DNA of 64,000 bases from the NCBI GenBank assembly GCA_034359265.1, contig CP136891.1, positions 55,010,501-55,074,500 of the forward strand, given 5' to 3'. A program made the position numbers and the translations under genes. A model generated the notes under the pieces. The model made no database searches. It was given only the letters and a program-made list of their open reading frames with translations, and had not been told where the DNA came from. Below, one piece after another: positions 1 to 64,000 of this stretch (positions are counted from its first letter, which is position 1; every line of letters starts with the position of its first letter). Source of the DNA: Canna indica. Lineage: Eukaryota > Streptophyta > Magnoliopsida > Zingiberales > Cannaceae.

Positions 1-430
1 ATTAGGTTTGAGAGAGTCGGGGCAACTAAGATGTATAAGAAGGGAGATAGGGGATCTCCTTGTCTAACACCTTTATTTGTAGGAAAGAAATCTGAAACCA
101 AGCTATTAATCAAGCAGACAAAAGAGGTAATGGATATACATGAGTGAATCCATTTAATGAAAATTTCAGGGAAACGAGTAAGGGATAGAACTTTGATAAT
201 GGCATCCCATTTCAATGAATCAAAGGATTTTTCTAAGTCAAGCTTTACTAAGATAAAAGGAGTTTTACTTTTTAAATTGAAGAAGGAATGGGCAAGCTCT
301 TAAACCACTAAAATATTATCATGGATGCTTCTATTTTTAACAAAGGCAGATTGATTTATGGACACCGATTCAGGAAGGAAGACTTTGAGCCTGTTTGCAA
401 GTAGCTTTGATACAATTCTATACATTGTTA
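1..430 (-). pseudogene. LINE reverse transcriptase fragment
   Basis: Read on the minus strand, conceptual translation gives plant LINE reverse transcriptase: a segment like LANRLKVFLPESVSINQSAF near 360-410, a KLDLEKSFDSLKWD-like palm segment near 215-250, and VRQGDPLSP at about 49-72. The frame is broken by stops. It runs off the left edge and is cut at about 430, where LTR sequence begins. The family copies its own RNA at a nicked target; this copy is dead. Assignment to non-LTR RT is firm, the clade is not determined. Confidence 0.75.
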
Positions 431-431
431 T

Positions 432-823
432 CTAATTTTAACCCAAGGAACAATTATCACCATTTTTTATGTCAAGAAAGTATCTAGGTCATATAGCCCT
501 CCAACAAGCTCCCTAGGGTATTTCAGGACGATTTCCGGGTTTTCATGTTTTGGGATTCGGGGATGGTTTTTGGGTTCTTATGCATCATCATGAGGATTTT
601 ACAATATAATCTATACACCCTAAACCAAGACTCTATCTTTGCGATGAATCCGAGCGCGTCGATCAACGTCCTTTCGATTTCCCGATTTCTTCGATATTTT
701 CAATCGAGGACGTCGTGCGCTAACCGATATAGAACCTGAAAGATATCTCAATGAAACATTAGTTCCATGTTTGTTATCATCAAAAGTGAGATTAAGACCA
801 AGGTTGAAAACCTTAAGCCAACA
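432..823 (-). repeat. LTR fragment of the dispersed Copia family
   Basis: This stretch closely matches the upper end of the solo LTR at 48470-50251, starting with TTATCTAAT..TTAACCCAAGG and including the GTTTCCGGGTTTTCATG block. It ends with CCAACA at 818-823, which is the TGTTGG start of the LTR read on the minus strand. Only the 5' part of the LTR is kept; the rest is lost at the junction with the LINE fragment at about 431. Confidence 0.7.
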
Positions 824-1130
824 AGAACCACTAACAATGTTCTAGCCAGTATGATGCCTCCCCAAATGCCTGAAACCATGGAAACGGCTTCGTCGTAAGC
901 CCGATGGTACAGAACCACACTTTGAACTCCTTCTCTCGCCTCCATCCTTAAGCCCGATGGTACAAACCCACGGTAAAAGATGAACTCTTCGCCCAGCAAA
1001 TAAGAGCAACCCCTGACGGGACGATAATTTTTGACACTTCTCAGTCCATGATTTCCTACAACACACAACAAGCAGGGGGCTATTTATAGACCCGGGACAA
1101 GAACTGTCACTATAACTGATGGATCTATGA
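824..1130 (-). repeat. Unassigned LTR-like sequence with TATA box
   Basis: No protein is recognisable. A minus-strand TATA-like CTATAAATAG lies at 1081-1090. A phrase AAGCCCGATGGTACA is present twice (about 897-911 and 951-965), a short internal direct repeat. It is probably the promoter part of an LTR fragment, but the family cannot be named. Confidence 0.35.
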
Positions 1131-1902
1131 CGGCCTCTTTTCCATCAAACCACAACTACCATTCAATCCTTTGGGAATCGATTATCGAATCCTTACTCAT
1201 GATTATTTTTCTATCAAGATATATCTACCTCACAGGTGGCGAACATCTGGAAGAGCTCACAAAGGCGTCACCTCCCGTCCTAATATCGAAGCGGTGCATT
1301 AAAGGCCGTGCACTCATCCCGTGATCAAGCGAGGTCATGATGACCGACCTTACTTAGAGCTCGATTATGCAGTCTACAGACTCTGATCGAGCTCAGGGGC
1401 TGTGGACTGGACTAGAACTATCGGGCCTGGTTGGATCAGACCTAGAAGCGCCCCATAACTTACCTTGAGCCGAACCAAATGGCTCCTCCCGGGGGCTCCA
1501 CCCAACTACACCCTCAGACTAGATCCAAGTTGGACCAGATGGCTCTACTCGGGGATCCCACCCGGCCATACATGGACATCCACGTCCTTTCTTATCACGA
1601 GGGATATGCCATTACGAGTCTGCCATCTTTGGGATCAGCCTCGACCCATTTTGGGCAATATCCCCGCAAGATTATCGGTCGACGCCATTACCTCTGCATG
1701 CAATAAATACAAACATGCACGCCTCAGGTAACCCTAGGTTCCAATTTTATTACCTCTACCGTGGAGTCCTCCTAACTTGAGCGTCGAAGTGTCTTTTGTA
1801 AGTCTCTCCCCCTCCCCTACCCCCCTCCCTCCTCTGTGCCGACGTTGAACTAGAAAAGGAGAGACACTGAACCAGACCAAAGTATCCTCACATAGGAACA
1901 CC
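1131..1902 (+). repeat. LTR fragment, Gypsy (Tat-like?) family
   Basis: Non-coding. The part from about 1580 to 1800 resembles 8770-9030 and 12180-12330: a 'CCCGACATCT..GACCCAT..CCCTGCGA' type block, then an AT-rich promoter region (CAATAAATACAAA at 1699-1711) and ACTTGAGCGTCGAAGTGTC near 1776. A TTGAGCGTCGGAG-like phrase is common near the 3' end of plant Tat/Retand LTRs, so this is called a Gypsy LTR relic. The lineage is inference. Confidence 0.45.
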
Positions 1903-4539
1903 AACCTATCTCTAGCCTGGTTGATTGGTCCATATAAATGAGAAGCACATTTCTAAACTCCATGAGGATGAACTTTTAGATTCATTTGATTTTGAATCAT
2001 TTGAAGTATGTGAATCATGTTTGCTTGGAAAGATGACTAAAACACCTTTCATGGGCTTGGCGAGAGGGTTAGTGACTTATTAGGCCTTGTACATAGATAT
2101 GAACCATTAAGTGTACCAGCTAGAGGAGGTTATCTGTACTACATTACATTCACTGATGACTTTAGTAGATATGGATATATCTACTTAATGAAGCATAAAA
2201 TATGAAATATTATAAATATGAAATATTTGACAAGTTCAAAATATTCAAGAATGAAGTACAAAACCAACTTGGCAAGAATATTAAAGCACTTCGATCAGAT
2301 TGAGGTGGAGAATATTTAAGCCAGGAGTTTATTGACCATCTTAAGGATTGTGGGATTGTCTCACAGCTTACTCCACCTAGAACACCACAATGGAACAATG
2401 CTTCTGAATGGAGAAACTGAACCTTATTGGATATGGTTCGATTCATGATGATATACAGATCTCCTGACTTCTTTTTGGGGATTTACCTTAGAAACTATTG
2501 TGTTCCTATTAAATCGAGTTCTATCTAAAGTGGTTCTAAAGACTCCATATGAGATATGGGCTTGGAAGCATCCTAGTATGTCTTTCTTCAGGATTTGGGG
2601 GTGTGAGGCTTATGTAAGACGTCAAGCCTCTGACAGCTTAGCTCCCAAATTTGATAAATGTGTGTTTTGTATCTAAAGGAAACTAAAGGATACTACTTCT
2701 ATGTTCCAAACGAGAATAAAGTGTTTGTTGCTCGGAATGGTGTCTTCTTGGAAAGGGAGTTTGTTTCTAAAAGAATCTGTGGGAGTAAAGTACATCTCGA
2801 AGAAGTTCGAGAACCACAAATCGCTACCGGATGTGGATACTCAAACTAACTCACAAGCTGTTAATGAGTATGTGCATGTGACATAAGAACCACGAAGGTA
2901 TGGTAGGATTCGTCAGGAACCTGAGAGATGTGGATTTCTTGTTACTGACGATCACAACGTGATGCTCGTTGATCAAAATGAGCCCACGTCCTACCAATAG
3001 GCCATTGAGAGTTTGGGCTCCGTGGAATGCCTAAAAGCCATGAAATCTTAGATGCAATTCATGTATGACAATTAGGTATGGACTTTGATTTATCCACCAG
3101 AAGGTTTGAGAACCATCATGTGCAAGTAGGTTTTCAAGAAGAAGACCGACATGGATGACAATGTGCATACCTATAAAGCACGGTTGGTCGCAAAGGGTTC
3201 CATACAAACTCAAGGTGTGGACTATGATGAGATATTTTCACCAATAGCCATGCTCAAATCCGTTCGGATTTTACTTGCCACAGCCGCGTATTACGACTAT
3301 GAGATTTGACAAACAACGTCAAAATAACGTTTCTTAATGGGCACATACTCGAGGATGTGTACATGACACAACCTGAGGGTTTTGTGAGTCCTAAGAATCC
3401 TGAAAAGGTTTGCATGCTTCAAAGATCCATTTATGGATTGAAGCAAACATCTCGGAGCTAGAATCTTTGCTTTGATGAGATAGTCAACAAGTTTGGTTTT
3501 ATCAAAAATGGAGATGAGCCTTGTGTTTACAAGAAAGTTAGTGGGAGCACAATTGTTTTTCTGGTGCATTACGTCGATGACATATTGCTCATTGGAAATG
3601 ACATCCCTACTTTGCAGTGTGTAAAAACGTACCTGGCTAGGGAAATGTTTTTCAATGAAGGACTTAGGCAAGGCCACCTATATTTTAGGCATTCGGATCT
3701 ATAGAGATAGGTCTAAAAGACTAATTAGCAAGTCAGAGTGCATATATTGATAAGGTACTGAAGAGGTTCAGTATGCAGGATTCTAAGAGGGGATTCTTGC
3801 CAATGTCTCATGGCATTAATCTTAGCAACTCTCAGAGTGCTGCTATACAGGATGAACGATAGCGCATGAGTAAGATCCCGTATGCACCTGCTATTGGATC
3901 TGTCATGTATGTCATGTTATGTACCCGACCATATGTTTCGTACGCATTAAGCATGCCAGCCAGATCCCGATGAGTGTGACTAGACAGTTGTCAAGAGCAA
4001 AAGGACTAAAGATGTCTTCTTGGAGGATTGGAAGGCGACCTGGCTGTAAGTGGTTACATTGATGCTAGCTTGTAAATTGACATAGATGATTTTAGATCGC
4101 GATTAGGTTTTGTGTTTTGTTTGAATGGAGGTGCCATCAGCTAGAAAAGTTCAAAGTCACCGTGGCCGATTCTACTATGGAGGCCGAGTACATAGCTGCA
4201 TCGGATGCTGCTTAGGAGGTCATTTGGATAAGAAAGTTCATCTATGGACTGGGTGTTGTTCCTAGTATCACAAACCCAATGGATCTTTATTGTGACAACA
4301 ATGGAGCCATTGCACAGGCTAAGGAACCCATATCACATTAGCGATCCAAACACATTCTTAGACGTTTCCATCTCATTTGAGAGATCATTGAGAGGGGAGA
4401 TGTGAAGATATGCAAAGTACATATTGATGACAATGTTGTTGATCCATTGACTAAACCACTCCCTCAGTCAAAGCATGATAGCCATTCTTAATCATTGGGT
4501 ATGAGATACATGGATGATTGGGCCTAGTGAGTGGGAGAT
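1903..4539 (+). pseudogene. Ty1/Copia pol pseudogene
   Basis: A decayed Copia polyprotein reads in the Copia domain order. GAG-pre-integrase (CESCLLGKMTKTPF) lies near 2009-2050, integrase core and tail at about 2060-2960, reverse transcriptase at about 3110-3700 with the catalytic YVDD at 3570-3581, and RNase H near 4160-4450 (TMEAEYIAASDAA and a DLYCDNNGAIAQAKEP segment). Multiple stops and frameshifts interrupt every domain. Gag, protease and the 5' LTR are missing, so the element is truncated at about 1903. A purine-rich tract GAGTGGGAGA at 4530-4539 directly precedes the 3' LTR. It cannot encode functional enzymes. Confidence 0.9.
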
Positions 4540-4876
4540 TGTTAGTAGTGTGTTGCATGCCTTTCGAATAAATTGACATTGGTACTTTCCTTTTCATTAG
4601 ATGGAATATTAGATTTATCTTGTTATTCATTATGAGCATGTTTGACTTGATAAAAGATCACTTGAATAGTTGATTCCGCCTAATGGTCATCAAGTACAAG
4701 ACTTGAATAGTTGAAATCATATTCTAAATTGTCCCTAGTCGGTCATTGTCTTGGAACGATAATGAATGAAGACCAGTATGTAGTCTGACTAACGATGATC
4801 ATATTTTACTGGTCATGAATATGTGATATCAAAGTCAGATCATAGACACATGTTGGAGAACATGGTGCTGGATAGA

Positions 4877-4881
4877 CCCAC
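4877..4881. repeat. Target-site duplication, left copy (CCCAC)
   Basis: CCCAC lies directly before the TGTAAG start of the solo LTR and is repeated directly after its TGTGACA end at 7390-7394. A 5-bp duplication is the size made by LTR-retrotransposon integrases. Confidence 0.85.
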
Positions 4882-7389
4882 TGTAAGACCCGAAAATTTC
4901 CTAATATAAAAATATATTTTGGTGCAGCACACCGGATTGGGGGTTAGTCGGGTCGAGCCGCAGAATCGCCTCGAGTAGAAGATATAACTCGACTCATGAG
5001 AATATGAAGTTTAAATTAGCTCAATGGTTATTTCCTTTCATGCATAAGATGTTTATTAAAGTCGAGTTCGACTCTTGAGTGCGGATTGAATCGGAGCCCG
5101 AATCGGACTTGGATCGAATCGAGTAGAGGTTAAGTCATATGAGGGGCATTTGAGTCATTTGTGGATGAGGGAATATAATCCCTCATCATGAGCCGTGCGG
5201 CTCATTTTGGAGCCGCACACAGCCCGAGCAAGGGGGAAATGGGAGAGAGGGGAGATCTTGTCGGCGCCGAGTCCGCGTCGACTCTCGAGGAGATCGGAGC
5301 TCGTCTTCATCGAGGCTTCCTCGGGATCCAATCAAGGTGAGTGATTAGCATAGTTTTTGAAGGGAGGCGGGTGGCCGGCCCTATAAGATTTGAAATCGGG
5401 TTTTCTCTCACGAGTTCTTGCCGATCGATGTGTTTCTTCGTATTAGAACTTTAATCATTGTGTATTCCTATGATCTGGTATTTTAAATGTGTTTATTTCG
5501 TGTTCTTGAGGGCTAGCCAAGTAGAGGAAAAATGGGAAATGGCATGCCGAAATTTTCTCCAATTCCCTCGCTCGTCTCGAAACTCGTAGATCGCTTTATG
5601 TTCATATATGTTAGATCTATGGATTTATCATTCGTGTCATTGTCGCAACCATGCTCGTTCATCCTTGAGGACTCGGCCAAATAGGGGGTCACCCTGCTTG
5701 AGTCGGCCGAGCAAGGGTAAGGGTGAGAAAAAGTGGACTGCTCGGATTTAACATGCTTGGTTTCAGGTTGTGTTGTTTTGATTCGTGATCGCATGCTTAT
5801 AGATAAGTTGAACTTGTATCATATGATTGATGTTCGTCTTAGAGATCCTCACAACTATAGATCTATATTTATCTCAGTTATGGTAATGTTCTTGCTAAAA
5901 CTATAGAGACATGATGATACTTAGGAAGAACTCTAACCATGGCAAGTAAATTTATTGATTTATGTAAATGTAGGAATGATTGCTTAGTGACCATCCTTAG
6001 CTCATTCCTCTTTAATTTTTGAAATGATGAAATATGTTACCATGCTTAGTATTTCATGCATTATGAATTTATGGTTATATTACCATGCTTTATAAGTTGC
6101 TTCTTATTGAAATAAATTCTAAATGCGGTGTATAAATGATTATTGATGAATCTCGTAGGTATATATAGTAGTTGTTGTAAGTTATTCTTGTTTTTCTTTA
6201 AATTATATTAGTTGTCCTAAAATATCATGGGTGGAATTCCAAGGTCGGTACATAGAATTCCTCACCCAAGGTAGTGTATAACGCTAGATAACATGTAGGA
6301 CGTTGCAAGATGCTTAGCATATATGGAAACTTAGCTAGGAGATAACACAACTTTCTAGGAGTCCTAATAAATATTTTTGGAAATCTAGAACTATTAGGCG
6401 TGCACAATTTTGGAAGGGCAGCATTAATTTGTTGACCTTGTAGCCCGAATTAGGGCCGAATACGGGCAATGGCCCGAAGTGTATATAAGAAAACCCTAGA
6501 ATATTTGATTGTGTGATGTGCTTGAGATGGTCCGCTGAGAAGCATGGAGATCGAAAATGACCAATGCTTAGCTCGGCCAGTGTTTGGGTCTTGAGATGTA
6601 CATGTGGGCCCGCTAGGTGTCAGACCCCAATTGGGTGGGACTAGCTATCCCTACCCCAGACGGTGCCCGAAGACTAGTGGAGCATCCTAGTCGATGGCCC
6701 GGGATTTCTTGTTTACATCTTGCTATGATGTGGCCGGTCGGCCAGTGTGATTCTACCTTGTATGGTAGGGCCGATTGTAGCCAGGATTCTAATACCATAA
6801 GTAGGCCCAAGGGCCGGATGTCGAAGACTTGATAAGCCAAGATGGCAAGTTTTCACATATATGGTTTATACAGAATGACCCATAAGGTCAGTAGTCACGC
6901 TAAAAAGTAACTTACCTCCCTAAATATATATTATGTTGACTTATATGTTATGCCTGAATAACTGAGGATTATGTGGAGGTTCGCAAGAACCGCTCACTGA
7001 GTCCCAAGTGGACTCACAGTTTATTTCCTTATTTTTTTTGCAGAGCACGAGTAGTGATTGTGACCTATCGGCATGGTGCAGCTGGAGGGCGGGTGGTGGT
7101 GCCTTATCTCGTAGCGGCGTCCTTGGGTCATAGTCCAGTATCTTAGTAGTTGTTTCCTTTTCTGCACTAACAGTTGTGTTTTGGAAAAGTTTGTAAAACT
7201 TTGATACTTGAGATGTTCAGTTTGTTCCGATGATGGTTTTCTCTTTGGTTTGAAAAACTTTAAATAAAGCTTGTGTTGAGGTTTTTCTTTATCGATATCT
7301 TTGGTTTCTTATATGTCAGTGTAGATAGTAGGCTTCAGGGTAGGATGTAGGCCCTAGCCGGTCACACTACCCTCAGTTGGGGTGTGACA
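4882..7389 (+). mobile_element. Solo LTR, Ty3/Gypsy type (2508 bp)
   Basis: The element starts TGTAAGACCCGAAAAT and ends GGGTGTGACA, so it has TG..CA ends typical of chromovirus (Del/Tekay-like) LTRs. Perfect 5-bp duplications (CCCAC) flank it. No gag, pol or primer-binding site is inside, so it is one LTR left after LTR-LTR recombination. It holds a possible 5' leader with a GT donor (CAAGGTGAGTG near 5334) and an acceptor-like T-rich stretch ending GCAG near 7042. It sits inside the 3' LTR of the older Copia element. The lineage assignment rests on end sequence and length only. Confidence 0.85.
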
Positions 7390-7394
7390 CCCAC
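7390..7394. repeat. Target-site duplication, right copy (CCCAC)
   Basis: Matches 4877-4881 exactly and marks the right boundary of the solo LTR. Confidence 0.85.
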
Positions 7395-8690
7395 CATAAG
7401 AATACTACGTGGATTATATTATTAGTATATCTCGAACGATAGTGATACGTCAGTCCTCTGACCTCATGTCACCATGGATTCCTACATGAGGAATTTTGTG
7501 TTTTGACCTAGTCTAACATTATGTTTAACCGGATGGTAATAATGACTACAATTGGACATAAAATTAATCATGCAGAGGAATATGTGTAGTTATGAAGGAA
7601 TTTGTCCCTCTCATATATGAGAGAGATATCTTTAGACCCTTTGATGAGTGTGATTGAGGAAATGCATAGTCGTGTTTAAATGAATTGATAGGAGTATCAA
7701 TGTCATTTGTTAAGTCAGTCTACTCAAGAATCAAGAAATCAAATTGAGCAATATAAGAATGATGCAATCCATGCCTTATGCTCGATCCAGATATTGCGTG
7801 ACAAAATGACATAGTATCATACTATATATGAGTTATGTTGCTCGGATCACTGACCTCACTTGACTTGGGTAGTCATAATGTCTTACTAGAAGCCGCTTAT
7901 GACTTGTGGGTTACAAATATGATTTGGACCCACTGCCAACGTTAAGTGAACCTATAGGGTCGCACACATAGGTCGAACCGAATTGGGTTCAGGGTTATGA
8001 CTCAACGGATTGGATCCGCATGACCATTAACCTGCAATTCTCTCTTGGTAATTTTGAGAATTAATTTCGAATTTGAAAAGGAGTTTTTAAATTCTAAACT
8101 TTAAATGTGATTTAAAATTGAAATTATGTTGATCACAATTAGTGATGTATCTTTAATATTCGGTATTAAATGATATATTATAATTGACATCTTGAATTTA
8201 GGAAATTCATCCTTGATAATTGTTATTAAGGGAATATTTTATTCGGGAATTAAAATCGTTTTAAGATTCCATATATGACTTTGAATTGATCAACGATTGA
8301 GATAACTCGATCAATATGATTGACGTGTCTATAAATACCCGCCTATGGTTTAGATGGATAAGTGATCATCTCCTAGTAGCTGCCGACCTCCCTTTGTAGC
8401 AGCTGACCTCCACCAATCAGAAAGAGAGAGAGAGAGAGAAGTGCTGAAGCGGTTGCGTGCTCGTCCAGATCGGACGGAGTTTTGATAGAGCCGAGCTAGC
8501 ACTCGGGAGCCGCCCAGTTCGTCCATGTGCTTACTATAGAGGGTGTTCGTCGCTTGGAAGCACCTTGAGTCCAGAGCAAGATCGTGTTCTTGGACTTACA
8601 GAGCAAAAGAAGGAGTTCGGTCTTCAAAGGTATAACTTCTGTCATAGTATTGATTTAATCGAGATGCATGTATGTGTTTGGGTAGAGGGT

Positions 8691-9040
8691 CGGTTTTATT
8701 TCCACTGCGTGACGAGCCGTAATGAGCCCACATCCTTCATTTACTACCAAAGGTTCAGCAGTAGTGAGCCCGACATCTCCGGGATCAACCTTGACCCATT
8801 TCGAGTATATCTCTGCGAGATTCAGAGAGACATCATCGGCCTGAGACATCCCTAATCCCACACTATATACATATATATACGACGCACATCAGTTATACTC
8901 TCGATTCCAATTTCATACTCGTCATCTAAAATTTCTTCTTACTCGAGCATGAAAGTGTGTTTGCAGATTCTCCGCTAGAGTCGCACCGAACCAAGAGACG
9001 CACAAGATCGCATCACCCCCGCTTCAAGCAAAAACATATT
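8691..9040 (+). repeat. LTR fragment, Gypsy (Tat-like?) family
   Basis: Shares with 1580-1800 and 12180-12330 the block around CCCGACATCTCCGG (8769-8782), GACCCATTTCGAG and CATCATCGG, a TATA-like AT run (8862-8880) and ACTCGAGCATGAAAGTGTG near 8941. Non-coding. Its junction with the preceding Copia LTR is approximate. Confidence 0.45.
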
Positions 9041-9640
9041 GTAATATGCCTTGTGCATATATTTCCACGCATGTGCAAGCTTTGTTACAATGCCTTTTTT
9101 TAAAAAAAAAATTATAGTTCATCTAAAGACAAACTAAATTAAAAAAATTTATATACATATTTATAATTTTTTTAACATATTATTAAATTAAATTCTAATG
9201 GTAAATTATCTTCTTTAATTTTCAACTACATATTAGTTATTGAGTGAAGTAAAATATAATTGAAATTAAATTAATTAAAATATTTAAATCTTCATTTATT
9301 TGGGATAAAAATAAATTATAATAATTATAGGTAAAACTCTTAATTTTTGTAATATTAATTTATAAATATTTTTGAACTAAATATTATTTAAATTATAAGT
9401 TACTTAATATATATGGTCAATCATTACATTTTTAAATGATGTGTCGCTAATATGATTTTTAAATTATAATAATCCTTCGATATCCTTAAATTTCTCTAAT
9501 TTGACGAACTAATTTTGGCGTTTGCTCCTGAATTGCCAAAATTAGTTCTTAAAACCGAAGCTGACGTGGCGTCGCGACCAATGGTGAACCACAAAAGCAT
9601 TGCATCCAGATCGATGGACGTTTGACCCCTCTCTCTCTCC
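9041..9640. other. AT-rich upstream region of the desaturase gene
   Basis: No gene or recognisable repeat is seen. Base composition is strongly AT-rich to about 9500 and rises near the gene. The last part (about 9560-9640) is likely the proximal promoter, including a CT-rich tract at about 9628-9640. Confidence 0.4.
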
Positions 9641-9648
9641 TTATAATC
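9641..9648 (+). promoter_or_regulatory. Possible TATA box of the desaturase gene
   Basis: TTATAATC at 9641-9648 follows a CTCTCTCTC tract and lies about 110 bases before the start codon. Spacing and composition suit a plant core promoter with a CT-rich 5' leader, but no transcript evidence is available here. Confidence 0.35.
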
Positions 9649-9755
9649 CTTCTTCTCCATTCTCTCTCCTTTAACCTTCTCCTCGCATCCTCCTCCCCAA
9701 TAAACCTCTCCCTTCCAAAAGGGAGCAGGGTGGCGCAAAGAGAGGGAGAAGCACC

Positions 9756-11326
9756 ATGGAAGGGGGAGGAGGCAAGGAGGAGATGAAGCGGTACATTTCG
9801 TCGGAGGAGCTCCGGACTCACAACAAGCCCTCCGACTTGTGGATCTCCATCCGAGGCAAAGTCTACGACGTCAGCGAGTGGGTCCACGTCCACCCCGGCG
9901 GCGAGATTCCCCTCCTCAACCTCGCCGGTCAGGACATCACCGACGCCTTCATCGCCTACCACCCCGGCGCCACCTGGACCATCCTCGGCAGCAGCCGCGT
10001 CCCACTCGTCGGCTACCTCTCCGACTACCGCGTCTCTGCCGTCTCCAAGGACTACCGCCGCCTAGCAGCCGAGTTCTCAAAGATGGGCCTCTTCGAGAAG
10101 AAGGGCCACACCACGCTCATCACCCTCGCCACGATGAGCCTCCTGTTCGCCGGCGCCGTCTACGGGGTCCTCTGCTCCTCCAGCTTCTGGGTCCACGTCG
10201 GCTGCGCCGTCCTCATGGGCTTCCTCTGGATGCAGTCCGGATTCCTCGGCCACGACTCCGGCCACTACAACGTCACCGGCAGCAAATTCCTCAACTGCTT
10301 CATGCAGGTTTTTAATTTTAATAAATTTCTTTTTTTGTTTTAAATAAAAACATCATATATTTGAATATTTTATTTCATAAAATTCAAACACTTTACCAAA
10401 TCTAAGATCGAACCAAGCATATGAAGTCGGTTTGGTTCGATTTGGCGGGTTGAACCGACTAGGGCTAATTATGCGATATTAATTATTTATGGGGTTGAAT
10501 TAATACACAGGTGATAGCTGGCAATTGCTTGACCGGAATCAGCATCGGGTGGTGGAAGCGCAACCACAACGCTCACCACGTGGCCTGCAACAGCCTAGAC
10601 TTCGACCCGGACGTGCAGCACATCCCGCTGTTCGCCGTCTCGAACGAGCTATTCCGCAGCCTGACCTCCAAGTTCTACGAGCGCAAGATGCAGTTCGACG
10701 CGGCGGCGCGGCTGTTCGTCAGCTACCAGCACTGGACCTTCTACCCGGTCATGTGCGTGGCCCGGGTCAACCTCTTCCTGCAGTCGCTGCTACTGCTGCT
10801 CTCCAAGAAGCGCGTCCCAGGCCGGCGACTGGAGTTCGTAGGCATTATGGTGTTCTGGATCTGGTTCCCCTTCCTGGTGTCGTGCCTCCCGAGCTGGGGA
10901 GAGCGGGCCCTCTTCGTGCTCGTCAGCTTCGCCATAACCGGCATCCAGCACGTCCAGTTCTGCCTGAACCACTTCTCGGCCAGCGTCTACATTGGGCCGC
11001 CGTGCGGCAACGACTGGTTCGAGAAGCAGACGAAGGGGACGCTCGACATCGCCTGCTCGCCGTGGATGGATTGGTTCCACGGCGGGCTGCAATTCCAGGT
11101 GGAGCACCACCTGTTCCCGCGGCTACCGCGGGCGCATCTCCGCCAGATCTCGCCGTTGGTGATGGAGCTCTGCGAGAAGCATGGCCTGCCCTACTCTTCC
11201 TTCTCCTTCTGGGAGGCGAACGTGAGGACGATAAGGACGCTGCGGTCGGCGGCGCTGCAGGCGAGGGACCTGTCGAAGCCGGTGCCGAAGAACTTGGTGT
11301 GGGAGGCCGTCAACACCCACGGATGA
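9756..11326 (+). CDS. SLD: Sphingolipid Delta8-desaturase (cytochrome b5 fusion), two exons
   Basis: The enzyme inserts a C8-C9 double bond into the long-chain base of ceramides in the ER membrane. Exon 1 is 9756-10307 and exon 2 is 10511-11326; the junction is phase 0 and gives 455 aa, the usual length. An N-terminal cytochrome b5 domain (about residues 10-90) carries the heme motif HPGG at 46-49 and a second heme histidine near 69. The desaturase domain has His boxes HDSGH (166-170), HNAHH (203-207) and QVEHH (380-384); Gln in the third box is the hallmark of front-end desaturases. Hydrophobic stretches near 120-165 and 290-330 are membrane segments. The start is GCACCATGG, a strong plant context. 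Delta6 acyl desaturases share this architecture, but outside a few plant families such proteins are Delta8 sphingolipid enzymes. Coding GC is far above the flanks. The gene looks intact. Confidence 0.93.
10308..10510 (+). other. Intron of the desaturase gene
   Basis: The 203-bp intron begins GTTTTTAAT after ATGCAG and ends TACACAG before GTGATAGCTGG. It is AT-rich and sits between the first and second histidine boxes. Removing it joins residue 184 (Gln) to 185 (Val) in frame. Confidence 0.9.
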
Positions 11327-12040
11327 AAGAGGCTTAGACGTCTTCCTCATCCTCCATCGATCTCGATCATCTGCTTGATGTCGCTGTTGGCGAGCACAAG
11401 TTGCTCGACAATATTGACTCATTATACACACATAAATTAATTGTTCTCTTCTGCTATTGGGATTGATTAATTATATAACTTTGCATGTAGAACAAATTGA
11501 TGGTAGGTTGTTGATTGTAGGATAAGCCGATCGTAATTTGTAACTCTCACACTTCTGGATTCATGTATTTGATTACTTAATTTTAATAAAACTTTTAAAA
11601 TAATTATATAGTGTTGATTATATTGATTAATTAAGCAGATTTCTTTTGAGCTATTTTAGATTTTTCATAAATTATATTATATTTTTCTATTTTCTTAATA
11701 TTATATGCATATGATTATATTTTTAAATAGATACTAGATAGTGTTGAAGATATAATTTTTTAAATAAAATAATCTTGAATTCAATTAGGTTCAAACAAAT
11801 TCTTAAAAAAATATTTTCTAGGTCCAATTTTCAGGATTTTTTTGAATTCTTATCTCGACATACAATTAATAAAATTTTCATCATGTTGTCGCCCTCAGTG
11901 CTATCATATTGGAATATCTTGATTTGATTTAGATTTAGATTATGGCAATTAGTTTAGTTTTCATAATTATAAATTTAGTCAATCTAACAAACTATATATT
12001 CTAAAATGATTTAGTACTTTATAGAAGGTTATATATTCCA
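11327..12040. other. 3' flank of the desaturase gene
   Basis: Likely 3' UTR followed by AT-rich intergenic DNA. AATAAA at 11585-11590 is a candidate polyadenylation signal about 260 bases after the stop codon. No other gene or repeat is recognised. Confidence 0.4.
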
Positions 12041-12340
12041 CTAGACTAGCACTTTAGGCCCAACCGAATTAGGTCCAGAACTAGACTCAAGTCAAATCAG
12101 ACGGTTTAGCTGGGGGCTCCACCCATTCATACAAGGACACTTACGTCCTCATTAATAATTATGAGAGATTCGTCAATTATATGAGCCCGACATCTCCGGA
12201 ATTAGCCTCGACCCATATATTCTGAGCACATCCCTGCGATATTACCGGACGACATCATCGTCAGACATCCCTCATTCTGCACTATATATAGACACGATGC
12301 TCTCCAGGTACGCAAGAGATTCTGATTCATACCTATCCAA
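12041..12340 (+). repeat. LTR fragment, Gypsy (Tat-like?) family
   Basis: Third copy of the block also seen at 1580-1800 and 8770-9030: GGGGGCTCCACCCA near 12111, CCCGACATCTCCGGA near 12186, CATCATCG near 12254 and a TATA-like CTATATATAG near 12281. Non-coding and truncated where the next LTR begins. Confidence 0.45.
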
Positions 12341-13059
12341 TTCGTTTGGATAGTCGTGTCTCTTGCTTGAGCGGGCTTGAGGTGCCACTCTCGAGGTGCG
12401 GGGCTGTAGGGGAAACCCACCTATCCAATACCTTCTTGATTGGCTATGTGCTGCATTAGGTGATAGGTGAATATTCATATTTTGTTGACATGTTGTATTT
12501 TATTGGAGAGTTATATATTATTGCATTCGGTGGTAGCATCACATCATGTTTATCCATTTTTATTGTTGACATATTGATACTCCTACTCAGCTTTCCGCTG
12601 ACGTTGTTTGTTGTTGTCTCAGATTCATAGGTTTGACGATAATTTGGAGTTGGGTAGCTGGAGGAGGAGACATCATCTCCTGCTTAGTTTTCCTTATTTA
12701 TCAATAATTTGACCGTTGAACCGTAGGTTGAGAACACTTGTTACCTTGTTTTGTCTTTGGTGGTTATTGTTAACTCTATTGCAATTGGTTTGTATATACC
12801 TTGGTGTAGGATTGTTGGTTGTTGGTTGCGTTCCTCCTAGGCGTTGTCCCTTATCTAGGGATAAACCTAGGCGGGGTGTAACAATTTGGTATTAGAGCTT
12901 AATAATTTGGTATTAGAGTTTAGAGTCATCCTCCTCCTTAGGACCTAGGGATAGGTGTTAGGCGGGTATTGAGGACTATGATGTAAGTATTAAGATTCTA
13001 GTTGCCTTAGCAGAAATATGGACATAATAAGATTTTGTTTTTCCTCTTTTCTGAAGTTA

Positions 13060-14200
13060 TGGAGGTTAGTGGTGATACAAGCAAGAGGTCCATCGGTAGA
13101 GGTGGACGGAGAGGCCGAGGTTGAGTTGGTAGATGGACTACGACGGTTCGACGAGTTAGTCCAGTTCAGGTTGGAGATGGGATGACTTTAGCAGATGATG
13201 TTCCATTGGCTCACTTCCAGTAGAGGGCACCACACTCTAGTCGTGGGGCCGGTCAGAGTAGCACTCTGGGTGGCCGAGAGAGGCTGCAGACCGATCAGAC
13301 TAAGGCATGCACAGCCAGAGCATGACCTTGTCATCATTGATGATACATCTTTTGAGCTTTCTACCGAGTAGCCTTCGAAGGGTACACCATTCAGCTACAG
13401 CCCATAGCATAGTATGCCCCAGAGCAGACCGAGTCACTTGAGAAGTAGAGGACTGGCAGACTGAATCAGTTCAGACGACTTATGAGAGGTAAATTTGATG
13501 AGTTTGTTGGGAGCACCGATCCTACAATCGCTAGGGAGTGGATCTACGCGATGGAGCGGGCCTTTACGGTGATGCATTGTCCTTAGGAGAAGTGGATCGG
13601 TCTTGTGACCTATTGTCTTGTCGGAGAGGCTCTCGACTGGTGGGAGGTAGAGGAGACCATGTTAAGTGGGGAACCCATCACTTGGGAGAGGTTTCAGGAG
13701 GCATTTTTTCGAAAGTACTACCAGGCTACATATTCGCGGTAGAAGAAGCAGAAGTTCCTTCAGCTGTGATAGGGCATGATGCCGGTTATAGAGTATGTTG
13801 TTGAATTCGACAAGGTCATGAAGTTGTCCCCGATATGATTTCTTCTAATCGTAGGCGAGTAGAGTTTTCCTACAATGGATTGAGCAACTCTATTAAGGGG
13901 TTGATGGCCGATGAGGAGTTGATGGAGTATGATCGAATGCTGAGGCGGGCGCTTAAAGTGGAGGCGACTCATGATGACATATAACAAAACCATCAGCAAG
14001 TGATGGCCAGTCGAGCAACCCAGACTCAAGAGCAGATGAATGAAGGTTACGATGGGTAAAAAGAGCAGGTAAAGCAGTTCTACCCACTATATGACGCAGG
14101 TAAGGCTAGGAGGCCAGAGTTCCCAATAGTAACGTCGGAGGGGCTCGCACGATAGTGCACGGCAATCAGCCAAACTGTTTGCATTGACCTAACAGTAGGC
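13060..14200 (+). pseudogene. Ty3/Gypsy gag pseudogene
   Basis: After a G/R-rich leader, conceptual translation gives a Retrotrans_gag domain: FDEFVGSTDPTIAREWI near 13495, EALDWWE near 13627, ITWERFQEAFFRKYY near 13679, and SNSIKGLMADEELMEYDRM near 13882. Frames switch and several stops are present. Gag packages element RNA; this copy cannot. No zinc knuckle, protease or RT follows before the 3' LTR. Confidence 0.8.
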
Positions 14201-14286
14201 TCAGGGGGATTTTCGTGTTGAACATGAAGATTTTTCCGAGATAGGCACTCGAATTTGGGGGACCAAATTCCTTTATGTGGGAAGAA

Positions 14287-16410
14287 TGTTATAACCTAAA
14301 AAAGGACTTGGTTATAAATACTTATCTTGGAGGGGCTTTTTTCACAAAATGCCACATGACTTATATTAAACCAAATCTCATCGATAATCCCTCCCTAACC
14401 CCTCATTCTTCACTGCAGGAGATGAGGAGGGACCAAGGACGGGAGACCTTTGGCAGCGGTGAGGAGATCGGATTCAATCCCTTTGTAGGAGAAATTAGAG
14501 GCTTGGAGAGCGATCTGAGGTGGAAGTCTCACATTCTCTTCAATTGTTTTCATCGTTTTCCATTTTTTTCGTTCATCAGCGGCAATCAACAGAGTTTGAG
14601 GGATTGAAGGAGGAAGAGACGGAGGTGGGCCAGAGGGGGCGGCGATCGCGGTGGTCGCTGCAGCCGTGTCGTTGCTTGCGACGCCGAATTCAGTGGTTGC
14701 CCGCTCCATGGAAGCAATCACTGTTGTTCCTGGAAGGCCGCCGCGGCCTCCCAGCCTCGAGCTGGTGCCCCCGCTAGCACTAGGGGCCACGGGAGAAGCC
14801 GACGACACTGGCGGGGGTAATCGCCGGCGAACGGGAGGGCCGCCCGACGTGGACCCGAGAGGAGCATGGAGGCGGGCTTGGGGAAGAGGGCTATATAGGT
14901 TATTTTTAGGATTTTATAAATTAATTAATAATTAGGAGAGTTGTATCGTAGAAAATAGCTTGTTGTATATAAATTGTGGTATTACTTGTGGAATTTGCTT
15001 TTAAGACTTGAGATTGAAATTAAATTGTTTGGGAGACTTAGAGACATGGGTTGAGGTGAACAACAAAGTTGTATGTTTTCGCATGCTAAACGCGATGGTT
15101 GTGTCAGATCTTTAATCTAAGGTCGTTTGGTATGTCTTTTTGTATTTTCAGTACTATTGAGCAATTAAAAATTATTATTTCAGTTTGATAAATAGTTAAA
15201 TAATGTAGAATGATGGTGTGTCAGACTAAATGGTGATTTAGAGTATAGGTAGTTGTGTTGGGTTTGTGGTTTGACTCTTGTTGTAGCCGATGAACGTTGA
15301 ATGAATAAAATGACGATTTAACCCTTGCCTCTATTTGCTTGATTTTGCTTCTGAAAGTTGTTGAACTCATGTTGCTTAATATTGTTGGACATGCCATATT
15401 GATAATTGCATTAGTTAAATTTAGTCATCATTTATTGTCTATTTGATCGTGTTGTTGTGCTAATCATGGTGCATATTATTTAGCATGGTAGAATTCAAGT
15501 TGTCAGGAGTTACATGTTGTTATCTTGGAGTTACATGATCTATGTTGATTGTATTTGTGTTTAGTTGTTATTGATATGCATTACTCATCCATATCAATGA
15601 GTTGCATGGTGCTAGAATTAGATATTCATGTTGACTAGATTATTATTTAATTGTTGTCTATGTGTGTCCACATATATTGATATCATGGTTGGTAGCATTT
15701 TATACATTTGTTGTTTTTATAGTTGTGAGATTTATGTTGCCATGTTGCATATGTTGCATGGTTGCCGAGGTGTATGAGCGGTGACACCGGTGATCACGAT
15801 ATTTTCACACAGAGTGCTAGCGTGCGACGTCAGGGTGTGAGATGCCAACGGGCTATCCTTTGGATAGTCATGCCTCTTTCTTGAGCGGGCTTGAGGTGCC
15901 ACTCTCGAGGTGTGGGAGTGTGGGGGAAACCCACCTGCATGTCCAGTACACTATTGATTGGTTATGTGCCGCATTAGGTGATAGGTGAATATTTATATTT
16001 TGTTGGGATGTTGTATTTTATTGGAGATTTATATATTGTTGCTTTCGGTGGTAGCATCCAATCATGTTTATCCATCTTTATTGTTGACATATTGATACTC
16101 ATACTCAGCTTTCTGCTAACGTTGTTTGTTGTTGCCTCAGGTTCATAGGTATGACAGTAGTTTGGAGTTGGGTAGCTAGAGTCCTAGAGGAGGAGACGTC
16201 ATCTTTTGCTTTATTTCCCTTATTTATCATTAGTTTGACTGTTGAACTGCAGGGAACAATTGTTACCTTGTTTTGTCTTTGGTGGTTATTGTTAACTCTA
16301 TTGCAATTGGTTTGTATATACCATTGTGTAGGATTGTTGGTTGTTAGTTGCATTCCTCCTAGGCAAATATTTGTCCCTTATCTAGGGAAAAACCTAGGCG
16401 GGGCATAATA
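14287..16410 (+). repeat. 3' LTR of the gag-only Gypsy element (2124 bp)
   Basis: Starts TGTTATAACCTAAAA and shares its last ~570 bp with 12341-12883. It contains a GC-rich stretch (14600-14880) like the leader regions of long Gypsy LTRs. Open frames on both strands in that stretch are low-complexity and not taken as genes. Confidence 0.85.
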
Positions 16411-17297
16411 AGAACAGTGACCAAGGTTATTGAAAACCTTAGGCCAACAGTTGATAGGTTAGTTATCCTATTGAGCGAGTCGTAACAAATGGTACAAAAG
16501 CATGACTTAGTCTAGGCATTGTGAGGAAGCCTATGTGAGAAATGACTACCAGGAGATAGAGTGGAGTCATTACTATGCTAGGCCTCATAGGCCTCTGACT
16601 TGGGTGTGATTTTGAGCTATGTGTTACACTTAAGTTGGTTTTGACAAGGATGTCAAGACATACATGAGGGAGATTATAATACCTCAGTTTAGTCTCACAT
16701 TGGAAGTATATTGGATGTTGTGTTGGTTTATAAGACTTGATGGGTGTGCTACCATCAACTTCAGATTAAGCATTTTAAATAGGTTTACAGTTCAAACCAA
16801 TGAAGTTAATGGGTCAGTTATCTTATCGAATGGGTTGTGACATCTTAATTAATTTCTATTGATCTCTAATAATTAAGAATATTACTTATTTATTTCTAAT
16901 AATTAAGAACATTGTTGAGTTTTATTTTTAGAAATCAACGCCTATTACTTGCCGGCATTGTGGTTTCGAAAGATTAATCCCACATTGCTTAATTATTTTT
17001 TAATAGAATTGAAATATTTAAATAGACTCCTTAATTTATTTATCAATCTACTTAAAAACTTTAAAAATTAATCCATGGATTAATAAAAACATTAATTCAT
17101 GAAACAATGAAATATAAACTCTTTTTAAAAAATCCCATGTTGTGTTAAAAAAGAAATTTCTTTTGATACCAGCGCCTAGTGCACATTGTTTTAATATCGG
17201 CGTTTTTTTGAGTCAATTCTTGAATTTATTCAATAGCTAATTTTTATAAAAAGTATCTACAATTAAATTTAGACATCAAATTGGGGCCGATTTTTAT
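16411..17297 (+). repeat. LTR or LTR-derived fragment
   Basis: Non-coding. Phrases typical of LTR ends occur: a primer-site-like AAATGGTACAAAAGC at 16487-16501, and TCTCACATTGGAAG followed by TTTATAAGACTTGATGG near 16694-16742. A phrase 'GGTTAGTTATCCTATTGAGC' near 16456 recurs diverged near 16813 (GGTCAGTTATCTTATCGAA), so two related ends may be present. The remainder (16850-17297) is AT-rich without recognisable content. Confidence 0.35.
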
Positions 17298-17309
17298 AAC
17301 TAAACTCAG
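17298..17309. repeat. LINE target-site duplication, left copy
   Basis: AACTAAACTCAG here is repeated exactly at 17942-17953 after a poly(A) run. A 12-bp duplication of this kind is made by target-primed reverse transcription. Confidence 0.85.
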
Positions 17310-17941
17310 TGACATCAAATTGGACAAACCATGGGCAACTCACCACAAGCTCTCTTTACTCAATTTTAACCTACCAAGGCATCAAAGACCCCTCTTTACC
17401 TTTTCTTTGGCAGATTTCTGAATATCTTTCGATTTTTAAGTGGTTTGCAAATCGAAAGAGCTAGGCTACCAACAAAGGATCGTCTGATTAACATAATGTA
17501 CTTCTATATCCGATTTGTCTTCTTTGTAATATTGCCAACGGGTCGCATGACCACCTCTTCATACATTGTGTTTACACACTCCAATGATGGAAATCGGTGC
17601 TAGAGCTCAGCAGTCTCCGGTACTTCTCACCCAAATTTCGACCTTGGAATCACATTAGGAGTTATGCTATCAGAAACCAGCGGAGGAAATATCTGGCCTT
17701 GATGATTTGGAGAGGAAAAATCTGGTTTGAAAGAAATAACCGATGCTTTAAAGATGAATTTAAATCGACCCTTGAGCTTGCAATTGAAGGATCTAATCTT
17801 TTCAATCGAGTAAGAAATTTGTCATTGTTGTTTTTTTTTCCTATCCTCTTGGACTCTTTTCTCCTATCCTCTTGCTCTACTTGACTTGTATTTCTCAAAT
17901 CTTATGGTAAATACAGGTGCTTCTTTTTTCAAAAAAAAAAA
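17310..17941 (+). mobile_element. 5'-truncated LINE insertion
   Basis: The insertion contains the C-terminal zf-RVT region of a plant LINE polymerase, ends in a poly(A) tail (about 17930-17941), and is flanked by a 12-bp target duplication. The segment ARLPTKDRL near 17463-17490 is the usual zf-RVT lead-in; SHDHLFIHC and WRGKIWFERNNR follow in shifted frames (to about 17760). Only the last 0.6 kb was copied, as is normal for LINEs. Confidence 0.85.
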
Positions 17942-17953
17942 AACTAAACTCAG
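17942..17953. repeat. LINE target-site duplication, right copy
   Basis: Exact repeat of 17298-17309, directly after the poly(A) tail. Confidence 0.85.
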
Positions 17954-18591
17954 CGCCTGTATTTGATTAATTTTATGTAGTTTGTTGTTCCTTAAGAAAT
18001 TCACTTTTGTTTAACCATTTTCAACTGTAACCATTCAGTAGCTCAACCATTCCTTAATTTTATGTACTTGACTTTCCTATTGTTAGCATCAGCTTAATCC
18101 AGAGTAGAATAAAGCTGCAGATGTAGCAGTTGAACTAATTAAGGATTGGAATGATGGTTGGTTGAATTGCTGGCAACATGAGCTAGCGATTGCTCTATGC
18201 TTCGATCTTCGGAGCTCTACTGATTCTTTAATTAGTTACTCAATGAAGTTCTCATTTCAGTCAAAAAAGTTACATGCATGCTCGACTTGAATTGATTCAA
18301 TTTACATATATACTCATTGATTTGCAGGTTATGAAGTAGCTTCTGTGTATGATAAATTATGCGTATATACTATATTTAATAACATGAATGACATATTTAT
18401 ACATATCAAATTTATATATGCATACAACTATACATATATATGTATATTATACATGTTTATATATAATTATTTAGCCAATTAGCCATTATATATAAATTAC
18501 CTATTATCTTCTCCTTGTATATCTAGCTAGCAGAAGTATATCTAAAGTTACTCAGCATGACATCAGCAGAAGTATATCTAGTTTTTGCATC
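17954..18591. other. Intergenic, 3' side of the CIF-like gene
   Basis: AT-rich with TATA/CATATA runs near 18360-18500. No protein or named repeat is seen. The end next to 18592 should contain the 3' UTR of the minus-strand peptide gene. Confidence 0.4.
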
Positions 18592-19630
18592 TCAATTGGA
18601 GTTGGGTATAAGCTTGTAAGGAGGCTTGTCCATGGTCGGAGAAGGATCATATGCTCCATAGTCATTTGTTTTAACCGTGAGGAACCTGGGATGAAGCCCA
18701 TCACCTTTACTTCCATTCTCCAGTAATTTGTTTTGTAAATCCTGGACATAATCAAATTTGACAAAAATAAAAATTAATTTTCTTGCTAAGGATACATGTT
18801 GTTTTTCCTTTTGCTGAGGTAATTATGTAGCTAATTTTGAAGGCAGCCTAACATGATTAATTAAGCTCCTTTTGCAGTACTTTTAAAAAAAAGAAAATTT
18901 CCATTTTATCATAACCAATACCTTTTCCGATGCTCCTCCTAGAAGAGAAGCTTTATCCATGAATTTTCTGCTTCCTACACAACAAACAGTGTGAAGAGTT
19001 AGGAACGGTTTCAAAAACTGGAGCTTCACATCTATCATTTGCCATGCCATGATGAAAATCCTTGCAAGATTGAAGATACTTTCTTTGAGCAATGCTTTTG
19101 AACTCAAACCAGGCCATGAATTTGTTGGATCACGAAGTTCCAGTTCAATCAGTCAAAAATTATTTTTTAATAAAAAAAATAAAGAATATACATAAACCAA
19201 TCTGGGTTTCTCCAGGTTTGGCTGACCCTTTCTTTCATTTTTGTTTGTATTTGTTCTTAATCAGGTTGTTAGCTGAGTTTTTGGCCATGATGAGTTTTGG
19301 GGGCTTGATGTGGAATGAGTTCCAACACAGCATTCAGTATGGTCTTAAAGACACTGCCTTGGAGTACTAAAATGATGATAAAACTTGCTTTTCTTAATGC
19401 ATGCATGATCATCAGTTATATAGCAAGCATGATGAATCTCTTGATCACTTCAGCTCAACAGTTTATAATTTTATATTCTACCAAGTACTTGAGACTGACT
19501 AAGACTAGCTAAGAAATTATTATAAGCAACTACTTAGAGGCGATTACCAACCTGCGAGTGATTCTGGGGGTAATGTTGCTGAGATGAGGAGGAAGAGAAT
19601 GACAACCTTTCCAAGTGCCTCTAACTCCAT
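18592..19630 (-). CDS. CIF/TWS1-type sulfated peptide precursor, three exons
   Basis: The product is a secreted 93-aa precursor. Exons on the minus strand are 19630-19552, 18974-18922 and 18741-18592, each bounded by GT..AG and joining in frame. Residues 1-26 (starting MELEALGKVV, hydrophobic core VILFLLISATL) form a signal peptide. A variable linker follows (GSRKFMDKASLLGG..). At 71-91 lies a block starting DYGAYDPSP and ending KPPYKLIPN, with a two-residue tail SN. Known CIF1/CIF2 peptides are 21 aa, start with a sulfated Tyr in DYG and end PPFKLIPN; the match in length, DYG start, P-x-P and PP(F/Y)KLIPN end is specific. In Arabidopsis CIF peptides act on GSO1/SGN3 and GSO2 receptors to seal the Casparian strip, and the related TWS1 peptide controls embryo cuticle. 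Which role applies here is unknown. Two LINE tails flank the gene without breaking it. Confidence 0.85.
18601..18663 (-). other. Predicted mature CIF-like peptide region (21 aa)
   Basis: These 63 bases encode residues 71-91. The Asp-Tyr start is the substrate motif of tyrosylprotein sulfotransferase. Relative to Arabidopsis CIFs, the usual Phe of PPFKLIPN is Tyr here. In Arabidopsis CIF1/2 the precursor ends at the final Asn; here Ser-Asn follow, so a short C-terminal trim may be needed, as known for TWS1. Confidence 0.8.
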
Positions 19631-19674
19631 CTTGGAGTATTTGACTGTATGTTTCTTAGCCTGCGTCTCAAGAA

Positions 19675-19684
19675 CATATAAAGG
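19675..19684 (-). promoter_or_regulatory. Possible TATA box of the CIF-like gene
   Basis: On the minus strand this reads CCTTTATATG, 45-55 bases before the start codon. That would give a very short 5' leader, so the assignment is tentative. Confidence 0.3.
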
Positions 19685-20388
19685 AAAGAGTCCTCAGTAG
19701 GTGTGCAATTACGATCTCTGTAGTGATCATTGCACTGCAGTGCCAGTGCTTTATAGCTAGGCCACACTGCTGAATCTATATAGTCTATGAGATTAAAGTT
19801 CAAAAAGAAGAGGATAAGCACTATCTTCATGGCATCTGATGTGTAGACAATTATGTAAGTGGGTGCATGATGGTTCAAGCCCATTGGCTGAGTTCTTATT
19901 CTTAAACATTTCTTTTGCATTGTGTCAATCAGCACCATACCAGTTACTGGCATCTGATGTGTTTTGTGTCAACAATCAACAAGATAAGTGGGTGCTTTAG
20001 ACCTTCAGTTCACTTGTAGACTGCACTCTGACAGTGGAAGAATTACCTTTTTTGCAGTCATGGTGATGAGCCTTTCCTTCTTGTTCGATTATCTGCAGTC
20101 TGACAATGCAAACGGAGATGAATGCATGAGTGACGAGGATAATAAAGACATTTTTTGTTTGAGATTTTTGAATAAAATTGTAAGTTAATTGGATTTAGCA
20201 TGAAATGAAGTAAAAAAGAGTTGCCAAGTATATGTATTTCTGAATGCACCTCAGTTGAGCAAAAAGTATGCCTTTTGAAGAAGTGTAATGATACCAAAAT
20301 CAATCTGTCATCTTGTCGTCCTTCCCTGCTCATATTCTGAAGCTGCAAAAACAGAGACTGCAAGAACTTGAATATATGTATGTTCAGT
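19685..20388. other. Upstream region of the CIF-like gene
   Basis: No protein gene is recognised. A phrase GGCATCTGATGTG is present twice (about 19831 and 19950), each followed within 40 bases by AAGTGGGTGC, a short imperfect direct duplication of about 120 bp spacing. Presumed promoter and intergenic DNA. Confidence 0.35.
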
Positions 20389-21005
20389 GGCGGATCCAGA
20401 AAATTTTATTAGTGGGGGCAAATTAATATATAAAATTTTAAAAGTTGAGACTTTAAATTTGCGCTGAAATGGAGGCGGTGTATCCTTATAAAAACATTTA
20501 AATAATTATTCACTTATTTAATTGTTAAAAAAATTATATTCATATATCTAACTATTTACTCGACAAATTTACTCCAAATTTTTTTATCTATTTTTTTTAA
20601 AAAAATAAAATTAATTAAAATCATAAATATAATAAAAATTTCAAAACATATTTAAAATTTTTTTTAATCAAATTCAAATACAAAATTAAATTTAATCAAG
20701 AACAAGTAGCAATTGAAGAAGTAGAAGTTAATTAAGGATATAATTGTAGAAAGTAGAAGTAGAATGGTGTAAGAAGAAATAGAAGCTTGCTGCAAGTTAA
20801 TAATCATTAGCAGCAAGTTATTTGACTTAAAGTATATTTGAAGAGTAGTAATAGGCTAGCAGCAAGATAAAAATGGGGGCAGTGGGAGCCACCAAAATCT
20901 CAAAAATTGATATGAGGTCAAGTGAAAAAATATGATGTCAAAATTTAAAATGCAGCTAAATAATAATAGCAGCGAGCTAAAAATGGGGGCAATGGGACCA
21001 CCAAT

Positions 21006-21044
<39 letters not shown>

Positions 21045-21085
21045 TATAAGATTTTTTAAAAAAAATTTCAGTGGGGGCGGTGTAT
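20389..21085. repeat. Unclassified repeat with GTGGGGGC boundary motifs
   Basis: Begins CAGTGGCGGATCCAGAAAA with GTGGGGGCAAA near 20412 and ends near TTTCAGTGGGGGCGGTG at 21068-21084. An internal duplication is visible: GCAGC..AAAAATGGGGGCA..GGGA(G)CCACC occurs near 20857 and 20970. A (TA)n microsatellite lies at 21012-21037. Such CAGTGGCGGA ends are widespread in plant genomes, but I cannot assign a superfamily and see no clear target duplication. Confidence 0.4.
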
Positions 21086-21170
21086 GTTGCTTCAACTCTC
21101 ATATGCATTTATTCTTAGAATTGCAGTTCCATACAAGTCAAAGATGAGCATATCCACTTCTTAAGCATAC

Positions 21171-21187
21171 AAGTGATTAGTGGTGTA
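21171..21187. repeat. LINE target-site duplication, left copy
   Basis: AAGTGATTAGTGGTGTA here is repeated exactly at 21804-21820 after a poly(A) run. This is a 17-bp LINE-type target duplication. Confidence 0.9.
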
Positions 21188-21803
21188 TCGTGGAGTATAT
21201 GATCATCTCCATGAGGCTCTTTGGCATAACAATTTGCCTCCTAAGATCTCCATATTCAATTGGCTATGGCTCAAAAATAGGCTTCTTACCCGTGATCACA
21301 TTGCTTCATGGGGAATCACAGCGGATACAGGCTGCCTCCTTTGTGTGGGGAACAATGAATCACATCTTCACCTATTCAAAGGGTGTCCATTTGTCAAAGC
21401 TGGTTGGAGAAGCTTCCTATCTTGCATTCGTGCATCTTTTTTCCCTATATATTATGCTTCATATTGCTTGCAATCCGGCTCTTCTTCAAAAATATTTCTG
21501 TCCAGAATGCGGATGTCCATTATCTGGTGCTGGTATATATGGTTTGAACGAAATTCACGTCTGTTCCGCCAAGAATCTTCTTCCTCTCAGACGCTGGCTG
21601 CTGCGGCCGCAAGTTTCTATATCGGTTGCTCAAAATATATTTCGTGTAGTCTGTCCCTGTAGTCGTAGTGTCATGTTTACTTATTTTTGCTTATGTTTTA
21701 TTTAAGTATGTCGTAAAACGTTTTTCATCTCCCTCCCCTTTATAACCTGTTATCTTTCAATTCTCTTGAATAAGATACTAGGTTTTCTTGCTTCAAAAAA
21801 AAA
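21188..21803 (+). mobile_element. 5'-truncated LINE insertion
   Basis: Contains an almost unbroken zf-RVT domain of a LINE polymerase read from about 21195 to 21660. It includes HNNLPPKISIFNWLWLKNRL, then CLLCVGNNESHLHLFKGCPF, where Cys-x2-Cys..His-x3-His..Cys is the zf-RVT pattern, and WYIWFERNSRLF. It ends in a poly(A) tail (about 21795-21803) and has 17-bp target duplications. The open frame and clear duplication suggest a fairly young insertion. Confidence 0.88.
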
Positions 21804-21820
21804 AAGTGATTAGTGGTGTA
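21804..21820. repeat. LINE target-site duplication, right copy
   Basis: Exact repeat of 21171-21187. Confidence 0.9.
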
Positions 21821-22515
21821 GAACTCATCGTGAAACTATGTTAGCTGTTCTTGATCAGCAGACTTCTTCATCAGCTTATCATATGTAAAACAGGGAAGCT
21901 CGGTAATGATGCAGATTAATCAATTAGAATGGTTTGACAATAACATCTATACAAGAACTCTATGCGAAATTAAACATAGTTGTTATAAGCCTTTCCATCT
22001 TTCGTTCTAGACTAAAAGAAGTCGATCTGCGAAGCGCCATAATTCATAAGATAAAGATTCATCATTAGATAACAATCTTGGCTAGTAGAACGGAAGTACA
22101 AACCCCCCTTTTCATCAGTTGGACAGCTTACAGATACCTTATAAATGAAATTCCTAAAAGTTGAGTGCGAACCAAATCCAACGAGTCTGGTTAGACCCAA
22201 ATTGTAGGTGAATTGATCGAACCAATTTTATTGATCCGACTCCACTGGAACCAGTTGGTCTAATCAAGTGAGTTAACCGAACTTAACTGCTTCTCAAAAC
22301 AGGCCTTCCGACTGGTGCATATCTAATTTTTTATCTGTATGGTTGACTAAGATGATATATCTCGAAGATAGTCGTACACACCATATATTAGACAGTGTGA
22401 TGGACTGATGGTAACAGAGGTCCAATACCCACTGTTTTTCAAAAATTGAACTAAGTTACCATAGCAATAGCAATTATATATATAGTCTTGACTAGTAGAA
22501 ATACTAGAAGATTAA
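21821..22515. other. Intergenic region
   Basis: No gene, RNA or named repeat is seen. Short open frames here show no family resemblance. Confidence 0.35.
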
Positions 22516-24913
22516 TGTAAGGGTTGAATTAATTTTGAGCCCAGTCCAAAATTAGAACTGGGCCTGTTCACGTGTTTGAATATAAAAAAAAAGGAGGACT
22601 CCATTTTCATTGGGCTCAGCCCAGCCCAAGCGAGCCAGACGAGTGGGTTGAGCCCACTATCCCCACTAGCGCCATTTGCGCTAGTTGCACATGGAGCCCA
22701 CCTTCTCCCGTTGCACATGTGAGCTGTTGCAATTGCTGCACGCAATTCGAGGCAACAGAGCAAACTACTTCAAATTCGCCTAGAATTGCGTTGAACAATG
22801 TAAACTTCAATCAAAATTACCTTTTTGCTTCCGCCAAAGAGAGCATGACATGGCGAGAGGCTGCATCTTTTACCAAGTTTCTGCACGAGATAAATTTTGA
22901 CATTCAGTCAAAATTGAATGGGCAACCAAATCATAGTCGCACGAATAAGACGAATGGGTCTAGATTCTACAAATTATAACTTTTCGGGATTTATATCATA
23001 TTTATCTTAATAAGTCGACTTTTATCATTTTGTCCTGTTGAGTATAAATAGAGGTAGTTCATTCCGAATATACCGTAGATAAAAGAGAGAAAATACTGAA
23101 AGAATTAGATATTCAAAAAATTGATAGTGCCGCTATCATCCTTTTCAAGGAGTGCCCTTTACCAAGTTTCAGCATATGACAAAGGAGTTCAGTTTCAAGG
23201 CAGAGATTGTAGAGACAATATTTCTACTCCATAACGATTTCAGGTTCTGTTTAATTTGAGATGGTGTGCAGTATTTTGAAGGGGGGTTCAGTTTTATTGT
23301 CACTCTTAATGTAGTTTTTTTCTGGAATTAATAAAGAAGTCCCCTCTTCTCTTCGTGGATATAGGACCGACACCTCGCCGTGTCCGAACCACGTTAACCC
23401 CTTGTGTCTCTTATTTATTATAATCTTGGTTTCGAATTTGGTTTTCTATTTCTATCATCAGGTTCGGATTTTGTCGATCCTGCAGAAAATTTCCCATAAT
23501 TTCCAAACAATTGGTATCAGAGCCTACTTCCCAACCATGGTGAGCACCAAATTCGATATAAGTTAGATCGCAATGTCAACTATGCACTATGGTCAATGAA
23601 GATGAAAGCGATCCTAACTATAGAGATGATACAACATGTCATCCTTGGTAAGGATAATATGCAAGGGACTGGGGAGGAGAAAGAATACAAGGAGCAAAAA
23701 ATGACTGCAATTTTGTACCTAAGCTTGTCAAACGAGGCACTTCGAGAGATTGTATCCTAGAGGATAGCTAAAGGTATTTGGGACAAGCTCACATCCTTGT
23801 ATCAAGACACAACTCTCACCGGCAAGATGACTTTGAAGCAGAAGCTACATTTCCATCATATGGCAAAAGGCACATCGGTCAAAGAGCACATCAATACCTT
23901 TCTGACAATCATCATGGACTTAGAGAATATGAGTATCAAAATCAAAGAGGAAGATAATTCCTTTTATGTTTACTTCCTTCTTCTTGTAAAAGTTTTAGTG
24001 AAATTATGCTTTATGACAAGATTACTATTACTCCAAAATAGGTGATCAATGCTCTTGTGTTTAAGGAGCTAATGGACACGCATCTTATATCGAATTCCTC
24101 TAGTGGAGGAAAAGGAGAAGCCTTCTACTCTAAGGAAGCAGAACGAGGTAACAAATCGAACATCACTTGTTATTACTGCAAGAAACGAGATTACATCAAG
24201 TCAAAATATCACAGTCTTAAGAAAAAGTTGCATCAACAAAATCAAGTCAAAATATCACAGTCTTAAGAAAAAGTTGCATCAACAAAATAAAGATCAAGAC
24301 ACACATATGGAGGTCTCTTGTGCAAATTTTGAGAAAGTAGAGGTATTGGTCGTGACAGATGGCACATGCACTGCCAAGATACACCGTGGGTGACAGTGGT
24401 CTCATTGGCGACAGCACACCTCAAGTCTACATGTATAAATTTTGCTTTCAAGGCAAGCCCTTCTCAGAGATATACAATGGGTTCCTAAGTCGAAGCAGGG
24501 AGCTGATTTTACCTACTTGAGCAACAGGCCACGTACAGGCCTTGTGGGAGAGGAGGATGACTTCTGAGGGCTACATCGGGCTAAATTTTGTGCTCGATCC
24601 AAAATTAGAACATGCATGTTCACAGTTTTGAATTCAAAAAGGGAGGACTGCATATTCACTAGGCTCGAGTCGGCCCAGGTGGGCCATGGGAGTGAGCCAA
24701 GAGCACCATCCCAGCTAGCGCCATGTGCACTGCACATGTGGGCTACTGCAATTGCTGCAAGCAATTCAAGGTAGCATTGCAAACTACTTCACATTAGAAG
24801 ATTTCGCCTCGAATTGCGTTAAACAACAAACTTTCTGTCAAAATTACCTTTTTGCTTCGATCAAAGAGAGAATGACACGGAGAGAGGCTACGTCTTTTAC
24901 CAGGTTTCTAAAA
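22516..24913 (+). mobile_element. Ty1/Copia element with gag only, truncated 3' LTR
   Basis: The 5' LTR is 22516-23509 (TGTAAGGG..AAACA) and is followed by a primer-binding site TTGGTATCAGAGCC at 23511. A diverged, truncated second LTR lies at about 24560-24913; it shares CCAAAATTAGAAC, GGAGGACT, the ACATGTGGGCT region and GAGAGGCT..TCTTTTACCA with the first. The ~1.05-kb interior encodes gag only. The right LTR breaks off near 24909, so no target duplication can be seen. Confidence 0.8.
23537..24400 (+). pseudogene. Copia gag pseudogene (UBN2-type)
   Basis: Starts at ATG 23537 (MVSTKFDI). Conceptual translation gives the Copia gag/UBN2 pattern: NYALWSMKMKAILT near 23575-23617, then a stop near 23758, IAKGIWDKLTSLYQDT, LKQKLHFHHMAKG and VKEHINTFLTIIMDLE to about 23930, then frameshifts. 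A decayed zinc knuckle (CYYCKKRDYIKSKY) lies near 24166; its His and last Cys are lost. A 48-bp tandem duplication near 24195-24290 (ATCAAGTCAAAATATCACAG) repeats part of it. No protease or RT follows. Confidence 0.8.
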
Positions 24914-25334
24914 ACCACACAATAGTAAACCCTAGATTCGATAAAAACCCTAGAGCCGATGAAAACCAAACATTAGCAAGGATTTGCAGAGAACTAGATG
25001 AAAATCAAACCCTAAATCCGAGAACTAGATCCGATGAAAACCACACAATAGTAAACCCCAGATCTGACGAAAACCTTTACAAGAGCTACACGTTTGTGAC
25101 GAAGAAAAAAGAGAGGATCATACCTGGTTTTAGGGGCGAAGTCGGCGATGAGAGATCAACGAAGTCCGCAACGAGAGAACAACAATAGGTCGAGGCAAAA
25201 ACTTGTCACCAATTGTTGTGTTTGCTTCCCTTCGAGGATTCAACCCTCCGTGCGTGTAACTTCACGGGTTTTGTTCCGAAACCCACAAAACGGCGGAGTT
25301 TTGATAAAATTATCAAAACTGCCACCACAGTTTT
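24914..25334. other. Unassigned sequence between two Copia elements
   Basis: Contains a short direct repeat, AAAACCACACAATAGTAAAC at about 24915 and 25036, and several CCTAGATTCGAT/CCAGATCTGA variants. No protein is recognised. It may be the remnant of another transposon into which the element on the right inserted. Confidence 0.3.
25330..25334. repeat. Probable target-site duplication, left copy (GTTTT)
   Basis: GTTTT directly precedes the LTR at 25335; GTTTC directly follows the other LTR at 31625-31629. Four of five bases agree, as expected for an aged 5-bp duplication. Confidence 0.55.
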
Positions 25335-26658
25335 TGTAAGTTGAATAACCACACTAGAGGGGGGTGAATAGTGTGTTAACTAAAACTTTAGCCTAAATTC
25401 GGTTTTAACCATTTCTTGATTACTTTAGGCAAATCACAATTTAATAGCAAGCGAAAGCAAGATAAATAACAAGTAATCAAACATGCACAAGAGCAATGCT
25501 AACACAATGAATTTATAGTGGTTCGACCCCAATGCCTACTCCACTACCTAAGCGGGTGCTTAGGATTTCAAACTCTAGTTTACTAGATTAAGTGTATCCT
25601 ATAAGAGGATTTATAAGCTAAGACACCGACCCTCACAACCGAGGGTTAATCTCACACCCGAGAGTACATCCAACACCTCTTATTCTAAGGACTACAAAAC
25701 TAACCATAGCAAACTAAGTTTACACCGGTGGATTTAAGCCTCTACACCAAGGCTACCACCATACACACAAACCTAGCACCCTAGGTTTTCACAACTTGAT
25801 ATACAATGAGAATAACAACAAAATATAAATATAAATGAAGCAAAAACATAATCAATATAATACTTAGCTCCAACACAAGATCCTAGCTTCCTCTTGATGC
25901 CTTTGATGATGAAACACAAGGTTGAAGGCTCAATCAAGGAGGTAGAACCTCAAAGCTAAGGTTTGAGAGAAATGACTCAAGAAAGACTCCAAATATTAAT
26001 GTTAGAATGGCTCAATGAATAGTTGGGAGCCTTAGGAAGAGAGTTTTAGGTGTATTTGTAGAGTTTGTATTGGGGTATGGAAGCAAAGAGCCGTTTAAAC
26101 CTTCTTTAATTTGAAAAAGAACCATTTGGGGGCATTCTGGGAATTTTGGATAGTTTTTTTTAAAACTGACTGGGGATATTTTGGGAATTCTGGGTAGTTT
26201 GGAGGTTTTTAGCCTTTCAAGCCTTTCTTTTTAGGTTAACGATTTCCAAATTTTTTTAAAAAATATGTCTTTAATTTTTTTTTACCTAAGGAATAATTAT
26301 TGAGTCTTTTGATGACAAAAAATATCTAAATTATGTAGCCCTTTAAAGATCGTTTTTTTATTTTTTTAGTTTTTAAATTTTCGGGGTTCGAGGTTCGATT
26401 TTTTGGATTGTAAACTCAATGAGGACATCAAACTAAGGCTTAGGGACATTTACAATTAAAGAAATTAAGTCTTAAACTAATTTTGACATGCTCGACTCTG
26501 AAGCATTCGATTCTTGATTTTTTGTGATTTCCCCGATTGGGGACGTTGCATGTAAATCGATATGTAACCTGAAAATATTTCTTGCTCAAACATTAGTTCC
26601 ATGCTTGTTATCATCAAAACCGAGATTAAAATCAAGGTTGAAAATTTTCGACCAACAA
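25335..26658 (-). repeat. 3' LTR of the minus-strand Sirevirus-like element
   Basis: Matches 30273-31624 along its whole length. On the minus strand it begins TGTTGG at 26658, right after a polypurine tract (26660-26674), and ends TTACA at 25335. The LTR is 1324 bp. Confidence 0.9.
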
Positions 26659-26659
26659 T

Positions 26660-26674
26660 CTCTCCCTTTTTGAT
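26660..26674 (-). promoter_or_regulatory. Polypurine tract of the Sirevirus-like element
   Basis: On the minus strand the sequence is AAAAAGGGAGAGAT, ending next to the TGTTGG start of the 3' LTR. This is the plus-strand primer for reverse transcription. Confidence 0.8.
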
Positions 26675-28686
26675 GATGACAAACAACCTTAAGAAAATAT
26701 TTTCATATAAGCACAAAGGAAATTAATCATGGGATTTCTCCCCTATCAACATGCATATCTATGAAAATAAACTCCACATATCTATATGCATGATTTTTCT
26801 ATATTATCTTCCTTTTAACCTATATTTTTCTCCATCTTTTGACATCAATCAAAAAGGGCAAGGGCAAGAAAAGTCAATCTAATTAAAGTTGAGACTAAAA
26901 CATTTTTCATGAAGTATGAAGATCTTAACCAAATGGATGAAAACCAAATATCTAACATGAGACTAAAATATATATGATAGCAAGAAATGATAAATAAAAT
27001 CCAAGTTCAGGCATCATGCATAAATTCAAGTCTCAGTCAAAATATGACCTTAGCATGATTTCATTCAAAAACAAGCATTTAACATGAATCTAGCTAAGCA
27101 TCAACCTTATCATTTACTCATGATTTTTCAAGTTTAAATACATGAACATCTAACATTAGTAAATCTAAACATGTTTGTGAAGTTTGGGCTCAAAATAAAA
27201 TTTTAAGTTCGTTTTTCATTCTATCTTGATTTCAAAGAAAAAATCGATATTTCTAGCTATCATTCAAGTTATCAAACTCATTCCTAGAAATGATTTTACT
27301 CAAGCAATGATGTGAATGATATTAGACATTGAATCAAAACGGTATACATGAGTTTTCATTTGAAGTTTTTGACGAAAAATCAAAGTATCAGAAAAATGAG
27401 TATTTCAAATAAGTGATATGTATTTCCAAAATCCAACTTCAAAATTCCACTATATATCATATTGTTGATGAAATTTTTTGAAATTTTTACACAATAAACT
27501 AGATTTTTCAATTAAAGTGTGGTTTTAAGAATCATCGCAAAATCAGTTTTCTGCATTTTTCTAGAAATAATTGAAAATACTAAAATATTAAAATTTTAAT
27601 GGTATTTCCATAATTTTCAATTATTTTTCAAAACGTGTTCAATTTTCATTCAAACTTTTATGACACCACATAATGGTCATCTAAAGAGTGTATGTCAAGT
27701 TTGAGATGAAAATTATGTCCTTAAGTCAAGATATCAACCTAGCATGGTTTCATTCTAAAATAAACTAGTTATCATGAAACTTGCAAGTGTCAATCTTATC
27801 ATTTACTCATGACTTTCCAAATTTAAACCTATGGACACCTAAATCTAAATATGTTCATCAACTTTTAACTTAAAATGAAGTCTCTAATGAAGGATTTTAA
27901 CCTAGTCCGATTTCATTCAATATCAACATCATGAAGTGGCCTAAGTTATCAAAAAAAATTCCTACTTATGAAACTTCAAACATTTATCATGCATAATCAA
28001 TCATGAGCATAGAAAAATCATTCAAGCATAATTATTGAGGTAATTAAACTCTATTTTAATAAAAGTCAAGATAATACCTTATTTATGATAAATTTTACCA
28101 AACTTGTCAACTCTCATTCCAATTTTAATCTATTAGCCTTCCATCAATTTTTTGATCACTTGCAAGCAACAACCATTAGTAGCAAAATGGAAATATGTGA
28201 CTACTATCAAGTTAGTATACTAAATAGCAAGGGTTAAGTGCAAGGTTTCATTCAAAAGTCTTAACCAAGCTATATAGTAAGGATTCATTTCAAAAGGAAG
28301 TATCATGATACCAAAATGAATCAAGAGATCTCAAAGTATGAAATATTTAAAAAATTAAGATCTCCAACCCTTCCTATTGGTTGAAAACTGAAAGGTCATA
28401 ATTAGCCTACAATTTAGAACAGCAATGTCGCATGAGCTCGTTATAGGCTACATAGGTCTCCGAAGAGACCGAAAAACCAAAAAAATTGATAAAATCATAT
28501 CAAGAGCGGATAAAATATACTCGAATTACACAAGTATCATACACTCCAACTTGAATGGAACAAAGCAAAGGAAGGAGATGATACCGGATTACTTAAGATC
28601 ATTTTTCATACCTTAGGAATCATGATAACTTGAAGTTGCAACCAATGATGGATTTTTCATTCAAGTCCATGGTCACCTTCAATTCT
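26675..28686 (-). other. Non-coding interior of the Sirevirus-like element
   Basis: AT-rich with no protein match in any frame. An old internal duplication is visible: 27110-27180 and 27795-27860 share ATCATTTACTCATGA..T followed by similar text. In Sireviruses the stretch between pol and the 3' LTR is long; here pol itself is gone and this remnant abuts gag. Confidence 0.5.
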
Positions 28687-30205
28687 TCAATTTCTTTTAC
28701 CCTTGTGTGGTAGCTCCCCCGGCCCTACAAAAGAAGATGAGACTTTTGGTACCCAAATGACTTTGGATCCTTGGGGATGAGTTGACCTTGGAATCCAAAG
28801 TGTGCTAGCAACACTTGGATTTCTCTTTAATGCGCAATCATAGATAGCATGGCCAAAAATATCACAACAAAAGTAATGTTCATTAAACTTCTTTTCATTT
28901 TTGTTATGGACATGAGATCTATCATTAGAATGCTTGACATGTGAACTATGATGAGCATGAGCATTCTTAAAGAAAACATTTTGATTTCTAAATGAGACGT
29001 TTTGATTTCTAGAGTTCTTAAAAGAAGGAACATTAATTTTCCTACTCAAGATCAAAATCTTATTTTTTAAATCATTCATTGACTTATGTAAAGCATGTAA
29101 TTGAGATTTTAACATGCAATTTTCATTTTTGATTTTCATATTTCAAATTTCAAGTTCTCATTCTCAATCTTGAAATCACTTTTGAAATCATTCTTTTCAT
29201 GCTCTAATCTATTTTCGAACTCATTATTTTTAGTTCTCAAATTTTCATTTTCATTTCTAAATTTTGAATTACTAATTAGCATTTCATTATTCTCAATTTC
29301 CAAATCATTATTTTGGCTTTTCAACTCTTTAATTTCTATCTTCTAATCATCATGGCAAGGATCAAATGAGTTAGTATTCGTTTTCTTATTTTCTAATTCT
29401 AAAGCATGCACATGAGAACTAAATTTAGAGTTTTCCTTTTATATCTTTTTAATTTCCTTATTTTTCTTTAAAAGCATGGCATATATTTTTGACATTCTTC
29501 TACTAACTCCTCATAAGACATGTTAAGGGAACTACAAGAGCTAGCATCACTATCAAAATCTTCATAATGATGAGAAGTTGAAGATTTTACCTCATCATTG
29601 AATCCCATGAGGTATAGGTGAGAAGTAGCTTCTTCATCATGACAAGAAAGTGCTTCATGTGATTCGTAGGTGGATGTTGAATCACTTGTTCTCCTCTTGG
29701 CTCTTTTCTTCAAGGAAGGACAATTCTTTTTAATGTGCTCATTTTCTTTGCCCAAGTAGCATATAACCTTCCTCTTTCGATTTTTAATGCTCCTTTGACT
29801 AGAGACACTATGAGCTTCAAAAACCATGTTAGTACTAGGGGGATGACAGTTGTCATCACCATCCTCATCTAAAGTGATAAGCTCCTCGGTTTTTGCATAG
29901 TCATATAGCATATTTAAACAAGCCCAAATAGCGAATGCGGATGAATAATGCATAATCTTTTCAAGTATATCATTTGAGAATGAGCAATATAGAAAGTGCA
30001 TTGTTTTAGCATTCACTTCAAACAATCTAACTTGTTCTTGAGTCCACTCATTAATGTCAATGGTGGGCTCAACATATTCATTCTTTAGCATACACCATAG
30101 ATCTAAACTTTGTGTTTTAAGAAATGTATACATCATACTCTTCCAAACACCAAAATTTACCTCATCAAACATAGGTGGTGCAAACGCTATACTCTCTAGT
30201 GCTAT
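28687..30205 (-). pseudogene. Sirevirus-like gag pseudogene
   Basis: Read from 30205 downward. The start codon is ATA instead of the ATG found in the related copy at 59888 (compare IALESIA with MALESVA). The N-terminal gag domain (FDEVNFGVWKSMMYTF..) runs to about 29900, a zinc-knuckle remnant (CYLGKENEHIKKNC) lies near 29757, and an acidic Ser-rich part ends in a stop at 29470-29468. A Lys/Asn/Glu-rich coiled-coil region (29324-28900) and a second knuckle-like CCDIFGHAIYDC near 28855 follow in other frames, ending with KVIWVPK and a proline/glycine tail. At least two frame changes are needed. Not functional. Confidence 0.82.
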
Positions 30206-30272
30206 TCTAGGATCGAGGCTAGATGTAGACGAGATGGTGAAATCTTAATCCACAACCCGCTCTGATACCAAA

Positions 30273-31624
30273 TGTAAGTTGAATAACCACACTAGATGGG
30301 GGGTGAATAGTATGTTAACTAAAACTTTAGCTTAAATCCGATTTTAACCATTTCTTGATTACTTTAGGCAAATCATAATTTAATAGCAAGCGAAAGCAAG
30401 ATAAATAACAAGTAATCAAACACAGAGCAATGCTAACACAATTAATGAATTTATAGTGGTTCGGCCCTAATACCTACTCCACTACCTAAGCACCCCGCTT
30501 AGGATTTCAAACTCTAGTTTACTAGATTAAGTGTATCCTACAAGAGGATTTACAAGCTAAAGCACCGACCCTCACAACCGAGGGTTACTCTCACACCCGA
30601 GAGTACCTCCAACACCTCTTATTCTAAGAACTACAAAACTAACCCTAGTAAACTAAATTTACACCAGTGAATTTAAGTCTCTACACCAAGGCTACCACCA
30701 TATGTACAAACCTAGCACCCTAGGTTTTCACAACTAGATATACAATGAGAATAGCAACAAAATACAAATATAAATGGAGCAAAAACACAATCAATATAAT
30801 ACTTAGCTCCAACACAAGATTCTAGCTTCCTCTTGATGCCTTTGATAATGAAACATAAAGTTGAAGGCTCAATCAAGGAAGTAGAACCTCAAAGCTAAGG
30901 TTCGAGAGAAATGACTCAAGAAAGACTCCAAATATTATTAGAATGGCTCAATGAATAGTTGAGAGCCTTAGAAAGAGAGTTTTTGATGTATTTATAGAGT
31001 TGGTATTGGGGTATGGAAGCAAAGAGCCTTTCAAACCTTCTTGAATTTAAAAAAGAGCCGTTTGGGAGCATTCTGAGAATTCTGGGCAATTTTTTTAAAA
31101 ACTGGCTGGGGGCATTCTGAGAATTTTGGATAGTTTGGAGGTTATTAGCCTTTCAAGTCTTATTTTTTTTAGGTTAACGGTTTCCATAAATTTCTTAAAA
31201 ATATATCTTTAATTTGTTTTTATCTAAGGAAAAATTATTGAGTTTTTTTATGACAAAAACATATCTAAATTATGTAGCCCTCCAAGGAGCCCCCCTATAC
31301 TTGGAAATTTTCAAGATCTTTTTTTTATTTTTCTAGTTTTTAAGTTTTCGGGGTTTGGGGTCCGGTTTTTTGGATTGTGAACTCAATGAGGACATCAAAC
31401 TAAGGCTTAGGAATATTTATAATAAAAGAAATTAAGTTCTAAACTAATTTTGACATGCTCGACTTCGAAGCCTTCAATTCTTGATTTTTTGTGATTTTTC
31501 AGATTGGGGACGTTGCATGCAAATCGATATGTAACCTGAAAATATTTATTGCTCAAATATTAATTACATGTTTGTTATCATCAAAATCGAGATTAAGACC
31601 AATGTTGAAAATCTTAGGCCAATA
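30273..31624 (-). repeat. 5' LTR of the minus-strand Sirevirus-like element
   Basis: 1352 bp. Its lower end TGTAAGTTGAAT (minus-strand ..TTACA) adjoins the primer-binding site. Its upper end reads CCAATA at 31619-31624 where the sister LTR has CCAACA, so the TG start has decayed to TA. Confidence 0.88.
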
Positions 31625-32651
31625 GTTTCGATCCGGCGAAACCCGATTTCACGAAACTACTGAGTTCTACCCTGGGAGATTTTGCGGGTTTCGACAAATT
31701 ACATTGGAAATCGAGTTTCGCGAGTTTCATGGTTTCACGAAATTTACTTTGGATTTCGCCCGATTTCGCCGACCAAACAGGGTTTGAAATCATGTTTCGA
31801 TTTCAGACGAAAACGAAACCCGAAACTGAGGTAAACAAACATGCCATGCAGATCGACTAATGTTTGGTAGATTAACAACCAATCGATAATCGACTAAAAC
31901 TCTGTAGAACCTTTCTGTAGTCATATAGTAACCATTAGGTGATGTGCGATCAACGTTCGGTCAAAACCATTGACCAACCATCAACCAAATTCGTAACAAC
32001 TACTTTTGTTCATTATAACTTTTCCAATCTAGTAAATCCTTTTTTTGGTCTTTATAAACCCCTTTAGGTCAACTTTTGACAAACCCCTAGACCTATTAGA
32101 GATATTTTTTTAGCATTAAAACACCTTTGTTTTTAGGTAATTTTTGGACAATGGTTATGCTTTGTGATTCACAGTAGTATTGGAACAATAATGGAATATG
32201 CAAATTGAATCTTATGACCTAAAAATGCAGTGCAGACGTTGCATAATAGACAAACTAAACACCACTACAACATTTCATATTACAACTTAAAACTCTGACA
32301 ACCGTAGTCAATATTTTTTTCTCAAAAGAAAAATTGCATTTTTTTCAAGGGAAAAAGAGCACTGCACAATTTCCATCATAATTTTGCAGAAACCAAATGC
32401 TCACATGATATAAGTTAGTTCCATGTCCGTTCTTGATGGATAAATAGATGACAATGGAAGAAGAAAAGTGATGCTTTATATACTCAGGCCGTTTGAGTTT
32501 TCTCATACATAAATTTACAAAAGAAAGAATCCCAAAAGCATTTCACTTCTGACCATCCCATATCGAACTTCTCATTGCCAAAATGTAGTTCCATTTACTG
32601 TTTCTCTCAAACCTACTTGATGAATTATAAATATATCCTCCTCATGCCATT
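31625..32651. other. Intergenic, 3' side of LOG
   Basis: 31630-31830 is unusually rich in TTTCG and CGAAA words, on both strands in alternation, and may be a small decayed transposon or a fold-back sequence. The rest shows no gene. The stretch next to 32652 should be the LOG 3' UTR. Confidence 0.35.
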
Positions 32652-35600
32652 TTATCGAGAAATCTCATACTTGGAGTAGCCAAGCTGCTCTCTTTCCCAG
32701 TTCAGCTTAGATGCAACTCTCTCATGTCTTGGAAAGTATTCCTACGAGATGAGAAAGAAATATTAGTTCAAATTAATAGATGTTCAGACAATAGATGATT
32801 CTAAAAATGTAATGTGATTTAAGGATTATGTTGAGAGTAACAAAAACCAATAGAAATTTTATAATTAAATGCACAATTAAGCCTTACTATTTTTGGTAAG
32901 TTTACCTCCAATTTTTTCATCAATTCTTCCGCTGTTGGAGCCGATACAATGATGTGACGTGCATTTGGGCTGATGAAACCTTCTTCTACTGCTTTGTCAA
33001 TGAAACATAGCAAGGAGTTGTAGTATCCATCAACATTTAGCAACCCCACCTGCAAATCATATATATTTGTGTAAGCCCAAGTTATAGTTACTTCTAAGAG
33101 GTTGATTTTAAAGGAGTTAATACTACTTTTGAAGGACTGAATAATTGTTTAAATTTGAGCAGAACTATTGATCTTGGCTTAAGATTGACTAAGTATTTAC
33201 TAGGTTAAGATGTGTGCAAGAAGGAAAGAAACCTGGAGACATTGCCAAAAGCAAAGACAACTAGTACTAATGAAAGAACTCTACTTTTGGTATCACTCAA
33301 CTGAGTTGAAATCATTAGGGGAGACTCTCAACTAGTTCTATTGCTAAGGAACAACAAGCAACAAGAAGAAGTTGTAGGGCACCAAGTATTGGGAATAAGA
33401 GAAAACCTTTTACTATTGTAATAATATTTTTGGCGGTTTTCCTTTACATCATCCTCATACTACTGAATCTACTCAATATATTCAAGGTATAGGCATACTT
33501 ACGAGTCTTACTCCATTTAAATTCTTTTCAAAGATTTTTCTTTAAGGAAAGCCTTGTTGTGACAAGAAAAACAAATGTTGTCATTAACAATCTCAAATCT
33601 TAGTATGCCGTATATAAATTATATAGTGTTCTGTTATTGACACTTGTTTCATAGAACAAAAGCCCTTTCAAATGCAGATTCGTGACTTATTTTAGTTATT
33701 TAACTCTTTTCTGTACAAGTATGGTCTCTTAAACATTCATTATTATTCTTTAGTGTTCTACACATTACAATAAAGCAATTTAAATAAGAACAAGTTCTGT
33801 GACTAGATGAATTTTCGGATTTGACATCAAGAAAGATTTGTCATGAAAGATGAAACGTTACCGGTTTGTCATGAATACCAAGTTGAGCCCATGTTATCAC
33901 TTCAAGCAGTTCTTCAAGAGTTCCATATCCCCCTGCATTACGATCTTAATCAGCTTCTGCCCATGAAACAAATTAAAACACTATGTTGCCCGAAGACATG
34001 GAATGTACTTTATATTCCTGGTTACTTTCTCTTTAGTGTTTTAGCCTCGGTTCTATTTTATGGAATTTGTCATGATTTCAGTAACAATTCAATTTAGTTA
34101 TGAAGATATCAGAATGAGAAAAAAATGCAATCTGCAGGTTTGTATTCTAACCAGGCAATGCAATGAAGGCATCAGAGTGCTTAGCCATCTCTGCCTTCCT
34201 TTGGTGCATATCTGCTACTGCCTTCACTTCTCCTACAGTCTCACCAGTTATCTGCAGAAAGGGAAAAAATAAAACATGAAGGCCTCTTCCATAAAAATTG
34301 TCTTGGTAAAAGCTGCAGACAGGTTCAGGTGTATATATATAGATAGGGATAGGCTCTTTTCTTTCAACTTAGATAGGGTCTTGAGCCAGCTGGGTATAAA
34401 TCAAGTGGTATAGGTTTCATGGATTTTGATGGACCTTCTCTAGTTTTGATTAGTTAGATCAACCAGGTTTGGTCTTGAAACAGAACTGGAACCAGGATTA
34501 GTTTGTGAACTGGCTATTCCAGTCTGATTTTCAAAAAATATATATTGGGACACCAGGAACTCAAACTTTCTCCGAGAGCATCTTGAACTCATACAAGGTA
34601 AGAAATTATGGTAAAAAGAAATAGTAATGTTTAATGAGAAAGAGGGAGAGTAGTGATAGAGAATAATGTTTATATCAACACTTAAAGGCCTTAAAGCAAA
34701 GCCATATAGAAAATACATGAAAAGTTATTCAACAAGAATGTTATTTTGGTAAAGGAAGATGAGAAATACAGGTATATTTAGAGATAAGAAAGCCAGGAAC
34801 TAAAATTTTTCTCCAAGACCCTCATCTTGGATGTAAGGAAGAGAAGAAGATATGCTAAGTTTCTTTTCATTATTCTTTAAACAATCACTTGTAAGAAAGA
34901 AGCTCAAGAATTTAGCTTAACATACCTCTCTTGGCATGAGTGTCTTTGGAATAACCCTGCACATGTAAACAATTAATATTACAAAATGAGTTGGTTGTGA
35001 ACAAGGAATTAAAGTAGATAGCTAGATCATAGAAAATTGGAACGAACAACACATTTTAAGCATGTAAAAGTAAATTTCTCACCCCATAACATGCCTCCCT
35101 CCATCATGAACAGCTTGAGATACCAAACCCATCAAGCCAACACTGCCACCACCATAAACCAGATCGATGTTCCTCAATACCTGCAAAGGTCAAAGCAAGA
35201 AGTTTCATGACACAGAAAAAGGGATCTAAATAAAGTACTGCAATGTTTTTCTTTTACTTTTATAATTGAATGTTCAAAAAAGAAAAAAGTTTATAGAGTA
35301 CTGAAGAAAGATCTCCCTCATAACTGTTTTAAGTTCAATAGTCTTTTCATAACAATGAGAATATGAAACATCTAATACTCCATCCTTTAATATGCACATT
35401 TTTATCATCATCATCATTGTTGCAAAATGCTAATGCCATTAGGATCTTTTTGCTCTAATTATTATAACCAAGATCTCTTTACAAAAAGTACATGTGCTAA
35501 AAAGGTTATTGTTTCTCCCAAATGAAAAAAAACACAACTTCTCAGTCAAGGACAAGAAAGTATACCTCTCTAATCCCACTGCTAATAGTAAATACAAGAA

Positions 35601-36254
35601 CAATCACATTCTTCAATGAGCTACTACTTTGGCGCATTCATTGTTTTGGTTTGCCTCTTTGAGCAAGTTTCTAATGTGGATTTCTTTGTCCTAAGCCGTA
35701 TTTGTTCTTTTGTGAATGACATGGGCCAGGAAATTTTCAGGTGGAGAAGGGAATAAGTAAGAAGGGGTAAAAGCTTCCATGGTAAGAGAAGCTTACAATC
35801 CAGAGACTTGGACTGGGAGAATACTCCAAAAGCTACTACTGTTACTTGTACTCATGCGAGTCATGGAAAATAAATGAAGAATAAGAATCCAGCCACATAT
35901 TTTAAGCGGACGAAACGTATTTGTTCTCATTCTGAGCCTTGTGTGGATTAACAAAAGAAGAGAACACCTTAACCGAACATGGATTTCTCAAAGTAACAAC
36001 TCCTTATCGAAATCATTTCATAAGCTGAAAAAGAAGATTGACCGAAAAGATAGCAGAGAGAAGAATACGGGATAGAGAGAGAGAAAGAGAGGGAGGGAGG
36101 GAGGGGGTACCAATTCCTTGCCGAGCTCAACGGCGGCGTCTTGGTAGCTTCTCTTCTTCCCCTGGCTACTACCGCAGAAGACGCAGATCCTTGTGAACTT
36201 GGAAGGTCTCACTTGATCCTGCTCGGCCTCCATTCCTCCTCTCAGCTTGGCCAC
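32652..36254 (-). CDS. LOG: Cytokinin riboside 5'-monophosphate phosphoribohydrolase (LONELY GUY), seven exons
   Basis: The cytosolic enzyme releases active cytokinin base from its riboside monophosphate in one step. Exons on the minus strand: 36254-36111, 35180-35083, 34956-34926, 34251-34152, 33932-33862, 33049-32906 and 32741-32652. All junctions are GT..AG and the sum is 678 nt, giving 225 aa, within the family norm. Family landmarks are [12 protein letters not shown] near 23-34, [13 protein letters not shown] near 54-66, [10 protein letters not shown] at 82-91, MHQRKAEM at 106-113 with the active-site Arg-Lys, and the catalytic PGGYGTLEE at 124-132. An internal Met at residue 8 (MEAEQDQ) is an equally plausible start and would give 218 aa. 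All motifs are intact. The first intron opens with a CT-rich stretch. Which LOG paralog it is cannot be said. Confidence 0.95.
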
Positions 36255-38585
36255 CTCCGGGTTCTGTTATCCGCTGGCTTTAGAGCTGCTGGGGGCTCTC
36301 CTTCTGCCTGCCTTATACTGCGAGTGCCATTGGCGCAACACAAACATCCACAAATGAGCACTTTTTGGTGCACTCCAAGGGCGACTTATAAAAGGGAGGA
36401 ACACGTGCTCGGGGCCACACAAGCGCGCACACACACTCAGAGGCAAAAACACAAACACATGAGACACAAAGGGAGCAGAGTAAATGATGATGAGGCAGGG
36501 GTCGAACAGGAGGGCCCAGCTGTTCCCTGCCCTCCATGGCCCTTGTGTTATCTCTCTGTTTCCTTGGACATGAGGAATGGATAACATTCATGCAAGGTGC
36601 TCAGCTTTTGGCCTTTGCTCTGCCGCTTCCATGACCACCAAAAGCTAGCATGAAGATTAATGCAGGGCGGGCGAGAACATAGGGAAGTCGACGAGGATTC
36701 CATTATACTTCAGATGAGAAATAAAAAAAAAAAAGGTTGCTAAATCATGGTTTTCCAAGAAATGGAAAAAAGAGAGCGCAAGGAATATTCTTCATGAACA
36801 TCTCTGTTGACTTGCAACCAAAAAAAAGTTTCCAAAAAAAGCAAAACAAATCAAATAATTCAGTCCCAAAAAAACAAATTAAATAGTTCTTATTCCCATG
36901 ATTATGTTGGCACAATTATTATTCAGCTGCATCGAATTGGATGCTTTATTATTTCCATACAAATTCCTTCTAGGTTTGGATAAATTGGTAAATATTTTCA
37001 ATAATTAAAAGTAATTCAAGAAAAACTAGTGAGAGAGAGATGACTGGGTTATCCACGTCATCTCGAAGTGTCCTGATAAGATGTGACAGGGTTTATGGAG
37101 GAATGAGATATGATAATTGGGGAGCACACAATTGGTGGTACGAATTGGAAAGGAGGACCTCGAGCCATAAAATAAGCAACACATATGCCCATATGCTGTT
37201 GGTGGTGAACAGCTCAACATAATTTAAAAATTACAAAAAAATATTAATAAAAATAAATAATATATCTCTTGGGCATGCATACATTAATGCATACTTTGCC
37301 AGATGCAGAGGAAACACATTGTAAAATAATTCAACACGCCCTCTCCATTCCCCCATACCACCAACTCCCCCCCTCGCCAGACCAAGCATGCTCTCTTCCA
37401 TCCATGCTGCCATCCCTTCCACTGATTACTCTCTGCCTTCTTCCTCCTCTCACCACCCCCATCATTCCTTTGCATTCTCCAATACCTTGTATGACTCTGA
37501 ATTATTTGTTTATGTTTGCACACCAAAAACCATGCCACCTGCTAATTATTCTTATGTCAAACCCCACTCCCCTACCCTAGCTTCTAGGACCTCATTAGTT
37601 TATTCACCTGGTACTCTTTAATTGAGCATGTTTTTGTTTGGGATCCCAAAACACATGCACTTTCTGCTAATATAAAAATGAGGGCATGCATGCATGGTTT
37701 CTTTTGGAAGATAGGGAGATCGGATTTGTGATGGAGAGAATGCTTATACGTTGCTTGCTTTTAGCCATCCTAGTTCCCATATGTTCTGGAAATCCGACTG
37801 ATTTGACCAAACCAGTTAGTCTTGCTTTGGTCTTCAATTTGATTGAATTATAATATCAAAATCTACTTTGACCAACCATTGATCAAATCATCATGTAACT
37901 CTATTTTATAACATGCTACAAATTAATTTGACAAAATTGATTTAAATAACTTAATTCTTTTCTAATGTTGATTGGATGCATTAAACTGAAAGTGATATTT
38001 GCCTCTTATCCGCATCATATTAGTATCTACATAAATACCCATTATATAATTAATTTATAGAAAATGTGACTATAATTATAATTTCACTTGAAACCACCTG
38101 CTAGCTTAAATACATTTTTATTAATATTAAGGATGATATATTGATTTGTTTGAAAATCTCAGTATAAAATGTAGGTGAGAGTGAGATTGATAGGAGAAAA
38201 AAAAATTATTGTAATTTATTGTGTTGCAAGTTTGGGTGATGCAAATAATCATTGCTAAGTGGATAACCACACACCCCACGTAGTGTAAATATTGATTTTT
38301 ATTTTCATACACCACGACATATACATTTTTTTCTACTATTCGTGCCCTATTGCCACTCCTAAATAGGATTAAACATGCAATATTGATGAGTGCCGAATCT
38401 ATCAAAAATAATATCATACTTTCTTGAGATTTGTAATCGTGATGAGTATGGTCGAATCCACAGAGACTGGTTAGTTTCATAAATCTAACTAAAAGAGAAA
38501 AAAAAAATCAAATCAAACATTGGCAACAAACAATGTTAAATCTTTGTCGATAACATTGGATTAGCTTGGATCCTGAGCAGTAGAA
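36255..38585. other. Intergenic, 5' side of LOG
   Basis: Expected to hold the LOG promoter and 5' UTR next to 36255. Short open frames near 36300-36590 and 37270-37580 show no family resemblance. The stretch 38330-38480 (CACTCCTAAATAGGATTAAAC, TGCAATATTGAT) resembles 47930-48060, so a dispersed repeat lies there. No other feature seen. Confidence 0.4.
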
Positions 38586-38589
38586 ATGG

Positions 38590-40280
38590 CGCGATCTCCC
38601 CCCTACTAGCTACCTCTTCCTTTGCCGTTGTTTCTACCTGTGTTCCCTCTTCCTCTTCCCTCCTTGGTCCCCCCCCCCACCCCATATTCCTCCTCTTCTT
38701 CTTGGCTTATCGTTGTCTGAAGCTCCAGGAAGCGCTGCATAACTATCGCAGAAGCACCTAAGCCTTCTTCCCGCTTGTGGTTATCTTTGGGTGCGTCATT
38801 CGTTGATGTGGTGCGCCTTGGTGTTAAGACCTCTTCTCCCACCTACCCTCGTCGTCACTTTAATGAGCCTGTTTCCCATGACCCTTCGGCTTTTTTTAGC
38901 TAAACTTTGTTCTTTTGGGAAGTGCTTTAATTGCTTCAAACTTGGTCATCGGGCGCATCTTTGCTCTAAGAGGCCTCGGTGTTTCCTTTGCTTCCGCTCT
39001 TGTTGCTCGTGGAGGAGGCGCAGAGCTTATTCCCTCACCTCCACTGTTGGTCCCTCGCATCCCGACTACCCCACTCTTGTTCTTGATTCTTCTGCGCTTC
39101 CTGGGACGCGCCTTCCTCGTCGGATGGAGTCGGAGCATCCCCTCCCTTCTTCGCAGACCTCACACTCTCCATTTTCTCCTTCCTCTCGTCGGGTTCTTGC
39201 TTTTCTTCCCAATTAACTCAGCCTGTGTGGCTGATCGCTCAAGATATTTGGCGCTTGGGTGTGTGGTTGTTTCCGTCCAGGGACAACTGCTCCCCCGCGC
39301 TGATGTCGCCGCCTTCCTTGCCGACCAGTTTCGGAATGGTCGTGCTTATCAGCGTTTGTGGTGTCAGCGCCGTCTTCCTGATGACCGCTTCCTTGTGACA
39401 ACTTTGGCCATAGAAGATGGTGCCTATTTTCAGAGATGCTTGCTGCATACCCAATTCCTTCGCTGGAGGAATGTCTTTCTGGAAGTTAACGAGTGGAGTC
39501 GGGACTCCACGTATTCTTTTGTTGCTTCGTCGGTGCTGCGCGTGGGCCTGGAGCTCATGGGGCTGCCTATCATCTTCTGAAACATCGAATCCATCATAGC
39601 ACTAGCGAGTTCCTTTGTTTCATTCGAAGCTATGACGAGAGTTCTTTGCACTGGGTAGAGATGGCGGTGTGTCACGTCCAGGTTCACGTTCGTGAAATCG
39701 CGGACATCCCTGAGGTCATTCATGCCATAGACGATGATTGCCGCTTCTCTATTGAGGTTCTTGTAGCGTGGCAGGAGAGCTCTATTCCTCCAACAGCTAA
39801 CCTAAATGATAACATCCCTCCTCCATCCAACGAAGGGGGACGATCTGCCGAGGGATCGAGGAAGATGATCCAGATTATGATCCGATCTAGGAAGATCCTG
39901 GGGAGCATCTGGATTTCGATCATGCTCGTCCTCCCGATGATTGCACCGACAACTTCAATCAACTCACTAAGTTATCTCCTGCTTCTCTGATCTCTAGGGC
40001 TTCTAGAGATGGATTGGTATTAGAGGTTTCATCTGCCAGCTTGGTCCGATCATGTTCGCATGAGAAGGGACGTTCGTCGGATCTCCTATTCATCATCAGT
40101 TGTGTCTTTGCCCGTTTTTGTTCCTTCCGTGGCACAGAAGGTGTAGGCTGCTTCCTTTCCCCTTTGGGCTTTCGCATCTGACGGCGGCAAAGGCTCTTCT
40201 TCCTTGCCTCGGGAGGGTGGCTCGATCTTTTCCCATTCCGGCTTCCTCATCTGCTTCCAATGTTCTACTGCCCTACGCCT
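38590..40280 (+). pseudogene. LINE ORF1-like zinc-knuckle protein relic
   Basis: The stretch 38915-39010 reads GKCFNCFKLGHRAHLCSKR followed by RCFLCFRSC, the double CCHC knuckle typical of plant LINE ORF1 proteins. About 80-100 codons later comes a domain-like stretch with DDRFLVTTLAIEDGAYFQR and LRWRNVFLEVNEWSRD (39370-39510), then a region with the pattern WVEMAVCHVQVHVREIADIP near 39650-39715. Frames change repeatedly. ORF1 binds element RNA. The RT half is absent. The family name is inference from the order knuckle, DUF4283-like part and C-terminal part. Confidence 0.6.
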
Positions 40281-40284
40281 TTCC

Positions 40285-40600
40285 ATTTCAGATGGTTTCT
40301 CCATCTTGGATTATAGGTGTTTGAATAGGGATCAATTTTTCTTTATGGTGGTCCTGGGAATCCTCCAACAACATTAGCATGTTCCTAGGCATCCTCTTGG
40401 AGAGTAGGACACATATCGGTGGGATGGCCAGTGACGACACAAATTTCACAAACTTTAGCCTTTGATGCATTTCCTGCAATCAAATTCTTGACCATATTAG
40501 TTAGATTTGAAATTTTAGATTCAAGAGATGATACATTTACCTCATTGACATTTCTTGAAAGTTCCCGTCGAAGCCCAAATTGTTGTGAATTAGTAGCCAT
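40285..40600 (-). pseudogene. Ty3/Gypsy gag fragment (Athila/Tat-like)
   Basis: From ATG at 40600 the frame reads SLESKISNLTNMVKNL, then VCEICVVTGHPTDMCPTLQ, a characteristic zinc-knuckle segment of Athila/Tat-type gag. After two stops it continues VVGGFPGPP and DPYSNTYNPRWRNH. The fragment is bounded by unrelated DNA on both sides. Confidence 0.7.
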
Positions 40601-40654
40601 GATGGAGGAGTAAATTTTTGTAAAAAGTTGTAATTCCCATAATTAACTTTTCAC

Positions 40655-41652
40655 CTATGTATCGTTTGGTTAGATGGAATAGATAAGGAATGAAATACTA
40701 TTCTTTATGCCTAACTTATTTTCTTGTTTGATTGCAACTTATTGAAAATAAATAAGTGGGCCATAAGGAATAGATTAAGAATACTATTCCCCATGAATAA
40801 AGAATACTATTTCTTATCTCAACCCAAGAAATAATATTTTCTATCCATTCATTATGACATTTTTCTATACTGTCATTCAATATTTATAATATTGCATAAG
40901 AATATAAAAAATTAAATTGTTAAATTAATTTTAATAATTGCATATCTTAAATAGATAATTATTATTTTAATAATTATTTTGAAGATTTAGTATTTTATAA
41001 AAATAAAATAAATAATAGTTTTTATTATTTTAAATTAATAAATTATTTTATATTAACCCATGTTTTTATTATGTTGTTAATTAAAATAAATTATAGTATA
41101 ATTTATTATATTTTTAGAAGGGCATTTTGATTATTTTCCTATATTGTCCTTCAATATTTATAATAAGAATATAAAAATTAAAGTTAAATTAATTTTAATA
41201 ATCACATATATTAAATAGATAATTATTATTTTATTATTAAATAATATTTTAATAATTATTTTTTTTAGATTCAATTATTTTTATAAAAATAAAATAAAAA
41301 ATAGTTTTTTATTATTTTAAATTAATAGATTATTTTATATTAACTCATATTTTTATGTTGTCGTTATTAATTAGAATATAACTTATTATATTTTTAGAAA
41401 GATATTTTAGTCATTTTCCTCTTAATTTATTGTATATTTCTTATGTTAAGCAAACAAGTAAATATATTCAGTTTTATTAAAATGAATATTTTGATCATTT
41501 AACTTTCTATTCCTTATGCTAACCAAACGAAGTAATCATATTCTTGGTATATTTACAATGTCAACCAAACAAGATAATACTATTTCTTCTCTTCCATTGC
41601 TTGTCTATTTCTATTTCATATGAATTCACTCCATCCAACTAAACACACCCCT
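40655..41652. mobile_element. Probable non-autonomous TIR element (MITE-like)
   Basis: The left end reads GTTTGGTTAGATGGAATAG and the right end, inverted, TGTTTAGTTGGATGGAGTG, giving imperfect terminal inverted repeats of the kind found in PIF/Harbinger- or hAT-like MITEs. The AT-rich interior contains an internal duplication: TTAAATTAATTTTAATAAT..AAATAGATAATTATTATT occurs near 40923 and 41183. No coding potential and no clear target duplication. Confidence 0.45.
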
Positions 41653-41922
41653 ATATTTCTCAGGAAGTACCAAAAAAGTATTTAGTTGACAAAAAATTAT
41701 TTGATATGAAGTGTAACTTCTCACTCGTAACATGTTTGGTTGACATGGGTACTTCATAGGAAGTATACATCAAATGACCAATATACATTTCTTTTTATAA
41801 ATTAATATATATATTAGAATATACGAAAAAATTAAAACTTATTTATAAATTATTATTTTAACACATATATGTAAAAAATATAATATAATTTTTCATATAT
41901 AACTAATATAATATATAATTTA
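41653..41922. repeat. Left flank: possible older TIR element hosting the MULE
   Basis: Holds words such as GGAAGTACC, ATTTAGTTGAC and TTTGGTTGACATGGGTACTTC. The inverse of similar words (GTCAACCAAA, ACTTCCTG) occurs on the other side of the MULE at 47640-47830. The MULE may therefore have inserted into a small older TIR element. Tentative. Confidence 0.3.
41914..41922. repeat. MULE target-site duplication, left copy (TATAATTTA)
   Basis: Nine bases identical to 47433-47441. Nine-bp duplications are diagnostic of Mutator-type transposition. Confidence 0.85.
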
Positions 41923-42365
41923 AAGTAAATACCCAAAAAAAACACGAACTTTAAATATTTTCTCATTTTTAGCATAATTTTTTTCCATTAGTAAGGAGAT
42001 ACACGAACTATCATAATGTTATCCTGTTTAGCACGCACAATCATTTCTGACGATTTTTGCTGACCTGGACGTTAACGACGACGTGGCAAGTGACTTTGCC
42101 TACGTGGCATATTTTTTCACTGGCCGAATAAAGTTTAACATAAAATTATCAAATTACCCATCCTCGAAGCTAATGTTTTTTGAACCGGGGACGGGTAAAC
42201 TAGTAATTTGCCCATCGTCTTCATGTTGGGCGGGCTCGATGCCCTAATGTTATTTTACTTGTTCGAACACTACGAAAGGGGAAATCTTTGTTGTCGCCAT
42301 TGTCGCCGAATTAGGGCACGCCTTCTGGAGTCTTTATCGCCGGATTAGGGCATGAAGGGACGAGC
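41923..42365. repeat. MULE left terminal inverted repeat
   Basis: Pairs with 46989-47432 inverted. It covers the terminal AT-rich part, a GACGTGGCAAGTGACTTTGC block and a GC-richer inner part with two GCCG(A/G)ATTAGGGCA(C/T)G repeats. In MULEs the TIR holds transposase binding sites and promoters reading inward. Confidence 0.85.
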
Positions 42366-42612
42366 GGTGGGGACATTGTGAAGATCTGATCCCAAAAATA
42401 GCTGATATATTTTTGGTTTCTTTCTCATGTAGGTAATTTTTTTATTTGATTCATGTGTTGTGGTCCCAATTTTTTTGTTTTAATGCATTGTTCACTGTTT
42501 GTTCACTGTTTTCCCTCTGTCGCATTTCTATTTTCATGTAGGATGACAAAATTTGAGTTTTTAGTACATCACAGTGGTCACATAATATATATTTGAACCT
42601 CATGTACGCTAT

Positions 42613-45600
42613 GTGGGGGGTGAACTGATTTTAGTGGGAGAGGATGATTTCATATCAGATACACTATCATGGTGTGACCTTAGAAACTTGGTATCAATAT
42701 TAGGTTACACTCGACCTAGAAAATTATGGTACAAAGATCCTCGGAAACCTTTATCTTCTAGACTAGTGGAGATAAAGACAGATATTAAAGTTAAGAAGAT
42801 GGTTCAATTCGGGATAAGTTGTGGGTGTATACACTTCTATTCAGAAGGAGATAAAGACTTTGAACTATTGAAAAAAAAGAAACAAGATGAAAGAGCTGAT
42901 GAAGATGTCAAAACTGAAAACCAGATGAGAATGTAGAGGAGGCTCATCATGAAGTAGATGTTGAAGATCAGAATGTAGAGCCTCATCATGAAGGAGCTGA
43001 CCCTATAATGGTCAAAATTGAGAAACTTGATGAGGCTGAGACTCATGATGAGGCTTATCATGAGGCTCATGAACATACTGATTTTGATGGAGATGATGAC
43101 ACAAGTGATGATGATGATGATGAGAAATATAGAATAGCGATGAGAAAAAAGAGAAGTTTTAATTTGCACAGTGAAAGTACCACTGGTGGAGGAGATGAGC
43201 ACAGGGAAGATGAGCAGAGGGAAGCTGAGGGTGGAAATAATGATTCATCAAGTGATATTTCAGGTGATAATGCTACATCAACTAAATTGGTGCAACACTT
43301 AACAATAGTGATGATGAAGATGTAAAAAAATTTAGAAAACGGAAAGGTAAGGGATTTAGGGGCAAAGAATCTGATGAATTTTGTCTTAACATGAGGTTTG
43401 AGTTAGCAGGATAATTCAAGCAAGCTGTTCAAGACTATGCTTTGAATAATGGGAAGACTATTAAGTTTATCAGATCTTGTGAGAAAAATGTAGAGGCTAG
43501 GTGTAGTGCCAAATGTCCTTAGAGAATTTATGGAAGGAATGAAGCATTTATGATTAAGATTTATAATTCCTGCAAGGAACAAGCAAACCTCATCTAAATG
43601 GCTTACATATCACTACATGGAAACTTTTAAGGAAAAACTAGAATGAAATGTACTTGAAATGCAAAGGGATATTAAACAATAATTTGTCATATCGGTCAGT
43701 AAGAATATATGTTATAGAGTCATAGCAAGGACATTGAAAGCTTTATCAGGCTTGTTGGTTGAGCATTATAAGATGCTGTCATCTTATGTAGCAGAACTGA
43801 AGAAGGTGTACAAACATGGGCTTTTTTCCACAATGGTTGAGAGGCATAACAGATTCAAGAGAATGTTTGTGGGGTTTGATGCATTGAAAGAAGGGTTTTT
43901 GGGTGATTGTAGGCCTGTGATTTCATTGGATGGATGTTTTTTGAAGACAAAAGTTGGTGGCCAACTACTGTCTTTAGTTGGTAGGGATAGGAATAATAAG
44001 ATGTTTCCAGTATGTTGGGTTGTGGTTGAATGTGAGAATGAAGACTCCAAGAGGTGGTTTTTGATAAGATTAAACATTTAGCCATTGCAGATGGTTTTGG
44101 ATGGACAATTATAAGTTATCAACAAAAGGTAATACTTATTTTTTGTCTACTTATGTTTGTTTTTTATCTCTCGTAGACTCTTACTTATGTTTGTTTTTTT
44201 ATCTCTTGTAGGGGCTTCAAAATGCAGATAGGGCTTTTATGCCTAATGCAGAACATAGAAATTATGCAAGACACTTATATGCTAACTGAAAGAAGAAGCA
44301 TTGTGAATATGCTTTGAAGAACCTTTTCTGGAAGGCTGCAAAGAGCACCACTAAAGCTGATTTCAATTAACACATGTACCAGATGAAGGTATTTTCTCAA
44401 GTTGCACATGATAATTTCATTACAATTGGTTCAAACAAGTTCTGTAGGTTTAAAATCAGTACATTGCCAAAATGTGAGGTCATTGACAATAACATGTCTG
44501 AATATTTTAATGGATATATTTTGAAGGCAAGAACCAGACTTTTAATTGACATGTTAGAGGATATCAGAAGGACTTGAATGAAAAGGATGGCCGAAAAGAG
44601 GAAAATGATAATGAAAAGTGATGATACCATATGCCTTAAAATTAGAAAAAAAACTAGAAGAGAACAATATTGTTAGTGGCTTCTGCGTAGCAACACATGC
44701 TGGATATAATAAGTTTGAGGTTAAACACATGGATAACAATTATGTTATAGAGCTACAGCAAAATAATTGCTCATGCAGGATATGGGAACTTACTGGCATC
44801 CCTTGTCCTCATGTCATTTCATCAATTCATTAGTTGGGAGAGGACCCCACAGAATATGTTCATGATTATTTTAAGAAGTCCACATACCTAAGGGCATATG
44901 TGCATCTTATTCAGCCATTAAATGAGAAAAAAATATGGGCAAAAGTTCAGTTTGAACCTATCTTACCTCCCATATTGAGAAGGCAAACAGGGAGATCAAA
45001 AAAGGTAAAAAACAAGGACAAGAGTGAGAAGGAAAATGAACAAGGAAATCCCACAAAGATGAGTAAGAGGGGGGGGGGGTGGAGATGAAGTATACAGTGT
45101 GCAATGCATATGATAACAACAAGAGGTCATGCAAAGACAAGGGTAAAGCACTAGTATCATCAAGTCAAATATCATCAAATCAGGTAACTCATTTGTGCTT
45201 ACTTGTTTATTAACAAATATGTTTTTTTTTACAAGTATATATACTTCAAATATAAGGGAAGAATAGGGGAAGGCCACGTAAGGATGTGCAGATCAATTCT
45301 GAGAACCAGGGTGTATAGTCACCTGTAAAGATACCAAAGATAGTTGTTATAAAGAGACCTGTAAGTTATGAGAGTCTTGTACACAATGAGAGGGTATAGG
45401 CAGCAAAAGAATATGGAGTAACAGTTGGGACTTAAACATGAAATACATATGTGCAGGTAAGTTATTTAATTTCAATTGTAAATTGTAGATTTCAGTTATT
45501 TAATTTGAGTATCTAATTCTAAGTTTTATGTAGATGTTTAATACACAAGTTAGAATAATCCATGAAGGTAGATTTAGATGAGAGCAGTTTGCCCATCCTC

Positions 45601-45730
45601 AAGGCACCCAGGTCACCCAACCCACTCAAGGTACTAAGAAGACTAAGAAGCCTCAAGACACTCGATAGTGCACCACCCCAGTAAGGAGCAACAATAGACT
45701 TAAGGAAAAAAGGAAGCCAAATAATCAGTC
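42613..45730 (+). pseudogene. MuDR-type transposase pseudogene
   Basis: Domain order matches plant MULE transposases. The N-terminal part begins at about 42613 (DTLSWCDLRNLVSILGY), an Asp/Glu/His-rich stretch follows (42940-43320), and a MuDR DNA-binding part GFRGKESDEFCLNMRFELAG lies near 43358 with stops. The MULE catalytic domain follows at 43734-44080 (RPVISLDGCFLKTKVGGQLL at 43912-43971; the Asp is a catalytic candidate). A SWIM zinc finger lies at 44760-44810 (CSCRIWELTGIPCPHVI), and a C-terminal knuckle-like CNAYDNNKRSCK near 45100. A likely intron is 44129-44211. Several stops and frame changes make it inactive. Confidence 0.85.
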
Positions 45731-45745
45731 ATCTTCAAGTGTTAG

Positions 45746-45895
45746 GATTGATGTGAATTGATGTGGATTGATGTTGATTGACTATGGATGTATGTGAATT
45801 TATGTAGATTGACGTGGATTTATGTGGATTGATGTGGATTAATTTGTATTTTGGAATTACGTGGATTGATGTGGATTATCTGTAGTTCAATTACT
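45746..45895 (+). repeat. Degenerate GGATTGATGT simple repeat
   Basis: About a dozen diverged copies of a ~10-bp word (GTGGATTGAT, GTAGATTGAC, GTGGATTTAT) in direct orientation, downstream of the transposase relic. Confidence 0.7.
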
Positions 45896-46057
45896 TGATT
45901 TTGTATGGATTATGTGTATTTCTAAGTTTGATGTACGTGGAATGTGGAATTCTAAGTTTTATGTATATGAAATGATCTGTAGTATAGTTGAATTGTGTAT
46001 TGTGAATGTGGAGATGAATAATTCACTGTTATGTATGTGTAGTGGTTGTCCTATAAA

Positions 46058-46302
46058 TGACAAAAAGTGGCAAAGTTCATATTTTTTAGGTTAAAAGTGG
46101 CAAAGTTCATATTTTTTTAGGTTAAGAGTGGCAAAGTTCATGTTTTTTTAGGTTAAAAATGACAAAGTTCATGTTTTTTTAGGTTGAAAGTGGCAAAGTT
46201 TATATTTTTTTAGGTTAAGAGTGACAAAGTTCATATTTTTTTAGGTTTTGATGACAAAGTTCATGTTTTTTCTAGCAAATATGTGAAAATTCATATTTTT
46301 TA
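46058..46302 (+). repeat. ~31-bp tandem array resembling the MULE terminus
   Basis: Seven to eight direct units of the form GTGGCAAAGTTCATATTTTT..TTAGGTTA with small changes. The core CAAAGTTC(A/G)TATTTTTTTA also occurs at the right end of the element (47405-47425). The array may thus be an amplified copy of the terminal sequence. Confidence 0.8.
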
Positions 46303-46418
46303 GTGCACAGTTCACTGCTAATAAATTGATTAAAACATTAGAGTGATTGAAATGTCAAAACATATTGTCTTCAAATACACAAGAGAGAGTAACATCAAAA
46401 TACATAAACCAAACTACT

Positions 46419-46986
46419 TCATGACAGTAGCAACTTTAGGCTATTGTCTTTGTTTCTACCCCCAAATAACATACTACAAAATAAGATATATACAACAAAA
46501 AATACCACACACATACTGCCCTTCCTCATTGGGACTTGTTTCTTGTCATTCCTCAATTGAGCTATCTCATCTTCAAGTGTTATAATTCTTTCTTGAAAGG
46601 TCATTTCTTTCATCTTGCTCAATTCTATCATTTCTTCTATTAGCTTCAGCTTCTCGAGAAGATTTTTTTTTTTTCTCAATCAAACCTCGCAGAATATCCT
46701 TTGTGTGGCAGTGATCCTCAGAATCATGCCACACAAAGAAGTGACAATCATTCTCCTGTCAAAAGATAGGAGTGAGTGATTACAATAAAGATAAGACTTT
46801 GGAGTGAGGTGATTACAATGGATCATACCTTCCAATATCTCATCCTCAAAACCTTCTTTTGGGATTTCTTTGGCTCCACGCAGTGAACAGAACAGCTCGA
46901 ACGTTATGGCAGTAGTGCTGAGCAACAACTTGTGAGGAATTCACTAAAGATTCCTCCATTCGTCCCACGGTTTCCCTTCCTGACAT
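46419..46986 (-). pseudogene. GRF-type zinc-finger gene carried by the MULE
   Basis: Minus-strand start ATG at 46986 (MSGRETVGRMEES). Exon 1 ends at 46829 and exon 2 begins at 46755, with GT..AG. The spliced text follows the zf-GRF pattern: VRAVLFTAWSQRNPKRRF, then ENDCHFFVWHDSEDHCHTKD, then GLIEKKKK. Next come a coiled coil (LLEKLKLIEEMIELSKMKEM..) and a C-terminal hydrophobic segment VVFFVVYILFCSMLFGG. Two in-frame TGA codons replace the expected Trp and Cys of the RRFWGC motif, one expected Cys near the start is missing, and a 12-base A run (46663-46674) causes a frameshift before the coiled coil. Genes of this layout are common in plant genomes and transposons; its role in the MULE is unknown. 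Confidence 0.7.
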
Positions 46987-46988
46987 GA

Positions 46989-47432
46989 TCGTCCCTTCGA
47001 GCCCTAATTCGGCGACAAAGACTCCAGAAGACGTGCCTTAATCTGACGACAATGGCGATAACAAAGGTTCCCCTTTTCGCAGTGTTCGAGCAGGTAAAAT
47101 AACATTAGGGTATTGAGCCCGCCCAACTTGAAGACGATGGGCAAATTACCAATTTGCTCGTCCCCGATTCAAAAAACATTAGCTTCGGGGATGAGAAATT
47201 TGATAATTTTATGTGAAATTTTATTCGGCCGTTGAAAAATATGCCACGTAGGCAAAGTCACTTGCCATGTCGTCACCGTTAACGTTGAGGTCAGCAAAAA
47301 TCGTCAGAAATGACGATGCGTGCTAAACGGGGTAATAGAATGATCGATAGTTCATGTATTTTCTTGCTAACGAAAAAAGTTTACGCTAAAAATAGGAAAA
47401 TGTTCAAAGTTCGTATTTTTTTATATTTACTC
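46989..47432. repeat. MULE right terminal inverted repeat
   Basis: Inverted partner of 41923-42365. The antisense GRF gene starts within a few bases of its inner edge, so the TIR is its likely promoter. Confidence 0.85.
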
Positions 47433-47441
47433 TATAATTTA
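47433..47441. repeat. MULE target-site duplication, right copy (TATAATTTA)
   Basis: Identical to 41914-41922. Confidence 0.85.
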
Positions 47442-48464
47442 TTATATATAAAAAATTAATTTTTTTATTTGGAGTTAATATAAAAAGTTACATATTTTAT
47501 TCAAAAATAAATTAAAATAAAATAAACAAGTCAAAAATTTATGAATTATCTAATATTATAACGTTGAAAACATAAATTAAGTCTAACATTAAATGCAAAT
47601 GTGATGATACAATTATCTTCTTTTTAAAAAATATAATACAGAAAGTGCAACTTACCTAAGTCCCTCTAGGTAAGTTACTTCCTGTATTTTGCAATAAGTC
47701 ACTTCATGATAAAATTGTACTTCCTGCAAAATGCAGAAAATGCGTCAACCAAATAAGATTGAAAAATACATTTTTTTGAGAAATATAACTTTCTGCAAGA
47801 AGTTGTGTCAACCAAACGATATCAAACTGTAAATATTAATACCTATTTTCATAATCGTGACATATAATGCAGAAACAAGGTCAATCGTAGAAAGCATGAC
47901 TACAAACTTTTTATTATTCGCGTTTTATTATCACTCCTACGTAGGATTAAACTTGCAATATTAATCATAAATATTTTGATACGTGGATTGCAATAATATA
48001 TATATAATATATATATACTTTTGAGTCATCTTACATCATGCAAAGATCTTTGTCATAAATGATACTAGTCTCTACAAATAACCTATTGTCTGGTATTTAC
48101 ATATTTGAATCTTAAGAAATCTATAAAAAAAATTCATCAAACATCATCCTTACATTATTAAACACATCCAAAATATAATATTCGACAACTAAACCCTTTC
48201 AAAATCAAAGTACAATTATGTACATAAAAATTGTGAGTACGTATAAAGTTCAACATTTATCTGAAGCAATATTTTATATAAAATTATAATAAAAATATAC
48301 AAAATTAATTAATAATTACAAGACATCAAAGGCGTTACACCCCACCTAGGATTATCCTCGAAGAGAGAACATCACCTAGGAATTGCATAATGGGGAACCA
48401 AATAAGATACACAAAATGATTAAGAAATATTTCGCAGTTATTCTTTCGCAGTAGAATAACTGAG
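47442..48464. other. AT-rich intergenic DNA with repeat fragments
   Basis: 47640-47830 may be the right half of the older TIR element interrupted by the MULE. 47930-48060 resembles 38330-48480-type sequence near 38330-38480 (CACTCCTA..TAGGATTAAAC). 48335-48365 reads TTACACCCCACCTAGG, the inverse of the Gypsy LTR end seen at 12864-12880, so a short LTR fragment on the minus strand is likely. No genes. Confidence 0.35.
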
Positions 48465-48469
48465 AGTAT
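48465..48469. repeat. Target-site duplication, left copy (AGTAT)
   Basis: AGTAT directly before the LTR and again directly after it at 50252-50256. Confidence 0.85.
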
Positions 48470-50251
48470 TGTTGGGTGAAATGGCACACTAAAGGAGGGG
48501 TGAATAGTATGTTAATTAAATCTTTCGCCTAATTCTGATTTTAATCATTTCTTGATTTGTTAGACTAAGCACGATATTTATAGCAAGCGGAAGCAATAAA
48601 TATGAAGCAATAAACAAGAACAAAAATAACAATGCTAACACAGAGATTTATAGTGGTTTGACCCCAATGCCTACTCCACTACCTAAACACCCCGCTTAGG
48701 ATTTTCAAACTAAGTTTACTAGATTAAATTGGTTCCCTTACAAGAGGACTTTAACCTAAAGAGACACACTCTCAATCTAAGGCACTTCCACACCCGGAAG
48801 TCTCTGCCTTCTTACCGAAAGTACTCTTTCACCTCAACCCTAAGGGATACCTCAACTAATCCTAGTAAGCTATGTTTACACAAGTGGTTTTACACCTCCT
48901 GTACTTAGGTAACCACTTAGATCCAAGACCTGACACTAGGTCTTACACAAACTCAACCTCAAAAAGTAAACACGTTCAAATAACAATAAAGATTACAATG
49001 AAAAGAGCTAAAGAATAAAACCAAGAATCAGTGCTCTTTTCCAAGCCTTCTAGCCTTCAACTTGCCAGTAAATGAGCTTGAGTCGTAGCAGAGTTAAGGA
49101 GTAGTTGGCGCTTGAAGAAGAACGTTGACAAAAGAGCAGAGCGCGCTGCAATCGATCTCTTTGAAGGCTTAAATCACTTCTTAAAATGCTCAATTAAATC
49201 TGTAAGAGAGGTTAAAGGAGATAGATGAGGGATATTTATAACCTCTTAAAGAAACGATAGCTCAACGGGCGAAAAATAGGCGAAAAACTAGCTGTTACCG
49301 TCGTTCGGTCGATCGTCGGTCGACCGACCGATCGCTCGAGCGACCGCTGCTCAATCTCTCTGTGCGGTCGACCAACGGGTCAACCGAACGAGTCGCGAGA
49401 TGAGCGATCCGCAATCCGATCGATCGATGCAGTGAGCTACAGTCGCGATTCTTTTTCTCTACAATCCGATCGACCGATCGGTTGACCGAAGACCCTACTG
49501 CCAATTTTTGGCACACTTCGGTCGACCGACCGATCGATCGAATTGCCTACTGCCAGTTTTTGGCAACTTTCGGTCGACCGACCGGTCGACCGAACCTAGA
49601 TTGGACTGGACAGTTTGGTTTTGTTTGTTCATTTTTTGGTTCCGTCTTCGCTAAGTCTACTTATATAATATTTATTAACTTTAAGTTAATAACTTTAAAA
49701 CATAAATGTTATATAAGGATTACCCCCCATTTGGATTCAATAAAAATATCTAAAAAATCAAAATCTAGTTTTTGGGGTCTAGTACACATTTTCTGAAAAT
49801 AGAACTTTTCTAATTTTTCGGGTCAAATAAGGGTAGGCTAAAGGCTTCCAAAAATTTCTAAAAATACATCGTTATCTAATCTTAACCCAAGGAACAATTA
49901 TCGCCATTTTTTATGACTAGAAACTATCTAGGCCATATAGCCCTCCAAGGAGCTCCCTAGACTTAGTGAATTCAGGGCGGTTTCCGGGTTTTCATGTTTT
50001 GAGATTCGGGTTTGGTTTTAGGGTTCTTATAAACTAGACACCCTAAACCTAAACTCCTCTTCTCGAAGATTCCCGAGCGTCGACGAGCGTCCTTGCCGAT
50101 TTCTCCGATTTCTTTAATTTTTCCAATCAGAGACGTCGAGCGCTAACCGACTTGGAACTTGAAAGATATATTTTCTTAATGAAACATTAGTTCCATGTTT
50201 GTTATCATCAAAACCGAGATTAAGACTAAGGTTGAAAATCTTAAGTCAACA
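48470..50251 (-). mobile_element. Solo LTR of the dispersed Copia family (1782 bp)
   Basis: On the minus strand it starts TGTTGACTTAAG at 50251 and ends at 48470, with perfect 5-bp duplications AGTAT and no internal domain. It is related to the LTRs at 25335, 30273, 51581 and 58347: all share the phrase for TTAATCTC..GTTTTGATGATAACAAACATGGAACTAATG on the LTR strand and a CACACTA..GAGGGGTGAATAG end. It contains an array of CGGTCGACCG-like words at 49300-49605. Confidence 0.88.
49300..49605. repeat. Array of self-complementary CGGTCGACCG-like motifs
   Basis: Dense clusters of GGTCGACCGACCG, CGATCGATCGA and related palindromic words. A ~53-bp unit (CCTACTGCCA..TTTTTGGCA followed by the motif) occurs twice at 49493 and 49546. 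Open frames through it on both strands are by-products of the repeat. Confidence 0.85.
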
Positions 50252-50256
50252 AGTAT
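50252..50256. repeat. Target-site duplication, right copy (AGTAT)
   Basis: Identical to 48465-48469. Confidence 0.85.
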
Positions 50257-51360
50257 GAGCGAAGGAGGACCGGGTATAAGAGCATTAAATAAAATGAGAA
50301 ATGCCATCAATAAAATGAGATATGCTTTGATGGCGAAGAGATCGAGTCCTTCTGTTGATTGAGGAAAAGGAAATGTGGAGTTCACTATTGATTGAAAAAT
50401 ACAAATATTTTCACCCTTGATGGATAAAAAAGGACCAAGGCTATCAGGTAATGCTAGAGTCATAGTAAGCAGTATTGGCGTACTAAAGGATGATCTAAGA
50501 AAATGTATAGGAAATGAAAGAAATACCAAAGTTTGGACAGACCCTTGGACTACAGGTATACCTTTGAATAAATAGCTGACCTTTATAAATGTTGAGGCTC
50601 CTACCAGATTTGAACTAGTATGTGTTAAAGAAGATGAATAGAATTAGGGTATGATGTGCTTGTGGCCGGAGTGCTTCGGGGTATTAGTTAGAGAGGTAAT
50701 TGGAATATAATAAGTTTTGATACAGAATAGGGATGTACAGATGGGTCTCGAATGACAATTTTAAAGGCACTATAACTATAGAAAATGCATATTGTTTCCT
50801 CAAAAACAAGGAAAGGGGGCCGGAAGATGCACAATTTGACTGGGCAAAAATTTGGAGACTGGAAGTATTAGAAAGAGTAAAAATATTTTTATGAAAATTA
50901 ATCGGGGGAAGATTGCCAACATCAAATTTGTTTGGAAAAATCAATGGTACAAAAATAAAAAAGTGTTATGTTTGTGGAAAGGGAGATGATGACAGGACAC
51001 ACATACTGTTTGATTGTGAGTTTGCTTTGTCTTATTGGAGGATGGCAGAATCTAAATTGGTAATAGCTTTTAAATTCGAAAATAGTTGGAATGAAGGAGA
51101 TGGATATGAAAAAGACTTGACTGTAAAGTTAATTGCTTTTGTAGCAAACTCTTTGTGGCGTATCTAGAAAAATAAAAATAAAATGAAATACAAGGAGAAG
51201 AATGGAGGCTTGTTTGCATATGAAAAAGACTAGACTTAAACCTAATTGCTTTTATAGCAAACTCTTTGTGGCGTATCTAGAAAAATAGAAATAAAATGAA
51301 ATACAAGGAGAAGAATATGTGGGGGCTTGTTTGAAGTATGTTTAAAAGCTTTGAATGATA
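50257..51360 (+). pseudogene. LINE polymerase C-terminal relic
   Basis: The text LKDDLRKCIGNERNTKVWTDPW near 50488-50550 and a zf-RVT segment KKCYVCGKGDDDRTHILFDCEF at 50957-51022 identify the C-terminal part of a plant LINE polymerase. Frames are broken. A ~114-bp tandem duplication follows: GCAAACTCTTTGTGGCGTAT occurs at about 51143 and 51257. The solo LTR at 48470-50251 inserted at its left edge. Confidence 0.75.
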
Positions 51361-51580
51361 CATTGGACTTCAGTTTTAGCAGTAATGGTAACACATCTGG
51401 AGACACAAGAGGGGGATGATAGTAGACAGTGATGATATAAGGATGGTGTGATAAAATTGTTATGTGATTTGACATGAAAAGAGGGAACAAGAACTCATAG
51501 TGGATTTGTATGGAAAGAAAGACATAAATGGAGACTATTGGGTAGTCTAATCTCGAAAGTTGTTGATGTAATATGAATGG

Positions 51581-52800
51581 TGTTAAGGCACACTAGAGAT
51601 GGGGGAGAGATGAATAGTGTGAGTCTAATGTGATTTAGTTCAATTCAAGTTTAAGTTCAACTAATTCAAAGTTTCAACCTAGGTCCTACAATGAGTGTAT
51701 GATTCAAATATGCTACATGATGAGAATGAGAGCAAGTAAGAAAGCTAAGCAAATTCAAAACACAACTAGAGCAATGCTAACAAGATATTTAGAGTTATCC
51801 GAGAACCTTTCCTACTTCACTCCCTTTGTTCATCACCAAGGTTTTCACAATCACTTGTATTAATTTTCTTTTCCTACAAATGAGGGTCAACCAAGGCCTT
51901 ATCTTTCCACAATGAGAGTGCCTCTACCTCAAACCTAAGGTACATTAAAGTTACAAACAAGTAAAACCCAAGGTATGTCACCCACACCTTCTTACAAATC
52001 GATTTTTAGAATGGGAAAGGTAAACAACAAAACAACAAATAAACAAGGAGTAAAACTTAAGTAAATTTCACAAACACTTAGTGGAGCCTCTCCTTGATTA
52101 CTCCTTGATCTCTCCTAGAACTCCAAGACTTAGAATGATGCCACAACGAATTCGAGATCTTAAGAGTGAAGGACAACTTTGAGAGGATGAAAACGAGGGT
52201 TTGGCTCTTAAGATTGCTCTTTAAAGATCAAAGGTATGTTTGATAGCTCAATGGAACAGTAGCAAGTGTTAAACACCTGAAAACAAAAGTTTATCAGAGG
52301 TGGTGGAGGTATAGGGCGGTTTCTAGTAATTCAACATATCAAAAAAGATTTATTGGGCATTTTGGTTGACCATTGGTTGAACCTCGGTCGACCGAGATTT
52401 GACCGAGCTTTGGCCAAAAAGTTATTGGAATTTCTGCTAACATTTTGATCGATCTTCGATCGACCATCAATCGATTGAGGATCGGGCGAACTTCGATCGA
52501 TAACTCAAAAATGTGCTAAATATGGACATCATGATAATTTTTCTTTTGGAACTTGGTTTCAGATCTCGTTTTGGAATTTTGGCTTCGGTAACTCAATATG
52601 GACATGATGTAAGACTTAGACTTATTTACAATATAGAAAAACTAAGTCCTAAACTAATTTTGACGTGCTCGACTTCGAAGCCTCCGATTATTTATTTTCA
52701 CGATTTCTTTAACGAACTTCGGATGTGTATTGTTATCCAATCTGAGATTAAACCTTTATAAAACTATTAGAATCACCTTTGTTATCATCAAAATCAAATT
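51581..52800 (-). repeat. Diverged LTR of the dispersed Copia family
   Basis: Begins TGTTAAGGCACACTAGAGATGGGGGAGAGATGAATAG, the counterpart of the 48470 and 25335 LTR ends. It continues through the shared 'CTCGACTTCGAAGCCT' block (52668) and ends in TTTGTTATCATCAAAATCAA. The last ~30 bp of the LTR start are not recognisable, so the copy is truncated or decayed. A weaker set of GATCGACC/GATCGATTG words lies at 52380-52505. Confidence 0.7.
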
Positions 52801-53194
52801 AAATAGAGTCTAATATGGATAAAAGGAATTGTGGTGAATTCAAATTGTAGTTGTAAACATTCTCAAAGGAAAGTTCCAAACCCCTTCGAGATTAGAATGG
52901 TTGATGAATAAAATCGAAATACTTGTAAATAACATTTGTACGTAATAACAATTGTTAAATTATAAATGCAACTTCTATTGTTTATTTGTTCGCAAGTATA
53001 TATATATATGTAAATTGCAATTATAAACATTTGATTATATGCCAAAAAAAAGTAATTGACGGGATATTAGAGATTATTTGTAGCATGCATTTATTACCTA
53101 TGAGTTTTTTTAGTTGATTCATTTTACAATATTTTACCATTGATTGCAAATATAAAAAGTTGCAAATAAATTAGTTAAATGAAATCAAACATAA
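52801..53194. other. AT-rich spacer
   Basis: No gene or repeat recognised apart from a short TATATATA run near 52998. Confidence 0.4.
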
Positions 53195-53202
53195 TGTAAT
53201 AC
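53195..53202. repeat. hAT target-site duplication, left copy (TGTAATAC)
   Basis: Eight bases identical to 53861-53868; 8-bp duplications are typical of hAT transposition. Confidence 0.85.
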
Positions 53203-53860
53203 TAGGAGTGAGCATGGACCGGTTAACCGATCCATTAGCAAATATATTAACCGGTCCATTAACTTCGGTTTTTCAAAACCATTAATCGTAGGTCGGTCTA
53301 TTAACTTTGGTTAACCGTTATTTCGATTCCGATTTTTTCGGTTCGATTAACCGATAATTTTTGGTAAATCAATAAAAAAATTTAACCTACAAACATAATA
53401 ATATTATGCAAATCATATATGAAGAAAAATCCAAATAAATACCAAATTCTCATTGAGAAATAAAAAAGTGAAACCACTTGAACCAAGATAATGTGCTGCA
53501 AAAACTAATTTTTTTTTGTAATTTTATAATTTTTTATAATTTTTTATAATTTTTTATAATTTTTTATAATTTTTTATAATTTTTTATAATTTTTTATAAT
53601 TTTTTTATAATTTATAAATCATTTGGTTAATTTTTTAATTTTTTATAAATCATTATATATATATATATAATTAAAAATTAATAAATTATATCGAACCGAT
53701 CGGTTAACCGAAACCGGTGAACTTTTTACATCTCGGACCAAAACCGAAACCGAAACCGAAAATCGATTTTTCCAAAAATATAAACCAAAACCAAAAAAAC
53801 CGGTTCGGTTTCAGAGGTTTTCCGGTTAATCGAAAAATCGATATTTTTTGCTCACCCCTA
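53203..53860. mobile_element. hAT-type MITE (658 bp)
   Basis: The terminal inverted repeats TAGGAGTGAGCA and TGCTCACCCCTA differ at one position, and a perfect 8-bp duplication flanks them. The subterminal parts are rich in ACCGGTTAACCG-like palindromic words on both sides, so the element can fold back. The centre holds a 10-bp tandem repeat TTTTTATAAT, about eight copies at 53521-53600. No coding capacity; it would need a hAT transposase in trans. Confidence 0.88.
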
Positions 53861-53868
53861 TGTAATAC
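53861..53868. repeat. hAT target-site duplication, right copy (TGTAATAC)
   Basis: Identical to 53195-53202. Confidence 0.85.
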
Positions 53869-56850
53869 TCGTGTTTATAATTATAGATTTTAGAATTTTT
53901 GTGAGAAGTTTGGATGCGCACAGGAGGGAGCCGAGTGGATCACTGGAGAACGCGATTGAATGTACGACTTTTGCGCGAGGAATATGATTATAGTAAAGTA
54001 GGGAATTTTATTTTCTTGTATGAGTCGAGTTCGAGTCTACCTTGGGTGTGGTTCAGTTGCACCTATGGCCTAGATTGGGTGCAAACTCGAGTGAGGGGCA
54101 GGGAGGTCATTTGACATTAAGTGATTAATAAATAAATAAAGAAAGAAAAAGAAAAGGAGGGGCAAGAACTAACCTGCATGTATCCCAAAGATGGGGGAAG
54201 AGTATTCTCGGCAGCTAGTTCCTACAGCGACGAACCTCAACAAATGTCATGAACGGAGGGGAATTTGTGGTCTGATCTTTCTGAATTTGGTAATTGAGTA
54301 GTAGACTCCGTGTTCTGGAATCTAACAGATGGAGATTGTCTTTTGACGACAGGATATGTGATTGTGACGGAAAAACCGAAACAATGTTCCTGGGTTTCTT
54401 TAGCAAATTCGTGAAATGACTTGTTTCATCCAATCGGGCAATCGGGAAACCATCGGGGATTTGATCAGACTAATTTTTGGTAAACATGTCCGAGACTCCT
54501 TGTTTCTTAATCTGAACGGTGGAGATCTGATTTGGATAGTTCGCTTTAGGAATAGCCGAGGAGGAGGAAGGGGAAACATTTTGGAGAATGAAATCTGGCA
54601 CGAAAGATCGTTGTTCGTCGGAGATCGTCGGAGTCGTTGCTTAGGAGTTTCTAATGAGGTGAGTGGCTTAGGACCAGCCCTTGGTGGCTTGCCACCCTAG
54701 GTTGGCCGGATTTTTGTTTGTGAGAGCTTATTTTCAAAATTTTCAAATTTTCGGCTTTCAATGTTCGTTGTTTTCGCAAATTCGAGTTTTATTTGGGAGG
54801 TTGTGCCTCTTGTATTCATGTGGCCAGATTTGATTTCATGCCTTGATGTGGCCAGATCTGATTTCATGCCTTGATGTGGCCAGATTTTCACTGATTTGAA
54901 ATGATGCATTTCTAAAAAAAATTTGGAGTTCACGCTTCTGAGAAAATGTTGTCGCAAATGGGATTATTTTGGAGGGCGTACTGTTCGGCCATGAACCCTA
55001 GGGTTAGGGTGAGGTCATGGCTGAACATTCCTCTCATTTTGGTGCTGTGAAATCAGTTTTCAGGTGGGTGAATTTTTAGCATTTTGATTGAAAGTTTAGT
55101 GGTGGAATCTTGACCACGTGTGCTAAAAAAATTCGGGACTGTTTTGATGATTTTGTGGATATCAACCTCTTATCTTTGGCAGGACTTAACTCTGAATTTA
55201 GCATATTTATTTATGCATTTGATGAGAAGATTGTAGACTTATTGTATGGCTAAAGTATGCTGAAATTCTAGGCTGAAAAGTGCAAGGTTGCAGCCACGAT
55301 TGTAAGTCGGATGTTCAACGAGTTCAGGCTGAAAATTTTAGGTTGAAGTGTGTATTGTTGTAGTCGAAACTTTGATGTTATTTATAGCTTACTTGATCCT
55401 AATTGTTATTGTTCATCATGTGGTTTATTCGGGGCAGACATAAGCTTTATTCTGGTCAAATTCCTGCTGCAAATTTTTAGCTAAGAGCAAGGGCTGCCAT
55501 GACCAAGTTTTGGGCAGCCCTATAACTGAATATTTTTGGGTTGGGCATAGAACAATGCCCTTTTGTCTCATGTTAGATGTAAGCCTAGAGGGGTCGATTG
55601 TACCTTGACATATAGGTCAGGTTGCACCCTCTGAAAGGCTGCCATTTTGCCTTGGTTGGGTATAGTATGAGTTGCCAATTAAATGCTCGGTGAAATGCCC
55701 CAACAAGACGAGCATGCTGGATTTTCATGATCGTAGTTGAACTTGACGATACATGTCGCCGGATTGGTCTATTTTCATGCTGTTATCATATGATTAATTC
55801 AAAGTACTTATACTCGAGATCGCTTGGTGGTTTAGTGGCTGAAAAGTTCGGCCAATGGGGGAATTATCATGGCCAAGATAGTACCGCCATATTGCTGAAA
55901 ATTATTGTTGAAAATCTTGGGGTGTTGGTGAGAAATTATGCCCTCAAAGTTGGATTACTTGTAGGCCATGAGTGGTCGATGATATCCTGGCATTGTAAGC
56001 CGTATTGTACACTCTTAATTTGTGCCTGCCACTCGTCCTTGGGTTTGAGTTGCCTGTCTAGTGCCCGGTGGAATACCCCAATGAGACGAGTGTGTTGGAA
56101 TTTTTGATGTATTAGTGATGTTGATAAAGTTGTCAAATCTGAAATTGATATTGGTTGGCATGAGGTGATGTGGTGTGTGGCCGGTTGTTTGAGGCCCGAG
56201 GGACAATCGGGTTGGGTGTATTTATAAGTGTACCCGGAGTGGTCGACATAATGTTATATTTACCCGAGTTGGTTTTATTGTGAGCATGCATACCTATTTT
56301 GTATAATCTTGATTGTGTTTGTGATATGATCGATGACTGGGCCGAGAAGTGGTTAGTAGGCTAAGCTAATGCCCGACTCAACGAGTATGGCTTATGGGCT
56401 GAGATGTTCGTCAGAGAGCCACACTAACGATCGACCCAGAGTAGCATTGGTTGGAGGGATATTCCCAACCAGAGGGAGCAACAAGACTAGTCGGCCATCA
56501 AGGTGAGTGTTGGGGCAACTCCCTTGATGGTTCGCCCATCATTGGGAGGTGACAAATGATCTTGACTTGATCGTTGATTTTCTCGTGCGAAGAATTTCTA
56601 TTTGACTGCTGATCTTGAGGTTTTCGATGATGCTCTTCCTCTTGATTGATCGACAGTTGGATTGTAGATTTTTAGGGGGTTTGATGATTGATGATGTGGT
56701 AGGATTTAATTGATTGGAGTGATGAGCCATACTAGGTTGATTTTCCTCGCGGGTTGGACTGAAATCTATTGGATTGGTGGCTGAAATTTTTTGCCTGAAA
56801 AGGTAATGTGGATGTTAAAGCTTAAGGATCAGCTGCTGGAATCATTGGAG
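53869..56850 (+). repeat. Probable decayed Gypsy LTR and leader region
   Basis: No protein is recognisable. Features resemble the long Gypsy LTR at 4882-7389: a GT-donor-like AATGAGGTGAGTGG near 54651, GC-richer leader, and punctuation-like phrases GGGCCGAG. A 28-bp unit (ATGTGGCCAGAT..GCCTTG) is repeated about 2.5 times at 54818-54888. A larger diverged duplication with 376-bp spacing is visible: GAGTTGCC..CAAGACGAGCATGCTGGA (55672-55715) against GAGTTGCC..GAGACGAGTGTGTTGGA (56048-56096). LTR boundaries are not found. Confidence 0.4.
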
Positions 56851-57120
56851 TTGAGTTTTATTGGCTTGAGCGCATCTCCTTGGGGTGCATCGGTACTATT
56901 TGTCTAAACAAAGGAAGGGTCCAAGCGTTGGCAGCATTAATTCATGGAATTGATGAGCAGGGTGTTCCGGGGAGGGGGGTGGGTACTTGGATAAGTTTAT
57001 CGTTGTGTTCATAGATGACATTCTGGTATTTTCCAAGAGTGAGCTGGAACAGAACACACGAGTACCTGAGCGTAGTCTTCAGAACCCTTAGAGAACACCA
57101 GCTTTTCGCAACACTCATCA
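56850..57120 (+). pseudogene. Ty3/Gypsy reverse transcriptase fragment
   Basis: Reads ASPWGASVLFV near 56872, LMSRVF at about 56952, and FIVVFIDDILVFSKSELEQ at 56996-57052, which contains the (Y/F)xDD catalytic motif (FIDD at 57008-57019), then QNP.RTPAF. Stops and a frame change are present. Only the palm core survives. Confidence 0.8.
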
Positions 57121-57122
57121 TC

Positions 57123-57214
57123 AATTGGTATATATGGCATGAGCGTAGTCTTGAGCAATTGGTATATATGGCATGAGCGTAGTCTTGAGTAATTGGTATA
57201 TATGGCATGAGCGT
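57123..57214 (+). repeat. 34-bp tandem repeat, 2.7 copies
   Basis: Units start at 57123, 57157 and 57191 with AATTGGTATATATGGCATGA and are nearly identical, so the duplication is recent. It directly follows the RT fragment. Confidence 0.9.
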
Positions 57215-57800
57215 TGACCAAATTGTCACAGATCAATTGTTTTATGCGGAAGAATCCGTGCGGCACCCTTGCTTCACGTGCAAGGGGTTGGCCTTAAGCC
57301 AATCTGCTTGGCCAATGTCGAAAAGTTGCGGGCTCCCACTTCGCATGGGTCGAAGCCTCTGTGTGCTTGGATGCAAAAACGTTGTTGGGCCAAATGGCCG
57401 ATTGCATGAAAATGCAAGGAAATGATTGAACGAAAGCTAGAACGAAACACTAGAGTGTGCCCAGGCTATACCTGGGTAATATAGTTGTGGAGCCTAACCC
57501 CCAAGTGCTACCCCCAAGGATACCAAAAGCATGAGGAGCATGACAAAATTCCTATGTTCGCACACCCCCACCGTCCATGGCACGCCTAGGCAAAGGAGAC
57601 CGTTTGCCTAGGCGTGAGCAAGAGCGGTGTGCGGTGCGCGAGCGCGTTTTATAATGCATATTTACATGGATGCTCATGATGTAATATTTACAATGCACAT
57701 TAGAGACCGTCATGACACATACAGGACTTGACAACCCCGAAGGTCCCTAACATTCTCCCCCACTTACGAAGTCGACGCCCTCGTCGACTTGTTCTTGAAG
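57215..57800. other. Unassigned repeat-derived DNA
   Basis: No gene recognised. GCCTAGGC words occur at 57584-57620 (CACGCCTAGGCAAAGGAGAC..TTGCCTAGGCGTGAG), a short inverted repeat able to form a hairpin. Confidence 0.35.
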
Positions 57801-57809
57801 GCATTGGAG

Positions 57810-58000
57810 AGGTCTTATTCCTTGATCTTCCACTTCTTCAACTTGTAGACTAGGTACCGTCGCTCCATGTCGTTCGGCTTTCGACTCTCGTAAGCGGTGG
57901 AATGTCCTTCCTGCATGAGAATGCCTCCAACTGCGAAGTTCGCCAACTCTGGTGGGGCTCTTCTGTAAGGAGGTCGATATGGGCTTGCTCCTCGGTCCCT
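57810..58000 (-). pseudogene. Ty3/Gypsy RNase H fragment
   Basis: On the minus strand the text FAVGGILMQEGHSTAYESRK followed by NDMERRYLVYK matches the start of Gypsy RNase H (pattern A-V-G-x-V-L-x-Q..A-x-x-S-x-K-L). It is opposite in strand to the RT fragment at 56850-57120, so the two come from different insertions or from an inversion. Confidence 0.75.
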
Positions 58001-58029
58001 ACAGTGGGTTCGCGCTGCGCACCACATCT

Positions 58030-58260
58030 TACTAGTCATCTGCCTTACACGGTTGTCTTACGAGCCATCTACTCTACGCACAAATATTGCGACTTAGAGG
58101 CCATCTTCCATGCGCACAAGCCTTGCGTCTTATAAGTCATCTACTTTGCACATGAACATTGTGACTTAGGAGTCATCTGCCCTGCGCACACTTGCATCTT
58201 ATGAGCCATCTGTTCTGCGCGTACTTGCGTCTTATGAGTCATCTGCTCTGTGCAATCAGG
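58030..58260 (+). repeat. Degenerate ~35-bp tandem repeat
   Basis: About six diverged direct copies of a unit like GTCTTATGAGTCATCTGC followed by TCTGCGC..(A)CTTGC. Spacing varies between copies. Confidence 0.65.
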
Positions 58261-58346
58261 ATGGTCTTCTAGTTTTACTGCAGCCACCTTTGTGAATTCT
58301 CCTTGTCGGACCCCCTTCCTTCACTTGTATGGCGGAAAGGAGTTTG

Positions 58347-59820
58347 TGTTGGCTTTAGGTTTTCAACAATAGTCTTAATCTCGATCTTAATGGTTTTGAT
58401 GATAACAAACATGGAACTAATGATTTCATTGAGAATATCTTTCAAGTTCCATATCGACTAGCGTTCGATGTTCTCGATCGGATAATCGAAGAAATCACGA
58501 AATCAGAAGGACATTGATCGTCGCGCTCGGGTTCATCGCGGAAGTTTCTCGAAGATCGACGAGTGCACCAAAGTCACTTGGACGAGTCCAAAGATCAAGT
58601 CAAAAGCTCTCCAAGATGATGCTCGTTGAAAGCCGAAACCCGTAAACGAAGCGCGGAAGAAATAGGCTGAAGAAATAACATTGAGCCTAGGCTCGATCGA
58701 CCGACCGAAGGTAAAGAAAGTAGCAGAGCTACTTCGGTCGATCGAGCGGTCGACCGATGGAAGCCTAAAATGGGCAGTAGCTCGGGCGGTTGACCCGTCG
58801 GTCGACCGAATGGTGAAAGAATCGGGCCGAGGCTGGCGGTCGACCGACCTGCATATGAGCCGCGATCTGCGGCTGGCGGATCGCGTGATCTGCGTCTGGC
58901 GGTCGACTAGTCGGTCGATCGACCACAGGGTAAATAGAAGCGGTCGAATGACCGGTCGACCGATGCTTCGATCGGCGGCCTATAACAGATAGTTTTCTAT
59001 CCGTTGAACGCCGTTTCTTCACCTGGGTATAGATACACCCAGGTATGATTCTTTTGATCGTTCTTCCTTCTCTATTATAGATTTTATTGAGCTATTAAAA
59101 GGAAGATCAAAGCCTTCCAGAGATTGATCAAGCGCGCTCTGCTACTTCCACGAGTTCTTCTTCTAACGCCGTTTGCTTCCTCAACTCGGGATTTTGTTTA
59201 AGCTCAATGACTTGACGAGTTGGAGGTTTTGAAAGCTTGAAAAGAGTAGTTAATATTGTATTTATCATTTAGCTCTTTTCATTGTGTATTTTATCGTTAT
59301 TTGAACGTTTATTTGTTTTGGGTTTGTAGAAGACCTTGTGATTAGGTCTTTGTTGTGTAAAGTGGTTACCTAGTGTTAGGTGTAAAGCCACTTGTGTAAA
59401 CTGAGTATTTACTAGGATTAGTTTAGTTGTCCCTTAGGGTTGAGGTGGGATAAGTGCTCTCGACAAGAAGGCGGAGACTTCTGGGTGTGGAAGTACCTTA
59501 GGTCGAGAGTGAGACTTTTCGGTGAAAAGTCCTCGTGTATAAGGGAAACTCAAATTAATCTAGTAAAACTAGTTTGGAAATCCTTAGCGGGGTGCTTAGG
59601 TAGTGGAGTAGGCATTGGGGCCGAACCACTATAAATTTTGTGTTTGCGTTGATTTTTTGTTTGTGTTAATTGTTAATTATTTATCGCTTCCGCATTCATT
59701 CATCAAATTGCAAATCGCCTAACTAATCTAAGAAAAATGATTAAAAGTGAAATTAGGCGAATCGATTTAGTAAACACACTATTCACCCCCCCCCCTCTAG
59801 TGTCGTCATTTCGTCCTACA
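58347..59820 (+). repeat. 5' LTR of a plus-strand Copia element (1474 bp)
   Basis: Starts TGTTGGCTTTAGG and ends GTCCTACA, directly followed by a primer-binding site TTGGTATTAGAGCG at 59822. Same family as the LTRs at 25335, 30273, 48470 and 51581 but on the other strand. It carries a CGGTCGACCG-like motif array at 58690-58970. Confidence 0.88.
58690..58970. repeat. Array of self-complementary CGGTCGACCG-like motifs
   Basis: Same kind of array as 49300-49605, in the inverse orientation within this LTR: CGATCGACCGACCG, GGTCGATCGAGCGGTCGACC and variants, separated by short unique words. Confidence 0.8.
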
Positions 59821-59887
59821 ATTGGTATTAGAGCGGGTCGTAGATTGTGATTTCACCATCCCTTCTACAATTCGTCTCGATCTAGAA

Positions 59888-60457
59888 ATGGCTCTAGAGT
59901 CTGTAGCGTGTAGACCTCCTAGGTTCGATGAATTAAACTTTGGTCTATGGAAATCTAGGATGTACATCTTTCTAAAGACTCAAGGTTTAGGTGTCTACAA
60001 CATGGTAAAAATCCAATATATTGAACCTAAGAAAAATATGGATGCATGAACCAAAGAACAAATTAGCATGTTTGAGTTAAATGCCAAAGCTAAAAATTGC
60101 TTATATTGTTCTTTGGAAAATAATATATTTGAAAAAATCATGCATTGTACTTCGGCATATGATATTTGGGGTACTTTGAATATGCTTTATGATTATGCTA
60201 AAAGTGAAGAACTTGTTACTCTAAATGAAGGAGATTGTGACAATTATCATACTCCTATCTAATGAAGTTCTTAAAGCTTTTAGTGTTTCTAGCCATAGAA
60301 GTACAAAGAGCCGAGAAAGGAAGGTAGTGTGTCATGCATGCAAAGAGAAAGGGCATGTTAGGAAGAATTGCCATACCATGAAGATCAAGGCAAAGAAGAG
60401 GTCAAATGCTTCCACATCATCCTACTCCAGTGAAGCATCCTCCTTTCATGACTATGA
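59888..60457 (+). pseudogene. Copia gag, frameshifted and cut by a CACTA element
   Basis: ATG at 59888 (MALESVACRPPRFDELNFG) opens a Copia/Sirevirus-type gag domain: WKSRMYIFLKTQ, then MFELNAKAKNCLYCSL, IMHCTSAYDIWGTLNMLYDYAK. Stops occur at 60047 and 60260. In a shifted frame it continues to a zinc knuckle CHACKEKGHVRKNC at 60332-60373, then a Ser-rich stretch. The frame is interrupted at 60458 by the CACTA element, so the rest of this Copia element, if any, lies beyond the window. Close relative of the minus-strand gag at 28687-30205. Confidence 0.85.
60455..60457. repeat. Left 3-bp flank, candidate CACTA target duplication (TGA)
   Basis: CACTA elements make 3-bp duplications. TGA precedes the CACTA terminus; the right copy is outside the window and cannot be checked. 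Confidence 0.4.
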
Positions 60458-60474
60458 CACTACTAGAAACTTGA

Positions 60475-60782
60475 TCTTCAGCAACGGCTATCAGCAACGG
60501 CTATCAGCAACGGCCGCTCAAGCCATTGCTATATATTTGCAACGGCATTCTTACGGCCGCCCGAGCCGTTGCAGATATCTGTATCTGCAACGGCGTTCTA
60601 ACGGAAAACCGAGCCGTTGCAGATTATTTTAACTATCAGCAACGGCTTTCATACGGAAAGGTGAGCCGTTGCTGATGTTTTAATTATCAGCAACGGCTTA
60701 CTAACGGATAAGTGAGCCGTTGCTGATGATAACTTATCAGCAACGGCGTTCTAACGGGCGAGTGAGCCGTTGCTGATAAGTT
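60475..60782. repeat. CACTA subterminal inverted motifs
   Basis: The words (T)CAGCAACGGC or TGCAACGGC and their inverses GCCGTTGCTGA/GCCGTTGCAGA alternate. After an initial direct triplet they form about five back-to-back pairs separated by ~20-bp spacers, each able to make a hairpin. In En/Spm the subterminal motifs bind the TNPA-like protein. Confidence 0.88.
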
Positions 60783-61203
60783 TATATAGGGCACGCTCTC
60801 GCGCCCGACCCTTCTTCCTCCCGCTGCTGCCGCCGCCGCTCCTGCCGACGCCTTCGCCGCTGCTGCCGCAACTGCCGACGCCGACGCCTCTCGCCGACGC
60901 TGCCGCTGCTGCCGGTATGTTGATCGGTCGACCGGCTCTCACTATGTTTCGGCCGGAGAGGTTAAAATCCGGCCGAAACCCTATTTCTAGGGTTTCGGCC
61001 GGCGGCGGTCGGCCAATGGCCGCCGCCGGACCTTCTACAGTGGCCGGACAGTGTGTCCGGCCACTGTACGCCGGCGCTGGAATATATATATATATATATA
61101 TATTATTGTTTTGAAATTGTTAATTAATTATTTTATAATTGTTAATTAATTGTTTAGATTAATTGTTGAATTTGTTAGATTAATTATTAGGGTTTAGATT
61201 AAT

Positions 61204-61502
61204 TTCGGATGCGCGCCGGAATCGTCCACTTCGGACGCGCGCCGGAATCGTTCACTTCGGACGCGCGCCGGAATCATCCAATTTGGACTCGCGCCGGAAT
61301 CGTCCAATTTGGACGCGCGCCAGAATCGTCCAATTCGGATTCGCACCGGAATTGTCCACTTCGGACGCACACCGGAATCGTCCAATTCGGACTCGCGCCG
61401 GAATCGTCCACTTCGGACGCGCGCCGGATTCGTCCAATTCGGACTCGCACCGGAATCGTCCACTTCGGACGCGCGCCGAAATCGTCCAATATGGACTCGA
61501 AC
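61204..61502 (+). repeat. 26-bp tandem repeat, about 11 copies
   Basis: The unit is CGGAATCGTCCA(C/A)TTCGGAC followed by (G/T)CGC(G/A)C, from 61217 to 61502 with a partial unit before. Two variants (CACTTCGGACGCG and CAATTCGGACTCG) partly alternate, suggesting a 52-bp higher-order unit. Because 26 is not a multiple of three, all frames stay open and give spurious periodic proteins. Confidence 0.92.
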
Positions 61503-61607
61503 TGTCTCGAAACATTTAGAAAATAATCATCCATCCGACGAGTTGATATGTTTCACGTACGCATCGACGAATCAGATATGATTTAGCAAAACCTTAGATC
61601 CGTTCGG

Positions 61608-61662
61608 GAATTGTATGTTCGTGTAAAAGAAGTAGATGATCTTTTATACGACGTACAATTCT
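61608..61662. repeat. Short fold-back, 22-bp arms
   Basis: GAATTGTATGTTCGTGTAAAAG (61608-61629) pairs with the inverse of 61641-61662 with few mismatches around an 11-base loop. Confidence 0.75.
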
Positions 61663-61696
61663 TGAATTGTCCCTGATTGGACAATTTAGGAATATA

Positions 61697-61886
61697 GTTA
61701 TTTGTACTGTACTTACGTTTTTATTTTAACTGTTAACTAATTATTCTAAAATTCGGCAACATCTCTCTTGTTCTCCGATACGCGCCTAGATGATATGCGT
61801 ATTCGGAGAACTGTAGGGAGATGCTGTCGAAATTTAGAATAATTAGTTAACAGTTAAAATAAAAACGTAAGTGCAGTACGAATAAC
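61697..61886. repeat. Long fold-back, about 90-bp arms
   Basis: 61697-61790 and 61795-61886 are inverted copies with few mismatches and almost no loop. The phrase TTTTTATTTTAACTGTTAAC is perfectly paired. It lies about 75 bases before the transposase ATG, so RNA starting upstream would carry a strong hairpin. Confidence 0.9.
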
Positions 61887-61960
61887 ATAAATCCCGAATG
61901 GAATAGGACAATCTCACCTAAAGACATTAACCAAAGAAATTGTCATTGATTGACAGAATC

Positions 61961-64000
61961 ATGTCGGCTGATCGAAGTTGGATGTACCGACGTCTTGATC
62001 GTGGAGCTTTAACGAATGAGTTTCGATTAGGCGTAACGTACTTCCTAAATTTCGCCTATTCGAATCGGAATTTCGTTAGCATGGGTGATCAAATCCGATG
62101 TCTGTGCCGCATTTGTTCAAATGGACGATTTTTGGATCGGGAGACTGTCACTCTGCATCTATATAGCAAAGGATTTGCACCAAGATATTTTCTATGGACT
62201 TGTCACGGGGAGTCACGCGAAGTCGGGACGTCGAGCAATCCTGTCGTTCAGACATATGGTGAATCTTCCTCTGCTGGTGCTTCTTCATCTAGTCAATGTA
62301 ATCCCTATAGAACTATGATACTTGATAGTCTTGGGGGTCAATTCCGCCTGAATGATAATGTTGATCGGCCAGATCTTCAGACATCAGTCCCACCAGATAC
62401 TACAGCGGTTGATATCACAGAAGTAGGGGCTGCGGTAGAGATTGAATTACCGAATAAAGAAGCTGCAGAATTTTACGAGATGTTGAAAGCTGCCGATGAA
62501 CCTTTGTATGAGAATTGTCCTAAATACACTAGGTTTTCAGCAATGACACAGCTCTTAAACATCAAGGCCGATTGTAATATCAGCGGAGTTGCGTATGATC
62601 GGATTGCTGGATTGATTAATGGAATACTGCCTACTGATAACAAGTTTGAGCCTACTTTTTATAAGACTAAAAAGCTGATGAGAAAATTGGGGCTTGGGTA
62701 CGAAAAAATACACGCGTGCCAAAATAACTGCATTTTATATTATAAAAAAAATGTGCAGTTGAATAAATGCCCTGTATGTCAACACCCTCGTTACAAGGAG
62801 AAGAAATCGGTCCGACAGAAAAATATCCCGTTTAAGGTGCTTCGGTATTTTCCACTAACACCGAGGCTTCAAAGATTATTCATGTCGGAAAAGATAGCCC
62901 CCTACATGAGTTGGCATGCAAGAAGTCGTGATGATACAGTAATGACTCATCCATCTGACAGTGAAGCATGGAAACATTTGGATACATGTTATCCTTCATT
63001 TGCTATGGATACTAGAAATATCAGATTGGGATTGTGCACAGATGGTTTTAATCCGTTTGGACATTCTGCAACTCCTTATTCAGTTTGGCCAGTGCTGCTG
63101 ACAGTTTATAATTTGCCACCGTCAATGTGCATGAAAGATGAATTTATTTATCTTTAGATGATTATTCCGGGTCCTAAGGGTCCGCGAAAAGAAATTGACA
63201 TATTTCTCAGACCCTTGATAGATGAATTGAAAACATTGTGGACTGAGGGAGCTGTCACTTATGATTGTCATCGGAAGCAAAACTTCAATTTAAAGGCCGC
63301 GGTCTTGTGGACAATCAATGATTTCCCCGCGTACGGCATGTTGTCGGGTTGGAGCACTCACGGCCGACTCTCTTGCCTGTATTGTATGGAACACTCTAAA
63401 TCAATCAGTCTTCAGAACGGACGAAAAATCTCATTCTTTGATTGTCATCGTCGATTCCTACCGGTTCATCACCAGTATCGAAGAAATCGTAATAAATTTA
63501 CTAAGGGCAGAGTCGAAAGAGATGGGTCACCACCGATGTTGTCTGGTGAACAAATGTTAGCACGTGTTTCAGCACTTCCAGATATAGTATTTGGTCGCAA
63601 TGAAAGAGTGTCAGGTTTTGGCCAAACACACAACTGGGTGAAAAAAAGTATCTTTTGGGAATTGCCCTATTGGAGTTCATTATTGATTCGACATAATTTA
63701 GATGTCATGCACATTGAAAAAAATGTGTTTGATAATATTTTCAACACTGTGATGGATATTTTTGGAAAAACTAAAGATAATGTCAAAGCCCGACATGATC
63801 TGAAAATACTTTGTAAAAGACCAGAGTTGGAGTTACAAGAGGTCAACGGACGATATCTGAAACCGAAGGCCCTATATGTGTTAAATAAACAACAGATCAA
63901 AGATGTTTGTCAATGGGTAAAAGAACTCAGATTACCCGATGGATATGCTTCAAACTTATCTCGATGTGTGAACGTCGATGATTGCAAAATATCAGGGATG
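61961..64000 (+). CDS. CACTA TNP2-type transposase, one in-frame stop, partial
   Basis: Begins at ATG 61961 (MSADRSWMYRR) and is open to TAG at 63155-63157 (398 aa); the same frame then stays open for 281 codons to the window edge. A transposase-associated domain lies at about residues 5-85 (WMYRRLDRG, then CRICSNGRFLDRETVTLHLY). The TNP2 (Transposase_21) domain begins near residue 240: GLGYEKIHACQNNC, NKCPVCQHPRYK, VLRYFPLTPRLQRLF, LGLCTDGFNPFG. After the stop come MIIPGPKGP, DFPAYGMLSGWSTHGRLSC and HNLDVMHIEKNV. Cutting and joining DNA is the family's role. The single nonsense codon, in an otherwise clean frame, suggests a recent loss or readthrough. The 3' end is outside the window. Confidence 0.9.

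What the first reader, a model, noticed from the sequence alone, without database searches (positions are those of the whole stretch)
18592..19630. CIF/TWS1-type sulfated peptide gene hidden in three short exons
Seen: exons 19630-19552, 18974-18922 and 18741-18592 join in frame with GT-AG borders to a 93-aa protein with a signal peptide and a C-terminal 21-residue block starting DYGAYDPSP and ending KPPYKLIPN. Known: CIF peptides are 21 aa with a sulfated DY start and PPFKLIPN end, and signal through GSO1/SGN3 and GSO2. Inference: this is a functional small signalling gene that ORF-length filters would miss. It sits intact between two LINE insertions.
Basis: partly seen in the sequence, partly recalled or inferred. 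Interest (0 to 1): 0.85.

Follow-up and report, generated by a model that had tools for sequence, protein, structure and literature searches.

The report
Ordinary root-barrier peptide hormone gene
This is one of three Canna genes found here for a known plant hormone peptide (CIF) that tells roots to seal their inner diffusion barrier; the gene looks real and intact but was already predicted, and what stands out is a Phe-to-Tyr change shared with banana and two extra residues at its end.

Summary
The three exons join in frame with GT-AG borders to a 93-aa secreted-type precursor. The window is from Canna indica, and the identical protein is already a predicted entry, "hypothetical protein Cni_G06736": unnamed, not hidden.

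It is a CASPARIAN STRIP INTEGRITY FACTOR precursor of CIF1/CIF2 type, not TWS1 type. Its block matches solved CIF2, soybean and tomato xylem-sap CIFs known from mass spectrometry, and 119 further listed relatives. Two Canna paralogs on contig C3 and intron-position evidence support the gene model. A CIF profile scores 64.4 bits here, against at most 11.5 in 100 random windows.

Two unusual details. Phe16 is Tyr, shared with orthologous banana copies (clade 99/98). The precursor runs two residues (SN) past the usual last Asn; 122 of 125 held proteins stop there. The tail looks like a 6-bp tandem duplication.

Expression, sulfation and receptor binding were not testable; receptor and sulfotransferase searches of the Canna genome did not complete. 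New member of a known kind; interest low.

The parts
19552..19630 (-). Exon 1 (79 nt, ends in phase 1): start codon and signal-peptide-like region MELEALGKVVILFLLISATLPPESLA (residues 1-26)
   Evidence: peak hydropathy VVILFLLISATL; aligns with ...LAG of relatives. No signal-peptide predictor was available.
18975..19551 (-). Intron 1, GT..AG, 577 bp, phase 1
   Evidence: phase 1 intron at the same place in the models of Canna paralogs L005 and L006
18922..18974 (-). Exon 2 (53 nt), residues 27-44, variable pro-region
   Evidence: counterpart of 47 nt in L006
18742..18921 (-). Intron 2, GT..AG, 180 bp, phase 0
   Evidence: same place in L006; isoform pairs of Quercus and Rhodamnia and read-through ORFs P0031/P0034 break at the same alignment column (inference from proteins)
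18592..18741 (-). Exon 3 (150 nt with TGA stop), residues 45-93
   Evidence: genome match to residues 44-93
18664..18681 (-). LTVKTN, conserved stretch just before the mature block (residues 65-70)
   Evidence: Identical in Musa P0008/P0012, Asparagus P0007, Phoenix P0010, Elaeis P0011
18601..18663 (-). Predicted 21-residue mature CIF peptide DYGAYDPSPTMDKPPYKLIPN (residues 71-91)
18595..18600 (-). Two extra codons (Ser-Asn) after the usual terminal Asn; 18605-18600 CCAACT and 18599-18594 CCAATT look like a 6-bp tandem duplication
   Evidence: Sequence; a tail is found in 3 of 125 held proteins; the duplication is inference
21177..21659 (+). LINE fragment (zf-RVT domain) 1.5 kb upstream of the start codon
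17702..17803 (+). Probable LINE tail remnant 0.8 kb downstream of the stop
   Evidence: 14 of 34 identical to the upstream fragment; no Pfam match above cut-off

Best explanation
The locus is a three-exon gene for a CIF1/CIF2-type precursor. Shown from sequence: gene model, secreted-type N-terminus, pro-region with the LTVKTN lead, the 21-residue block, orthology to a Musa CIF. Inferred from the known family: the precursor enters the secretory pathway; Tyr2 is sulfated by TPST; prolines at positions 7, 9 and 14 can be hydroxylated; a protease frees Asp1; the two extra C-terminal residues are trimmed or tolerated. The peptide made in the root stele leaks through gaps in an unfinished Casparian strip, binds the GSO1/SGN3-type receptor on endodermal cells and triggers lignin sealing (and, as in rice, suberin) until the barrier shuts it out.
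For: Only PDB match is the CIF2 peptide of entry 6s6q, whose chain A is GSO1 (E 0.014, 12 of 21 identical). 16 of 21 identical to soybean GmXAP3, found in xylem sap with hydroxyproline in the full 21-mer and Tyr2 sulfation listed for a 17-residue form (PMC9369194 passages); 15 of 21 to tomato SlCIF1, sulfated and hydroxylated in xylem exudate, with mRNA detected only in roots (PMC9028419 passages). 150 of 151 candidates pass E<=10, 120 listed, many named CASPARIAN STRIP INTEGRITY FACTOR 1 or 1-like by the sources. Intron phases 1 and 0 shared with paralog L006. Canna plus Musa clade 99/98, and 98/95 when the mature block is left out. Rice CIF/SGN3 does the same job in a monocot (PMC10827307, whole text).
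Against: No transcript, proteomic or genetic data for Canna. Phe16 is Tyr and the C-terminus is extended, so receptor affinity could differ. Presence of the GSO1 receptor and TPST in Canna could not be tested: the genome search did not complete. No Pfam model matches. A placement of all seven Zingiberales rows in one clade is not rejected (p-AU 0.206), so the age of the duplication is open.
Confidence: 0.87

Rival explanations
1. A CIF gene that no longer makes an active ligand: the SN tail and Tyr16 mark a copy drifting toward loss, while the two canonical copies on C3 do the work.
For: The window copy alone among the three Canna copies has Tyr16 and a tail; Musa orthologs end LINN, so the C-terminus is changed in both lineages.
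Against: Open frame, GT-AG borders and conserved LTVKTN lead plus 21-residue block; Tyr16 is also in three other held proteins outside Zingiberales (P0067, P0095, P0096; the last two are listed as isoforms from Rhodamnia argentea). Codon changes in the block are not decisive: 6 of 13 and 9 of 15 changed codons are synonymous against the two paralogs.
Confidence: 0.1
2. A CIF-type ligand used elsewhere, such as pollen wall or embryo cuticle, like CIF3/CIF4/TWS1, with the tail as a protease gate.
For: CIF3, CIF4 and TWS1 have C-terminal extensions; subtilases cut those of CIF4 and TWS1 (PMC13082318 passages); this copy has a tail.
Against: Those peptides end in His, and the reported cuts are His-Gly; this one has LIPN-SN. 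The block is clearly CIF1/2-like (16 of 21 to soybean xylem-sap CIF), and the tail is only two residues.
Confidence: 0.06
3. Chance assembly of exons, not a gene.
For: Small exons; no transcript data.
Against: 64.4 bits against at most 11.5 in 100 random windows; shared intron phases with a paralog; identical prior prediction.
Confidence: 0.01

Closest known systems
Musa balbisiana C4D60_Mb01t15330 (P0012) and Musa textilis P0008, both without a functional name in the database
   Same: LTVKTNDYGAYDPSP lead and block, Tyr16; same clade 99/98
   Different: Musa ends LINN with no tail; Canna ends LIPN plus SN
Soybean GmXAP3 / tomato SlCIF1 (xylem-sap CIF peptides)
   Same: DYGxYDPxP....KPP.KLIPN; 16 and 15 of 21 identical
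   Different: Phe16; no tail in the Glycine and Solanum relatives looked at (P0077, P0091)
Arabidopsis CIF1 and CIF2
   Same: Secreted precursor of about 80 aa, 21-residue block, 13 and 12 of 21 identical
   Different: No C-terminal extension in Arabidopsis (PMC13082318 passages); Phe16
TWS1, CIF3, CIF4
   Same: DY start, GSO1/GSO2 ligands, C-terminal extension (passages)
   Different: End in His; reported cuts of CIF4 and TWS1 are His-Gly; block dissimilar to the window's

Membership tests
CIF family, CIF1/CIF2 type | Small precursor with N-terminal secretion signal | tested here: met
   93 aa; hydrophobic core VVILFLLISATL and S-L-A before G; aligned signal region in relatives. No dedicated predictor was run.
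CIF family, CIF1/CIF2 type | C-terminal-region block with DY start, conserved prolines, K-L-I-P-N end | tested here: met
   12 of 21 identical to CIF2, including D1 Y2 G3 P7 P9 P14 P15 K17 L18 I19 P20 N21
CIF family, CIF1/CIF2 type | Precursor stops at Asn21 (usual in CIF1/2, not defining for the family, since CIF3/CIF4/TWS1 are extended) | tested here: not met
   Two extra residues SN; 122 of 125 held proteins stop at 21; Neltuma alba P0054 also has SN
CIF family, CIF1/CIF2 type | Groups with CIF precursors in a tree and shares gene structure | tested here: met
   37-row tree, 99/98 with Musa copies; intron phases 1 and 0 as in paralog L006
CIF family, CIF1/CIF2 type | Tyr2 sulfation and proline hydroxylation of the mature peptide | not testable with these tools
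   Needs mass spectrometry; reported for soybean and tomato relatives
CIF family, CIF1/CIF2 type | Binds GSO1/SGN3 and triggers Casparian strip lignification; stele expression | not testable with these tools
   No expression or binding data; the genome search for the receptor did not complete
TWS1 / CIF3 / CIF4 | Mature peptide ending in His, with the reported His-Gly cut (CIF4, TWS1) | tested here: not met
   Window peptide has LIPN-SN; reference sequences read

The most novel reading that the evidence does not exclude
Zingiberales keep a separate CIF ligand (the window gene and its Musa orthologs) whose C-terminal half has been altered (Phe16 to Tyr, then LINN in Musa and an SN tail in Canna), so that it signals differently from the canonical CIFs: in Canna it might need trimming by a carboxypeptidase or subtilase before it is active, which would add a protease gate to Casparian strip surveillance.
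Probability: 0.1. Interest if true: 0.45.

Novelty: new member of a known kind. Interest (0 to 1): 0.2.

Why it matters
It adds three CIF genes in Canna to a hormone family reported from gymnosperms and angiosperms (PMC11855783 passages), and suggests a name for a protein now filed as hypothetical. If the C-terminal changes matter, Canna and banana offer natural variants for testing how GSO1/SGN3 reads the end of its ligand. Otherwise it is a routine annotation.

Tried and rejected
Rejected: chance exon assembly; TWS1 type (sequence comparison); a second CIF copy inside the window (next score 6.0 bits). Not reached: receptor, sulfotransferase (Pfam PF03567, chosen from memory) and LINE copy number in the Canna genome, because the genome search answered only once and gave a busy error. 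The first homology search found only the protein itself, and the second added five Brassicaceae proteins; I do not know why the Musa relatives did not appear then. A third search centred on the C-terminal region worked; 30 of its 150 hits were not listed and not inspected. The rice CIF paper PMC10827571 is not held, so rice is cited from the commentary PMC10827307. Intron positions in Arabidopsis or Musa DNA could not be checked; no plant genome other than Canna was at hand. Structure prediction was not run, since a short peptide without its receptor would say little. Signal-peptide prediction had no tool; hydropathy and alignment stand in for it.

Full report
What is there. On the minus strand, 19630-19552, 18974-18922 and 18741-18592 join to a 282-nt reading frame of 93 codons plus TGA. 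Both introns are GT-AG (577 and 180 bp) and more AT-rich than the exons. The protein starts with a hydrophobic stretch ending in ESLA-G, has a variable middle, then LTVKTN and the block DYGAYDPSPTMDKPPYKLIPN, and ends with SN.

Species and prior annotation. A search of 5.8 billion proteins returned the identical 93-aa protein as "hypothetical protein Cni_G06736 [Canna indica]". The window lies on a chromosome-sized contig of a 752.9-Mb, nine-contig assembly at C2:55010501-55074500. In the held paper library no paper holds both "casparian strip integrity factor" and "Canna".

Family. The only PDB match at E up to 10 is the CIF2 peptide of 6s6q (E 0.014), an entry whose chain A is GSO1. A search with the C-terminal 60 residues aligned to four published CIF peptides gave 150 of 151 candidates at E<=10; 120 were listed, the window's own protein among them, many named CASPARIAN STRIP INTEGRITY FACTOR 1 or 1-like by the sources. 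With five, 125 proteins are held, the window's own included. All 125 have the DY block; 122 stop exactly at residue 21. The exceptions are the window gene (SN), Neltuma alba P0054 (SN) and P0117, an unnamed sequence from a 754-base contig with a 38-residue tail. Position 16 is Phe in 117, Tyr in 6 and Ser in 2; position 21 is Asn in 123 and His in 2. The block is identical at 16 of 21 positions to soybean GmXAP3, 15 to tomato SlCIF1, 13 to AtCIF1 and 12 to AtCIF2. In soybean xylem sap the full GmXAP3 21-mer was listed with hydroxyproline at 9 and 14, and Tyr2 sulfation was listed for a 17-residue form with hydroxyproline at 7, 9 and 14 or 9 and 14 (PMC9369194 passages). For tomato SlCIF1 the representative 21-mer carries sulfotyrosine and one hydroxyproline (PMC9028419 passages). 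The prolines at positions 7, 9 and 14 are all present here. TWS1, CIF3 and CIF4 differ: they end in His and have extensions (27 residues in TWS1 and 13 in CIF4 by the published lengths and cut sites), with His-Gly cuts reported for CIF4 and TWS1 (PMC13082318 passages; PMC11534595 table).

More than chance. A profile from 71 distinct 30-residue blocks scores 64.4 bits at the locus. It was made from 116 of the 125 held proteins: Canna and the two other tailed proteins were left out, and six under 60 residues. The next place in the window scores 6.0 bits, and the best of 100 first-order Markov windows scores 11.5.

Gene model. Two further CIF genes lie on C3 of the same genome (four matches, two of them exons of the window gene). 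The one near 88.17 Mb has three exons with intron phases 1 and 0, as in the window: exons at L006 859-937, 2971-3017 and 3217-3351; its exon 1 was picked by a scan for hydrophobic phase-1 starts and is a prediction. The one near 46.28 Mb shares the phase-1 intron after LAG, but its second and third exons read as one, so it does not share intron 2. Intron 2 is also marked in other species: Quercus and Rhodamnia isoforms X1/X2 differ by four residues at that column, as alternative acceptors would give, and the read-through open frames P0031 and P0034 reach the shared sequence as WQ-DLESWE, just where the window reads CAG-GAT-TTA. This last point is inference from protein sequences.

Orthology. 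In a tree of 37 precursors the window gene groups with Musa textilis and Musa balbisiana copies that also read DYGAYDPSP and PPYKL but end LINN (support 99/98). The grouping holds without the mature block (98/95). The two other Canna copies end at LIPN and fall among other monocot copies without firm placement. A single clade of all seven Zingiberales rows is not rejected (p-AU 0.206). Another survey counted three CIF-family genes in Musa acuminata (PMC11855783 passages).

The tail. The end of the gene reads ATAC-CCAACT-CCAATT-GA, two 6-bp units alike at 5 of 6 positions. A tandem duplication of the end of an ancestral CCC AAT TGA would give exactly an added Ser-Asn; the C3 88-Mb paralog ends CCA AAT TGA. 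Neltuma may have done the same independently. The mechanism is inference. Whether the tail matters is unknown: soybean sap holds several C-terminally shortened forms of its CIF, so trimming of such peptides does occur.

How it most likely works. By homology with Arabidopsis and rice (PMC10827307, whole text): stele-made, sulfated peptide; leakage through gaps in the Casparian strip; GSO1/SGN3 activation in the endodermis; sealing. None of these steps was shown for Canna. I tried to look for the receptor and for a sulfotransferase family in the Canna genome, but the tool did not complete.

Surroundings. The upstream LINE fragment is real (zf-RVT, E 9.7e-18); the downstream one is a 34-residue remnant. 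Neither overlaps the gene. Verdict: a real, apparently intact, ordinary CIF gene, with small lineage-specific changes at the ligand's C-terminal half that could be tested but are not in themselves surprising.

Noticed in passing
window 9675-11326 (+): Cytochrome b5 plus fatty-acid desaturase gene of the sphingolipid long-chain-base desaturase kind (the subfamily name is recalled); the reading frame changes between about 10.34 and 10.50 kb, probably one intron.
   Followed up: partly
window 61204-61499: Minisatellite of 26/52-bp units (11 copies of 26 bp), open in several frames, shortly before a CACTA-type transposase.
   Followed up: no
window 61931-64000 (+): Transposase of the tnp2 (CACTA) kind with a Transpos_assoc domain and a stop codon at 63155-63157 inside the Transposase_21 match.
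   Followed up: no
window 23761-24042 (+) and 29471-30244 (-): Fragments of copia-type gag; the second match is below the Pfam cut-off.
   Followed up: no
window 43683-44078 (+): MULE transposase fragment.
   Followed up: no
P0054 (Neltuma alba): A legume CIF precursor has the same two-residue SN tail and Ser16 instead of Phe, which suggests the tail can arise repeatedly.
   Followed up: partly
P0056, P0078 (Triticum, Aegilops): Wheat-group CIF copies end PIPH instead of LIPN, a His end as in CIF3/CIF4/TWS1.
   Followed up: no
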